From NCBI RefSeq assembly GCF_029962835.1, contig NC_080588.1, forward strand, positions 68,912,501-68,976,500: 64,000 nucleotides of DNA, given 5' to 3'. A program made the position numbers and the translations under genes. A model generated the notes under the pieces. The model did not search any database, was not told the origin of the DNA, and was given only the letters and a program-made list of their open reading frames with translations. Numbering within the stretch: the first letter of the stretch is position 1; each line of letters starts with the position of its first letter. Positions 1 to 64,000 of this stretch are shown here, piece after piece. The DNA comes from Magnolia sinica (taxonomy: Eukaryota > Streptophyta > Magnoliopsida > Magnoliales > Magnoliaceae).

Positions 1-1513
1 TTTGGATTGCTGCTCGGAGATCACCACATGTTCCTGTAACAGAGCATTCCAGCAGCCCGTTTCTAGCAACCTCGTTTCTTGCAGGCCTTTTTCTGGACTC
101 ATCATCACCTACATCTTCTCTGGTAGCCCTAGAATTGGAAACCCATCGCTGTCCATCCCCGTTGCCTTATGAACTCAACACCAGCTGCTTCCTGACTAGA
201 TCCTGCAACATCATTGCAACCTTGTTGGATCTGTCTGCCGAACCCCATAACCTTAGTCCTTTTTGGGTCTCGCTACTGGAAGCTGCAATCGCAACACAGC
301 CAACCATTGTCAACCCTCCATCCGATGTTGATCTTGATCCATTTCATCGTTTGCATCGCCCCTGTCTGGCTGCCACCCACTACCACACACTTCTTCTTTA
401 TCTTAGGACTGGTGTTTGAACTCATTGCTGGTCGCCCGGACCCATCATTGCTGGAATCCCGCACCATTGCATCTGGCCATCCATCTCAAGTATCACCCTT
501 CTTCATCTCAAGTTCGATGTTGGAACCTATTGGTGGCTGCCCAGACCCATCACTACCTATTAACTCCTGCTGCAACCAATCTCCCCTTTGGTTCCCGCAA
601 CATCTCCGTTTCAGGTCGTGTTCATCTGTCTGAAGCTAGAACCCACCATTAGATTCAGCGATTTGGTTTAGCCAGCTATCCTGCTCTGGCAGGGCACCAC
701 CGCATCGTTGTTCGATCTGAAACGATCGCAAAATTGAACCACCATTGTTGGTTCCATCTACCATCTACCCGTCTGCAAAACCCATCCCATATCCAAAACC
801 CATTCTCATCCCCCAATCTTGACTTCAACCCCGAATCTGTCCTCCATCTCTAGATCCCACAGCTTTTGATGGTGGAGGGATCTTGTGGGGGCTGAGCTTT
901 CAGAGGAGGATTCATTTGAGCCTGTCAGATCAGGGCTTGTAGATCTTGTTGCCATTGGATGAGAGGTGAGGTTGATGGATGGTCGAGATCTTTCATTGCT
1001 CTTTTTTGATGCATCATGTTGCCATGCTGCCATCCCTGCCACTGCTGATCCACTGTACAATTCCTTCATCATCTACATTCATCAACCTCGTGGGCCTCGA
1101 TCAATCTTTCTTGTGTTTCCCTACCTTCAACGATTCATCTCCTCCATATACCACCTTTGAGGATTTATCTTCTACATATCAGGCCTTTTGACAAGACGTG
1201 TTTTTATGCCGCATGTATGGATTGTGCCGGGTGTATGGATTATGCCGGGCTTATGGACTGAACCCATTATTGTGTGGGGCATTTGGACTGGACTTGTTTT
1301 TGCCATCGGAACATCTAGCGCCACTGGAAGAGCAACAATTGAACTCTCACCAACTGAAAGTGTGTATCCACCCTTGTTTTTGCATCACCACTTGTCGTTT
1401 TGTTGCCTCATATTATCATTGAAATTTGTTTTTCTTATACTTTTGAATAAATGTTCACCGTACCTTTCAAATATGAGGTTTTCATCTTTGAGTACCTTGA
1501 GTTTGAGGGGGGA
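1..1513. other. repeat-like DNA, probably internal to an LTR element
   Basis: No recognisable protein domain is present. The stretch has C/T-rich, proline- and serine-coding-like composition with several short overlapping open frames, none resembling a known family. It ends in a purine run (about 1501-1513) directly before a TG-starting LTR-like segment, which suggests it is the 3' internal part of a non-coding or decayed LTR element sitting in an upstream intron of the SnRK2 gene. I looked here for the missing first kinase exon (glycine loop and ATP-binding lysine) and did not find it. Confidence 0.3.
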
Positions 1514-1671
1514 TGTTAGAATAAATTAGGGTTAATCTTTTACATTAGGATATTTCTATTGTTGTTACGATAAGTATCTATTAAGATCTCTGTAGATCTC
1601 TCACAAATTTCTCTTTTCTTTTTATATATTCATGTTATTTTCAATGAAATAAACAAGTTAGAGTTTCTACA
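1514..1671 (+). mobile_element. probable short 3' LTR (158 bp)
   Basis: The segment starts TGTTAGAATA and ends TTTCTACA, so the ends are imperfectly inverted with TG and CA at the tips. It is preceded by a G-rich purine tract like a polypurine tract, and it holds a TATATATT stretch and an AATGAAATAAA-type signal in the usual order. The matching 5' LTR would lie upstream of the window, so family and integrity cannot be judged. Confidence 0.4.
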
Positions 1672-1690
1672 ATTCAGCCCTTGTGGTTTA

Positions 1691-1950
1691 ACACTCAGCC
1701 ATGGCCCCACTTGTTGGAATTGAAGTCCCATTGCGTATCGGCTGATTTGGTTTGTGTCTTGGTTTCATTGGTGATTGATATCGTACACAGGAATCATTTT
1801 TAACTGTTGGACTCATGGATAACCCAGCCATGGGCCCCACTTGTCAGAAATGAAATCTCATTGTGTGTCGGCCTGTATCGGCTAATTTGGCTGATGTGTC
1901 TTGGTTTTAGTGGTTATCAATATGGTACACTGGAACTAATACCTGTTGGA
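1691..1950. repeat. imperfect tandem duplication, period about 129 bp
   Basis: Two adjacent copies share CAGCCATG, CCCCACTTGT, TGTGTCTTGG and TGTTGGACTCAT in the same order. The shared CAGCCA lies at 1696 and again at 1825. It is intronic and has no coding potential. Confidence 0.7.
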
Positions 1951-2897
1951 CTCATCGCATGCTTTTACAATGTTTGGCAGCTCGTCGCCTGGGCCCATTA
2001 TGGATGGGACAAATCCTAAAGATCACATCTCTCAGATGATTGTAATTGCTTAAGTTGGGGATCCATTGAATTCAAATCATTGGCCGACTAGCTAACCCCC
2101 CCCCCCCACAAAAAAAAAAAAAAAGACCCTGATTGATCAGCCAGCATGACTTTTGGGCTTATGGTTCATCTATGGTGAGCATTCCAGAATTTGTACACAT
2201 GTGCCATGTGTACCCATGGAGTGCACGTGATGATGTGATACTTAGGTGCGATTCTGTCCACGTGACCCTCGGGTCTCAAAAAGCTTTAGTACCTGAATCA
2301 GGAACTCATAATATGAGGATGATGGACCCTCCTTCCCAGGACCTGAAGATAGTTACATGAACCTTCTGCCTAGGTGTTTACTCTCTCATCAGGTTACCTT
2401 TGAACTCGCGCTCATCTCCTGCTTCCTAGTCATTTATACTTGCTACCATTTTGAAATCGACACTACTCCGCTCTGAGTCTGTTTCTGCTTCGCTTCACAC
2501 TACATGCAACAATAGCTTTCACTCCACATCTAATCATTATTTCAAATCTGGAGCAACTGGTTAGTTTTAGAATTTAGTGTGCATAGGGCTACATGTTCAA
2601 CTTTTGAGTGGTTAATTATTGTAACTCAAAAGTATACCTATGTGCGATAACCAACCCTTGCTTACTTTAATCTAAGAATTTGGGTTCTGACGTTCCGCCA
2701 TACTTGATTCCCATGCACATGAGGTAACATATATTCAAACCACTAATGGAGGATTTGTTTGGAACTAGTGAGTGTGCTTGGTATCAATTATGGGGATTGA
2801 ACTAGGCTTTTATTGGACTAGATGTAATTGGAACAATTGCTATTACATGGAGTAACTTTTTGGTTTCCTTCTTCTCATTCTGTTATTTGTGTAACAG

Positions 2898-5800
2898 ATA
2901 GATGAAAATGTACAAAGAGAAATTATCAACCACAGGTCTCTCCGGCACCCGAACATTGTTAGGTTCAAAGAGGTTTGTTAGTTTTAAAGGGTTTGCTTTT
3001 TACTATTTATTGAATGTAATTATGGATTAATTTAATACATCTGTTTTTTAAATCCTTCTCTAGGTTATATTAACACCAACCCATCTGGCCATTGTGATGG
3101 AATATGCATCCGGTGGGGAGCTTTTTGAGCGTATATGTAATGCTGGACGCTTCAGTGAGGATGAGGTTCTTAATCCAATCCATTGATTAAGTTGATCCTT
3201 AATATTGTTCAAAGAAAAAGTTAACCCCTCACATTGTGCTCTTTTATAACATCCTGCTTTCCTCTGCAGGCACGTTTCTTCTTCCAGCAACTTATATCGG
3301 GAGTCAGCTACTGTCATTCGATGGTATGTAAGATGAATGTCTGTTTTGAGATGGCTTTCATAGTCTACATTCGATATGCCACCTGGGTTGTTAAACTGAT
3401 CTCTACATTCTGTATTCTATTATGAAGCAAGTTTGTCATCGCGATCTGAAGCTGGAAAATACTCTGTTGGATGGTAGTCCTGCTCCTCGTCTGAAGATAT
3501 GTGATTTTGGGTATTCCAAGGTGGTTGCCTTTGATGTTATCATTCTTCTTTCATAGTCAGTATGTATGTTCACGTATGCTTGTAAAGCATCCAGCCATTC
3601 ACATGTATGCATTTGAATTACTATTGGCTCTTAGTCTAATGAACCGACCAACGTGCAAGCCAAAAACAGATAGATGCGCAAATATTTGGACATTTGGATT
3701 TTAGACTCCATTTGGTTTCAGTGGGACTTAAAACTGATTTTCTTTTCTGTTTATGGAAAAGATTAAATTTTAAGAAATAGTCTATTCTTCTTTGATTAGC
3801 AACATTTATTTGTCTTTTCATTTAGAATGCCTAGATTATAGTTATGACGTTCATATCTGTGGATTTTTAACTTAACCGTTGCTTTCCCCAGTCCTCTGTA
3901 CTGCACTCGCAACCAAAGTCAACTGTTGGGACTCCTGCATACATCGCACCTGAAGTGTTACTCAAGAAGGAATATGATGGAAAGGTAAGATAATTTCTTA
4001 TTGACACATGTTTGTATTTGCATGTTGCCATACCGTATTCTACCTACAGGATTAATTTGTGAAGTCAGAAGATTTTAATGTGGCTTTTGAATTGTCTAGC
4101 TAGTGTTACCATATAATTTACCTGTTACAAGAAAATACACTAATTTTTTTTTCTTTGGTCAGTGTAACCTTAGCACATCACCTGGAATGCATGTCGTCAT
4201 ACTGTATTCCACCCACAGGATTAATTTGTGAAGTCAGAAGATTTTAATGTGGCTTTTGAATTGTCTAGCTAGTGTTACCATATAATTTACTTGTTACAAG
4301 AAAATACACTGATGTTTTTTTTTTCTTTGGTCAGTGTAACCTTAGCACATCATCTGAAACCTGATTTCAGCCTAAGTTACTAGATATATTGGTCACAAAA
4401 AGTCTTTTCAAGGGAGTTAACTAATCAAAGTTTGAAAGAATAAAATCATAACAACCGTTTTTCTTTCTTTCTTTTTTGCTTTACTCAGTGTAACCTTAGC
4501 ACATCATCTGAAACCTGATTTCGGCCTAAGTTACTAGATATATTGGTCACAAAAAGTCTTGTCAAGGGAGTTAACTGATCAAAGTTCGAAAGAATAAAAT
4601 TATAACAACCGTTTTTCTTTCTTTCTTTTTTGCTTTACTCATTTCAGTTAACTTTAATGAGTTGCTACCAACTTTGGATGGCCATGTGCACCAAGCTCAA
4701 GTGTCAACAGGATTGTCGAATAAAATTTCTCTACCCACAGACATGCATATGATTGTTTCTTGTGTGCATGTCTGTGGTCCCACATGCATATTTACACGTG
4801 TTATATATGTACACATTCATTTGAGCTTCTGTAGTCTGACTCACACCTTTGCATGTGTCATGTGTTCTACCCGGCATTATGGGGGATATCAGAGCCATTA
4901 ATAAGGTGGGCCATTCCGTGAAGTTGATCTGGCACAGAAATCAGGTCAGTTCACTCATCAGGAGTGCTTGATTGTGTATGTTGAATTCAGACCACTGGCA
5001 AAGCTTTTAGAACTGTCCATTGTTTTTCTACAGGGTGCCCTGCCTGATGACTGGACTAGCCTGATTTTCTTTCTTTCTTTCTTTTTTATTTTTATTTTTT
5101 ATTTTGATGAATAACCCACTTTTATTAAATAAAAAAAATGCAACACAACAGGGCTTTACCAGGGCCACACACACAAAAAATAAAAAAATAAAAGAAAAGA
5201 AGAAAGAAAGATAATAATAATAAAAAAAAAAAAAACTCACCACAATCACCAGCAGCCCTTGTGTCCTCAACAACTATCTCTCGCGCCAGCACCATGTGTT
5301 TAACATGAACTTCCACCTCAACATTCTCACTCCTAGACACACGAGTGAATGCCAAATGCTCAGTTCTCAAGTCGAGAACATCCTCAATCATATCGCAAAT
5401 TGCTAGGGTTAACTACCACCTGTGACCCACAAAATGGCATTCTTGGAGTTGCTTTCTATAAATGCCGGACTCAAATTGCAGTCAACCACTACAGCCATTG
5501 CTGGATCAGCCTGATTTCAGTGCTAGATCATCTGCACGGCAGGGTTTGCCTTGTTCACTGCTCAGATGTCCCAGACATGTGCTAGATCAATATGTATATC
5601 TGCATAAAGGTGTGTGGGACTAACAAAGCTCCATTTTTGTACATGTTTGTGCATCTGTGTGCACACTGCCAGACATATCCATCCATATGGGCATGCATAA
5701 GTACACATATTTTCCCGAAGATCCAGCTGCATAACTAAAAGTTATCTTTTTGTCATGACTTGTAATGAATTCATTGCAACTATACCACAGTCAAGGATGT

Positions 5801-8800
5801 GGCCTATAAACTGAGCTACTTGTATCTTAATGTTGTTGATATGGCACATGTATGGTTTCAAATATAGTTGCTGGAGCATTTACTAATCTTCTAGGAACAC
5901 CTATTTGAAAGGCAAACTATGTAAACATGCCTCTACGATGCCATGCTCACCAAATGTGGGTTGCAGAGTACTGCAATTTCTATACCAATAGAGAGCTCAA
6001 TATATGCCTTTGTAGGCATTCATCTAGAAATTTCTTTTCATCTTGAAATGCAACCAGTGGTCATTCTTCTTCTTTTTTTGCCACTTAAACATGACTGTCA
6101 TCAACCTACACACGCATTCTTGGTTGTTGCAAAACATGTCCTTAAAGAGGTGTTAGAATCACATGGATATTTCTTAAGTTTATGTTTGAACTGGGTATAA
6201 TTGTCAGTTGTTTGAGAAATGAGTTTGTGATTATCATTGGAGAACAGTTTGTTTGAGTTATATCTAAGTTGATTGCGAAGAATGTTCTTGTGGAGGCGAA
6301 CATAAAACTCCACTCCAAGGTTCTGTCAATATTGTAGAGGAGAAAATTGCCAACATTGATCAAGGTTGAAGCCACTGCGGAATAAAACTCCGATTGTTTG
6401 GCCTCAGCATATTGGCTGTGGAGAAGATTCATGTATTGTGGGTTATGAAGCTGTATCAGGGTTCATTCTGCATTATTGTCCAAATTTAAGAGCTGAGGAG
6501 TAGATTTTTAGTGAGTGTTTTGAATTTTACCATTTAAGTGATTATCAATTGTTGTCCAATGGAGTCAGAGAATATAAATAGGAGCCACATTCCTTCAATT
6601 AATGTCTTTTGTAAAGCTCAGATTTTGGAGAACTGGGTTGCTTTCATAGATTAAAGTACAATAATGCTTCCAATACACCTGTGTGATATTTCTAACCAAT
6701 TAGCAAAGGACAATTGGCACTTTTATTTTGTCATGCTCTTTATTCTTTTTGTTCTTTTTTTTTTCCTTTACATTTTTTGTGATCCATTTGTAAGGAAGAT
6801 GGCCCCTCTTAAAGACCGTTGGCTAGTGAAAAGTTAGGGACCTGTGATTCCATCTCACGCCCTGTGTATCTGCAACCTCATGGGAAATGGCAAAATGTCC
6901 ACATGACTATTGGGAATATTTATTGGGTTTATTATTATAATTGGGTCGGAATAGTGATGCAGTCTCAAATCAGCTGCAGGGAAACAGTGCCCACCAGCTG
7001 AAAGAAGTGGGGCCCCAAAACAGGCATAAGTGCACCACAAAAGGAAAACGAAGAAAAAAAAAGACCAAAAAAATTGATGGCCATACAGCTTATGTTAGCA
7101 TGATGTCATGCTGTCATTGATGGTGGGGGATCTTTTTCAGAATGCAAGTCAAACAGTCAACTTGGTGCCCATTTAGGGAAGATACAGGAGTTTGTGTGAG
7201 ATGCTTCTATCGAGTTGCCGCTTCTACATCAAACTTGTGCTTCTGACTTGCACTCCTGCTCCTACTTGCTAGCTTTTATATTTTTTTAGTCTTTTGAAGC
7301 CGACTCTTCCTTCTCCAACTCCCAAATCTGCTCCAGCCGCCCATCACGCCTTTTCCAACTAAGATTTGAAGTCCAACTCTAGTAGGATTAAATCCTGTTT
7401 TGGTTAGAGTTTTATAGGTTTCAAAACTTTTGGTTTGAGTTTCTTAGATTTAACAAATTTTAGTTTTAGAAGGTCGTTTAGTCTAGGAAACTTGTGTGTG
7501 AAGTTTGATCCACTCGATGTAGTGGTGTAAAGCTGGAAAATAAGGAGTTGGAGACTAGTCAAGAAAATTGGGTAATTCATATATAGGGAGTACTAACTTC
7601 TTGAAACGATATATAGAGGAATACTAATGTCCCCACAACCTCCCCAGATCTATTGAATGAAACATCAGATGGCCGATTATCAATATACTCTCCATTTATT
7701 CATTCTACTAGGGGCAGGCCATAGTACAAAAATCTCCAACAACATTCCTGCTAGGAGTTTGTTCTTAGATTTAATGACTTTTGGTTTTAGAAGGTCGTTA
7801 GGTCCAGGAAACTTGTGTGTCAAGATTGAGTCAGTGGTAAGATTGGTGTGGAGTTAGGAATTGGAAACTAATCAAGCAACTAGAGGAATCTTAACATGCA
7901 TTTCAAAATGTGTGCTCAGAATTAATTGTTTCAAAATGTATCCTAGATTCCTGCCAATTGTCTTTAACGGTAGGAGATTATGCACAAAGTGACGGGGTGC
8001 TTCCTGTGTATGTTGAAGTCATACTCTTTTCTTTTCTCTTTTCTATATGATAGAGAAGAGTCTTTTTCTTTGCTGGAGGATTGAAGTTTGTGCCAATTGA
8101 AGTGTCACTGTTACTTGCTTAAATCCTTTGTATCTTGGCTGATCCAAACGCATGGAAATTGTCTATCTTTTCATTGGAGAGAGGTAAGGCAAAAGAGATT
8201 ACATTGCATTAATGCATTCCCTCAGAGAAAGGCACCATACATGCTAAAAGGTCTTTCAAAATCAATAAGTTATTTCGATATAGTACAAAATATGAATACA
8301 GGAATGTTATCAAGTATTCAGTCTCACAGTTATTATCATATAGAGGTTTGAACACTCAATTCATCGATTTAGACCTAGTGGGTGCAGATTTTCAGTGAGA
8401 GCCACTATTCTTACCCTTGCTTTTTGTTACATGCACCTTTCACATCTGCATTCGATAATACATTGGTTCAACTATTTTCTATTGCAAATATTTTATTGTT
8501 GATGTAGAAAAAGTTGGGCGTATCAAAAACTGGATGCAAATATCAATTTCTTTTCTTTCCCATGCTTTATGAAATTGTAATTGACTATTGTCATTACATG
8601 AAATCCAAGAATTTTTGTTGTTATACACGCCTGCTATTTTCCTATTGGTATGATTTCGATAGATGAGCACTTGTAAACCTCGAAGGAAAAGTATTTTCGT
8701 CTCTTATTTTTATGGTCATGATTTCAAATCTATTCTGCTTACTAGCTGTTTTTACTACTGCAATTCAGATTGCAGATGTGTGGTCATGTGGAGTAACCCT

Positions 8801-11800
8801 CTATGTCATGCTAGTGGGTGCATACCCTTTTGAGGACCCTGAGGAGCCCAAGAACTTTAGGAAGACAATACAGGTTAGTACTTGGCTTGTCATTACTGCA
8901 GCATTTATATCAGTTTTTATTTATTCAGTCAATCAATCATGTTCTTCTTTCTTGCAGCGAATTTTGAGTGTGCAGTACTCTATCCCGGACTATGTTCACA
9001 TATCGCCTGAATGCCAACACCTGATCTCTAGGATTTTTGTCGCCAATCCTGCCACGGTTAGTATGATCTGGGCCTGTTAGAGAATTGTGCCATTTCTGTT
9101 GGTGTTAGAGTTGGTTTCCAATTAAAAGGAAATGATATGGTACAAGGCTGTCTTATAGACGCTGTGTGAGGGAAAATTTTCAAATTTGAAATTTCTCACT
9201 GTTCCTGACAGATTGTCTCTGATCAATAGTTTCATAAATAACTTGGCCCTTACATTCTTTTAATGTTTTTACGATTGACAAAATCTGCAAGATGTCTTCA
9301 TAATCGTTGTTGCCTGGCTCATAATTATGATGCATTACTCTTCTATTACTTCCTCTATGCAGAGAGCCACTATTTTCTATAGAATGAACATTTAAATTTT
9401 ATTTTTGTTGGTATGAAAGATCTTGGGGCTAGACTCCTATGTTAGTAGCACAAATTAGAAAATGGTGGAGAGCCTTCAAATTGCAGACCAGACTGTGGTT
9501 GTATGGCAATCCACTGTCCAAATCCCAGACCGAACTGTGGTTGGAGCAGAACCAAAAAATTACACTGAGACGATAATGTTAACCATCTGATTTTATTTTT
9601 TTCTTTTTGAGAGATAACAACAAATTTATTAAGATGGGCCCAAATACAGGAAAAGATTACAGCACCCACGCAACTCTAAGAAGAGAAAAAGATTTGCAGC
9701 CAAATTGGCCTTGACATATCCAGCCCAACATGACACAAGGCCCTTGATCTTACTAATAACCTCATCCACTTGCATTCTTTCGTTCTGAAAGCAACAGCCA
9801 TCACCAACCTCCCATGTAACCCAAATGATACCCATAAGGGTCAACCTCCATTTAGCCTTTTTACCTTTCCCCATTCCTCTCCCGTGCCAAGCCAACAAAA
9901 GATCACCCGCTGACTTCGACATTACCCAATCATTACTTAGCAAACTTGAAAAATGGACCCATACTTTATATACAAAAGGACAATGAATGGACCTAGGCAT
10001 GTCCTTAAACTGCTAGCTGAGGAACTTTGTGATGTACTTCCCTAGCTGCCTTAAATGGCTCGCTAGGTAGACGGCCAAGGTGAAGTAACCTTGTACCTTG
10101 GGCAAGCCACTTAGTGGTTAGGTGTAAGTGAAGCTTAACCTCCCGGCGTCTAACCTCAACATGGGGGTGGTTTCAGAGGACATCGTCCATGTTTCCGGCA
10201 AACCTGAGGTTAGCCACCGGAGGTAACAAAGGTGGAAAAACCAACCACTTACCCTTCACAAAAGGACAATGAATAAAAAGATGATCAATCGATTCTGTGT
10301 CCTCCATACACATCAAGCAGACAATGGGAAGCACTAAGGATCTCCGTTGAAGATTATCGACAATAAGAATCCTCTTGCGTGCCACAAGCTAAACAAACAC
10401 CATGACCTGAGGAGGAGCTCCATAAAACCAATGTTGAAATGGATGCAATGGACGAGAAAGAGAAGAAGGCTTAGAGATTATAGCATAAAGCAAAAGAACC
10501 GAGAGCTTTCTTGAATTATGACCCTGCCAAACCATCTGATCCACTTCTGAAGGGGAAGGAAGAGCACACTTGGGACGATCCAATAGGCTAGCGAACTCAA
10601 CAATCTCCTCATCCAGCAGATCTCTACGGCAATGAGGACACCAAACCACCTCCCCACCTTAATAGGAAAAGCAAGTCGCTATAGATATAAACCAGTCAGG
10701 AGCAAGCCGAGCCAAGATAGGGAATAGATCTTGGAAAGCATGATCACCACACCAAATGTCCACCCAAAATCGAATAAGATACCCATTGCCCAAAGCAAAA
10801 GTGCTCTATAACCGTAATCGTCTTCATAAATAAGAAGCTTTACAAAGAGATGAACTTTTCATAAACTACCCACCCTCTTGCACCCCATGTTTACTAGCTA
10901 TAAGCTCCTCAATGGTCTTCCTTATTTATAATCAAACTTCCATATCCACTTCCCAAAAAGGGCAAGATTCATATCGCCCAACCTTTTGAGACTAGCCCCA
11001 CCCTCTTGAATTGGCTTACACACCTCTTCCCACTCAAAGAGATGAAATTTCCTGCTATCGGAGGCACCTTTCCCAAAAAAAAATCTCTTCTAAGCTTCTC
11101 AAGCCTATATAGCACATCCTCGGGGCATTTAAAAAGAGACATGAAGTACATAACCATATTAGAGAATGCCACATTAATGAGTGTGAGCCAACCTCCCAAA
11201 GAGAGATAACTACCCTTCCAAGCAACCAATTTTCTCTAAATTCTTTCGATGACCCTCTCCCATAAGTGTTTAGCTGGCTTCTCTATGCAAAGAGGCAACC
11301 CTAAATACATCATAGGAAAGGAACCGGGCTTGCACCCGAATAAACCCACAAGACGACGAAGATCATTGCTACAAATATGAATTCCTAACATTTTAGATTT
11401 GGCCACATTAACCTTCAATCCGGACACAACTTCAATACATACAATAATTTTCCAAATGTTATCTGCCGAAGTTGCTTCCGCATCACAAAATAGGAGTGTG
11501 TCGTTAGCATGCTGAAGATGAGAAACTTGCCATCTACCATTTGACGCCTTAAAACCACTAAATAAACTGTTCTCCTCCCCCTTACAAATCATCATACTAA
11601 GAGCCTTCCCTATCACCACAAATAGATAGGGAGATAATGGGTTAAAATACCCTTTCGGTGGCCCATTAACCAAAATGGAGAAGGAAGCCAATTTGATGCA
11701 AGCCTGAATCCATCCTCTCCACTTCTGACCACTACCCAAATGATTAAGCATATAATCTAAAAAATCTTAGTTTACGTGATCATATGCCTTTTCAATGTCC

Positions 11801-14800
11801 AGCTTACAAACGACATGACTCTTCCTCTCTTTTATGTTTGGAATCAATGCATTCATGCACGATAAAGGCGATGTCTAAAATCTGCCGCCCTTCCATAAAA
11901 GCCTCTTGATTTACCAATATGACCTTTGATATAGCCCCCCTCAACCTACAAGCAAGAATCTTGGCCAACAACTTATAGGGCCCACCAACAAGATTGATCA
12001 GCCTAAAGTCTTTAAGATGATCTACTCCTTTGACCTTAGGAATAAGAGCTATGAAAGAAGCTCCGAGCTCACTAAAAAGACAGCCACGCTCAAATAATTC
12101 CACAATATGAGTCCATCACATCCTTTTTAGCCAGATGCCAAAGTTTATGATAAAACATCATAGTGAAACCATCAAGGTCCGAGGCCTTGTCCCCGCACAT
12201 GGAGCTAAACGCAGATAAAATCTCTTCTTCCACAATTGGTACTTCCAACATCTCAGTGTCCTCACCTCCAGCCTAAGAAATTCCAAGTTATAAAGGCATG
12301 ATCTCGGCCACCGATCAGCCGGCATAAGCTTTGTATAAAACTAAACTATAGAGTTGCAAATCTTTCTTTTGTCCGAGGTTCTTATCCCATCCACAACCAA
12401 ACTAGAGATTTTATTCCCTTGAGCTTGGGCACTAGCAATACAATGGAAGAAGCGCGTATTTTTATCCCCTTCCTTAAGCCACAATGCTCTAGATCTCTGC
12501 CTCTATTTTATCTCCTCTTCCTTCAAATGACTGGTGAAAGATAAAGATAACTCAACCCTCTTTCTACCCTCCTTCGAGAAACCACCACCTTCTTCCAAGT
12601 TCTAGCTCAAGAATCTCTTCCGCCATCTTATCGAATTCAGCCTCCCTAGCACCAAGCACCTCTCTCTTCTGCACATTAATTTTAGCTTTCAACATCTTGA
12701 GCTTTCTACTCAATCTAAAGCCTACATAACCCTCTACCGAGATAGAAGTCCACCAATCCGCTATAGGCCAATTGAAGCTGTCAATTTACAACTAAGCCAA
12801 TTCGAACTTGAAGAGTTTAGGGCCCCAATTGTCTTCAGCCACCTCTGGAATAATTGGACAATGATCGGAAGCAATTCTCATCAATCCTCATTGACTAACC
12901 AAAAGGAAAATTTTCAACCCAATCCACAAACATTAAGAATCTGTCCAAATGCGATAGCACTGCATTATCCTACCTGTTAAACCTAACCCCCCCAAAGGAA
13001 GGTCAACCATCTCCTGGCGAGCCACCTAGTCTGAGAAAAGCTTCATACTCCTGGTTATACACCCACCCTTGGAATTTTCATCGGAAAAACGAACCACATT
13101 AAAATCCCCACCAATGCACCACGACACCTCCCACCTCTGCCATACACTATCTGGCTTTGCCCAGAACTGGTCTCTCAAACTGTAAACACACGGCCATACC
13201 CAGCTGTAAATACCGATTGAAAACCATGTGATGTTTCCTTGCAACATTGGACTAGTCACTAATTTATTTTCAACCATGCATTCAATAGACATTGATTGGA
13301 AGGTATGGATTGCGTGATTAGTGACATTTTGGAGATCCGCTCCAACCACAACAGGACCCACAATTTGGATGGTCTGGGTAGGCTACATGTGAGGAGGATG
13401 AGTCGCCAGTGTTTTTAAAATTGTGCAAAACTAACATAGGTCTGCCCCAAGGTCTTGATATTATGGCCAATTTTTCCATTTTCTTTTTAAATTTATATAT
13501 GTGATTTTTCCTCTATATTTTCGTGCTTGATTGGGGATAACTGAAATGCTTCCTTGAAAAGGGGGGTGCTCTAGACATTTAAGGCCTGTTTGTAAGGTTG
13601 TCAACAGGTTGGGTTCGGGTCAGGTCCCATAGTAGCTGTGCCTAGGCTAACTGGGTTCAGGTCTTGTAGGGTCAGGGTCCTTTCAGGTGGATCCTTACCC
13701 TTGCTTGGGTGGTAGACTCTTGGGAGTGTCTACACCCGCTCAAGGGTTCGAGTATCCAATAGGTGGTGAAATTCCACCAGCATGAGTGTGTGGGGTGTGT
13801 GTGCGTGTAAAAGGGTCCTTTCAGGTCCATGCCTTGTTCTTGAAGACCTGGATGAACAAGACCTGGACCCGAACATATATGTGCCACTTTTACACATGTA
13901 TGGTGTAATGGGTTCTCACACATGTTGCTAAAATAATCAATATATACATAGGATAAGTATTGGTATCTCACTACAAGTTTTGTGGGCTGGGTATACGGAT
14001 ACATTATTGATATCTCCAATAACTGAAAATGTGGGGAAACATGGGGAAAGCAGTGGAATTTTTCAGTGAAACTTCAGGAGTTGCTAAAATACACATATTT
14101 GCATATTCAGGAATTTTAAAATTAAAAAAAATAATAATAAAATAAAATAAAATTGCAAAAAGAATGCATACATAATAAGTTTCCATTTAATGAGGGCATA
14201 AAAGTATGTATTGTCGTAAGAAGCCAATCCTACCATTCCATCCATCTTCTCTATCTATCCAACCATCCCATCCATCCATTCAACCATCTATCCAACCATC
14301 CGACCTTTCATCCAAACATCCATCGATATTTCAAAATATCGACAATAGACGATATTTCAAATATCGACAACAGACAATATTTCATCAAGAAATCATCAAC
14401 AGTTGTAAATGAAACGAGAGATTGTGGTTTTGATATCGCTCACATCGCGATATTATTGTTATTATCATCGAAAATTTGAACACTACATACAATTGTGCGC
14501 CCATTAAAAATTTTGAAATGGATTTTTTTGATAAACATTTTTTTGGCGATATCGATACATTGGTGATATTATTGAAATATCGCCCATACACCAGCAATAC
14601 AAGCTGACACCTGGAATTTACACTTGGCGATACATTGACACGATACATTGGAAATACAAGCGACACCTAGAATTTACACAGTTGAAAATATTGATGCTAC
14701 TTAGTGGTACATCGCTGATACCTGGAATTTCTGATACCACTAGTGTTATTGGTATCACCGAGCTGGAGATATAGATAATATTGGGGACATTTCAATAATA

Positions 14801-15798
14801 TTGGGGATACTTTGAACAATGGTATACATCATATCACCATTATATCTATTGGACCCGACCAGACCCAATTTGACCCAACTCGACCCTGATTTTAACCGGG
14901 TCATCCAAATTGATGGACCCGATCCAAACCCGGCTAGACCTGAATTTAACTGTTTCCTAGAAGGCTAGACCCAAAACTCGACCTCGTTTTGTGAGAGGTC
15001 CAAAAAATTAGACCCATTCCTGTTACAATCAGTTCAGGTCCATCAGGTACTTGCAGGTCCGGTTACCCATTGATGGCTCTGACCATTTGGTAGATGCCTG
15101 AAAATTGGTTCATCTCAGTTTAGTTAATCATAGTCATGTACTAGAGGTCATGATCTCTAATAAATAATTATGAGTAACTAAATGGAATGATGTATTAGAG
15201 ATCATGATCTGTAGTACATAATTATGATGAACTAAAATGAGATTTAACTTACCCTTAGTCTACTTAAAAATTCCGTGTTCCCAAGACCTAAATGGTAGTT
15301 ATGTCATTGCATTTCTCATGCATATCTTGCTTGTGAGATATGCCGTTTTGTATCTCACTTGTGATTTGGAGCAGAGAAGGGGAGCAATTGCTTAATAATA
15401 ATGCAGGTTCCGTTTTCCATGCCTGCCCCAAATTCTAATCCTGCTTCGTTAAGTTGGTGTTCAGAAAGTTTTGCTCTTTCGATTATCATCTTTGAATATT
15501 GCTTGTATTACAGAGGATAAGCATTCCAGAGATCCGAAACCACGAGTGGTTCCTAAAGGACCTCCCAGCAGATCTTATGGATGAAAACATGGTGAACCAG
15601 TTTGAAGAGCCTGACCAACCCATGCAGAGCAATGACGAGATCATGCAGATCATTGCGGAAGCCACGATACCTGCGGCTGGGACCCGCAGCATCAACCAGT
15701 TTTTGACAGGCGACGACCTCGACGATGACATGGAGGATTTAGAGTCCGACCCCGAACTTGATGTTGACAGCAGTGGGGAGATCATCTACGCAATGTGA
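2898..15798 (+). CDS. SnRK2.6: SnRK2 protein kinase, class III (SnRK2.6/OST1-like), 5' partial
   Basis: Ser/Thr kinase of the ABA core pathway. By family knowledge it is released from PP2C inhibition and phosphorylates ABF/AREB factors and guard-cell channels such as SLAC1. Eight exons are supported, all with GT/AG borders and phase 0: 2898-2972, 3064-3165, 3270-3323, 3428-3520, 3892-3984, 8769-8873, 8958-9056 and 15514-15798, giving 301 residues. The first visible residues are [14 protein letters not shown] has its catalytic Asp codon at 3443; DFG is at 3503-3511. [13 protein letters not shown] carries the activation-loop Ser codon at 3919-3921, equivalent to OST1 Ser175. The last exon has the SnRK2 box ([10 protein letters not shown]) and the acidic ABA box ending [10 protein letters not shown], which marks class III. 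About 57 N-terminal residues (glycine loop, ATP Lys) lie upstream; Arabidopsis OST1 has 362 residues. The introns of 4.8 and 6.5 kb are unusually long and transposon-filled. The reading frame is intact throughout, so the gene is probably functional. Confidence 0.95.
4019..4640. repeat. two overlapping tandem duplications in a SnRK2 intron
   Basis: A first unit of about 168 bp (copies near 4019 and 4187) is followed by an overlapping unit of about 154 bp (copies starting at 4331 and 4485). The two share the linking motif CAGTGTAACCTTAGCACATC, which occurs three times. Copies are nearly identical, so the duplications are recent. The C/T-rich ends (TTTCTTTCTTTC) may have driven slippage or unequal exchange. 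Confidence 0.85.
5068..5500 (-). mobile_element. 5'-truncated LINE insertion (RNase H tail and 3' UTR)
   Basis: Read on the minus strand, a short RVT_3/RNase H-like tail is recognisable ([12 protein letters not shown], like the VPRSANxxADxLAK end of plant LINEs). It is followed by a 3' UTR with TTTAATAAAAGTGGG and an A-rich tail (5068-5110 on the + strand). The insertion is flanked by CTGGACTAGCCTGATTT (5051-5067) and CTGGATCAGCCTGATTT (5501-5517), a 17-bp target duplication with two differences. It lies antisense in a SnRK2 intron. Confidence 0.8.
5518..8768. other. rest of the 4.8 kb SnRK2 intron
   Basis: No gene is seen. A direct repeat of about 125 bp occurs at 7441-7570 and 7762-7885, both copies sharing TTAGAAGGTCGTT and GGAAACTTGTGTGT. 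The DNA between them has an LTR-like flavour (TATATAGGGAGTAC, then GAATGAAACATCAG and TTTATTCATTCT) but ends could not be fixed. The remainder is AT-rich with scattered short open frames. Confidence 0.5.
9595..13221 (-). mobile_element. LINE (L1-type non-LTR retrotransposon), 5'-truncated, decayed
   Basis: On the minus strand the parts run in order: end of the endonuclease domain ([15 protein letters not shown], near 13075-13190), reverse transcriptase (FIALIPKV and [13 protein letters not shown], 11804-12103; PLSPYLFV and the catalytic region, 11236-11751), then the zinc-binding zf-RVT domain (10173-10385 and 9629-10000). The catalytic YADD is replaced by HAND (HANDTLLF), and several stops and frameshifts break the frame, so it is dead. 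It ends in TTTGTTGTTATCTCTC and an A-rich tail (about 9595-9612). Candidate target duplications are AACCATCTGATTTT (9581-9594) and AACCATGTGATGTT (13222-13235). It lies antisense in the last SnRK2 intron. The zf-RVT motif IHCPFV occurs twice, about 170-290 bp apart. Confidence 0.9.
13689..13811 (+). mobile_element. tRNA-derived SINE with 15-bp target duplication
   Basis: The box A-like TTGCTTGGGTGGTAG is followed by box B GGGTTCGAGTATCC, giving an internal Pol III promoter as in plant tRNA-derived (Au-like) SINEs. A GTGTG-rich tail follows. The perfect 15-bp target duplication AGGGTCCTTTCAGGT lies at 13674-13688 and 13812-13826. The insertion sits inside the hAT-like repeat and is younger than it. 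Confidence 0.85.
14232..14324. repeat. (CCAT)n-type microsatellite
   Basis: Interrupted CCAT/ATCC repeats, within the last SnRK2 intron. Confidence 0.8.
14325..14830. repeat. ATATCG/GATATT-rich degenerate repeat
   Basis: Many short palindromic motifs (GATATCG, CGATATT, ATATCGCC, GATACATTG) and three copies of a CACCTGGAATTT-like block appear in about 500 bp. The stretch is non-coding. It may be the inside of a foldback-type DNA element. Confidence 0.5.
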
Positions 15799-16290
15799 CC
15801 TGCGATGGAGTTGGGACCTGATGACCCACTCTCATGATGAATCCAGTGCGCTTCTAAGTCCATGTCGGGTCCGGTTGGGCTGTAGGCCTGATATAGTCAA
15901 TGGCGGTCAATAGAGGGAAGTGGGTCCCGCTTGATCTGCCACTGCCAAATTGCTACCTGGCAATTGAAGCAGGGCATGTGTTCATATGAAAGAAAATGCA
16001 GTTTGACCATGTCTGTATGTTTGGAAGGACTATGTTGACTGCTATCAAGGGCGGGGATTTCAGGATCTGGAAATGGTGGGTTATTTCTGCAGGTTGGTGA
16101 GAATCCCCAGCTTTGCATGTTTTGCTCATGTTCTGTTCTTCTGTTGTTGTTGTGCTCTTGTTGTTTTGCTTCTCTTCCAAAGTGGTACATATGTAAAATC
16201 TTCCACGCTTGTGAAACACTTAATTAGTTTGATGTTGTGTTCTTCTTCTTGCATATCATTTCAGGCAGTGATAGCAGCTCGAATGGCTTG
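15799..16290 (+). other. 3' UTR and downstream flank of the SnRK2 gene
   Basis: This follows the TGA at 15796-15798 directly. The sequence becomes T-rich after about 16120, with CTTGTTGTTTTGC and TGTTGTGTTC motifs like plant far-upstream polyadenylation elements. No strict AATAAA is present. The true poly(A) site is not fixed. Confidence 0.4.
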
Positions 16291-16299
16291 TTGATTTTC

Positions 16300-17242
16300 C
16301 CTTCCCTTCAAAAAAAAAAAAAAGCCGCTCATTGGATGAGGCCCATTGTGTGGATGCTATGCTCCAAAAATAGCATGAGCAAGGTCCACTCATCTGGTAG
16401 GACATGACACATGAGGACCACCTTGTAGGAAGGATTTGAAAGTGTACCAAAATGCCTAAATCCATACCTAAAAATGGCCAAATCTAAAATCCACTTATAT
16501 TTTTTAAACCCAGAATACCCATAATTTATTTTAAAATCTCTTTTCAAATCCTTTGAATGTTCAAGAATTTTCCTGTGTTCCTCGGTGCAGGGAACCTGAT
16601 ATGTACATGGAAGCCTACCCATGATTTTTCACAGGCCTACCATGATGTGTACATGAAATTCACTCCGGCCGGTCATTACATATGCCACCCAATGCCTAGG
16701 CACAGGGCCAAAAATTTAGGCTGACTGATGATTCAGGTCGGTCGTTCCTACTGAAGGAAATAGTTGGGAGAGAGATCTGCACCCTTGATTTTTTATTTTT
16801 TATTTTACGGGGCCCACCGTGTTGATTACGTGAAGATGTCACACAAATTTAGGCATGGGGCTCAAAATCAAGCCCGTCCATATATGATATCTAGACCATC
16901 CAAACTACTTGAGTCTAACTGCAAATGATGGACCACCTCATTTCAACTGCACACTTGACATGGTTGTACAACAACTCGGACCGTTCAAATTTCTAATGGT
17001 GGATGATGGACTCGAACCTGCTATTGTAGAGCACAGCACCACGTTGGTACTGTGTATACGTTGCAAAACTCTATGGCCCACCATAATCTAAATCTTTTAT
17101 CCATTCATTCATTTTGCTAGGTATGAGCCTTAAAAATTGAGGTAGAGATTAAAATCTCCAGTGGCCACGCCAGCAGTAGTGAGGATAATCGCGCCAACAT
17201 TGAAAACTTTATAGGACCCACCAAGATGTTTCTTTCCTATTC
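16300..17242. repeat. intergenic GGGCCCACC-family repeats
   Basis: No gene is seen. The stretch contains decayed blocks of the short non-coding repeat found all over this window: GGGGCCCACCGTG, ATCCATTCATTC and (T)GGTCCAC-type motifs. A poly(A) run is at 16310-16324. Confidence 0.5.
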
Positions 17243-17251
17243 AACCGGTTA

Positions 17252-17397
17252 GCTTGTTAGCACACACCCCACGGTCAGTCCACAGTCCACTGTTAGCCAC
17301 CCCCACTAGGGAATCGATAGCATGACCTTAGGTGTTGAAACGAGTTATCTTATCTCGATCTACCGCTTGAGATATGGATCAGGGTGTAACCGGTTAA
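17252..17397 (-). mobile_element. tRNA-derived SINE (minus strand)
   Basis: On the minus strand, box A-like ATCTCAAGCGGTAGATCG precedes box B-like GCTATCGATTCCC, followed by a GGGGGTGGCTAACAG tail. Perfect 9-bp flanks AACCGGTTA lie at 17243-17251 and 17398-17406. It belongs to the same family as the copies at 32388 and 39681. Confidence 0.8.
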
Positions 17398-17469
17398 TAA
17401 GTTCACACAGACATGTACGAAGGGAAAACAAATATCAGCTTGATCCAGAACCTCTCTGGTCCCAAAAAG

Positions 17470-17794
17470 TTTTCAGCGGTAGGTGTTCATTTCCACTGTT
17501 TCCTTTAGTGTGGTCCACTTGAGCTTTGGATCTGCCTCATTTTTGTGCTATGAAAAGATGATGGATGGCGTGGATTTAACACATATCATAGTGGGGCTTA
17601 TAGAGTTTTGTCACGTATACACATTACCAAACGTGGGTGCTGTGTTTTATACCTACGCAATCCGAGTCCGTGGATGATGGGCCAGTTAATTTCAACCGCA
17701 CACATGCTGTTGTATAGTATAGTAGCTGTACAGTCATTTGGACTGTCGAGACTGTTGGCTTAACTGCAAATGATGGGTCCCTTGGTATCAAACT
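17470..17794. repeat. GGGCCCACC-family repeat fragment
   Basis: Carries the family hallmarks in order: TTCCACTGTTTCCT, GTGGTCCACTTGAGCTTTGG, a GATGGATGG block, then ACACATATCATAGTGGGG. It directly abuts the left LTR of the gypsy element. Confidence 0.6.
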
Positions 17795-18598
17795 TGTTGA
17801 TGCAAAAACAACTGTTGCATCCACTTCCCACGTCCTGCTACCTGCATAAGAAGGAAACAAGGGAGACCCTGGCTCAAGTCAGGGAACCTCCTATGTCAAA
17901 GTTAGCACTAGGACTGTGCAAGAGAAGTGTGTTCTGAGAGAGTTTTCTGCGTACCTTTCATCGTAGAGATTTCCTATTTTTATAGGAATGGGAGGGTCCC
18001 GTCGTGCAGGGGTTCTCTTCCGAATATCTCGGAGATTTGATTTTGTTGCAATCTGTTTGTGGATTCTACTCGATCTCGAGATCTTCAGGGTCAGGAATCC
18101 TTTTCACAAGATTTTCGGGACGGTATTTATGTTTACACCGTCTCTTCCTTGCTCGGCTCGGCCTTAACCGACCCTGGTAATAAATGAGTCTCGGCTGGCT
18201 GTAAGGATAAGGCATTTTGCCTTCTGTCGGATGAAATAGAGTCGGTCTATAACCGATATCTTTTCTTAATCCGATAGCCGACGCTGTAGCCAACCTAATA
18301 TGGGGTGGTTTTATGGTCGGTCAGGAGACTTCTAGCGTTCGGGCCTTAATCGGTCCCTTTAGATGTTGCTGCCTCGTTATCCGAGTCAACTTTATGCGTC
18401 TTATATATTTTGCCTAAGGCTCATTACTTTGTAAGTCTCGGTCAAGGTACATTTCTCATCATCCGAGCTGAGTCTCTCCTTAAGGCATTTGATTCTTTTG
18501 CCTCGGTCGGGCTTATTGCCTCGGAATCCCGGGCAGTGTCAATAGAGTTGGTCCATTCCATAACTGGGTCTCCGAACTTGTCATATTTTTCCTCAACA
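17795..18598 (-). repeat. left LTR (3' LTR of the Tat element), about 804 bp
   Basis: Runs from TGTTGATGC to CCTCAACA, so the tips are TG and CA with inverted TGTTGA/TCAACA. A purine tract (rc of GTAAGCCCCCTTACTCC, 18599-18615) lies just inside, as expected of a polypurine tract next to a 3' LTR. It matches the right LTR over about 720 bp. Confidence 0.85.
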
Positions 18599-18807
18599 GT
18601 AAGCCCCCTTACTCCTTACATTGATTGCATAAACGCTAATGAGTAGAATTTTAGGTCAGCTCGAACTAGAGACCGATATTATGATGGAACATTTAATGCT
18701 TCTTGCGTCGTCCTCAACAGGTGTCGATTCATTACACGAGGCTGCAAGTGTGGGCAGCAGGTGTTGGACGCGTGGTGGGGACAGTTCTTTCGTCAATCGG
18801 CATGTGC

Positions 18808-18890
18808 CACGTGTCAGGCGGGGGAGTCGAAACAGTCGTCGATTCGACTCCTCCTTAAATGCCTCTGCCACGTGGCACGACTATAAAAAG
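18808..18890 (+). promoter_or_regulatory. candidate promoter of the antisense gene: two G-box/ABRE cores and a TATA box
   Basis: CACGTG cores lie at 18808-18813 (in CCACGTGTC) and 18869-18874 (in CCACGTGGC). A consensus TATAAAA lies at 18882-18888, eight bases after the second core. A C/T-rich leader follows before the first long + strand open frame. This arrangement is seen directly; promoter activity is inferred. Confidence 0.5.
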
Positions 18891-19077
18891 AGGAGCGGGA
18901 CGCCCTTTCCTCATTTTCGCGCGCCTGCTCTCTCCTCTCCCAATCCTATTTTCCCTATTCTCATTTTCTCCGTCGTTTCCATCTTCGTTTTCATTTTTGC
19001 ATCCACATTCGCATACTTTTCGCCTCTTCGGTGAGCTTCAACTCTCTCCCTCCCCTTCATTTTTAATTTTCACAGTA

Positions 19078-21400
19078 ATGCGAGGTTCTTAGAGCCCCCG
19101 GGAGGGAGCTTCTGGTGATGAGGGTGAAGCGAGACATTTTTGGAATGTCTCGGAATCACCCTCGCAGCTGGCAGAGATGGCCATCGGTGCTAACACGGCT
19201 TTCCGGTATTCAAAAAGAATGACGGGATCCTCAGCGGGGCGCCCTTCTTCTACGGGTCCTTCTCGCGAAGAGGCATCGCTGACGACTGCCCATGGCAGAC
19301 CCAATCCTCCTGGGGAGGAAGTGGAGGAAGAGGATGAGGAAGCAGAAGGGGTTAGTGCGTCGGTCTTCATGCGGAGGTCGGCGAGGACCATTGAGTCGGT
19401 CTACACTCAGAGATCGGCGAAGGCTGTCGAATCGGTGACTGAGGAAGGGGAGGCCGAGGATGAGCAGAAGGGTCCGGTTCCCTTAGTCTTAACTGAGGCG
19501 GATCTGGACAGGATTAGAATCGGGTATCATGTCCCGGACTTGGTCATCCTTCGCCTTCCTCTACCGAGTGAATTACTTGACCATCTTCTTTCTAGGATGG
19601 TCGCAATTTTTCAAGTCGCTTTACAAGGTGGCTTGTGTCTGCCCCTCCAACCTGTTGCTCGGGATTTTCTTTCCCCACTCCAAATCGCTCATGGGCAGAT
19701 AGTCCCGAATGGATGGAGGAACTTGTTCAGGTGCTCGGTGTTGTGGGCTGAGACAGAGCAGTTCTCATTGACTATCAATGAGTTCCTTTATCTCTACCAA
19801 GTACGGCCAAACCCACAACAGCCCGACTGGTACTTTTTATGTGCTTGGCCGAACAAGGGCGGTCCTTTGGTAACCGACCCTCCTACCTCTAATAAGCATT
19901 GGAGAGAGTAATGGTTCTGGGCATGTGGTCACTAGGAGACTGTCGAGCCAGGGCTCTTCGAGCCTCGCGTTCCTCGGGCGTTCTCTGAAGCAGGTGACTC
20001 ATCATGTTCTTTCTCTGTCTTTCTTCGTTATGATACTTTCGAGTCTGATTGAATGTGTCTTGTAGATATCCCCAAGAAAAGGCCGAAGCTAGAAGCCAAC
20101 GCTTTAGCTCGGATTAAGGATTTGAAGACTCTAAGTCCGGAGGATCGGTCTTGGAAGGTTCTTCTTCAGCCGGAATGCCTTCTTCTCTTGGGTTTAGACT
20201 CAATCATGACAGGTACTTTCTGTAGTCTTAATGCATTTCCTTGAATTTTATCTAATTTCGTGCTTTTACTGATGCAGATATGGCTGAGGCTCGGCCCTTT
20301 CTAAAACCTACTTCCAAAATGAAGGCCCCTCCGTGGTCGGTAATTCTATCAGAGACTTGGCCTTCGAAGAAGCCGAAGGCGGCTCTAAAGGCCAAGGGGC
20401 CAGCCGCTCGGGTCATCCTGACTATGGTCGTGCTCTCCGACTCGAAAGAAAGGGCGGAAGTGGTGGACGCAGTAGCTGCCAAGGCCTAGATGGCTCCTGA
20501 GCCAGGACTTGTTGCCAAGGTGGTCTTGAAGCAGAGAGAGGAGCAGAGAGGGGAGACCTCTAAAGGGGAGATGACTCAACAGGAATCTTCGCTCCTCCAA
20601 CGGGCTGTGTTGGACATGGTCCCTTGGACCATCTCTCATGAGGGTAAGAAAGACTTTGCTGGCCTCTTCTCCTCCCCCTCAAGGCGAACTCTCGCTCATG
20701 CGGCAAAGGTGCTGCTCAAGGTAATGTCTTTGATCACGTGCTTTACCTTAAGCCATGCCCTTGTCTCGGCGACTTAGTTCTGATCTCAAGTTTTCCTTTT
20801 GCAGTTTGCCCCTTGTGTGCTCAGCGGTAGCTCGGATCTTGCTGACGCCGAGAAGCGAGTTGCAGAATTGGAGGCACAACTCAAAGCTACCATGGCTCGG
20901 GTTGGCTTGCTATCAGGCAACTTGGGACTTGTTAGGAAGGCCTCCAACGATGCCAAGACCGAGTGTGCCCATGTAGCCTCGCTATTGAAAGAGGCTCAGG
21001 AGGAGAGACGGCGACTCCATCAGGCTCATGCCTCTTGCGATGAGAGGCTGACTCGGGTCAAAACTGAGGCCAAGGCAGCCATTGAGCAGGCCAAAGATCA
21101 GGCTAAGGATCTAGCCATAAAGGCTTTCCTCGAGTCCCAAGAGTTTTCAGAAGAAAGAGATCGCTTGTATCAGGAAGGGTATGCCGAATGTATCTGAGTG
21201 ATGAAGCAATCCTTTCCCGACCTTGATCTCTCGGGATTCGATGATGATGCCGCTGGATCTGAGGGTCTGAAGGCTGAGGCTGCTTAGTCTGCTGATGTGG
21301 CGGCCGATATCGAGGTCGAGCCTGAGGCTGCTCCTGAGGCAGCACCAGAGGTTGCTCCGAGCGGCGGCAGCAGCTGAACCCGAGCCACCTCCTGTGTTCT
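19078..21400 (+). mobile_element. antisense extra gene of the Tat element (putative gypsy-type transposon protein)
   Basis: The + strand open region carries an N-terminal part (19177-19911) with LPSELLDHLLSRM, a WRNLF-type core and NEFLYLYQVRPNPQQPDWYF. It resembles the Pfam family called putative gypsy type transposon (Transposase_28). A coiled-coil, Ala/Glu/Lys-rich C-terminal part (20799-21197) ends in an FPDLDLSGFD-like motif typical of these proteins. Parts are separated by intron-like GT..AG stretches, as in other Tat elements whose antisense frames are spliced. Its role is unknown. It shows signs of decay. Confidence 0.7.
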
Positions 21401-21708
21401 CTCCTGATAAACCTTGGGGCTAGTATGGTGTCAAGCACTTCAAGCACACCAAGTTTCAAGCACTTTAAGCACACCAAGCTTTAAGGTGAGCTCGAAAGCA
21501 TCTGCAACCGAAAGAAGACATACTGTGTTGTGGCTGACTCCTTTTGCTTTTATCTTTATAATTTTATCAATGTAATTCCACTGTGGACACTCATGTAATC
21601 TGATGCAAAAATCATTTGATGAATGAATGTACTTAGTCTTTTTACTCATTTGACTCATCTTACAAGTTTTCTGTTTCGCTAAGTCTTCACGGATGCTCAA
21701 CGCCCGAC

Positions 21709-22772
21709 TTATGGATAATAGAACTTTAGATGCTCGACATTCCATGGATGGGGCAATAACTGACCAGTTAGGTCTTCTAATCGATACATTCCCGGTCGTA
21801 TAGTGCTTGAGACGATATAAGGTCCTTCCCAATTGGGTCCTAGTATGCCTGCACTAACTTCTTTTGTGTTTAGGAACGTTTTTCGAAGGACCATGTCCCC
21901 AACTCGAAAACGTCTGACCTTGACTCGGGCATTGTAGAACCGAACTATTTGCCGCCGCCAAGCCATCATTCATAGCCGAGCTCTTTCCCTCTGTTCTTCT
22001 ACGAGGTCGAGTCCGAGCGCCAGGAGTTCTTCATTGTCTTGCTCATTGAACGAGCTGACCTGGGTTGAAGGCAGTCCTATCACGACCGGGGTGACACCTT
22101 TCAATCCATACGCGAGGGAGAAGAGAGTCTCTCTTGTGGCTGTTCGAGCAGTGGTTCGGTATGCCGATAATATTTTAGGAAGATCCTCGACCCATGCTCC
22201 TTTAGCTCGGTCGAGCTTAGTTCGAAGAAGTTGTTTTATGATTTTGTTGACTGCCTCAACCTGTCCGTTAGTCTGAGGATGATGGGGCGATAAGTAAACA
22301 TTTATGATCCCGAGATTATCACACATTTCTCGGTACTGCCTGTTATCGAACTGCTTTGCGTTGTCCGATATAATGATCCAAAGTATTCTGAATCGGTAGA
22401 TGATGTTTTTTTAGACAAAGTCTGTGATATTTTATTCGGTTATCTTTGTCAATGGTTCGGCTTCGGCCCATTTTGTGAAGTAGTCTACCGCAACGATGTC
22501 AAACTTAGTCTGTCATTTCCCCAAAGGGAGCGGTTCGATGATGTCGATTCCCCACTATGCGAATGGCAAAGGATCGGCCATGGGAGTCAGTTCTTTGGGA
22601 AGTTGTCTCGGAACGGCCACGAATCGTTGGCATTTATTGCAGCTCTAGATGAGTTTGCACGTGTCGTGCTAGATGGTCGGCCAGTAATATCCTTGGCGTA
22701 GGACCTTGTGCGCGAGTAATCGTCCTCTTGAGTGATTTCCGCAAATACTCTCGTGAATCTCTCGCAATACAT
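21709..22772 (-). mobile_element. integrase region of the Tat element
   Basis: Core-domain end (SPHHPQTNGQVEAVN, about 22250-22290) is followed by the C-terminal domain (FRVGDMVLRKTF, WEGPYIV, about 21720-21915). The HHPQTNGQ motif is the integrase core signature of plant Ty3/gypsy elements. No chromodomain follows. The region is decayed. Confidence 0.85.
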
Positions 22773-22923
22773 AATCAGCTTCGTTGGGATTCAGGCATCG
22801 TAGCAAAGGAGCAAAAAATTCTTTTTAATACAATACTCCATTGAGTATGGTATAACGAGAGGCTTGGATCTTCAATCGTCGGGCCTCGGCACGATCCTCG
22901 GGCAACTCTCCACTGCCAAGATA

Positions 22924-23937
22924 TCAGACGATTGGGTCGAGCCAAGTAGGTTCCGAATCGATTGCATGTACGGTCGAGCTAACCGGATCATCGATACTCG
23001 GTTTAGCAACGTACTCGATCGGGACGGACCTGGGTATGTCGTCCTCGTCGGTAGAGGTAAGTTTTGCCAAAAGGTCGGCTTTAGCATTTTCTGTTCGAGG
23101 TATCCGAGTGATAATATATAGCTGAAAACCTTCAATCAACTCTTTGGCTTTCTTCATGTATGCTTTCAGCTGCTCTTTTTGTGTCTGATACACACTAGTG
23201 ACTTGATTGACGACCAATTGCGAATCGCTGAAGACATTGAGATGAGTCACGCACAGACTTGCTGCGAGTCGGAGGCCGACCAAAAGGGCTTCATATTCTT
23301 CTGTATTGTTCGAAGCTTGAAATCCAAGTCTTAAGGCATACTGCATATAGGTTTAATCGGGAGTTTCTAAGACGACTCTTGCCCCGTTTACCTTAGAGTT
23401 GGAAGAACTATCAACATACAGCTGCCACGGTTTTGGGTCGGGCGAGGACTTGGAAAAAGTTGTTGTCGATGGATTAATTGATTCATCTTCAAGCTTGGTA
23501 GGTAGATTGACCGGTGGTGTCACTTCGGCTATGAAGTTGGCTACAATCTATCCCTTAATAGCTACTCTTGGCTTGTATTGAATGTCGAATTCGCTGAGCT
23601 CGATCGCCTACTTTGTTAGTTGGCTGGATGCTTCGAGTTTCTGAAGGATCTGGCGCAGTAGGAGGTCGGTCATAACGATGATCGTATGAGCTTGAAAGTA
23701 TGGCTGAAGTCATCGTGAGGAGACGACTAAGACCAAGGACACTTTCTTCAAAGGCAGGTATCTTGTCTTTACCAGTAATAGTGCTTCACTGACGTAATAA
23801 ATCGGCAGTTGCTTCCCTTCATGTTCGCGTATCAAAGCCGAGCTAACAGCTGCGTTGGATATAACCAGGTATAGTAGTAGAATTTCTCCTGGCTCGGGTT
23901 TTGACAAGAGAGGTGGGGATCCGAGGTAACACTTCAA
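22924..23937 (-). mobile_element. RNase H regions of the Tat element
   Basis: There are two RNase H-like stretches: one following reverse transcriptase (LLYLVISNAAVSSALIRE, 23710-23937) and a second (NNTEEYEALLVGLRLA, VFSDSQLVVNQV, ADLLAKL, 22924-23346). Having two such domains is a known trait of Tat elements, which gained an extra archaeal-type RNase H. Confidence 0.75.
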
Positions 23938-23967
23938 TTGCTGGAACGCTGCTTCGAACTCTTCCGT

Positions 23968-24909
23968 CTAATCTAACGTTTGCCTTCCTTTCAACTGTTT
24001 GAAGAATGAGAGGCATTTGTCGATAGCTCGGGAGAGGAAACGGTTGAGTGTGGCTAACCATTCGGTCAACCTTTGTATGTCTTTGATCATTCTCAGGGAC
24101 TCCATGTCGAGCAGTGCTTTGATTTTCTCTGAGTTTGCCTCGATCCCTCGTTGACTGATAAGGAATCCGAGGAACTTTCCTGACCTTACACTAAAGGCAC
24201 ACTCACTCGAATTTAACTTCATTTGGAACTTGCAAAGGATTAAAAACATCTCTTCTAGGCCGGCTATATGATCGGCAGGGTGTATACTTTTGATAAGCAT
24301 GTCATCTATATATACTTCCATGGTTTGGCCGATTTGCCGAGCAAACAGTTTATTTACTAATCGCTGATAGGTCGCTAGAGCGTTCTTTAAACCAAATAGC
24401 AACACACAGTAATCATAAAGTCCTTTGTCAGTGACAAAGGTAGTCTTAGATTTATCAGATTAATGCATTACAATTTGGTTGTACCCAGAATAAGCATCGA
24501 TAAAGCTAAGGAGTTCATGTCATTCCATGCTATCTTCCAGCTGATCGATTCTCGGAATAGGGAAGCTATCCTTTGGGCAGGCTTTGTTTAGGTCGGTATA
24601 GTCCATATAGACTCGCCACTTCCTATTAGCCTTTTTCACAAGTACGACATTAGTTACCCATTCCGAGAAGTATATCTCCTCTATGAATTTGGTCTTGAGG
24701 AGCTTGTTGACCTCTTCTTCAATGATAGCATACCTTTCAGGGTCGAGGGGATGTCGCATCTGTCGAATCGGCCGGTAGGTCAGATCAATATTGATTCGAT
24801 GAGTCATCACCGAAGGATTAATTCTCGGCATGTCTTCATGGCTCCATGCAAATACATCAGCATATCGTCGGAGTAGAGCTATCAGCTTGTCTTTCAGGGG
24901 AGACTGCAA
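23968..24909 (-). mobile_element. reverse transcriptase region of the Tat element
   Basis: N-terminal part has DVFAWSHEDMP and WRVYMDYTDLNKACPKD (24520-24909). Later part has the catalytic YIDDML and SGKFLGFLISQRGIEAN (23968-24405). These are standard Ty3/gypsy polymerase motifs. The region is decayed. Confidence 0.85.
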
Positions 24910-27019
24910 AGACGAGCCATCTGTACTGTTTTGGACTCGTCTGTCTCAACCAAAGGCACCAGGATAAGGTCCTCTACCGGTTGTCCTCGCTTGTGGTTCT
25001 CGGTACGAGGATCCAATGATTTAATCATGGATACCTCGGTTGGAGCTTTTACGGCCGTGGCATAGCAGCGTCTTGCGTCCTGTTGGTCGCCTACTCCCGA
25101 CTCGGTCGAAATTTCATGGAAATGTGGTAAGTCGACACCACAGCTTGGAGAAGACACAGAGGGTTGGCCGAGTATCGCATTGTAAACTGATGGTTGATTG
25201 ACTATCAGAAAGTCGACCATTACTGTTGCTTGATGGGGAGGGTTCCCCGTAGTGAGAGGCAACGAAATGACTCTTTCATGGAGTGTTCGTCCTCCCAAGA
25301 AGCCGATCAATGGGGTGTGAACCGCCCGCAAAGCTGATTGTTCGATTCCCATTTTGTCGAATGCTTGAGTGAACAATACATTTGCAGATGACCCTGTATC
25401 AACGAGAATGCGGAATACCTTTCGGTTTGCTATAGTCAGCGTAATGACCAATGCATCATCATGCGGATGATAGATGCATCGAGTGTCTTCATCGATGAAG
25501 GATATGCAATATCTCTCCATTTTCTTCTCCTTCGGGGGCCGAGACAGGATTAGGATTTCGGATTCGGGTCGACTAATGTTCCTGGCATGATTTTTCTGAG
25601 CATTGTTTGAGTCGTCCCCACCTCGGGGACTACCTACAATTGTTCGGATTTCCTCCATGGGTCGGTTATCACCTTGACGTTCGTCCGTTGTCTCGGTCCT
25701 CTCGACATGCTCTCTGAGTCGGCCTTCTCGGATGAGCCTCTCGATTTCTTCTTTTAAGTGATAACAATCACTTGTATTGTGGCCATGATCGCGATGGTAA
25801 TGACAATATTTGTCCTTACTCTGTTGGTTAGGATTGCCTCGGAGTTTATTTTGCCAATAGACGAATCTTTCACCTTTAATTTCCAACAACACCTGCTCCT
25901 GCGGTTTGTTGAGTGGAGTGTAAGTTGAAAATTTGTAATCGAGTCGCTCACCCGACCTACGCTCATCACGTGCCCAATCTTCCTTACGCTTCTTTCCTCC
26001 GGCTGAGTCAACTTCTTTTTTCGCTGACTCTTTGGTCGAGATTTTTGCGTTCTGGCCCGATTCGCGTATGATCCGGGTTTCCTCGGCATCCGTATACTTA
26101 TCTGGCTGGGCCATGAATTCAGCCAGAGTCAGAGGCGGATTTTTGTCCAGGAATGCTAGGAACGGTTTGTCCCTAATGCCTTGCATGATCGAATTAAGGG
26201 CTGTTTCGTCTAAATGCTTCCGGACTTGGAACGACTCAAAGTTGAAACGCTTGATATAGTCTTTAGTAGTTCTCCCTCCTCCTGAACTATGTTGTTCAGA
26301 TGCGCGAACAGTTTCAGTTTCTTTTTCCCACCAATGAAATTAGTGAGGAAAGCGTCGCTGAGTTCCGTGAATGAGCTGATGGACTTCGGTTTTAACTGTT
26401 TGAACCAAAGTCGAGCTACTTCGGTCAGAGTAAGAGAGAAGGCTCGGCACATCACTGCACCTGAGGCGTCATGCAGTTCCATATATGTTCTGAAGGATTC
26501 AATGTGCTCGGTCAGATCAGTCTTACCGGTGAAGGTTGTAATCTGCGGGAGACGAAATCATTCGAGCAGCCGAGCTTACATTATTTCTTCTATGAACGGG
26601 GACGCTTTTGCCTCAGGCCTCGTCTGGTGTGCATCACAACCTTGTTTCATGTCTGCAATCTCTTCTCGTACTTCCCTCCTGAAGTCCTGGAGGTAGGCTT
26701 TATAGGGCTCGTCGCTTTCTGCAGTCCCCTCAACCGGAGGCCTGCTACGCCTTCTTCAATCTATTTCATGTCGAAGATCGTTGTCAGGCAGCGGGGCGGT
26801 CACGGAATGAGCGGGTACTGGTTTGGACGGGCCATGGTGCCGAGTTTGCTGAGGGGCAGATTGCGGAGCAACAGGCTGGGGGTCGACGAATTGTTGTGGA
26901 GCGTTCGTCGCCTGACCTTCTGTATGCGGCGGTAATGGGAGTTGCTGGCGATGAATTTGTTCCAACATTTGCTTCATGATGTTTATATCAGATCTGAGTT
27001 CCTGAACCTCCCTGTCCAA
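24894..27019 (-). mobile_element. gag and protease regions of the Tat element
   Basis: Gag core (FIGGKKKLKLFAHLNNIVQ, 26210-26482) is followed by the RDKPFLAFL region and a zinc knuckle (YCHYHRDHGHNTSDCYHLK, near 25750-25800), then the aspartic protease active site (VDTGSSANVLF, near 25370-25400). An N-terminal coiled/proline-rich part lies at 26756-27019. Confidence 0.85.
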
Positions 27020-27291
27020 CCGTCATTGCCTCAGTTTCACTGGGTATTCCTAGTCGCGGCAGAGGTTGCTGGACGAGCAGTGGAACCCTGGCGATTGTTG
27101 GGTTGATTCTGAGCTCCTTGGGCTCCGTTCGTACCCGGTGGTCCTTCGGTTGCAGGCAGTCTAGTGATAGCGACATCATTTGGTTCATCTTGAACAATCC
27201 TTCTACTTCTCACCATTAAAACTCATTTGAAGCTTCTGGATAGAGCATGGAAAACGACTTTTCGTATTGTTTTCCACAGACGGCACCAATC

Positions 27292-28018
27292 TGTTGATGC
27301 AAAAAAAATGTTGTGTCCTCTTCCCACGTCCTGCCACCTGTACAAGAAGGAGAAAAGGGAGACCCTGGCTTAAGCCGGGGAACCTCTGATGCTAAAGTCA
27401 GCACTAAGACTGTGCAAGAGAAGGGTGTTCTGAGAGAGTTTTCTGCGTACTTTTCATCGTAGAGATTTCCTATTTTTAGAGGAATGAGAGAGTCCCGTAA
27501 TGCAAAGATTCTCTTCCGAATATCTCAGAGATTTGATTTTGTTGTAATCTGCTTATAGATTCTGCTTGATCCCGAGATCTTCGAGGTCGGGAATCCTTTT
27601 CACAAGATTTTCAGGACGGTATTTATGTTTACACCGTCTCTTCCCTCCTTGCTCGGCTTGGCCTTAACCGACCCTGGTAATAAATGAGTCTCGGCTAGCT
27701 GCAAGGATGAGGTTTTTTACCTTCTGTCGAATAACATATAGTCGGTCTATAATCGATATCCTTTCTTAATCCGATGGCCGATGCTGTAACCGACCTAATA
27801 TGTGGTGGTTTTATGGTTGGTCAGGAGACTTCTAGCGTTCGGGCCTTAATCGGTCCCTTTAGACATTGCTGCTTCGTTATCTGAGTTAACTTTATGCGTC
27901 TTATATATTTTGCCTAAAGCTCGTAACTTTGTAAGTTTCAATCGAGGTTCATTTCTTACCATCCGAGTTAAGTCTTTATTTGAGGCATTTGATTCTTTTG
28001 CTCCTGCAGGCTTATTGG
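27292..28018 (-). repeat. right LTR (5' LTR of the Tat element), outer end incomplete
   Basis: Starts TGTTGATGCAAAAAAAATG and aligns to the left LTR through GGCTTATTG near 28018. Beyond this, similarity fades, so about 80 bp of the outer end appear lost or replaced. Confidence 0.8.
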
Positions 28019-28049
28019 CTGGGATGAAATTTTTCAACTGTAAATGTTG

Positions 28050-28560
28050 CTTAATTATATGGTAATCTAGACGGTTCAAATAGCTGACTGAACTACGACT
28101 TATCTGTCGCTTGATTTCAAGTGTCAAGTACTTGACGTAATTGTACGGTAATCCAGATAATCTAGGCCGTCCAAATCGCTGACCGTACTACGATTGATGT
28201 GTCATGTGCCACTTGATTTCATTCATATACTTGATTACTTGTACGGAAATCCAGACCATTGGAACTGCTGACTCAACCACAACGAATAAGTGACATGTTG
28301 GGATCTGGCGCACGCCAAATGAGTCATGGCAAAATCGAATCCCAGGCCGTCCAAATAGTTGACTCAGCTCTTTTTGATATATACCACAATGTTGCACCCA
28401 AAACGACTAAGAAAGCAATCCAGACCGTCCAAACTGTTGAATCAACTGGTACGTAGAAAACGATCTAGAAAGCAATTTAATCCAGACCGTCTAAATCAAA
28501 TGACTCAACTGGAAAATTAATGACCTATAAAACAATCCAGACCGTCCAAATCTTCCACAA
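28050..28560. repeat. degenerate tandem array around AATCCAGACCGTCCAAAT
   Basis: Seven blocks of the motif (ATCCAGACCGTCCAAAT plus TGACTCAAC) occur near 28061, 28150, 28246, 28340, 28417, 28478 and 28533, with spacing shrinking from about 90 to about 55 bp. No coding potential is present. The array ends about 70 bp from the tRNA gene. Confidence 0.7.
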
Positions 28561-28629
28561 GAAACAAAACTCAAAGTAGTAAGTTCACCAAAACATTGGA
28601 CGGTCTGAATTAAATAAAAATTAAAAAGT

Positions 28630-28701
28630 TGAACCCGACGTGAATCGAACACGCAACCTTCTGATCTGGAGTCAGACGCGCTACCATTGCGCCACGGATC
28701 C
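28630..28701 (-). tRNA. trnW-CCA (nuclear): tRNA-Trp (CCA anticodon)
   Basis: A 72-nt gene on the minus strand: acceptor GGATCCG pairs with CGGGTTC plus discriminator A. The D arm has TGGCGCAATGGTAGC (box A); the anticodon loop CTCCAGA carries CCA; box B is GTTCGATTC. CCA is not encoded, as usual for nuclear genes. Immediately downstream on the minus strand is TTTTT, a Pol III terminator (28622-28628 on +). From memory it matches the conserved plant nuclear tRNA-Trp very closely. No intron is present. Confidence 0.97.
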
Positions 28702-29492
28702 CTCGTGCTATTAATGGCAACTTTATTTAATTTATAGATTTAATGCACTAAACATCCTTACCTGCAAATCTGAACCATTCATGTAAGATAGAATATCGTA
28801 GTTTGGGGGCCTAACCTCAATGTCTTCTCTATCGATGATCCTAGCCATTACTTGATAGATTGTGATTGCTGATCGTCCGCACACATGTTTACATAGCCAC
28901 AATTGGAAACGGAGTATATTTTTGAGAGCATCGTCCATCCGCAATGGGCCAAAAGGCCCCAAACAAACCAATGGCTCGATTATGGAAATAAGGTTCTCTT
29001 TTCTAGAAAATGAAAAGCCGAGTACAGTGGGCGAGTCCTCGGGCTAGATTGCTGCATGATCGTCTCATTTGGGGTGGGCCCATTAGTTGAATGGTCTTTA
29101 TATCGTACACATATCCCGTTGGTGTAGATATCTTAAAAAATGAGACTCTAACTGATCTACAGGCAGACCAGATGGTTGGCGTGGATCACTCAGAATTCGT
29201 ACCCGTGAAAATACTAGCCCAAATCAAGCCGTTCAAGTATTGGGACCCAGTTTCTTCCTAAAATCAAATTTAATTAAATGGTCCTATCCGCTAATTAATG
29301 GAAGCCCACCTTAATGTATGTGCAGTATATCTGTGCGGTTCATCTGTTTTTCTAGATAATTTCAGGGTATGTGATAAAAAATAAAAATAAAAATGAAGCA
29401 GATCTAAATCTCAGATAGACTATGAACGTGAAACATTAGTGATTGACCGTTAAAAACTTCTCGTGGGCCACAAAAATTTTATGTTAAGTTGA

Positions 29493-29525
<33 letters not shown>

Positions 29526-30314
29526 CCTTCATCTATGTCCATGGGACCATATTAACAGATTAGATGAAAAAAAGCATTACTATGGCCCTAGGAAATTTAT
29601 AATGGTAGCTGTTCAAATCGCCACTACTTCTTATAGTGTGGTCCACCTGAGATTTTTTTTCTACTTTATTTCCAGTCTCACACTCTAAAATGAGCTACCA
29701 AAACAATGGACGGTGTGGATATATTACACATATGTCAAGGTGGGCCCCATGGTCAGGGCCGCACTGTGTTGGGTGTGGCCGGGCCGCTTTCGTCAGAATT
29801 TTTACACGTGGCAGTAATAACCCAGATAAAGCCGTTCAAATGTGGGGACCCACTGTCATCTGAAAATCAAATTGATTAAGTGGTCCAATCCATTAATTAA
29901 TGGATATTTGTTTGTTCATACTTTGACCATCCAATGTATTTATTTCAACGGTCCACTAAATATCCACCAATTAGAGAGTGTGGATGTTAAATCATTGAAA
30001 TTTTCGATAAATAATCCATCTAAGCTTGGTAACACAATTTGGACAGTTAAAAAATAAGTTCTTCAGATGCCAGGTGTATATGTATATCTAATTCAAAAAA
30101 AATGATTAAAATAAAAAAAAGAGAACCTTTTGGTACTCTGAAATTGACAAATGATCCAATCGCTGGATTTCTAGAGTCATCGTGCTCCACAACCCTTGAA
30201 TTCTCAATTGCTTTTTGAAAGATTTTAAGAAATATATTTTGACATTTTGACCCGTCCTTTTTGAATATTTATGCTTTAGACAAGACATCAACGTGAAATT
30301 CTAAAAACGATCGA
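28702..30314. other. intergenic DNA with GGGCCCACC-family fragments
   Basis: No gene is supported. Fragments with GTGGTCCACCTGAG, GATGGACGGTGTGGAT and GGTGGGCCCCATGG motifs lie near 29060-29110 and 29640-29830. An inverted T-rich/A-rich tract (TTTTTATTTTT) lies near 29495-29523. Confidence 0.4.
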
Positions 30315-30990
30315 TTGACGACAAAGAGAAATTTACGACTGTGGACTTCACCATTTATCATTTGGATCTTCTTGGAGGAATACAAACTTAACTTCTGAAC
30401 TTGGACCTCCTTGTACGGACACAGAATTTCAGGACGAAAATACCCCCGTCTTGCGGATTGGCTGGTGTGCAGAGACGAGCGCCGACCGACGTCCCTGCGC
30501 TGGGAACTCAAGCGGGGCCCACTGTGATGTTTGTGAGAAATCCTCCCCGTCTAAGTTCAGTCATAGGGTCACAAAGACCTGGATGAAGAGGAAAAACAAA
30601 TTAGCTGGCAAATTAGTTCCCAGCGCAGCCCACTGTGATGTTTGTGAGAAATCCTCCCCGTCTAAGTTCATTCATAGGGTCACAAAGAGGGAAAACAAAT
30701 TTCATAATGATCCAAAACTTCTGTAACCCCTAAAAGGGTTTCAATGGTAGACATTCAATTCCCCACTACCTTTTACAGTGTGGTCCACTTGATTGTTAGA
30801 TCTGTCTTATTTTTTGTCTTAAGCCTTAATATTAGCTCGCCCAATAAATGGACAGTTTAGATATAACACATACCTTATAATGGGACCCACAAAAGCAACA
30901 CAATAAAAAAAAAAAAAAAAAAAAGCAAAAATGCCCTTGGTTGTCGCATGGGGCTCCCTATGGCTACGGATTATAACCGTAGCTACAATC
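30315..30990 (+). repeat. left arm of a long inverted repeat
   Basis: Aligns in inverted orientation to 34740-35315. Shared blocks include AAATTTACGACTGTGGAC, AATACAAACTTAACTTC, TTGCGGATTGGCTGG, AAATCCTCCCC and, at the inner tip, the self-complementary TATAACCGTAGCTA. The arm has an internal tandem copy of a block of about 100 bp (CCCACTGTGATGTTTGTGAG at about 30518 and 30628) that the right arm lacks. Confidence 0.8.
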
Positions 30991-31619
30991 GTATTCATTG
31001 ACAAAAATAAGTGGGTAGTGGGACAGCGAGTCGGGGTTGACCGGGTCAGGTTATTTTATGGATGAAAGGCGTGAATAGAGTCACATACATCACAGTGGGC
31101 CCCATAGTTAGGTCCCACCCACCTTAATGTCATGGATCCCACCACACTGCTCAAACAACAAGTGTCCACTAATTCTATTTTTTGTATATATATAAAAAAA
31201 CATTTAGAATTTAAGAGCAGATAAGCATTTTGATTAGCTATCGGTAATTCATCATGTTATGATGATCATGACCATGGGTTTAACAACAAGTTCTCCGGCA
31301 AATGATTGAATTGTGTTTGGACTTACAGGTGAATTCAATTGAGAACAATCATTTTAACCAAGAGGGAATGCCAGGAAGTGGCCCTCAAATTGCAATTTTA
31401 CAAATCCAACTTGAAAATAACATAAGGGCTCATTGGACATATGTAGTAGAATTTAAACACTGGAATTTAGTAGGTTTTACAACATGAAAAATTAAGTAGA
31501 TTTTGTTAATCAAATATATATGCTATATCCAATTCATTTCATACATTTCACAGTCAATTCCCTTCACTTCATGGTCAATTCAATTCATTTTACGATCAAT
31601 TCCCTTCACTTCACAGGCA

Positions 31620-31725
31620 AACATGAAATTAGGCGGGGCAAACTAGAAATGAAGCGAGGCAAACATGATATTGAGCAGGGCAAATATGAAATTGAGTGGG
31701 GCAAACTAGAAATTTAGTGGGGCAA
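31620..31725 (+). repeat. 21-bp minisatellite array 1
   Basis: About five units of GGGGCAAACTAGAAATTGAGC-like sequence, 21-22 bp apart. Confidence 0.85.
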
Positions 31726-32387
31726 ACATGAGGTCTGTGTTAGGGACCGAATGCATTTTATATAGGGGAGTGGCTATGGGAGAGAGTTTACCCATTGTAG
31801 AACTCTTTCACTTACCTACGTCTTCTCAATCTCTCACGTACAAGGAGAGAAGTCATTCTTCAATACAATTCTATCTTGAGTTGTCTATAGTACTCCATGC
31901 CTATAAAACCGTATATACCCAATGTGATTAATTTAAACCAATCATTGCATTACCAGATGAAAACATGCCATACATGGCCAATGATTCCAACATTCTCTAA
32001 CATGGGATAATCATGATATTCTTCAATATGTAATGTATTATATGGTAATTAATTAACAATCGAGATTCTACACTAGATATTTTAATGGATCCTATAAAGT
32101 ATCTTGAATTATTTGGTTGATTGGAACTATTGACACTAGACCACGACAATCATCACCTCATTTATCAAAGTGGGACTAGGCGTGATCATAATGTCAGCAT
32201 TTCCAACGACATAAATACTGAAAACATTGTGTATGCTCATTTGCACTGCATTTTCAATATTTGACGATTACAGATCATCTTTCTTTAAAATAACCTTAGT
32301 GTATGCTCATTTGCACTGCATTACCGATTCGAAGACCCATGAGAAAAACTTTATCTTTTTCTTTCTTCAAAAATCCTTTCAAACCCT

Positions 32388-32562
32388 CCTCTTTTTTCTT
32401 TTTTCTTTTTGAGGGAAGGGGGGGGGGGGGGTTGTTAGTACAATCCACTGTCAGTGCACACTTCACTATTGGCCACCCCCACTAGGGAATCGATACCAAG
32501 ACCTCAATGTTGAAACGAGGTATCTTTACTTAGTCTACCACTTGAGATATGGCCCAGGGTGT
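32388..32562 (-). mobile_element. tRNA-derived SINE with 16-bp perfect target duplication
   Basis: On the minus strand, box A-like ATCTCAAGTGGTAGACTA precedes box B-like GTATCGATTCCC, then a GGGGGTGGCC tail ending in C-rich and A-rich tracts (32388-32432). The target duplication AATCCTTTCAAACCCT lies at 32372-32387 and 32563-32578 with no difference, so this copy is young. It sits inside the foldback-type element. Confidence 0.9.
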
Positions 32563-32814
32563 AATCCTTTCAAACCCTTAAGCATGTCTACCAGTAACCC
32601 TAATATCGATTACACCAGTATATATAATCAAAACTAGAAATAGAAATAAATTGCATAAAAACACTCAAAACTGTGTAACCTATTTATCCATCGAGTCAAC
32701 TGATCGAAACGCTTTGATCGATCGGGTCGACATGTTAACTAAAGTTTTCCATATGTCAAAAACTCTAAAAATTGTCTAAATATTTTTGTCAAAAATTTAA
32801 ATTTTTTGGATAAC

Positions 32815-33090
32815 CTTCAACCTTCATGTTTGGCCCATTGAATTTCATGTTTGCCTCGTTCAATTTTTGGTTTACCTCGCTGAATTTTTTGTTTGCCCCG
32901 CTGAATTTCTAGTTTGCCCCGCTCAAATTCATTAATGCCCTGCTGAACTTCTAGTTTACCCCGCTCAATTTCATGTTTGCCCCGCTTAAACTAGAAATTG
33001 AGCGGGGCAAACCAAAAATTGAGCGGGGCAAACTAGAATTTGAGCGGGGCAAAGTGAAAATTGAGCGGGGCAAATTAGAAATTGAGTGTG
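32815..33090. repeat. 21-bp minisatellite array 2, inverted at its centre
   Basis: About eight units in TTTGCCCCGCTCAATTTC orientation (32815-32987) run directly into about five units in GAAATTGAGCGGGGCAAA orientation (32990-33090). The centre near 32988 forms a perfect hairpin stem in CCCCGCTT/GAGCGGGG. Confidence 0.9.
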
Positions 33091-33396
33091 TGGGATCCAA
33101 TTGTAATGCCATAGCTTTCAAAGTGACTTAAAAGAAGCATAACTGTGGTTTGAATGCCGGTTCCTTAGCATTACTTCTAGGAAACGTCATTATCTTGCGA
33201 ATGTTTACAATTCAATTCATTTGTGCATTGATACAATGAGTCTCATACATTTGAAGGTCTGATGACACATGGGAAATCTGTTGCTGAAATATTATTTTCT
33301 GATGAACCGTGTGTATTCAGGAACTCTAAACTCTCTAATGGTGAGTATTGTGTACTTTAGATAGCTCCTCTCATTGAAGAACCAAATTACTTACAG

Positions 33397-33578
33397 CAAT
33401 TATTGATGCTTAGTGTGGACGCAATGCACAACAAAATGCTGCTAAGATGCTTGAGGAGGTTGGGAGGTACGGATAAATATCAACTACATTTTGATACTTG
33501 TCTTTTTTGATACATCATATATTAAGTCAGTTCAATCAAAATCTCAGGATTCTCAAGGACAGAGGAATCTATGTTCTG
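33397..33578 (+). pseudogene. fragment of a SAM-dependent methyltransferase-like (METTL13-type) gene
   Basis: Two exon-like pieces with splice borders: 33397-33466 reads (T)IIDA*CGRNAQQNAAKMLEEVG(R), and 33548-33578 reads (R)ILKDRGIYVL. They are joined across a GT..AG intron (33467-33547) in phase 2, with a second donor GTATGT at 33579. The text matches the GTLDSxLCGxNS..MLEEVxRVLKDKGVY motif of small plant methyltransferases (METTL13-like, AT3G17365-type). An in-frame TAG replaces a Leu codon. No SAM-binding motif I, start or end is present, so only a small interior piece was carried here. The genomic intron is kept, which argues for DNA-level capture rather than retroposition. Confidence 0.65.
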
Positions 33579-33764
33579 GTATGTGTCTTATTCTTTAATT
33601 GTTGGAGCTTAAGAATTGCTCTTCCTAGAAATAGTTCGAGTTAACACATGAGCTGTGTTTGGATGCAAAATGGAAATAGATTGAATTGCAAGCATTAGTT
33701 TAATCAAGAAGAAATGGTGAAACTAATGATGTTTTCATTGTGTTCATAATGAAGTAATCCTCCA

Positions 33765-34405
33765 ATTTTCAGTTTGCCCCGCTCAATTTCTAGTTTGCCC
33801 TGCTCAATTTTCGGTTTGCCCTGCTTAATTTCTAGTTTGCCCCACTTAATTTTCAGTTTGCCCCGCTCAATTTCTAGTTTGCCCCGCTTAATTTTTGATT
33901 TGCCCCGCTCAATTTGCGGTTTGCCCTGCTCAATTTCTGGTTTGCCCCGCTCATTTTTAGTTTGCCCCGCTCAATTTTCAGTTTGCCTGGCTAAATTTCT
34001 AGTTTGCCCCGCTCAATTTTCATTTTGCCCCGCTCAATTTCTAGTTTTCCCCACTCAATTTCTGGTTTGCCTTGCTCAATTTTCAGTTTATCCCGCTGAA
34101 TTTCTAGTTTGCCCCATTCATTTTTCGGTTTGCCCCACTCAATTTCTAGTTTGCCCCATTCAATTTTTAGTTTACCCAGCTCAATTTTATGTTTGACGCA
34201 ATCAATTTCTATTTTGCCCCGCTCAATTCTAGTTTGCCCCGCTAAATTTCATGTTTACCCCGCTCAATTTCATGTTTGCCCAGCTCAATTTCTAGTTTGC
34301 CTTGCTCAATTTCATGTTTGCCCCGCTCAATTTTTAGTTTGCCCTACTCAATTTCATGTTTGTCTCGCTCAATTTTATGTTTGCTCCGCTAAATTTCCAG
34401 TTTGA
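33765..34405 (+). repeat. 21-bp minisatellite array 3 (about 30 units)
   Basis: About 640 bp of TTTGCCCCGCTCAATTTCTAG units with point variation (TAG/CAG/CGG/ATG at the unit end). Since 21 is divisible by three, the array stays open as a heptad repeat (ISSLPRS-like) for 140 codons, which is not evidence of a gene. Confidence 0.95.
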
Positions 34406-34610
34406 CCGCGAACTGATTGAAATTGACCGCGAAGTGAATGAAATGGATTTTCGACTATCGACCTGATGAAATCTTGGAAATTAACTAGGTTGGTTGGCTA
34501 AAGTAATTTCTCCTACCCCAAAATCATATGTGGTACGTCAAGTAATTAATTTTGGTTTAGAAGATATTCTTGTTAAATGAATAAAGAAAGAAATGAAAAA
34601 AAAGAAAGAA

Positions 34611-34611
<1 letters not shown>

Positions 34612-34664
<53 letters not shown>
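34612..34664. repeat. (TA)n microsatellite
   Basis: An uninterrupted TA run of about 50 bp. Confidence 0.95.
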
Positions 34665-34668
<4 letters not shown>

Positions 34669-34739
34669 AAAATGTAGGTGGAATAAAGTTCTCCATGTAA
34701 AAAATAAAAAATTTTAAAAAAAAAAAGAAGAGAAAAAAG

Positions 34740-35315
34740 TGCATAGCACTACAGTTATAGCTACGGTTATAATCCGCAGCCATAGGCATAGCTTTGACTG
34801 GTTTTTTGTTTCCTTGTTGTAATCCCCACCACTTTTTGTGGGTCCCATTATGAGATATGTGTTATATCCAAACCGTCCATCTATTTGGCGAACTCATATT
34901 AAGGCTTGAGATGAAAAATAAGATAGATCTAGCTATCAAGTGGACCACACTGTAAAAGGCAGTGGGGAATTGAATGTCTACCATTGAAATGCTTTTAGGG
35001 GTTATAGAAGTTTTGGATCATTAAGAAATTTGTTTTTCCTTTTCATTCAGGTCTTTGTGACCCTATGAATGAACGTAGATGGGGAGGATTTCTCACAAAC
35101 ATCACAGTGGGCCCTATTTGAGTTCCCAGTGCAGGGACGTCCGTTGGTGCTTATCTTTGCAGGCCAGCCAATCCGCAAGGCAGGGGCAGTTTTGTCCAAG
35201 AATTCGGTGTCAATACGAGGAGGTCTAAGTTAGGAAGTTAAGTTTGTATTGCTTCAAGAATATCCAATGGATAAAAGGTGGGGTCCACAGTCGTAAATTT
35301 CTCATTGACAAAAGA
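34740..35315 (-). repeat. right arm of the long inverted repeat
   Basis: Inverted partner of 30315-30990. It begins at the inner tip with TAGCTACGGTTATAATCCG and ends with ACAGTCGTAAATTTCTC. Divergence by eye is moderate (about one in five to six positions), so the arms either are old or are two separate insertions of one family. Confidence 0.8.
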
Positions 35316-36299
35316 GGGCCATTTGATACTCTAGCTTATATGACACTTGATACACAGCCACTCACAAATTGTACACCTTGCATACACTATCTCAAACCAA
35401 ACCTACTATATTGTGAAACTCGCGGTCGATCAAGCGTCCAAAATTAGATGGGTTGAAGAATTCTAGTATCTGCTTCGTGGACACTTGTTTGTTGAAATAG
35501 GACCATTAGATTTTTATTTTTACTTTTAACCGTCAAATTAATGTCCACCAATCTGATATTCAGATGATCAAATAAATGTATTTTTTTTTATTTGATACAT
35601 CTAAATGGGACCCATCATTTGGACAGTTTAATTTTAATTACTTCTATAGCTCACATGAGTATCATCTATCGTACGCTACCAGAGTATGAATCTTTTAAAA
35701 CAGGGTCGGCACTCAGCAGCTTGTGCACGCCACTTGACCCACATGCTTATGCGTACGCGCGTTAGAAGGGAGTTGAGCTTTTCATCGTACGTGCTAACGA
35801 GAAATGCATGTAAAAGATCTTGACCATTCATTAGGTAGGACGCACTTCAAAAATTCTCTAGACAAAAAATTAGAGGCTCTGTTCAGCATTATAGCCACGT
35901 GCCAACTTGGAATATGGACCGTTGGTCTTCTTTTCTATCTACTTTTTTTATACATGGGTGGCTGACTTGAATAGTGGACCAATCTTCCGCTAGGAGATGG
36001 TTGAAAAGTGTCTTCTTTTATTAATGGCCCTGATGTATCACACATGTGACAAGCTAGCAAGTGACGGTGCAAAGGCCAGGTATACTTGATTCGTAAGAAT
36101 CAGTGAAAATGATAGACATTTCCTTATTTGCCAGCTTGTTGACCGAAACCCGTGGTTGACCAGCGATTCAGCTTACTTTCGTGATTAGCTCCGCCCACGT
36201 CATGTCACATGATAAACATGATCGTGACCGTTGATCTGGGTAAACATGATCGTGACCGTTGATCAAGTTGGTCCCAACGTGGATAACCTATGGCCTACG
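35316..36299. other. intergenic DNA without recognisable features
   Basis: No gene, RNA or complete element is seen. A short direct repeat AAACATGATCGTGACCGTTG lies near 36214 and 36242. Confidence 0.4.
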
Positions 36300-36436
36300 T
36301 GTCCTTACTCATGGCTTAGTTGTAGACTCACAAAGAGTTTCAACACTCCTGGGTTCGAGTACCCATTGTGGTGTGTGTCAGTACAAGGGTACGTAAAAAA
36401 ACAATAAAATAAAATAAAATAAAAAAATAAAAAAAC
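36300..36436 (+). mobile_element. tRNA-derived SINE with long A-rich tail
   Basis: Box A-like TGGCTTAGTTGTAGAC is followed by box B GGGTTCGAGTACCC, then GTGTGTGTCAGTACAAGGGTACGT and an (A/TAAAA)n tail to about 36436. No clear target duplication was found. Confidence 0.65.
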
Positions 36437-36489
36437 CATCGTCGTATAAACAGCTATGTAGAATGATCTAATATATGTTTTTTTTTATA

Positions 36490-36555
36490 TACACAAACCC
36501 CTGACTAGGTGTTGGAACTCCGGAAGAGTACCACCTGAGCAAGAGTAAGGATCCT
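36490..36555 (-). mobile_element. SINE fragment (5' part)
   Basis: The reverse complement begins GGATCCTTACTCTTGCTCAG, matching the start of the SINE at 13689 and its box A. Box B is degenerate and the tail is a T-rich run on the + strand (36478-36492). Confidence 0.5.
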
Positions 36556-36579
36556 GAATCTTTATTTAAATCATGATTT

Positions 36580-36965
36580 TTTATTTTTTTTAGCTGAGAG
36601 CCTGCATTTAATATACATTGATAATTATCATGTAAATGTGTTGGTATTTTATCAGGGAACTAATTCAATGAAAGTTTAGATTCTATTATAATTGCTATTT
36701 CATCTAATTGGATAGGATAGCATTTTGATTCCAATTAAATTATCATTGAATTAAGTAGATTAATGTTAAGATTGTTATAAGTAAATTCTTGAATATTTAA
36801 TCTTTTATTTTTATTATTCAAAACTCTTTTTATCTCACTGAATTAAAAACTCAAATAACCAAGTTAGATTTATATTAGTTTTAAATTGTGTTCTCCATTT
36901 CTTGTGAATTCGACCTCGTTCTCACTGAGTTATTATTACATTGTTGCATTTGAGGTTGTGAATAT
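36580..36965 (+). mobile_element. LTR-end relic
   Basis: The end of this AT-rich stretch (GAATTCGACCTCGTTCTCAC..TTATTATTACATTG) resembles the 3' end of the solo LTR at 57385-57460, suggesting a decayed LTR of the same family. The 5' limit is not fixed. Confidence 0.35.
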
Positions 36966-38105
36966 GTTTTTGGCCTATATTTAAAATGTATGTGGAGAGA
37001 TCAAATTTTCTTATTTTTAAAAAGGAGCTATGACCTATATATTAATATCTTCATAAAATGATCTAACCATTTAAATTAAGTTCTCTCTCTTGAGCCTATA
37101 TTTGATATGCTTTGACAAGTACATGAATAGATTGGAATCCATGTTATTGTATTGACAACTTATATTTAAAATACATTAGTGGAGAGAAATCTTGTAAATT
37201 AGTAATAGTAAAAATTAATTTGAAATAAAATCATGTACTTTTACTGTGATTTGAAAAAGAAACTTGTAGTATATGAAAAAGTAACACTCATGTTAATTAT
37301 CACCTATTATATGCTCTCAAACAATCCCTTATTAGCCGACTAGCTTGGATTTCTAGTATAGGTCTTTCCTATTGGCTTCCCTTAGAGCATGGTCTAAATC
37401 AAGAGTGCAATATTAACATGTGGGCTGTGATGCACCTATCATGCCACTGCGACTCATCCCTGCTTCATGGAATTGTCAAGGAAATCTGTTGAGCTGACCA
37501 TGATGCTTGTGTAATTAAGATCCATTGTCCATAAGTTGGGTGGGCTTATATTAAACGTGAATTATAAAATCAGGTTAATATAAAATTCAAGTGGGTTACG
37601 CAATAAGAAATATTAGGGTATGAATGGTGTTGTATTTGATGTCTTAAATCAAGTCAAATATAGGTATGTCAATGCAATCGATAGTTTGTTCAATGTCACC
37701 TTCGATGGCATCGAACAGTGCTCGATCCCATCGAGATTTTTTAAATTTTATCTAGTTGGTCGCTGACCTATCTAGACACTTTTTTCAATGCCATTGAACA
37801 TGGATCGATGCAATTGAGATTTTACGGAAAATTAGATTTTATCTCTAGACAGTTTTGGTGTTAGTTCGATGCCATCCACCCAGATTCGATACCATAGAAG
37901 GATAAGTTTTGATGACATCGAAGGGTGTTCGATAATATCGAACGTTTTGCGCAGAATTTTGTAGATCTGCCGGATTTGCAAAATTTGTTTCCAATTTTGT
38001 TTAGGATTCTCCCATAGGCTATAAATATGGAAATTCTCAATAAGCATAGTACAGTGCTTTGATTTGAAACTTGCATCCTGACATATTGACATGTTTTATT
38101 TGGAA
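36966..38105. other. intergenic AT-rich DNA with a degenerate TCGATG/ATCGAA repeat
   Basis: No gene is seen. Between about 37660 and 37960 the motif TTCGATGCCATCGAAC and variants recurs about eight times on both strands. It is followed by a TATAAATA (38021-38028), so the stretch may be a decayed LTR promoter region. Confidence 0.4.
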
Positions 38106-38109
38106 ATTG

Positions 38110-38195
38110 AAGGGGATTTACTCGCACAACAATGGGTACTCGAACCCATGACCTTGTCATGAAACTCTTGTGAATTTACCATCGAGGTATGATTA
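38110..38195 (-). mobile_element. SINE fragment (minus strand)
   Basis: On the minus strand, ACCTCGATGGTAAATTC (box A-like) precedes GGGTTCGAGTACCC (box B, 38132-38145 region). This is the same box B as the SINE at 36300. Ends are uncertain. Confidence 0.6.
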
Positions 38196-38199
38196 AGGG

Positions 38200-39672
38200 C
38201 CTAAGTTTGAGTGTAACTTATCTGTAGTGAATACATGCCTCCTCATTGTGTTTACAAGCGAAAGTTTTACCAAGTGACTTATAGGTTATAACTTATAGGT
38301 GAAAATTCTCATATAAACACCGATAAGTGAGTTACAAGTCACTGACTACTAATGGAAGTTATAGGCATTCAAACTACTACTTAGATACAATGACAATCAG
38401 GCATCTTTGTGAATTTGCAGCCTTCCATCTCTAATAATATCTAGATCACTACCATTGCTTCCTGAACCCATGTTCATCTTTGATTGAAGTTTTATCGAAT
38501 TCATACCAACCACCATTTCCAACACCACCTCATCTTAAACACTGTCTCTGTCCATTGACCCCTATTTCTACTCTCCCAAACTAGAATCTGTCGTTCGCCA
38601 TTCCAGGTCATCATCTCCAATGAAGATAGCTCCCACCATCCTGCATCCATTAGTCAGTACCATGCCTTATTGCACTTGCTAAGTCGACCTTGAGTTTCCA
38701 AATGTGATGAATCTGTAGATTGCTTTTATCTCTTGAATTTTACACTGCAAATCTGGCCATTTCCTTCTATCTGCCAATTAATACCATCTTTGCTGTCATC
38801 ACCTCCATATCACAGTGTTCACGAGATGCGCTTGGCTCTATTTTTTTGTTCATCATTTTGTCTTCTTATTAGGCCATTGTTATTAATTGTGAGTGTTGTT
38901 TACTCATATGTTATGCAATATATCACGCATTCCTTCGCATAATGTTGTGGGTGTAGTTCATTTGGTTGTTGTGTAGTGTTATACACGTGTATTTCATATG
39001 ATTTTACTTGTGAAGAATGATTATTTTGTGGCTCAATGATTATCGAGTTTAGATAGTTTGGAATTCAAAGAGAGACTTAATAGACAATGAAAGCTCAATC
39101 TACTAACAAGCAACATTTGAAAATCTTGCGTCCAGACATGTTATATGTTCAGATGATCATCATGGTTTTTTTTTTTTCCGTACGTGTTCCAATTTAGGCA
39201 TTAATACCCAGTTGAACTAGGCCATCCACACTTAGCATGGTCTACAAATGAATATCCAAGCACAAGCAGTAATCAAGTAGGTTTGACTGTTTAAATGTTC
39301 TTGCATGAAAATAGACTTGGCCCATACAACATGTGGGCTACAATTTTAAAAAACATTTTGTACGTATATGAAAACTTTAGCTAAGTTTTCTCTAATTATA
39401 TGTATACACACGTATTTATAAATTGCGGCCCACTTGACAAGCAAATTAACTATTCTTAAAAAAGAGCATGAACATAGCAATAGAAACATGCTATGCAAGG
39501 GTGGAGGAACACTCAACTCAATATCATAAATGGCCTCTTGTAGGAGAATATATTCCAGTGACATATTTGTTACTTGATCTGGAATTCGAACACCCAATGA
39601 TACCATGTCTAACAACCCCTTTTTTTTAAAAAAAAGTTCGAGCCATTAAAGAACGGTGTATCAATGCATCTT
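38200..39672. other. intergenic DNA without recognisable genes
   Basis: The composition of 38440-38700 (C/T-rich, CCATC-type repeats) resembles 150-800 but no domain or splice structure is seen. The remainder is AT-rich. Confidence 0.4.
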
Positions 39673-39680
39673 AAGGGACA

Positions 39681-39830
39681 TTTTATTTATTTATTTATCG
39701 GTTAGCACATTAGTACACGTCCCACGGTTAGCCACACCCCATTTGAGAATCAATACCAAGATCTCAGTGTTGAAAGAAAGTTATCTTAACACGATCTATC
39801 ACTTGAGCTATGGACCAGTGTGTGTATACC
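39681..39830 (-). mobile_element. tRNA-derived SINE (minus strand)
   Basis: On the minus strand, TAGCTCAAGTGATAGATCG (box A) precedes a box B-like GGTATTGATTCTC, then a GGTGTGGCTAAC tail. AAGGGACA (39673-39680) and AAGGGACC (39831-39838) may be target duplications. Same family as 17252 and 32388. Confidence 0.75.
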
Positions 39831-39893
39831 AAGGGACCTTAACAAGTGACCACCTTAGTGGCTAGGCCCTGGCCATGCACTTGGTCACCTTAA

Positions 39894-40507
39894 GGGCCCG
39901 TTTGGGAGCGTGGATTTGGAACCCCTTGGATTGGCAATCCTCTCGTTGTGTTTGGCACGCTGGAGTGTGAATCAACTTTAATTCAAAAATACCTATGCAT
40001 GGTATATTTTTTTAGGGGTTTGAATTTAATTACTAAATCAACTTTAATATCCCTAATTAGTGAGATATATAATTTTTGACACTGTGGTTGTGATAAGCCC
40101 GCTGAAATATATGTTTTGCCTGAAAATGATGAAATTCCAAGTCTCGGATGGACCGCAAGCACAAGATCATGTCTGAGTGATTAACCAATGATTTTTAATT
40201 GTTGATTAATATGGACAATGTTTGGACGGTGCTGATTTACATGGACAATATTTGGACAGTGCTGATCATCATTAGTAGGCCATGTGCCCAATAGATTAAT
40301 AGTGTACAATGAGATACATGTTACACTTGCAACTATAGAAATGATTTTAGGTGTAATCCAAGCTCCCACCTTGGATTACAAACTCCCTCAAAGAGGGGAT
40401 TGGAAACCCTCTCGCAATCCCTGATTACTTTATGCTGCCAAATAACCAAGGGGATTTGAAACCCTCTCTAATCCCCTCCGATCTACATTTACAGTGCCAA
40501 ACAACCC
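39894..40507. mobile_element. MITE with GGGCCCGTTTGG / CCAAACAACCC ends, flanked by TTAA
   Basis: A 614-bp non-coding element. The left end GGGCCCGTTTGGGAGCGTGG and the reverse complement of the right end, GGGTTGTTTGGCACTGTAAA, are imperfect terminal inverted repeats. Subterminal GGATTGG/CCAATCC-like and GGGGATT..AATCCCC motifs are also inverted. TTAA flanks both sides (39890-39893, 40508-40511). The superfamily is uncertain (PIF/Harbinger-like or hAT-like ends, but a TTAA-sized flank). Confidence 0.7.
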
Positions 40508-40511
40508 TTAA

Positions 40512-41814
40512 GGATTTTAAGTGGTTACAAGACCAGTGACTATGGCTTTCCTTGAGCCTAGACGGCTACCCCATGGCAATGTTTCCATACATCTGTAATT
40601 TTATTCTCATCTATCATAATCATAATAATTTAGCTAGAAAGCTGAGCTCATCAATGTATTTAATTAATTCTTAAAGTATATAGATTCCTTTGAAAATCAG
40701 GTCCAATATTTTTAAATATAAAAGTACGAAAATTTTTAATTTTATTTTGAATTTCATTAATATCATATGATTGAAAGTTGGTGATTTAAAAATTAATTGT
40801 AATGGTCAACCCGTATACCTCTCATAGGCTGCTTAGAATAATATACAAGGTGATAATATTAAGGTGTTGCTTAGAACCACATTAATTCAAGAGTTGAGAT
40901 GACCTGATCACATTTAAATAACTCCACTTGATAATTTGGCTTTATTTTAGAGTTTGGATGGCTTGGACCATACAAAGGTGACCCTAGAGTAGCTTTGGTA
41001 TAGATTTATATAAGCTTATATGGTGGTTTTGATTGATGTGGAAAAAAGAAATTCTTGTAATATGGTGCAATTGATTATTCTATTATAAGATGGGTTGTCT
41101 ATTTTGACTCACTGCCTCTAATAAAATTGTATAAGACAACTTAGATAGCCCATCTAAGAAAACCACCTAACCCAAGCTTAAGCCTGCCATGGGACATGTG
41201 TGGCCCACCTGATAAGTGAAATACTATGGATTGATTTTCATGTGGGCCCATCTGACGAACAAACAGTAGATTTTGCAAGGGGAGTCTTGAAAGTATTGGA
41301 GGTCAAGGGAACCCACTGAGATGGCATTAACTTGCCATCGAGTGGAGATGGACGGCCATTATGCCATCTAAATCATGGGCCATGCCCCAAAACTCACAAG
41401 ATTAGAGCCATGTTTTCGTGTGTTTGTCAACCAGTGGCTGTGTACTTTTATTCCAACCGTCTATTCTGGGGCTGAAAATCAAATTGTTATGAATATCGTA
41501 TCCAGGATATCTTCGGGGGATATTCCATCCACGTTGTGGTCAAACAAGCAGACGGTCTGTGTTACTAGTTACAGTGGGGCCCATTTGTCATATCTGAAAA
41601 CCCGAGCAGCCCCCCGCGCAATCCTCGGGTCAATGAGGACGCGATTTTCCTGCTGGATTTGTTTGAGCTAGTGCAATAAAAAGCTCTGTGGGGCCGTGCA
41701 TCAACTGCTACAGCTCGTGCAAGTAGGGGAGAGTCGGTCAGATGAAGAAAAAAAAAAAAATCCAAGTGAGACACAACACGAGGTAGTAGGGATGAGAACG
41801 GATTGGCTACTTGG
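40512..41814. other. intergenic DNA without recognisable features
   Basis: AT-rich up to about 41150, then ordinary composition. The longest open frame (41375-41671) shows no known domain and no coding signature. Confidence 0.4.
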
Positions 41815-43060
41815 TGCTCTGTGGGCCCCACCATGATATATGTGTTTCATCCATTCTGTTCATCCATTTTTACAGATCATTTTAGTGTTTGATCCGAAAA
41901 ATGAGAGGGATTTAAATATCAAGTAGACCACACTGCAGGAAAACATTATTGATTGGATCTCCATCATTAAAATCCTCCTAAGGCCCACTGTACTGTTTAT
42001 TTGCAATCCAGTCTGTTTATTAGGTCATAAAGACCCAGATGAAGGGAAAAAAACAAAGATCATCTTGATCCAAAACTTCTATGGCCCTCAAAATTTTTTT
42101 AATGGTCAACATTCATTCAACACTGTTTTATGTAATGTGATCCACTTGATATTGGGATATAACTCTTATTTCGTCTCATACCGTAAAATTATCTATAAAA
42201 ATAGATGGACGGCATGGATAAAACACATATATCATAGTAGGTGCCATAAAGCACCGACCACCAGCCATTGGCTGGTAACAGGGGAGTAGCCAATCCGTTT
42301 CCAGTAGGGATGGGGATGGACATCATTGGAACTTTCATGGGGCCCACCTTTATATTCATATGCCATCCCAGCCTTTCATCAGGTGGGTCATAGTAGGATG
42401 ATTGGAATTCTACGCGGAATGTGTAGCGAGGATAGCGTAGCGTGGATTCTTTTTCGGGCCACCATGATGTATGCATTTTATCTATGCTGTTCATCTGTTC
42501 TTTGTGGTGTGGTCCACTTGAGCTTTGGATATGCTTTAATTTTAAATTAATGTCCTAAAATTAGCTGAAAAATGGATGGATGGTGTGGATAAAGCACATA
42601 CATCACGGTGGGCCCCACAGAGAATTAGCATGGTGAGCTCCTCACCGGGCAATGCACCACATACATGAGCATGATACAAAACTTCGGTGGGCCCAAGGAG
42701 GTTTCACTGTCAGGTGTCCCATCTTCACTATTTCCTGTGGTTCTGGTATCACGTCCTAAAATGATCATTGATGAACGGAGTGGATGTCACTCAGAAATAG
42801 GAAGTGGATTGGCTAGTGTAACACACACCACCCACCTGGATGAAGAGGAAAAACAAATATCATATTGATAGAAATCTTCTGTGACCCCCAAAAGGGTTTC
42901 AATGGTAGATGTTCAATCCCCACTGCGGTTTTCAGTGTGGTCCACTCTATATTTGGATCTGTCTTATTTTTCGGCCCAAGCCTTGCGGCAAGCTCGCCAA
43001 ATGGACGGACAGTTTGGATATAATACATACCTCATGATGGGACCCACAGATCTTGGTGAC
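41815..43060. repeat. three GGGCCCACC-family repeat copies
   Basis: Copies near 41815-42290, 42300-42660 and 42840-43060 share the block order: GTGGGCCCCACCATGATATA, a TTCATCC..TTTTACAGATCATTTTAG block, CAAGTGGACCACAC, an A/G-rich GATGAAG block and a closing GATCCAAAACTTCTATGGCC. They are non-coding and lack clear target duplications, and some are in opposite orientation to each other. Confidence 0.7.
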
Positions 43061-43306
43061 GTCAACACACCAGCCAAGTCGGTGGTGAGTGGTACACCAG
43101 CCTATCCGCTTCCTCAAAAATAGACCAGACGTGGCTCTTTGTTGCATGGGTCCCCACAGAAATTGATGCCAGTCAACGATGCAGTCATACGTCCACAAAT
43201 ATTGTCTGCAGCAATATCTTGAGAGATTTTCAAACCAAGGTTTTTCTCAAGATGTTATCCAGAAAATCTTGCACAAAATATATATATATTTTAATTTAAT
43301 AATTAA

Positions 43307-43310
<4 letters not shown>

Positions 43311-43354
<44 letters not shown>
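43311..43354. repeat. (TA)n microsatellite
   Basis: TA run following a shorter interrupted TA stretch at 43282-43290 and followed by GCACACACA. Confidence 0.95.
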
Positions 43355-43361
<7 letters not shown>

Positions 43362-43803
43362 CACTAACATACCCTAAAACGTATGCATGATAGAGCATGC
43401 ATGAGGGCAATGGGCCAAGCCAGGCTGGATGGGATGGGATAATAATTGTTGGCCTTGGCCTAGCCCAACCTAAACACTGGGCCTAATTTTAAGCCCAAGC
43501 CCACCAAGTTTAGTTGCCTAACCCCAACACTTTAAGCCCAAGTCATCTAGGCTGGGCCAAGCAGCTTGGTCCATTGCCACCCCTGATCACACTGGCTATA
43601 ATACCATGGACCTAAATGGTTTGCCAACACCTTTTATACATAGTTTATTGAAAGACATTGTCTTTTATGGGTGCACTATGTTTTGTATATAAGATCCTGT
43701 TTTATTTCTAAATTCTATTTGTAAACCCTTAAAAATGGGCATTGATTACTTACAAAATATAATTTCTTTTGATGTTGGATGTAATGATACTCCTTTTTCC
43801 ATG

Positions 43804-45112
43804 TGTAGACACCCCACCGAAAATGAGAGTCAAATACATCTTAAGGCTTGGTTAAGACTAATAAAGTTGCCCCAAGGCCCGTTTAGGGCCATTGAAAATG
43901 AAAATCCAAATCGACAAGATGGGTAGAACTCTCCGCATGCCGTATAAATAATCAACGAGCCAAATTGGTAGATTTGGAAAAGAATAAATTAAATCCTTAC
44001 CAATAATCAATACTCTCTGAAAACTTTGACAATGTGTCTTTCTGATAGAATGATTTATGATGGAGTTGAAAAGAGTTAGAACCTCAAGCAGAGTAAGTCA
44101 AAAAGAGTCTCAACACCGAGAGAGATTTAATGGATCTGATCTACCAATCCTAAATGAAGATTACCAAAAGGATCAAGAGAACAACCCATCCTACAAGAAG
44201 GAAGATGTTAGGGATAAAAATGGACTGACCAATAAGATGAGGTCAGGTCGGGCATCTATGCACGTCACAAGGTCGGCTAACACCAATTATGACCAAGGAG
44301 CTCCTCAATGGCCAGAAAGCAATGAACACACTATTGAGGAAATGGTCTACTCCTTGAGCTCGGCCGTCAGAAGATGAAGTATGCCCACTTTCATAAGACA
44401 CTAAGCTCCTCCATGATCCTATACATTTCCGAGTCGCCACTTGGATCGTTTCTTAAGAATAGCTCTAGTCCCGTGTGGTAGGATGAAGAAGATGATCATT
44501 CCTGATTCCGTCTACATTTTGCTAAGGAAAGGACCTTGATCTCAGTGCTCGGACAAGGGCAGGTCGACAGGTCGATCATCTACTTGATATTGAGGGAAAG
44601 CAAGGCCACGGCTCACTAGAGAATTCAGATCGGCAAACCGATCTCTGAAGCAGCTGTATAAGTGACCTCGGACTCTCTACTTCGGCCTTCTGCCGCGCAC
44701 TTCAACTAGTTCCAACCTGGTACCGACTATCCAGATCTTACCAAAGTTACTCATTCGAGATCCTAGCTGAGGATATAGGGAAACGACTGCAACACAGGTC
44801 TGTCCGAGATCTTTGCTGAAGATCTCGTGAGATCACTACGATATGCATTGGATACAAATCCCTCTACAATACGTTCCTACTAAACAGGGAATCTCCCTCT
44901 ATGCCACCACCCACATTCAACTATAAATAGGAACGCCTCTAATGGTGAAAGGTACGCACAATCTTACGCCTAAAAACCCTACTCTTTACTAGACCAGTAC
45001 TTAGGTATTGGAGGGTCCCCTGTTGCAGTCAAGGTCTCCTTTATCTTCTCTATGTGCAGGTATTCGAAGGTCTAAGAAGGGTTAACTAGATTTCTACACC
45101 AACAGAAGATAG
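43804..45112 (+). mobile_element. LTR-like segment of a gypsy-type element
   Basis: The segment may start at TGTAGACACCCCAC (43804) and ends CTACACCAACA (45112). It contains CTATAAATAGG (about 44930) and a closing pattern of a gypsy U5. No primer-binding site or second LTR is near, so it would be a solo LTR or fragment. The open frame at 44057-44377 inside it has no recognisable domain. Confidence 0.4.
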
Positions 45113-45165
45113 TCCCCTATACATGGCAGAACATGTATAAAGAAATCACAAAGTCGACCTATTGG

Positions 45166-45623
45166 TAGAGTTGGGCACAAACCAAGCCAACTCGAAAGCT
45201 TGGCTCGGATTGGTTTGAAAATACTCAGCTTGGATTAGTTCGAATAAAAGTTTAAACCAAACTAAGCCTTGGAGTCAATCTTGCCTAAAAAAATAAACCA
45301 AGCTCAAACTAGGGTAGTACTGGATCAAATCGGCTCGAAGCTCGGCTTGATTCAACTCGGTTTGATTTGGCTCGTAGATTGTATGCACATTGTTACTGCT
45401 TGAACTTTGGATATGATTCAATTTGGGTTCATGTCCTAAAATGATATGTAAAAATGGATGGACAGCATGGATAATAGAAATACATGACGATGTGAATAAT
45501 AAATAATACATATACATGAATGCATATTGTTTCTTGTGGATTGGTGCAATTGAGCTTTGGATATGATTCAATTTTTGATCGTGTCCTAAAATGATATGTA
45601 AAAATGGATGGACAGCATGGATA

Positions 45624-45667
<44 letters not shown>

Positions 45668-46654
45668 GACGGTGGGCCCACAAAATTTACTGAGTACACT
45701 AAAGTGGGATTTGAATTGGTTGGTGACCTCAACACCCGCCATGTAGCTCGTGTCAAAGCTTTGTGGGCCCCACCATGATATGTGTATTTTATCTGGTTGT
45801 CCATAAAAAATTTCAGCTCATTTTATAGTATGAGACAAAAAATAAGGAAGATCCGGACCTCCATTAGACCACAAAACAGGATCCAAACTTGTTAGGAGAT
45901 AGAAGTTTGAAATCAATATTGTTTTCCTTTGGTGGGGCCCACTTTAATATATGTGATGCATATCCACACTGCCCAACCAATTTTCCAGCTCATTTTATAG
46001 GATAGGCTAAAAAATGAATTAGATCCAAATATCAAGTGGGCCATACTATATGAAATCATTGAATGATTGTCATTGAAATCATCAGTGTCAATATCAGCTT
46101 GATCCAAAACTTGTATGGCTCACACAAAGTATTTCATGGTCAATCATCTTTATCCCCGTATGTGTGACATTATCCACAATTTGAATGGTGAATAAACATT
46201 GCAATAGACCCCTAGGAAAGTTGTAATTGTGGTCATTCAATGATCACTATTTCCTATGGTATGGCCTACTTGAGATTTGGAATTGCTTCATTTTTGGGCC
46301 ATGTCATAAAATTATCTGAAAAAAATACATGGGCAGCATGGATATACAACACATATATTTAGGTGGGTCCCACAGAAAATCCCAGATGAAACTAGTCCTT
46401 CAAGCGGACTTGGATTCATTTGGTCGATGCTAGAAAAGCTGCATAGGGCCCCACCTTGATGGCTCGGTTCGACTTAAATATGTGGACCAAACCAAACCAA
46501 GCTCGATCTCATATAATCTGGACTAAACCAAGTTTAAACAGTAGGGATAGGCTCAAACCTCGGCTCGTGTAAAGCCCGAACAGGGGGTGTCATATAAACA
46601 AGCCACACCAATCTTGGGTCCAACTCGGTTCGGCTTGGCTTGTGTACAGCTCTA
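45166..46654. mobile_element. non-autonomous hAT-like element with nested repeats
   Basis: Terminal inverted repeats: left TAGAGTTGGGCACAAACCAA; right, read inverted, TAGAGCTGTACACAAGCCAA. The flanks CCTATTGG (left) and CCTGGCGG (right) could be a decayed 8-bp target duplication, the size hAT elements make. The subterminal regions repeat AAGCTCGGCTTG/CAAGCCGAGC-like motifs. The middle (about 45380-46450) is filled by GGGCCCACC-family copies. Confidence 0.65.
45627..45664. repeat. (CA)n microsatellite
   Basis: About 19 CA units inside a GGGCCCACC-family copy. Confidence 0.95.
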
Positions 46655-47132
46655 CCTGGCGGCCCCTGGCATGTCAACGGTCCACATGTCCCAATCCGGC
46701 TAAATTTTGCATCAGATCAATCATTAATGGGCGGTAGAAACATCACCGCCGGCCATCCAATTCGAATGTTGAGGCTTATGAATTTAACCAGAAGTTGTCA
46801 TTCTAGGAGGAGGTGGGATGAGAAAGTCAAAGGAGTAAGACGTTCTAAAGTCCTGAGAGGTGACAGTTCATGAGGTTCTTCAGAGTGCCTTAATAATTTC
46901 TACTGCGGAGGTATTGCCCCACTCAAAACATATCCTAGGGAAGCAACTGTCCATCAAAGGAACAACCAACATGCAAAGTAGAACGGGAATCAGGGATATC
47001 TGACCGTCCCTCACGCATAAAAGGATGTTTGGTATCCCCCTTTCTAGCTCACATTTTAATCAAACTCAGATTACATTCCACTATACACCTCCCCCGTATG
47101 TCTACAATATCAATCCACATTGTTTCTTTTGT

Positions 47133-47170
<38 letters not shown>

Positions 47171-48684
47171 TTGCTTCATCATCTCACTCACCTACTCGGG
47201 GCCTTGAGTTTTATCGTATAAGGTCATAACTTATCTCATTTGCATTGTTATTGCATCTTTTATTTTCTTTCACCTACCCAGAGTCATTTGGCTTTGTGAA
47301 GTCAAGGCTAATAATTCATTGGTTTTGCCTGTTCGCCCCCTTATGGGTTATGCAAAACACGACCAAATAATATTAAAACTTTATTAAAACTCTGTAAAAG
47401 TCATAAAATCACATGAAGTAGAGATTGCACATAGTGTGAGTAGAAGAGGGTGCCTAACCCTTACCGGGAATCTATAGTCGTAAACTAACCATAAGAGTTG
47501 CTCGAATTGAGACATCTCATGATTCTTTTATTCATTAGCGATTTTACGAATTTTAGTCAATTGTAAACTCTAAATATTTTTTAGCCAGTGGTGACTTCAA
47601 AATAATCATACCCATCCATACCTGAATCATGCCCCATTTCATGGCACAACCAAGGAAACAAAAAGAATCTAGTAGTGAGGGGCATGCACATTATCATTCG
47701 CCCCACGCTGAGGTAGCATTCACACGTTGTTTGAACTTTTACCATAACCATTGGAATATATCATGGTATCGGTTACCTCTTGTTTGGTATGCCACAATAG
47801 TCAATCACATCACATGTGAATCAAGAGGGAAGAGGAACGTTGTGTAGCCCCTGTGTAACACACATTGTGCCATTATAGTACTTTGATGCATGTATTCTAT
47901 ATCCCATTGGAGGGCATGTTCCTTACATCCATACCATCCATCATTTTTTATAGATCATTTTAGGGCATGAATCCGAAAAATGAAGTGGATATAAGTCTTT
48001 GGTGGACCACACTAGAATATAAAAAATATTATTTGACCATTAATAACTTATTCTAGGCGATAGAAGTTATGGATGAAGCCAATATTTGTGTGGTCCCTTC
48101 ATTCATGCATTTGTGACCTTAATAATAGCTTGGATGGAAAATAAACATTCCGATCTACCCTAAGAAGTTTTTAATGGTGGGTATTTAACCACCACTATTA
48201 CATATGGTGTGGTCCACCCAAGATTTGGATTTGCTTCATTTTTTAGAATCATGCCATAAAATGAGTTGTGACAATGTATGGATGGTGTGTATGTAAGGCA
48301 CATACATCAAGGTGATCTACAACACCCGTTAACCTCCAAAGTTGCATATAAAATTACTACCAACGTTGACATAATTTGTATAGTTCTTTCCCACCACACC
48401 CATATATCAATATTCTATTAACCATCCACCTCAAAAATTCATTTATAGGGATCCCACATTAATTCATTCCCTGCGAGATCTACGCGGATAAGTTACGTTC
48501 TTCATGGATGACCGTGAATGAAATGAAATGTAGTTAAAGGGCCCCTAGATGGTTGTTCAGTACGTAAACGATATTGCATAACATTGAAAAAATTATAAAT
48601 GTATATAAGAAATACGACAAACCACATCAAGGATACGGAAAATAAAATACTAACTGCATAATACCATATGTCTCACTCCTATTG
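46655..48684. other. intergenic DNA with LTR-element relics
   Basis: A (TA)n run lies at 47137-47170. The stretch 47450-47600 (GAGGGTGCCTAACCC to GCCAGTGGTGACTTC) resembles the leader between LTR and gag of some gypsy-type elements (compare GGTGGCGACTCC), but no coding part remains. One GGGCCCACC-family copy lies near 47900-48320. No gene is seen. Confidence 0.4.
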
Positions 48685-51600
48685 AATGTTGATATTTCAG
48701 CAGGTTCCACCTTTATATGAGGCATAGCAAAAAGAAGATGTCTGCGACATCACCAAAACACAATAAATCTCAAAGGGGACACAATTAAAAGTGTAGTTTT
48801 CTAAAAGTAAAAGTAACCATCACCTATAAGTCAAATGACTATGATATTGATCAAGTACCTTTAATCTGGTGCAACTTTCTTTCTATGCTCAACCAAGATA
48901 TGTTTCGGTCGATCGTTGTACGTTGTGATGTGTTCGGTAAATCAAAAGTCCTTTTCGGTTGATCAAGGCACACTGTGAAGTTTCCAATCAACCGAAGTTC
49001 CAATTGGGTTGGGTCGACCGAACGGGTGCTTTAGTTTTTGCGAAAGTTCGGGTTTTGTTTCCTAATTTTGTATTGTAGTATATAAGTAAGTCTATAAATA
49101 TGATTAAGAGTAATGCTAAACATGTTCAAGAGGCTAGTATGGATTTTCTAGGGTTTAAAGGGAAAAGGTAAGGTTTCTACTGTAAGTTGTTTGATCTCTT
49201 ATATTCTTCTTATTATAGTGGATTGATCGTCACTTTGTGCGATTATTTTTTTTCATGTAAAATCTCTTTGTTTTCTATGTTTGCTTGTTCTTTTTTTCCC
49301 CTTTATTGCACATTTGATTCTGTTTGAGGTTGCTTTCGCGCCCATTAAGGGGTATAGTGCCCAACAAGTGGTATCAAAGCGTAAGTTGAGTTATCAAATT
49401 GAATCTGAAAACATGACATCGATGGGATCAAATATAAAGTTTGAGGCAAAGTTCCCAGGAAAAAACATTTATGAACTATGGAGGATGAAGATGAAAGCCC
49501 TCCTAGTTTAGCAAGGGTTGCAGCATGTACTCCTTAGAAAAAGTGAAACGTCTGAAATCTATTAAAGAAGTGAATTGAGATGAACTTGATCAGAGAACGA
49601 TTAACACAATTCAATTGTGCTTGGACGATGACGTCCTTTATAATGTCATTGATGAGGCAATGCAAGATTATGAGCGAAGATGGAAAGCATTTACAGGACG
49701 AAGTCACTTACCAATCGTCTATATATAAAGAGATAATTTTATACTCTTAGGATGTCGGAAGGGTCAGATTTCTATGAACACATTAACTTCTTAAACAAAT
49801 TTATTTGCAAGTTAACAAGCATAGAGGTGAAATCCATGAAGAAAACGAAACTCTAGTTTTGTTGATATCTCTTTTGAAGTCTTACGAGTATTTAATTGAT
49901 ACTCTATGCTATGGTAGGGATATCTTTGATGTCAATACCATTATCTTAGCCCTTTAGTCAAAACAGATGAGAAGGAAGGGCGGAGATGAAGGTACTTCTT
50001 TGGATGCATTATTTGCTTGGAGAAGACCGTCTGAGTGAGAGAAGGGAAAATCACAATCTAAATCCAAGTCGAAGGGCAAAGGCGAGTTGAAGTGTTGGAA
50101 TTGTGGGAAGATGAGACATGAAGAATGACTGACAAAATCCTAAAACCCATGAGGAGGAGAAATCAGATGATTCATTGAAGGAAACCAATTTAACAGAAGA
50201 GGAACGAGTAATTATAATGTGTTGTCAATGTCCAAGGTTGGTCACTTATAGCATAAGTGGATTTTAGATAGGGGGCATCTTACCATATGTGTCCTCATCA
50301 AAGTTCATTCACTACATATAGTGAGTATGATGGTGGCCTTGTTCTTATGGGCAATGATCATGCCTGTGAGATGAACGAGATTAGTCCAGTTTGCATCAGG
50401 ATGTTTGATGGGGTCGAGTGTCCTCTCACTAATGTGAGACACATTTTAATTTGAAGAAGAATCTGATATTCGTGGGAGTTCAAGATTGCACTTGACTATA
50501 AATTCACCAGTTATGAAGGTGTCCTGAAGGCTTCAAAATGAGCACTCATATTTATGAAAGTATAAAGGAGCAAAAAATGTTACAGGTTGATTATGAATAC
50601 TTTATCGGGTGGAGTTGTAACATCTGTAATAGAGTTCACGTTAGCATGTTTGTGTCATGCGCGCCTAAGCCGCATGAGTGAGCAAGGTATGAAGTTACTT
50701 CTTGATCGTTATTTAATTCATAATTTTAAAAGTTTTGATTTAGATATATATGAGCATTGCATATATGGGAAACAATTAAGGTTAAGGTTTAAAATCGAAA
50801 AACATGTTAGTCAAAGGTAATTAGTTTGACTATGTGCATTCGGATGTGTGGGGTCGTCGCTTGTCATTCATCGTTACATTCATTGACAATTTCTCTAGAA
50901 ATATTTAGGTTTACTCCATGAAACATAAATCTGATGTTTTCGTCACTTTTAAGACATGTAAAATAATTGTTGAAAAATAGACACAATAGAATGGGAGTAA
51001 TACTGGGTTGGGCAAGGAGTTATGGGCTGAGGACGTCTCTATTACTTGCTATTTAGTAAATCAATCTTCCTCTACAACTATTGATTTCAAAATTATAAAA
51101 GATGTATGGAGTGGTCAGGTAGTTAATTAATCAGGGTTACAGATATTTGGTTGTGATGCTTAATCCCATGTATCGTCGGTTAAGAGAGATAAGTTAGATA
51201 AAAGGGCTAAGAAGTATACTTTTGTCGGTTATGATGATGGGATGAATGAATACAAATTATATGATCGAATTTCAAAAAATCCATTTTTACTTGGGACGTT
51301 AAGTTTGATGAAGGTTATTTGTTTCGGAAGAACGAGCACAAGAAAATGGAAAAATCAATGATTGATGTTGAAAAAGACAAACTTGAAACACTTGAAGAAG
51401 TTGAGACACAGATAGATATACAGGAAGAGGTGGTTGCACAACCTGTCAAGAGAAATTCATAAATGGATGGCATGTTATCGTTGAGATACATGGATGACCC
51501 AAACGTTGCGTTTACTCTCATTATAGATGAGGGGATCTGTCTAGTTTTCAAGAAGCACTGAAGACAAATGTATAGAAGTGGATGACAGCGATGCATGATG

Positions 51601-52002
51601 ATATACACTTTCTATGCAAAAATGAAATATGAGAGCTGGTGGAGCTGCCTTTTAGGCGGAAAGCAATCGGTTGTAAGTGAATTCACCAAAAGAAACTGGA
51701 TAGGTACAGGGATAGATTGGTAGTGAATGATTATACTTAAAAGGAAAGTGTTGACTTTGGTGGGATATTCGCACTAGTGGTAAAGCAAGCGTCTATCTGA
51801 TTTGTATTGACGTTGGTTGCCTAATATAATTTGGAACTGAAATAGTTAGATATAAAAACTGTGCTTTTACATGGGGTATTAGAATAACAGATTTATATAA
51901 AGCACCCTTAAGGGTTTAAGGTGTAGAGAAAGGAGAATATGGTTTACATGTTAAAAAGGTTGTTATAAGGCTTGAAACAGTCGCTTAGGTAGTGGTACAA
52001 GT

Positions 52003-55000
52003 GTTGAGGGTCGAATATTGCATATTAGACCCTAGTTCTTACCTGATTTTTCGAACATGATATCGTTTATCGCCCTGCTTTAATTGTGTTTGTGATGCAA
52101 GGTGCATTTAGGAGCGTGGATTTGACGCTCCAAAGTTACCAAGGCAAGGGACAGACCCTAAGGGGCCAAGATCGAGGAAGTTACATGCCAGAGATCTGAG
52201 AAAATCGAGAAACTAAGGTTCAAGTGGCCTGAAAGTCGTCCAGAATTCAAGATCACAGGGTTCCCACCATCTATTCGACTCAAAACTTCAGATCTGGACC
52301 GAGGACCATAAATTAACCGTACAAGTCGAATTTCAGCCCTTGGATCCTCGTGAAAGTGGCTCAATGGACAGATCAACCCTTGAAATATTGATGTGGGGCC
52401 CACCTGATATCTGGATATGTCTCAAATTTGGTCTCAACCCCTTCAATTAGCCACCAAAACGGATGGACGGAGTGGATTTCTCACAAACACCATGCTGAAC
52501 CCCATACTTACACTTCGTGTACATGGAATGCACGTGCAATGGACGCGCATCGGATCGTGGTTCCTGGTCTAAGGGTCTTTGACCCAGTGTTTCTTTAAAA
52601 ATCAGATTTTCCACTAGCGGACGGACACAAGGTGTCCCTTTTTGGTTAGTGGACCCCACCCCTCATCCATTCAGATAATCCAGACTGTCCATTGTGACCA
52701 AGGGGGGTGTGACCCTCTCCAAGGTGGAATTTTGGCCCTATGAAAACGTAAACACGTGGATTGTTAGAAAACGTAGGTTGAATGGTGAGTTGATTTTATA
52801 CAGTGGACCACACCAAAAGTCGACCAAAACTACTCCTTTCAGACTAAAATTTCGCTAGGAATCCAATGAACGGAGTGGATTTCTCTGAAAATATCACCAT
52901 GGGGCCCACCGAACACATTAGCGCAGTACGTGCGAAAGTGAAACATCTGGACGTGTCGGGATTTTTGAGAGGTTGTGGCCCACCAACTCTGATCGATTGG
53001 CTGATCTAAACTGTTTAGATGATGTTCAAGCCAAGGCTAACCCTAGTTAAGAAGAAAAAAAGGGTTTGAACAGTAAGCGTCCCAAAACTTGTGGCCGAAC
53101 GCAACTTGGTTGCGTTTTTTTTTTTTGGATGCGTAAAAGCTATGCACGCACCATCTTACGCATTCCAGCTTCTCCACTGCCCTATGCTGGCCATAAAAAC
53201 AAGAGAGAGAAGATGTGAGAGGGGATCCAAGTAGACGGGCAGCCGTGGAGGCATCTGATTTGAGAGCACATCCAGAAAGAGGGCATGGCCGGGTTTTTTC
53301 TTTCTTTCTTCTTCCTTTTGTTTCTTTGTTTATTCCTTTCTTTTTCTAAGAGATTTTAGCCTTACCATGTTTAGGATTGGCTAAACCTCTTAGTTAGGGC
53401 TAAGAGGTGAAGTTTGTAGCGTGATGGGAGACGTTTTCCTTTATGCCTTTTGTTTAATGTTGTTTTATGAACTGATTTTGATTCTAGTTTGATTTTGGAA
53501 TGCCTTTAGTTTTTAATGGCTTGTTGTGACACAAATTACAATGGATCCGCGATATCTTCTAGTATTTTCAATGCATGTATGAAGGTTATGATCATAGGGA
53601 CCTTGTTGTTCATCATCGTCCCATGGGCATGGTTGGGTGACGGAACCCTTCCTTACGTTCAAAGCTCTCTCAGATTGGCTGTGGATTGGTTAAATTCTAT
53701 TGTTTGCCATAGTCTCCTGGGCATGGTCTTGTGATGGAATCAGTCTAATTCTTTTGTGTAACGCCCTGAAAATCGGGGGTCGAGCTTAGACTCAACTCCT
53801 GAGTTCCAACGCATCACTTCTATAACATAGATAATGATGATTTAATGTTGTCCGTGTTAGTGCATTAAAGATGAATATGATTAAGCTATAACAACATATC
53901 ATACTCCAGAGACGAATAAATTTACACAAGCGGAAGACTGTGATTGATAAATATAACGTATAAGTTGTTATAGATCTCCAGAGTGTAAAATTGTCACCAG
54001 GTTAACCATTTACATGTATACTCCCAAAGTGATCAAAATGAATATACAAGTGTGTCCCAAAATACAGAACAACAGTGCAAGGGCATCTAGTCAGTGTCCC
54101 TGTAGCCCCGGCGATCAGGACACGACTCACATGAACCTGCCCAATAACTGCATGTATGAGAACGCCTCCTCGTCATCCTCGAAGTCTGACTCCACCTCGT
54201 AGGCATCGCCATCACCTGCAGCTAAGACAGAGTCTGGTTGGTGTTTAAAACATCGTCCCGAAACGTGAGAGTGAGTGATCAACTCAATGGAACTATAAAG
54301 CAAAGGTTAACATGTTATCAATTCAATCAAGCAGTAATGATAAAGCAGTACAGCAAACATGTCCTAGATACTTTTGTTAATAAAAGAATGATATGCGATA
54401 ATGATGCATGCTCTCACCTGCACTCTCTCAGCGTCTTCATCTTACGGCCCGCATGGCAACCACCCGAAAGTGCTCTTCCTCACTAAAACACATGCAATGT
54501 GGTGCATGCTCATGTTAGCCAATACTTAATTAGATTTATTCATACAGTAGTTTTGGAAAATTAAGGTACCTCCCTTGTATCATTTCCCAAACAATGATCC
54601 ATTCTAGGGTCGTCAGTCCTATCTAGTCTCATACGATGTTGCGGTTCTAGGTCGCTATAAAGGGCTCGTCACCTGATCAGTGTAGGTCTAGTTTATACTC
54701 TAGTTGCTACGGAAAGGCTTGTCGCCTCAACGCAGTCTCAGAGTATGCTCGAGGTCACTACAAAGGGCTCGTCACCTGATCAGTGTAGGCCAACAGCTCA
54801 AATATAGTGTCACATACTACCGTATTCGGCTCACGAGGCGGTGTTGCTCACTGGTCACTACGGGGAGGCTCGTCGCCCCAGCGTAGGCCGACAGCTCGAC
54901 CACGGTGTCCCATACCACCATGTCTGGCTCATGAGTCTTAGCGGATCGAGGTACCGAGGTTAACGGGGTTTCCACTGGTGAGTTTGGTACCTTAGGTTCA

Positions 55001-57460
55001 AGCAATAACATCCATAGATGGTGAACATACATCGGGTCAATCGGGTTACTTGACGAGCTCGACTGGTATGAGCGTACGTCGAGATGATCGACATGAAGTG
55101 CATAAGCACTCTGTGTGGCCTAACCACTGTCGACAAACTCCGTACGACTCAGATTCCTCGAACACATCTGTTGTGGCGAAGCTAACTCAGCCACTCGTTC
55201 GGGAACCGTTACCGATAGCCTGGACTACGTAGTAGTTGCAAACGTATGTAAATATAACAAGATAAGACATGTGGTAGGCATATCAAAGTTAAACAATTAA
55301 TTCAAGTAACGTAACCAATTGAACATTTCACAAAATACAAGGTAAACATACTTTGCACAAATGCATTTCATGCTAAATCACACAAATTTAATCTAAGTTA
55401 CATGAAGGGATATATACACATAGCTAAGGTAGTTGAGAATCTCACCTCAACACTTATATAACATACACTTTACTAAATATTTACTTATCTAGACATTTTC
55501 ACAAACACTTAGACTACACACATTAACATACATGACGTATGTTGATCACAACATGTATTAGGGCAAATCCTTTCACTAAGAAGTTGTCACGAATACAACA
55601 CGCATATATTCACAACGGATAATCATGGCAAGCAGGGATTCAAATTTCATACTCATTCAATCATTTCCACAAACACTTAGACTACACACTTTAACTTACT
55701 CGGTACAACTTAGTTATAAGCTATATTAGGGCAAATCCTTTCATAAGAAGTTGTCACGAATTCAACAATTACATGTTCACGGTGAATAATCATGGCAAGT
55801 ACAAAACCAAATTTCTGACATATCCCGTCATTTCAACCTACACATGGAATAACTTATATTCAACATAGTTCATATATAACCGTAAAGCGAGGAAAACAGT
55901 GTATCTAACATGTGAAATGACAACCCAGTCGGTTATAAATCATTAATCGACATTGAAAGCCTTGAAAACCATAACCTATACGTTTATAGTCCGCACCTTT
56001 CGCCGATAAACTCGTAACGGATTCAGTTTGAACGCTCTACCTTCGTCTACAGCACAACGGCAACCTATAGTATGAAATAGGTTAGCTATTTCATCACATA
56101 CCCTATCTGAATCCCTAAAACAGATTAGGGTTAGGATTTCTTACATGAAAACAGAATCAGAATCGCCGAAATAGCGATTCGGTAGTGGTAGCTAAGCACG
56201 AGGAACGGCGAGATTGAGTCCCGAGAACAATCTCCCACTTTCTCTCTCTTTCCTTCTCTTTTCTCTCTCCTCTCTCTAGGGTTTACAAATTCGTATGTGA
56301 AGGGAGAGAGGGTTTAAGGCCCTTATATAGGCTCAAACGTGAGCTCAATGGCCCCAAGGCCATGGTATACTTATGTTATAGCCAAAACCCATCTGTTTCA
56401 CCTCAATGGAGCACTTTTGGAGGCCCTTTTTCTGCATGTGGTGGGACTTAAGCTCCCTGACATTGGATCTAGGTCAGGCTAAGTTTTCGGTCTGATCGGA
56501 TTTACAGATCGACTGCGGCGGACCAGTTTCAATTCAACGGTCACCTGTACTCGATCAGGGCCATAAGTGCACTGACATGGGTTGGAAATTTTCCCTGATC
56601 CGAGGGTGTAATTGGGTCAGATTTTGATGGTTTGAATCCTTAGATTTGGCCCGCAAGTGAGACGACTCAATTCACTTAAGTTTCAGTTCTCTTTCTAAAG
56701 GTATTCGTATTTCTTACACACTTTGCTCCGAGCTCAAGTTGTGCATTTCTGAATACTATTAGGACTTGATTTCTGAGGTGGTAGTCAAGTCCAGTAAGAC
56801 GGTCATAACCGTATGGTTTCGTTGTAATCGGACTTTTGACGCGCGGTCCAGGTTCGATACAGAGTTTCGGTGTGCTCCCAAGAGCAACTAGGATTAGAGA
56901 TTGATCCTAAGTTTTACGGTAATGTAGCGGTAATGATTCTGCACGTTTTGGAAATTACAGATCATATTTAAAGTGATTAGTGCTAATTTCACAGGTATTC
57001 TAGTTTAGCACTAACTAATTCTTGCCTAATTTCTAAAGGATTTGGTCCTGAGTGATTTCTGCCTGAGGTGAAACTCGGGTCTTTGTACAGATTTTTCCGA
57101 GATGTTACATCATGCCTCTCATCTCTTGAAAATAGGATAGAAAAAAAAGGAAGTTCATATTATATCTTCCATATGAAGATAGGACTCTGAGTCTAGATGT
57201 ATTCTTGAATAAGGCATAGGTCTCCCTGATCTCTACAAGTGGATCCTCTAAATTCCTAGTTTTCCTACCTTTGAATTTCTCATATTTTAGTTAATAATTC
57301 ACAATTATTCTTCAAATTTCTCCTGGTTTAGATTACATCTTCGCCTAGTTCTAGTGAGAGTTACATTTAGATTATGTACAAGGTAACAGTCCCTGTCGAT
57401 TCAACCTCGGTCTTATCGAGATTATTACTACATCACAACCCTATACTTGGGGTGTGAACA
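52003..57460 (+). mobile_element. solo LTR (or LTR-like element) inserted in copia, with 5-bp target duplication
   Basis: Runs from TGTTGAGGGTCGAATA to GGGGTGTGAACA, flanked by ACAAG at 51998-52002 and 57461-57465, a perfect 5-bp duplication. Without the second insertion at 53757-57109 its own length is about 2.1 kb. There is no coding region and no primer site, as expected for a solo LTR. Confidence 0.75.
53757..57109 (-). mobile_element. second, inner LTR-like insertion (about 3.35 kb)
   Basis: Ends are TGTAAC and GTTACA. On the minus strand it reads TGTAACATCTCGG, typical of large gypsy LTRs, with a CTATATAAGGG promoter motif (about 56330) and a C/T-rich leader after it. It holds internal repeats: GGCTCGTCACCTGATCAGTG twice (about 54664 and 54767), and a duplicated block of about 175 bp (AAACACTTAGACTACACAC near 55503 and 55670). 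The flanks TTTTG and TCATG do not match well, so the boundary is likely but not proven. Confidence 0.55.
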
Positions 57461-57753
57461 ACAAGAAATTTAATTATTTTATGTTGAATTAGTAGTTTAT
57501 CAGAAATGAATTCGTTCATTATGTCTATTTTAAATTACTAAATGACATGAAATTCATTATTCTAATGTTGTATGTTAATGATATGTATATCGACAGCCAT
57601 AGTATGTGTGAAATCAACATATTAAATGCTTAGTTATCCAAGACATTTGAGACGAAAGATTTAAGGGATACAAAGAAAATTCTCAGCATTAACATACACA
57701 AAAATAGAGAGAGGAACACGCTATAGTTATCTTAAGAGTAGTATCTTGAGAAG

Positions 57754-59226
57754 ATATATATATATATATATATATATATGGTACCATGGGGTCGACCTAA
57801 TGGGAACTTCCCATGAGGTCAAGCTGTGTGCGACCTACCGTGATGTGCCTCAAACATCTACCCCATCAAGCAGATGCATGATTCCATGGTGGGTCACTGG
57901 CTTAAAAATTAAGTCAATCCATGACTTGGGTGGGCCACACCACATGCAACAATTAAGAGATGTCACCCTCCCAATAAAACCTTTATAATCATTTATTGGG
58001 CCAAGCAAGAAGTAGTTCACAAATCCAGCTTATCCATTGTGTGTCCTACTTGGATAAGGGGTCAAACCAAGTTTTAGCTGCATCCAAAACTAAGGTAGAC
58101 CCCACCAACGTCTGGAATCTATGAAAGAAGAAAATTGAGATGAACTTGATCAGAGGGTGATTAACACAATTTAATTGTGCTTCGATGATGAAGTCCTTTA
58201 TAATGTCCTACCGCGGGATTGTGAGCAAAGATGGAGAGCATTTACATAATGAAGTCACGCACCAATTGTCTATATATAAAGAGATAGTTTTATACTCTTA
58301 GGATGTCGAAAGGGTCAGATTTTTATGAACACACTAACGTCTTAAACAAATTTATTTGCAAGTTGACAAGTGTTGAGGTAAAGATCCATGAAGAAGACAA
58401 AACTCTAATTTTGTTAACATCTCTTTTGGAGTCTTATGAGTATTTGGTTGATACTTTATGATATGGAAGAGATATCTTGGATGTCAATATGATTATTTCA
58501 GCCCATTAGTCAAAGCAGATGAAAAGGAAAAGTAGAGGTGAAGGTACTTCTTTAGATGCATTGTTTGCTCGGAGAAGACCGTTTGAGTGAAAGAAGGGAA
58601 AATCACAATTTAAATCCAAGTTGAAGGGCAAAGGCGAGTTGAAGTGTTGGAATTGTGGAATATGCGATATGAAGAATGACTGACAACTTCCTAAAACCCA
58701 TGAGGAGGAGAAATTAGATGATTCATCGAAGGAAATCAATTAAAAAGAATCTGGATATGAATGAGTGGTTATAATGTGTTGTCGATGTCCAAGGTTGGTC
58801 ACTTATATCATAAGTGGATTTTAGATACGGGGGCATCTACCCCATCAGTTAGATGCACGATTCCATGGTGGGTCACTAGCTTAAAAATTAAGTCAATCCA
58901 TGACTTGGGTGGGCCACACCACATGCAACAGTTGAGAGATGTCACCCTCCCAACAAAACCTTCATAATCATATATTGGGCCCACCAAGATGCGGTTCACA
59001 AATCCAGCTCATCCATTGTGTGTCCTACTTTGACAAGGGGTCAGACCAAGTTTCAGCCGCATCCAAAACTGAGGTGGACCCCACCAAGTGCTTTTATATA
59101 TTTTAGGCATGTCTTCACATGGTTTTAGATGGTATCTTCCACCTAAGTTTCGTATATGGATGATTTTTGGGATATCCTCGGACCTAAAGGGGACCCACAA
59201 TGAGGTTGACCTCATAGTACCATTTC
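57754..59226 (+). repeat. foldback-type repeat, copy A, split by a copia fragment
   Basis: Starts after a (TA)n run (57754-57779) with GGTACCATGGGGTCGACC and ends TGACCTCATAGTACCATTTC, so the tips are inverted. The palindromic head TGGGAACTTCCCATGAGGTC is a family hallmark. It is interrupted at 58108-58838 by copia DNA, and the bordering 254-bp block occurs on both sides (57855-58108 and 58834-59087). Confidence 0.75.
58108..58838 (+). mobile_element. copia gag fragment embedded in copy A
   Basis: Matches 49548-50280 of the nearby copia element over its whole length, at about 90% by eye, including the zinc-knuckle region. It has no LTR, poly(A) tail or element ends. The joins fall at short shared motifs (ACGTCTG on the left, GCATCT on the right). 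Confidence 0.85.
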
Positions 59227-59242
59227 CCACACACACACACAC

Positions 59243-59328
<86 letters not shown>
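59226..59328. repeat. compound (CA)n-(TA)n-(GA)n microsatellite
   Basis: Three pure dinucleotide runs in succession, directly at the end of copy A. Confidence 0.95.
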
Positions 59329-59329
<1 letters not shown>

Positions 59330-59551
59330 CATGCTCACCTGCGCACCTTTGCGCACATGTCATGGGCTTCTGATCTAAATGGTCCATGTGATGCGGCATC
59401 CCATGAAACCCTAGGGGACCAATTTTCACCATGATCTAAAACAATGTGGTGCTGCATCACGTGGACCGTTCAAATTTTGGACTCACATCACGTATGATGA
59501 CTTCTCAAAAAGTTTGTACGAGTTCCGTACGAACTAGTGGGCAATTGAGCT

Positions 59552-59556
<5 letters not shown>
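59329..59556. repeat. second microsatellite-bounded repeat
   Basis: A stretch of about 230 bp ending CGAGTTCCGTACGAACTAGTG..TTGAGC before (TG)n. A similar piece (GAGTGAGTTCCGTGCAAATTGGC..TTGAGCC) lies at about 61806-62004 before (TA)n(CA)n. It is non-coding. Confidence 0.55.
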
Positions 59557-59597
<41 letters not shown>

Positions 59598-60142
59598 AAA
59601 TGGTTCTATGTGGTCGAGCTCATGGGAACTTCCCATGACGTCGAGCTATGTGGGTCCCACCCTGATGCATGTTGAACATCAACACCGTGTATTTCATGGG
59701 TCCCCTTTAAATTATGGGATATGCCAAAAATTAGTCGTGTAAGGAACTCAGGTGGGCCGTATCATCTAAAATCATGTGAAGACATGCCTAAAAACATATA
59801 AAAGCACTTGGTGGGGCCCACCTAAAATTTGAATGCGTTTGAAACTTGGTCTGACACCTCATCCAATTGGGACACACATAATGGATGGGCTAGATTTGTG
59901 AACCACATCTCAGTGGGCCCAACAAATGATTATGAATGTTTTAATGGAAGGGTAACTCCTCTCAACTTTTGTATATGGTGTGGCCCACACAAGTCATGGA
60001 TTGAGTTGATTTTTAAGCCCAAGGCCCACCATGAAATGGTGCATCTAACTGATGGTATAGATGTTCGACATACATCACGGTGGGGCCCACACAGCTCAAC
60101 CTCATGGGAAGTTCCTATGAGCTCGATCGCATAGAACCATTT
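59557..60142 (-). repeat. foldback-type repeat, copy B
   Basis: Follows a (TG)n run (59557-59594). It runs from GGAAATGGTTCTATGTGG to CATAGAACCATTTCC and then (CA)n. Orientation is opposite to copy A. Confidence 0.75.
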
Positions 60143-60173
60143 CCACACACACACACACACATACACACATATT

Positions 60174-60728
60174 GGGAAATAGTATTATGAGGTCAACCTC
60201 ATGGGAACTTCCCTTGAGGTCAAGTGTGTGGGCCCCACCATGATGCATGTTGAACATCTACCCCATCATTTGGATGCACGACCACAAGCTTAAAAATCAA
60301 GTGTGGGCCCCACCATGATGCATGTTGAACATCTACCCCATCATTTGGATGCACGACCACAAGCTTAAAAATCAAGTCAATATATGACTTGGGTGGGCCA
60401 CACCAAATACAATAGTTGAGAGGGGCTACCCTCCCATTAAAATATTCATAATCATTAATTGGGCCCACTGAGATGTGGTTCATAAATCTAGACCATCCAT
60501 TGTGTCTTCCTCACTTGGATGAGGGGTTAGACCAGGTTTCAGCCGCATCCAAAACTCAGGTGGGCCCACCAAGTGCTTTTATATGTTTTAAACATGTCTT
60601 CACATGATTTTAGATGGTATGTCCCACTTGAGTTCCGTATATGGCTGATTTTTAGGATATCTCATAATTTAGAAGGGACCCATCAAATGCACAGTGTTGA
60701 TGTTATACATGCGCCACAATGCATATTG
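60174..60728 (+). repeat. foldback-type repeat, copy C, with a 74-bp internal tandem duplication
   Basis: Starts GGGAAATAGTATTATGAGG. The block starting GTGTGGGCCCCACCATGATG occurs at 60227 and again at 60301 (period 74) and is virtually identical. The right end is cut off where copy D begins. Confidence 0.8.
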
Positions 60729-61255
60729 AAATGGTTTTATGTGGTCGACCTCATGGGAACTACATGGGCCCACTGTGATGCATGTCGAACATCAATACCG
60801 TGCATTTGATGGGTCCCGTTTAAATTATGGAATATCTTAAAAATCAGCTGATACAAAACTCAGGTGGGCCATACCATCTAAAATCATGTGAAGACATACC
60901 TAAAACATATAAAAGCACTTGGTACGGCCCACCTGAAACATGGATTTGTCTAAACTTGGTCTGACCCCTTATTCAAGTGGGACACACACCATGGATGGGC
61001 TAGATTTGTGAACCACATCTCGGTGGGCCCAACAAATAATTATGAATGCTTTAATGGGAGTGTAACCCCTCTCAACTTTTGTATGTGGTGGCCTACACAA
61101 ATTATGGATTGACTTGATTTTTAAGCCGAAAGCCATCTTGACTGATGGGGTAGATGTTTGACAAGCATCATGGCGGGCCCACACATCTCAACCTTCCCAT
61201 GAGGTTGACCACATAGAACCATTTTCCACACACACACACACACACACACACTCAC
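60729..61255 (-). repeat. foldback-type repeat, copy D
   Basis: Runs from GAAATGGTTTTATGTGGTCG to CATAGAACCATTTTCC, then (CA)n. Orientation is the same as copy B and opposite to C and E. Confidence 0.75.
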
Positions 61256-61266
61256 GTACATATATA

Positions 61267-61793
61267 TGAGGAAGTTCCCATGAGGTCGAGCTGTGTCCTG
61301 CACCGTGATGTGTGTCACACATCTACCCCATTAGTCAGATGCACCATTACATAACAGGCTTAAAAATTTAAGTTAATCCATGACTTCGGTGGGCTACATG
61401 ACATGCAGTAGTTGAGAGTGGTTACCCTTCCATTAAAATATTCATAATCATTTATTGAGCCCATTGAGATGTGGTTCACAAATCTATACCATCCACTACG
61501 TGTGTCCCACTTGGATGAGGGGTCCGACTAAATTTCAGTCGTATCCAAAATTCATGTGGGCCCACCAAGTAGTTTTATATGTTTTAGTCATATCTTCACA
61601 TGGTTTTAGATGGTATGGCCCACCTTAGTTCTTTATAGGATTGATTTTTTATTTTTTTATTTTTATATCAGGTGACCTAAAAGGGACCCATCAAATGCAA
61701 TGGGTTTATTTTTGACATGTCACGGTGGGGGCTACACAGCTCAACCTCATGGGAAGTTCCATGAGGCCGATCTCATAGTACCATTTCCCATAT
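61267..61793 (+). repeat. foldback-type repeat, copy E
   Basis: Starts GAGGAAGTTCCCATGAGGTC and ends CTCATAGTACCATTTCCC, followed by (TA)n and (CA)n. Orientation is as copies A and C. Confidence 0.75.
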
Positions 61794-62310
61794 ATATATA
61801 TATACACACACACGTGCGCGCATCTTTGCAGGGGCATCTAATTTTTCTTTTTTCCGTTTCCCACCAAGTTTTGGATCAAAGTATAAGTTGGGATACAGTG
61901 GTTTCATAGAGTGGCGCATCACATGAATTTAGAGTTCCAGGAGGAATTTTTAAAAACTTCGCACGAGTGAGTTCCGTGCAAATTGGCGTGTAGTTGAGCC
62001 TATATATATATACACACACACACACATTAGGGCTCAATTTCTACTGTTCCCGTGGAGTGGTCCACTTCTGCTTTAATTTTGAGGTCATGGTATAAAGTGA
62101 GATGGGAAAACGGGTGAACAGCATGGATAAGACAAATACGTCACGGTGGGCCTAGTAGAGTTTAGTCAGCACGCTTACTCGGTAAATAATCTGCGTCCCC
62201 TGAAAAATGAATAGATGGCACGGATGAAACACATTAATCATCGTGGGCCCACTTGCATTCCGCGTCCTTTAAATGTTACTGTGGAGATCCGATCATATAA
62301 CGCCGTTCCT
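61794..62310. other. upstream region of the ADR1-like gene
   Basis: Contains (TA)n/(CA)n runs at 61794-61812 and 62001-62024, the second copy of the microsatellite-bounded repeat, and a GGGCCCACC-family fragment (about 62045-62265) that reaches within 200 bp of the start codon. No certain TATA box is seen. Confidence 0.4.
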
Positions 62311-62340
62311 CCCTCTCTATCTCTCTCTCTCTCTCTGCAG
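62311..62340 (+). promoter_or_regulatory. (CT)n leader tract ending in TGCAG
   Basis: A C/T-rich run ending CTCTCTGCAG about 90 bp before the ATG. It may be a pyrimidine-rich 5' UTR element, common near plant start sites, or the polypyrimidine tract and acceptor of a 5' UTR intron. The sequence alone does not decide between them. Confidence 0.4.
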
Positions 62341-62431
62341 AAAGCGCAACCCAAGCCACCACTTCCTTTCTTTCCCCGAAAATACGTTTCAGGAAAACGG
62401 AAAATACCGTAAACGCACATCGGAGGAAAAG

Positions 62432-64000
62432 ATGGGGGCCGATTTCTTCTTGGGCGAGGTAGTACTAGAGCTCCTGAAAGAGCTGGCGAAGCTGTGCGTG
62501 CGCGCGTGTTACGTCAAGTCAAGCGCGGAGCAGTTCAAGCACTCGATTGACGCGCTTCTCCCGATCATCCAAGAGATCCAATACTCCGGCGTGGAGCTCC
62601 CACAACACCGCCAGTCGCAGCTGGACGAGCTCGCCCAGAAGCTCCGCCACGGGCTTGACCTCGTGCGCAGGGCCTCGTCCTCGAGCCGCTGGAACGTGTA
62701 CAAGAACATCCAACTCGCGAAGCAGATGGAGAAGGTGGATAAGAGCGTGTCCGGCTACATGAAGTGGATGCAGGCGCACGTGATGGCCGACGTGCATCAC
62801 GTGAGGGTTGGGGTTTTGGAGTATGGAGAGAAGGTGGAGAGGATTGGGAGGAAGCTGGAGGAGTGTATAGGTGCGGTGAAGCTTGGGGAGGGGAATAGGA
62901 AGTTTGCATTCGACGACGGGGAGGAGAACGATGGGGTTGGGGTTTTGGAGGGGTTTGGGATGAGGTTTGGGTTGGAGAAGGTGAAGGAGATGCTGTTGAC
63001 GGCAGACGGTGAGGGAGAGAAGAAAGTTAGGGTTGTTGGGGTTTGCGGGATTGGCGGGAGTGGGAAAACGACGCTCGTTAAGAAGCTTTGCCAGGATTTT
63101 CAGATTCGAAGTGAGTGTTTTATTTGATTTTGTTTATTAGCTTTTTTGGGTTTCTGTGGATTTTTGGTGTTTCGGTTTTTGTTGGATTTTTTTTTTTTTT
63201 GGTTTTGGTGAATTTGGGTTCCAAAGAGACGCATTTTGGGAAATGGAATTTGGGTTTGTTTTTTCAGAGATTATAAGATAAGGAATGTTTTTGTCGGGCT
63301 TTTTGTTTTTCAATTGGTTTTGTGGGATTTTTCCTTGAATTTTTCTGGGTTTGTTTGGGGTTTTTGAATTTGGAGAATTGGGTTTGTATTTGGTTAGAAA
63401 GAGAGACATTTCAGAGAGAAATGTTGAAAGACTTTTGCAGATCATCGAATTTGTTCCTTTTTTAAAAGTTTCTTTTTGGATTTTAATTCTTTAGGTCAAA
63501 AAAGATTTTGGGTTTTCAATTAATTTGTTTTCTCTCACTGATCTAGACCTTTAATTTTATTAAAATTTTTTTTAATCAATGCTTGTTGATTTTCTATACT
63601 TTTTCTTAATTTTGTTTCTTTGGAATCTTTGATTTTCTTCTTCTTCTTTGGGTTTTTGTTTTTTCAGAAGTGTTATTTATAACCCTGAAAATTTCTTCCC
63701 AGGTCACTTTGAAAACAGGGTTATCTTTGAAACCGTCTCCCAATCTCCAAATGTGGAAAGCTTGAGAGCAAAGATATGGGAACAGATAACTGGCAACCGC
63801 TTTGGTAGTGCCAATGATCAAATCCCTCAATGGATGGTTCGATTCGAGCAGAGTATTAGAAGGCCCACGCTGGTGGTTCTGGATGACATTTGGTCACTCT
63901 CCGTGCTCGAACAACTGATTTCTAAAATCCCCGGCTGCATAACTCTTGCCGTTTCAAGATTTAAATATCCTGTATTCGACCAAACATACGAGGTGGAATT
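62432..64000 (+). CDS. ADR1-like: ADR1-like helper NLR (RPW8-NB-ARC-LRR class), 3' partial
   Basis: Helper immune receptor. In the family, ADR1 works with EDS1-PAD4 downstream of sensor NLRs and forms a calcium-permeable resistosome at the plasma membrane through its RPW8-like N-terminus. Exon 1 is 62432-63110, the intron 63111-63702 (GTGAGT..CAG, phase 1), exon 2 63703 onwards past the window end; 325 residues are visible. Residues 1-150 form the RPW8-like helical domain (EIQYSGVELPQHRQSQL matches ADR1; acidic D4, E9, E13 near the N-terminus). NB-ARC follows: Walker A GIGGSGKTTL at 206-215, RNBS-A VIFETVSQSPNVESLRAKIW at 233-252, kinase-2 LVVLDDIW at 283-290, RNBS-B TLAVSR at 307-312. TVSQSPN favours ADR1 over NRG1. 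The frame is open upstream to 62273, but the extra residues are repeat-encoded; the ATG at 62432 fits the family start. The first 350 bp are markedly GC-rich. The LRR part is outside the window. Confidence 0.93.

What the first reader, a model, noticed from the sequence alone, without database searches (positions are those of the whole stretch)
31530..34452. Foldback-type element whose inverted arms are arrays of a 21-bp minisatellite
Three arrays of one 21-bp unit lie in 2.9 kb, oriented so that array 1 can pair with the left half of array 2 and the right half of array 2 with array 3. The outer flanks are also inverted to each other. Inverted ends made of tandem repeats are the hallmark of Drosophila Foldback elements; I know no plant family with this exact unit. 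Two units back to back, or one element with a duplicated centre, would both fit.
Basis: partly seen in the sequence, partly recalled or inferred. Interest (0 to 1): 0.75.

Follow-up and report, generated by a model that had tools for sequence, protein, structure and literature searches.

The report
Non-autonomous Mutator-like element with foldback arms
This is a 5-kb jumping gene, probably of a plant, that lacks its own enzyme and belongs to a large Mutator-type family whose inverted arms are arrays of a 21-base repeat, which may be landing sites for a protein that relatives make to escape silencing.

Summary
The arrays are real, but 31530-34452 is only the middle of a larger transposon, window 30326-35303 (4978 bp). 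Its 36-nt terminus (<=3 mismatches) occurs 1810 times in the host genome. Copies carry 9-10-bp target duplications (score >=7 in 10 of 17 elements; null 1.1%). It is a non-autonomous Mutator-like element (MULE) with foldback-type arms. Arrays and flanks recur together, so they are not independent satellites. I found a putative coding relative, E35 (14.75 kb, identical termini, perfect 9-bp TSD). It has mudrA and, on the other strand, DUF1985 and Ulp1 ORFs, with arrays of the same unit outside its Pfam-matching ORFs. A convergent mudrA/DUF1985 order recurs (33 of 113 listed relatives). Beside an 82%-identical mudrA, the array at the same place has a shifted unit. VANDAL/KIU MULEs encode DUF1985 proteins (VANC) that bind tandem repeats and undo silencing. 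My favoured mechanism: the arrays are sites for such a protein. That step is inferred: no binding data, no excess constraint on the unit, and E35's arrays run opposite to the window's. New variant of a known kind.

The parts
30326..35303 (.). whole non-autonomous MULE (4978 bp)
   Evidence: termini by alignment with other copies; longest frame without arrays 135 aa; no Pfam hit over cut-off in the 21 of 102 ORFs scanned
30314..30325 (+). left target-site duplication, attgac(gac)aaa with an apparent 3-bp tandem addition; imperfect
   Evidence: scores only 6/9 without a gap
35304..35312 (+). right target-site duplication attgacaaa
30326..30602 (+). left outer terminal inverted repeat (85.6% to the right arm over 277 bp)
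30511..30688 (+). 67-bp partial direct duplication within the left arm (30511-30577 and 30622-30688, 96%)
30628..30914 (+). second left-arm module, inverted relative of about 34834-35114
31547..31614 (-). outer-cap array of a second 21-bp unit (rc of TTGACCGCGAACTGAATGAAA), 3.2 units
   Evidence: this unit is present at least once in all 20 fetched copies
31616..31731 (-). array 1, 21-bp unit AATTTCTAGTTTGCCCCGCTC in minus orientation, about 5 units
31732..32822 (.). central-left unique region, conserved among copies; about 250 bp present in several copies (such as L009, L011, L012) is missing near 32234-32254, while L010 aligns through without it
32823..32987 (+). array 2a (plus orientation)
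32979..33086 (-). array 2b (minus orientation; palindromic junction with 2a)
33087..33762 (.). central-right unique region, conserved among copies, no recognised coding domain in the ORFs scanned
33763..34404 (+). array 3, 31 units
34402..34444 (+). outer-cap array of the second 21-bp unit, 2 units
34834..35303 (-). right outer terminal inverted repeat

Best explanation
SHOWN: window 30326-35303 is one old, non-autonomous Mutator-like transposon with foldback-type arms. Coding relatives with the same termini exist: E35 (G000:C1:134229153-134243906) carries mudrA facing minus-strand DUF1985 and Ulp1 ORFs, with arrays of the same unit between them. INFERRED: DUF1985 and Ulp1 belong to one gene. 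The window element was moved in trans by such a transposase acting on the termini. The arrays are most likely multi-site landing platforms for the relatives' DUF1985/Ulp1 protein, as VANC proteins bind tandem repeats in non-coding DNA of VANDAL elements and strip silencing marks. Carrying the arrays would let a gene-less element be unsilenced and mobilised along with its coding relatives. Unit number and sequence change by slippage and unequal exchange, so arrays drift in concert. Confidence: about 0.95 for the MULE and foldback identity, about 0.45 for the anti-silencing role; the number below is for the whole.
For: Termini: 910 + 900 hits to the 36-nt end, 0 + 0 in the control. TSDs: 4 of 17 elements perfect (L016, L026, E30, E35), 9 of 17 score >=8 against 0 of the mismatched pairings. 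All 7 places chosen by TIR pairs alone contain the unit (E29, E30, E32, E35 whole; L034, L036, L037 in part), as does L040, chosen by TIR pair plus DUF1985 hit; these are 8 of the 14 pairs under 40 kb that I read off the list. E35: DBD_Tnp_Mut 2.2e-13, MULE 3.2e-17, SWIM 1e-6, DUF1985 1.6e-4 (below cut-off), Peptidase_C48 2.9e-17, Transposase_32 1e-6 (below cut-off). A second coding copy, 93% to E35 over 3.4 kb, has DUF1985 1.9e-15. 5 of 34 listed DUF1985 hits on C1-C4 lie inward of a listed exact TIR, 0.14 expected, 0 of 20,000 simulations reach 5. 33 of 113 listed mudrA relatives have a listed DUF1985 hit within 30 kb, all convergent. E35's arrays lie outside its Pfam-matching ORFs. In L041 (82% mudrA) the array after mudrA has 0 of 18 units with C at unit position 13 (G 11, T 7), against 17 of 17 C in E35's array at the same place. 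VANC target repeats lie in non-coding DNA and diverge together between related families (PMC5735166, abstract, sections 6 and 9, passages; PMC10398659, passages); KIU, a VANC with Ulp1, is described in PMC13317346 (passages).
Against: No binding, methylation or expression data. T/A positions of the array, apart from variable positions 6 and 7, are 0.92-0.99 consensus, no better than T/A in unique central parts of the same copies (0.98-0.99), so there is no sign of selection on the unit. Concerted drift of a minisatellite alone would also give the L041 shift; the shift is not absolute, since G or T at position 13 also occurs in 11 of 34 units of E35's array before mudrA, and neither a TIR nor a DUF1985 gene was seen beside L041. 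E35's arrays run in the opposite orientation to the window's, E35 lacks the outer cap unit, and its TIR resembles the window's only over the outer ~120 bp (79-84%), so cross-mobilisation is unproven. The 32 listed PF10551 hits on C1-C4 show no TIR link (0 of 32). Most VANDALs are described with degenerate or no TIRs. The window's own TSD is imperfect.
Confidence: 0.5

Rival explanations
1. The arrays are secondary transposase-binding sites, as proposed for Galileo and other foldback-type elements, and raise transposition efficiency.
For: Arrays are subterminal in the subfamilies seen. Galileo tandem repeats are reported to contain secondary binding sites (PMC3573991, passages; PMC4079207, passages). 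The 21-bp period is about two helical turns (general knowledge).
Against: Neither 21-bp unit resembles the terminal 120 bp more than shuffled sequence does (P 0.16-0.50). Arrays in E35 also lie between ORFs far from the ends, and their orientation is reversed relative to the window type.
Confidence: 0.2
2. The arrays are passive minisatellites expanded by slippage and exchange between inverted copies, with no function for the element.
For: Unit conservation does not exceed that of unique sequence. Array length varies widely between arms (3-41 units), and array-plus-spacer modules duplicate in tandem in L040.
Against: Arrays occur near relatives down to 76-79% transposase identity (3 of 7 mudrA hits on C1 have a listed exact unit match within 15 kb, 0.07 expected), and one subfamily's array at the same place differs as a block.
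Confidence: 0.25
3. The inverted arrays act mainly as hairpin or siRNA sources that silence the family, in the manner of Mu killer (recalled); the strong C/G decay records that silencing.
For: Facing arrays (up to 41 units on one side and up to 36 on the other, in different copies) could form long hairpin RNA. C/G sites in copies are 0.90-0.93 consensus against 0.96-0.99 for A/T, as expected of methylated DNA. Long MULE TIRs are siRNA sources (PMC10398659, passages; PMC6446971, passages).
Against: Explains a consequence rather than why arrays are kept in coding copies and between genes. No small-RNA data here.
Confidence: 0.15

Closest known systems
VANDAL / KIU (Kaonashi) MULEs of Arabidopsis, VANC anti-silencing system
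   Same: mudrA plus a DUF1985 gene (with Ulp1 in KIU); [quoted passage not shown] PMC10398659 and PMC13317346, passages)
   Different: VANDALs are described with degenerate or no TIRs, though PMC6446971 (passages) says some Brassicaceae relatives do have them; here termini are inverted (138 bp at 96% in E35) and the repeats face each other as foldback arms. Binding untested here.
Tm1 Mutator/Foldback elements of root-knot nematodes
   Same: MULE with composite TIRs made largely of short (13-15 bp) tandem repeats, 9-bp TSDs, coding and non-coding members (PMC3169594, passages)
   Different: Different unit and host; no DUF1985/Ulp1 gene and no central palindromic array in the passages I saw.
FARE foldback MULEs of Arabidopsis
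   Same: plant foldback family classed with MULEs (PMC4486113, passages; original paper not held)
   Different: sequence and unit not compared here
Drosophila Foldback, Galileo and Tetris
   Same: Galileo and Tetris: long TIRs with internal tandem repeats; rearranged copies, and chimeric ones in Galileo (PMC4079207, PMC3573991, passages). Foldback itself: recalled
   Different: Galileo is a P-type element with 7-bp TSDs and Tetris has ~220-bp units; no relationship by descent shown or tested

Membership tests
Mutator-like elements (MULE superfamily) | 9-11-bp target-site duplications | tested here: met
   family: 10 of 17 elements score >=7 against a null of 1.1%; 9 of 17 score >=8 against 0; two of these (E29, L021) are T-runs and weak. 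The window's own pair is imperfect (6/9 ungapped; 9/9 if a 3-bp gac addition is allowed)
Mutator-like elements (MULE superfamily) | mudrA-type transposase in a member with the same termini | tested here: met
   E35: PF03108, PF10551, SWIM over cut-off; both termini 0 mismatches, perfect TSD
Mutator-like elements (MULE superfamily) | own transposase in the window element | tested here: not met
   no domain over cut-off in the 21 of 102 ORFs scanned; hence read as non-autonomous
Foldback-type elements (structural group) | long inverted arms containing tandem repeats of variable number | tested here: met
   17 of 20 copies have facing - and + arrays
Drosophila Foldback family (FB) | descent from FB/NOF | not tested
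   no FB sequence was compared
VANDAL / KIU | DUF1985 gene, with Ulp1 in KIU, beside mudrA | tested here: met
   E35 (DUF1985 there below cut-off) and DUF1985 over cut-off in L040; convergent order in 33 of 113. No such domain found in the window element itself
VANDAL / KIU | absent or degenerate TIRs | tested here: not met
   E35 TIR 138 bp at 96.4%; so not filed as VANDAL, though some relatives with TIRs are reported (PMC6446971, passages)
VANDAL / KIU | DUF1985 protein binds tandem-repeat motif in non-coding DNA | not testable with these tools
   array position is consistent; binding needs experiment

The most novel reading that the evidence does not exclude
Foldback arms in plants can be anti-silencing antennas: arrays of recognition sites for an element-encoded DUF1985/Ulp1 protein, kept in inverted orientation in MULEs that retain their TIRs. 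Gene-less copies such as the window element hitch-hike on the protein, and unit and protein change together as subfamilies split.
Probability: 0.4. Interest if true: 0.75.

Novelty: new variant of a known kind. Interest (0 to 1): 0.55.

Why it matters
Why foldback transposons carry tandem-repeat arms has, to my knowledge, no settled answer. Here one family offers coding copies, gene-less copies and a unit that differs between subfamilies, so the idea that the arms are targets of an anti-silencing protein can be tested directly. It would tie two separately described things together: foldback arms and the VANC system known from Arabidopsis VANDALs.

Tried and rejected
Independent satellites: rejected, because arrays and flanks recur as one unit in the 20 fetched copies (array and outer-TIR pieces together) and at the 8 places chosen by TIR pairs. 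Two elements back to back: rejected, one pair of termini. An element nested inside another TIR element: rejected, because outer TIR pieces and arrays travel together. Captured host gene in the centre: no Pfam hit over cut-off or PDB hit in the ORFs scanned; the parental gene was not searched for by DNA, left open. Selection on unit positions: tested and not found. Unit derived from the terminal repeat: not found; the inner and outer units are weakly alike (P 0.015). Similarity of the unit to published VANC motifs: looked at by eye, judged no better than chance, not used. Listed PF10551 transposases near listed exact TIRs: 0 of 32 on C1-C4; E35's own domain scores below that list. Empty-site search with joined flanks: not completed. 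Central-region copy count: not answered.
Full report
What is there. They are the inner part of a longer inverted structure: the flanks 30322-30602 / 35027-35307 (281 nt, 85%) and 30685-30894 / 34834-35043 (210 nt, 90%) are inverted repeats of each other. Aligning the ends of other genome copies gives a sharp terminus, GAGAAATTTACGACTGTGGACCCCACC, at 30326 and 35303. The arms carry, at the outer edge of the arrays, a cap of a second 21-bp unit (31547-31614, 34402-34444). This unit is found at least once in all 20 copies fetched with the window query and in E29, E30 and E32, but not in E35 or L040. No coding domain passed its cut-off in the 21 of 102 ORFs (>=30 aa) scanned.

Host. The window lies in a 1.84-Gb genome of 127 contigs. 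That it is a plant is inferred from its transposons; a magnoliid with 19 chromosomes would fit, but no call names it.

Family. The 36-nt terminus (<=3 mismatches) occurs 910 + 900 times, 0 + 0 for the reversed control. A 1.5-unit array pattern occurs 12,399 + 12,774 times, control 0 + 0. From: 17 of 20 have a - array facing a + array (not L018, L023, L024), and 13 of 20 have the central palindromic array. Arrays run from 3 to 41 units in the left arm. The window's left array, 5 units, is among the shortest. In the 14 elements compared the two arms of a copy are about 78-93% alike over the longer matched stretches, and for all 28 arms the best match by summed score is an arm of another copy. 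Arms have been exchanged or the family is old.

Target duplications. Of 25 elements (20 copies, the window, E29, E30, E32, E35), 17 had both termini located; 8 were dropped. Ten of 17 score >=7 (null 1.1% of mismatched pairings), 9 of 17 score >=8 (null 0), 4 of 17 are perfect: L016, L026, E30, E35. E29 and L021 match only as T-runs. L026's right end was set one base further out than. The window scores 6 without a gap; attgac(gac)aaa / attgacaaa matches if a 3-bp tandem addition is allowed. L017 scores 3.5 on this scale although an offset 8-bp match is visible.

Coding relative. I read 14 convergent pairs of exact termini under 40 kb off and took DNA from 8. E29, E30 and E32 (8.9-10.5 kb) hold 8-9 array blocks; 22 of their 24 listed non-array ORFs of >=75 aa were scanned and none has a Pfam hit at E <= 0.01. 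L034, L036 and L037, inner pieces of three longer pairs, contain the unit (L037 only 7 units, beside frames of another kind). E35, 14,754 bp, has both termini, a perfect TSD TTCAATGGA, and 138 bp of TIR at 96.4%. Its ORFs match DBD_Tnp_Mut (2.2e-13), MULE (3.2e-17) and SWIM (1e-6), then on the other strand Transposase_32 (1e-6, below cut-off), Peptidase_C48/Ulp1 (2.9e-17) and DUF1985 (1.6e-4, below cut-off). That Ulp1 and DUF1985 form one gene is inferred. Arrays of the same unit lie before mudrA, after it, between the minus-strand ORFs and in the right arm, and overlap none of the Pfam-matching ORFs. Their orientation (+ left, - right) is the reverse of the window's.

Is the link general? On C1-C4, 5 of 34 listed DUF1985 hits lie inward of a listed exact TIR within 25 kb; random positions give 0.14 and none of 20,000 simulations reached 5. 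The same test with the 32 listed PF10551 hits gave 0. Of 113 listed relatives of the E35 transposase (75-100% identity), 33 have a listed DUF1985 hit within 30 kb in convergent orientation and none in any other. Exact TIRs lie inward of 3 of 9 relatives with >=85% identity (E35 included) and 1 of 17 below that. On C1, 3 of 7 such relatives have a listed exact array match within 15 kb against 0.07 expected; all three are 76-79% relatives, none of the four 87-91% ones; 4 of 25 exact TIRs have one within 12 kb against 0.20 expected. These lists are truncated, so the counts are lower bounds.

Concerted change. After mudrA of an 82% relative (L041), at the place where E35 has an array, there is an array of the same unit type with a shifted consensus: unit position 13 is C in 0 of 18 units (G 11, T 7) against 17 of 17 in E35. 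In E35's other arrays C is 23 of 34, 16 of 21 and 28 of 32, so the variant also exists there as a minority. No TIR or DUF1985 gene was seen beside L041 (1.4 kb held). VANC target repeats in Arabidopsis VANDALs diverge in a similar way (PMC5735166, abstract, sections 6 and 9 read whole, other passages).

Control that went against me. Across 1061 units from the window and the 20 loci, T/A positions other than 6 and 7 are 0.92-0.99 consensus, but T/A in unique central parts of the same copies are 0.98-0.99 (unit finding used a 14-of-21 threshold, which favours conservation). The unit therefore shows no excess constraint. C/G positions decay more than A/T in arrays and unique parts alike, as expected of methylated DNA. 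The three commonest variants at positions 5-8 (CTAG, CATG, TCAG) are the same in all three groups, so they are old.

Interpretation. Identity as a non-autonomous MULE with foldback arms is secure. The function of the arrays is inferred. I favour recognition by the family's DUF1985/Ulp1 protein, because the gene is tied to the TIR family, the arrays sit in non-coding places, and the unit differs as a block between subfamilies. Transposase binding is weaker because the unit does not resemble the termini. Passive minisatellite growth remains possible. In contrast to VANDALs, whose degenerate TIRs are read as escape from RNA-directed methylation (PMC10398659, passages), this family keeps long inverted arms, which should feed hairpin small RNA; that tension is the interesting part. 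Some Brassicaceae relatives of VANDAL are said to have TIRs (PMC6446971, passages).

Literature. Among the results listed (several listings were cut short) I saw no paper on such arrays in a magnoliid MULE; most subscription journals are not held. Kaonashi/KIU was first recalled and then found in PMC13317346 (passages).

Noticed in passing
L010:7859-8977: The outer-cap 21-bp unit has 22 matches (>=16 of 21) in one orientation over 1.1 kb in a neighbouring element, so the second unit can also expand.
   Followed up: no
window 17394-17544, 29601-29749, 42023-42250, 42834-43048: Other stretches 70-81% like the subterminal TIR module: probably other MULE or MITE remnants.
   Followed up: no
window 60226-60377: A perfect 75-bp tandem duplication, two copies at 100%: probably very recent.
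   Followed up: no
window 4019-4641: Overlapping tandem duplications with periods 169 and 154 bp, 93-95%.
   Followed up: no
L040:3332-5766: An array-plus-spacer module repeated four times at 670-833-bp spacing in a coding copy: modular growth of the arm.
   Followed up: partly
L030, L032 (E30, E32): Elements of 10 kb share internal non-array segments with open frames that have no Pfam hit; possibly captured sequence.
   Followed up: partly
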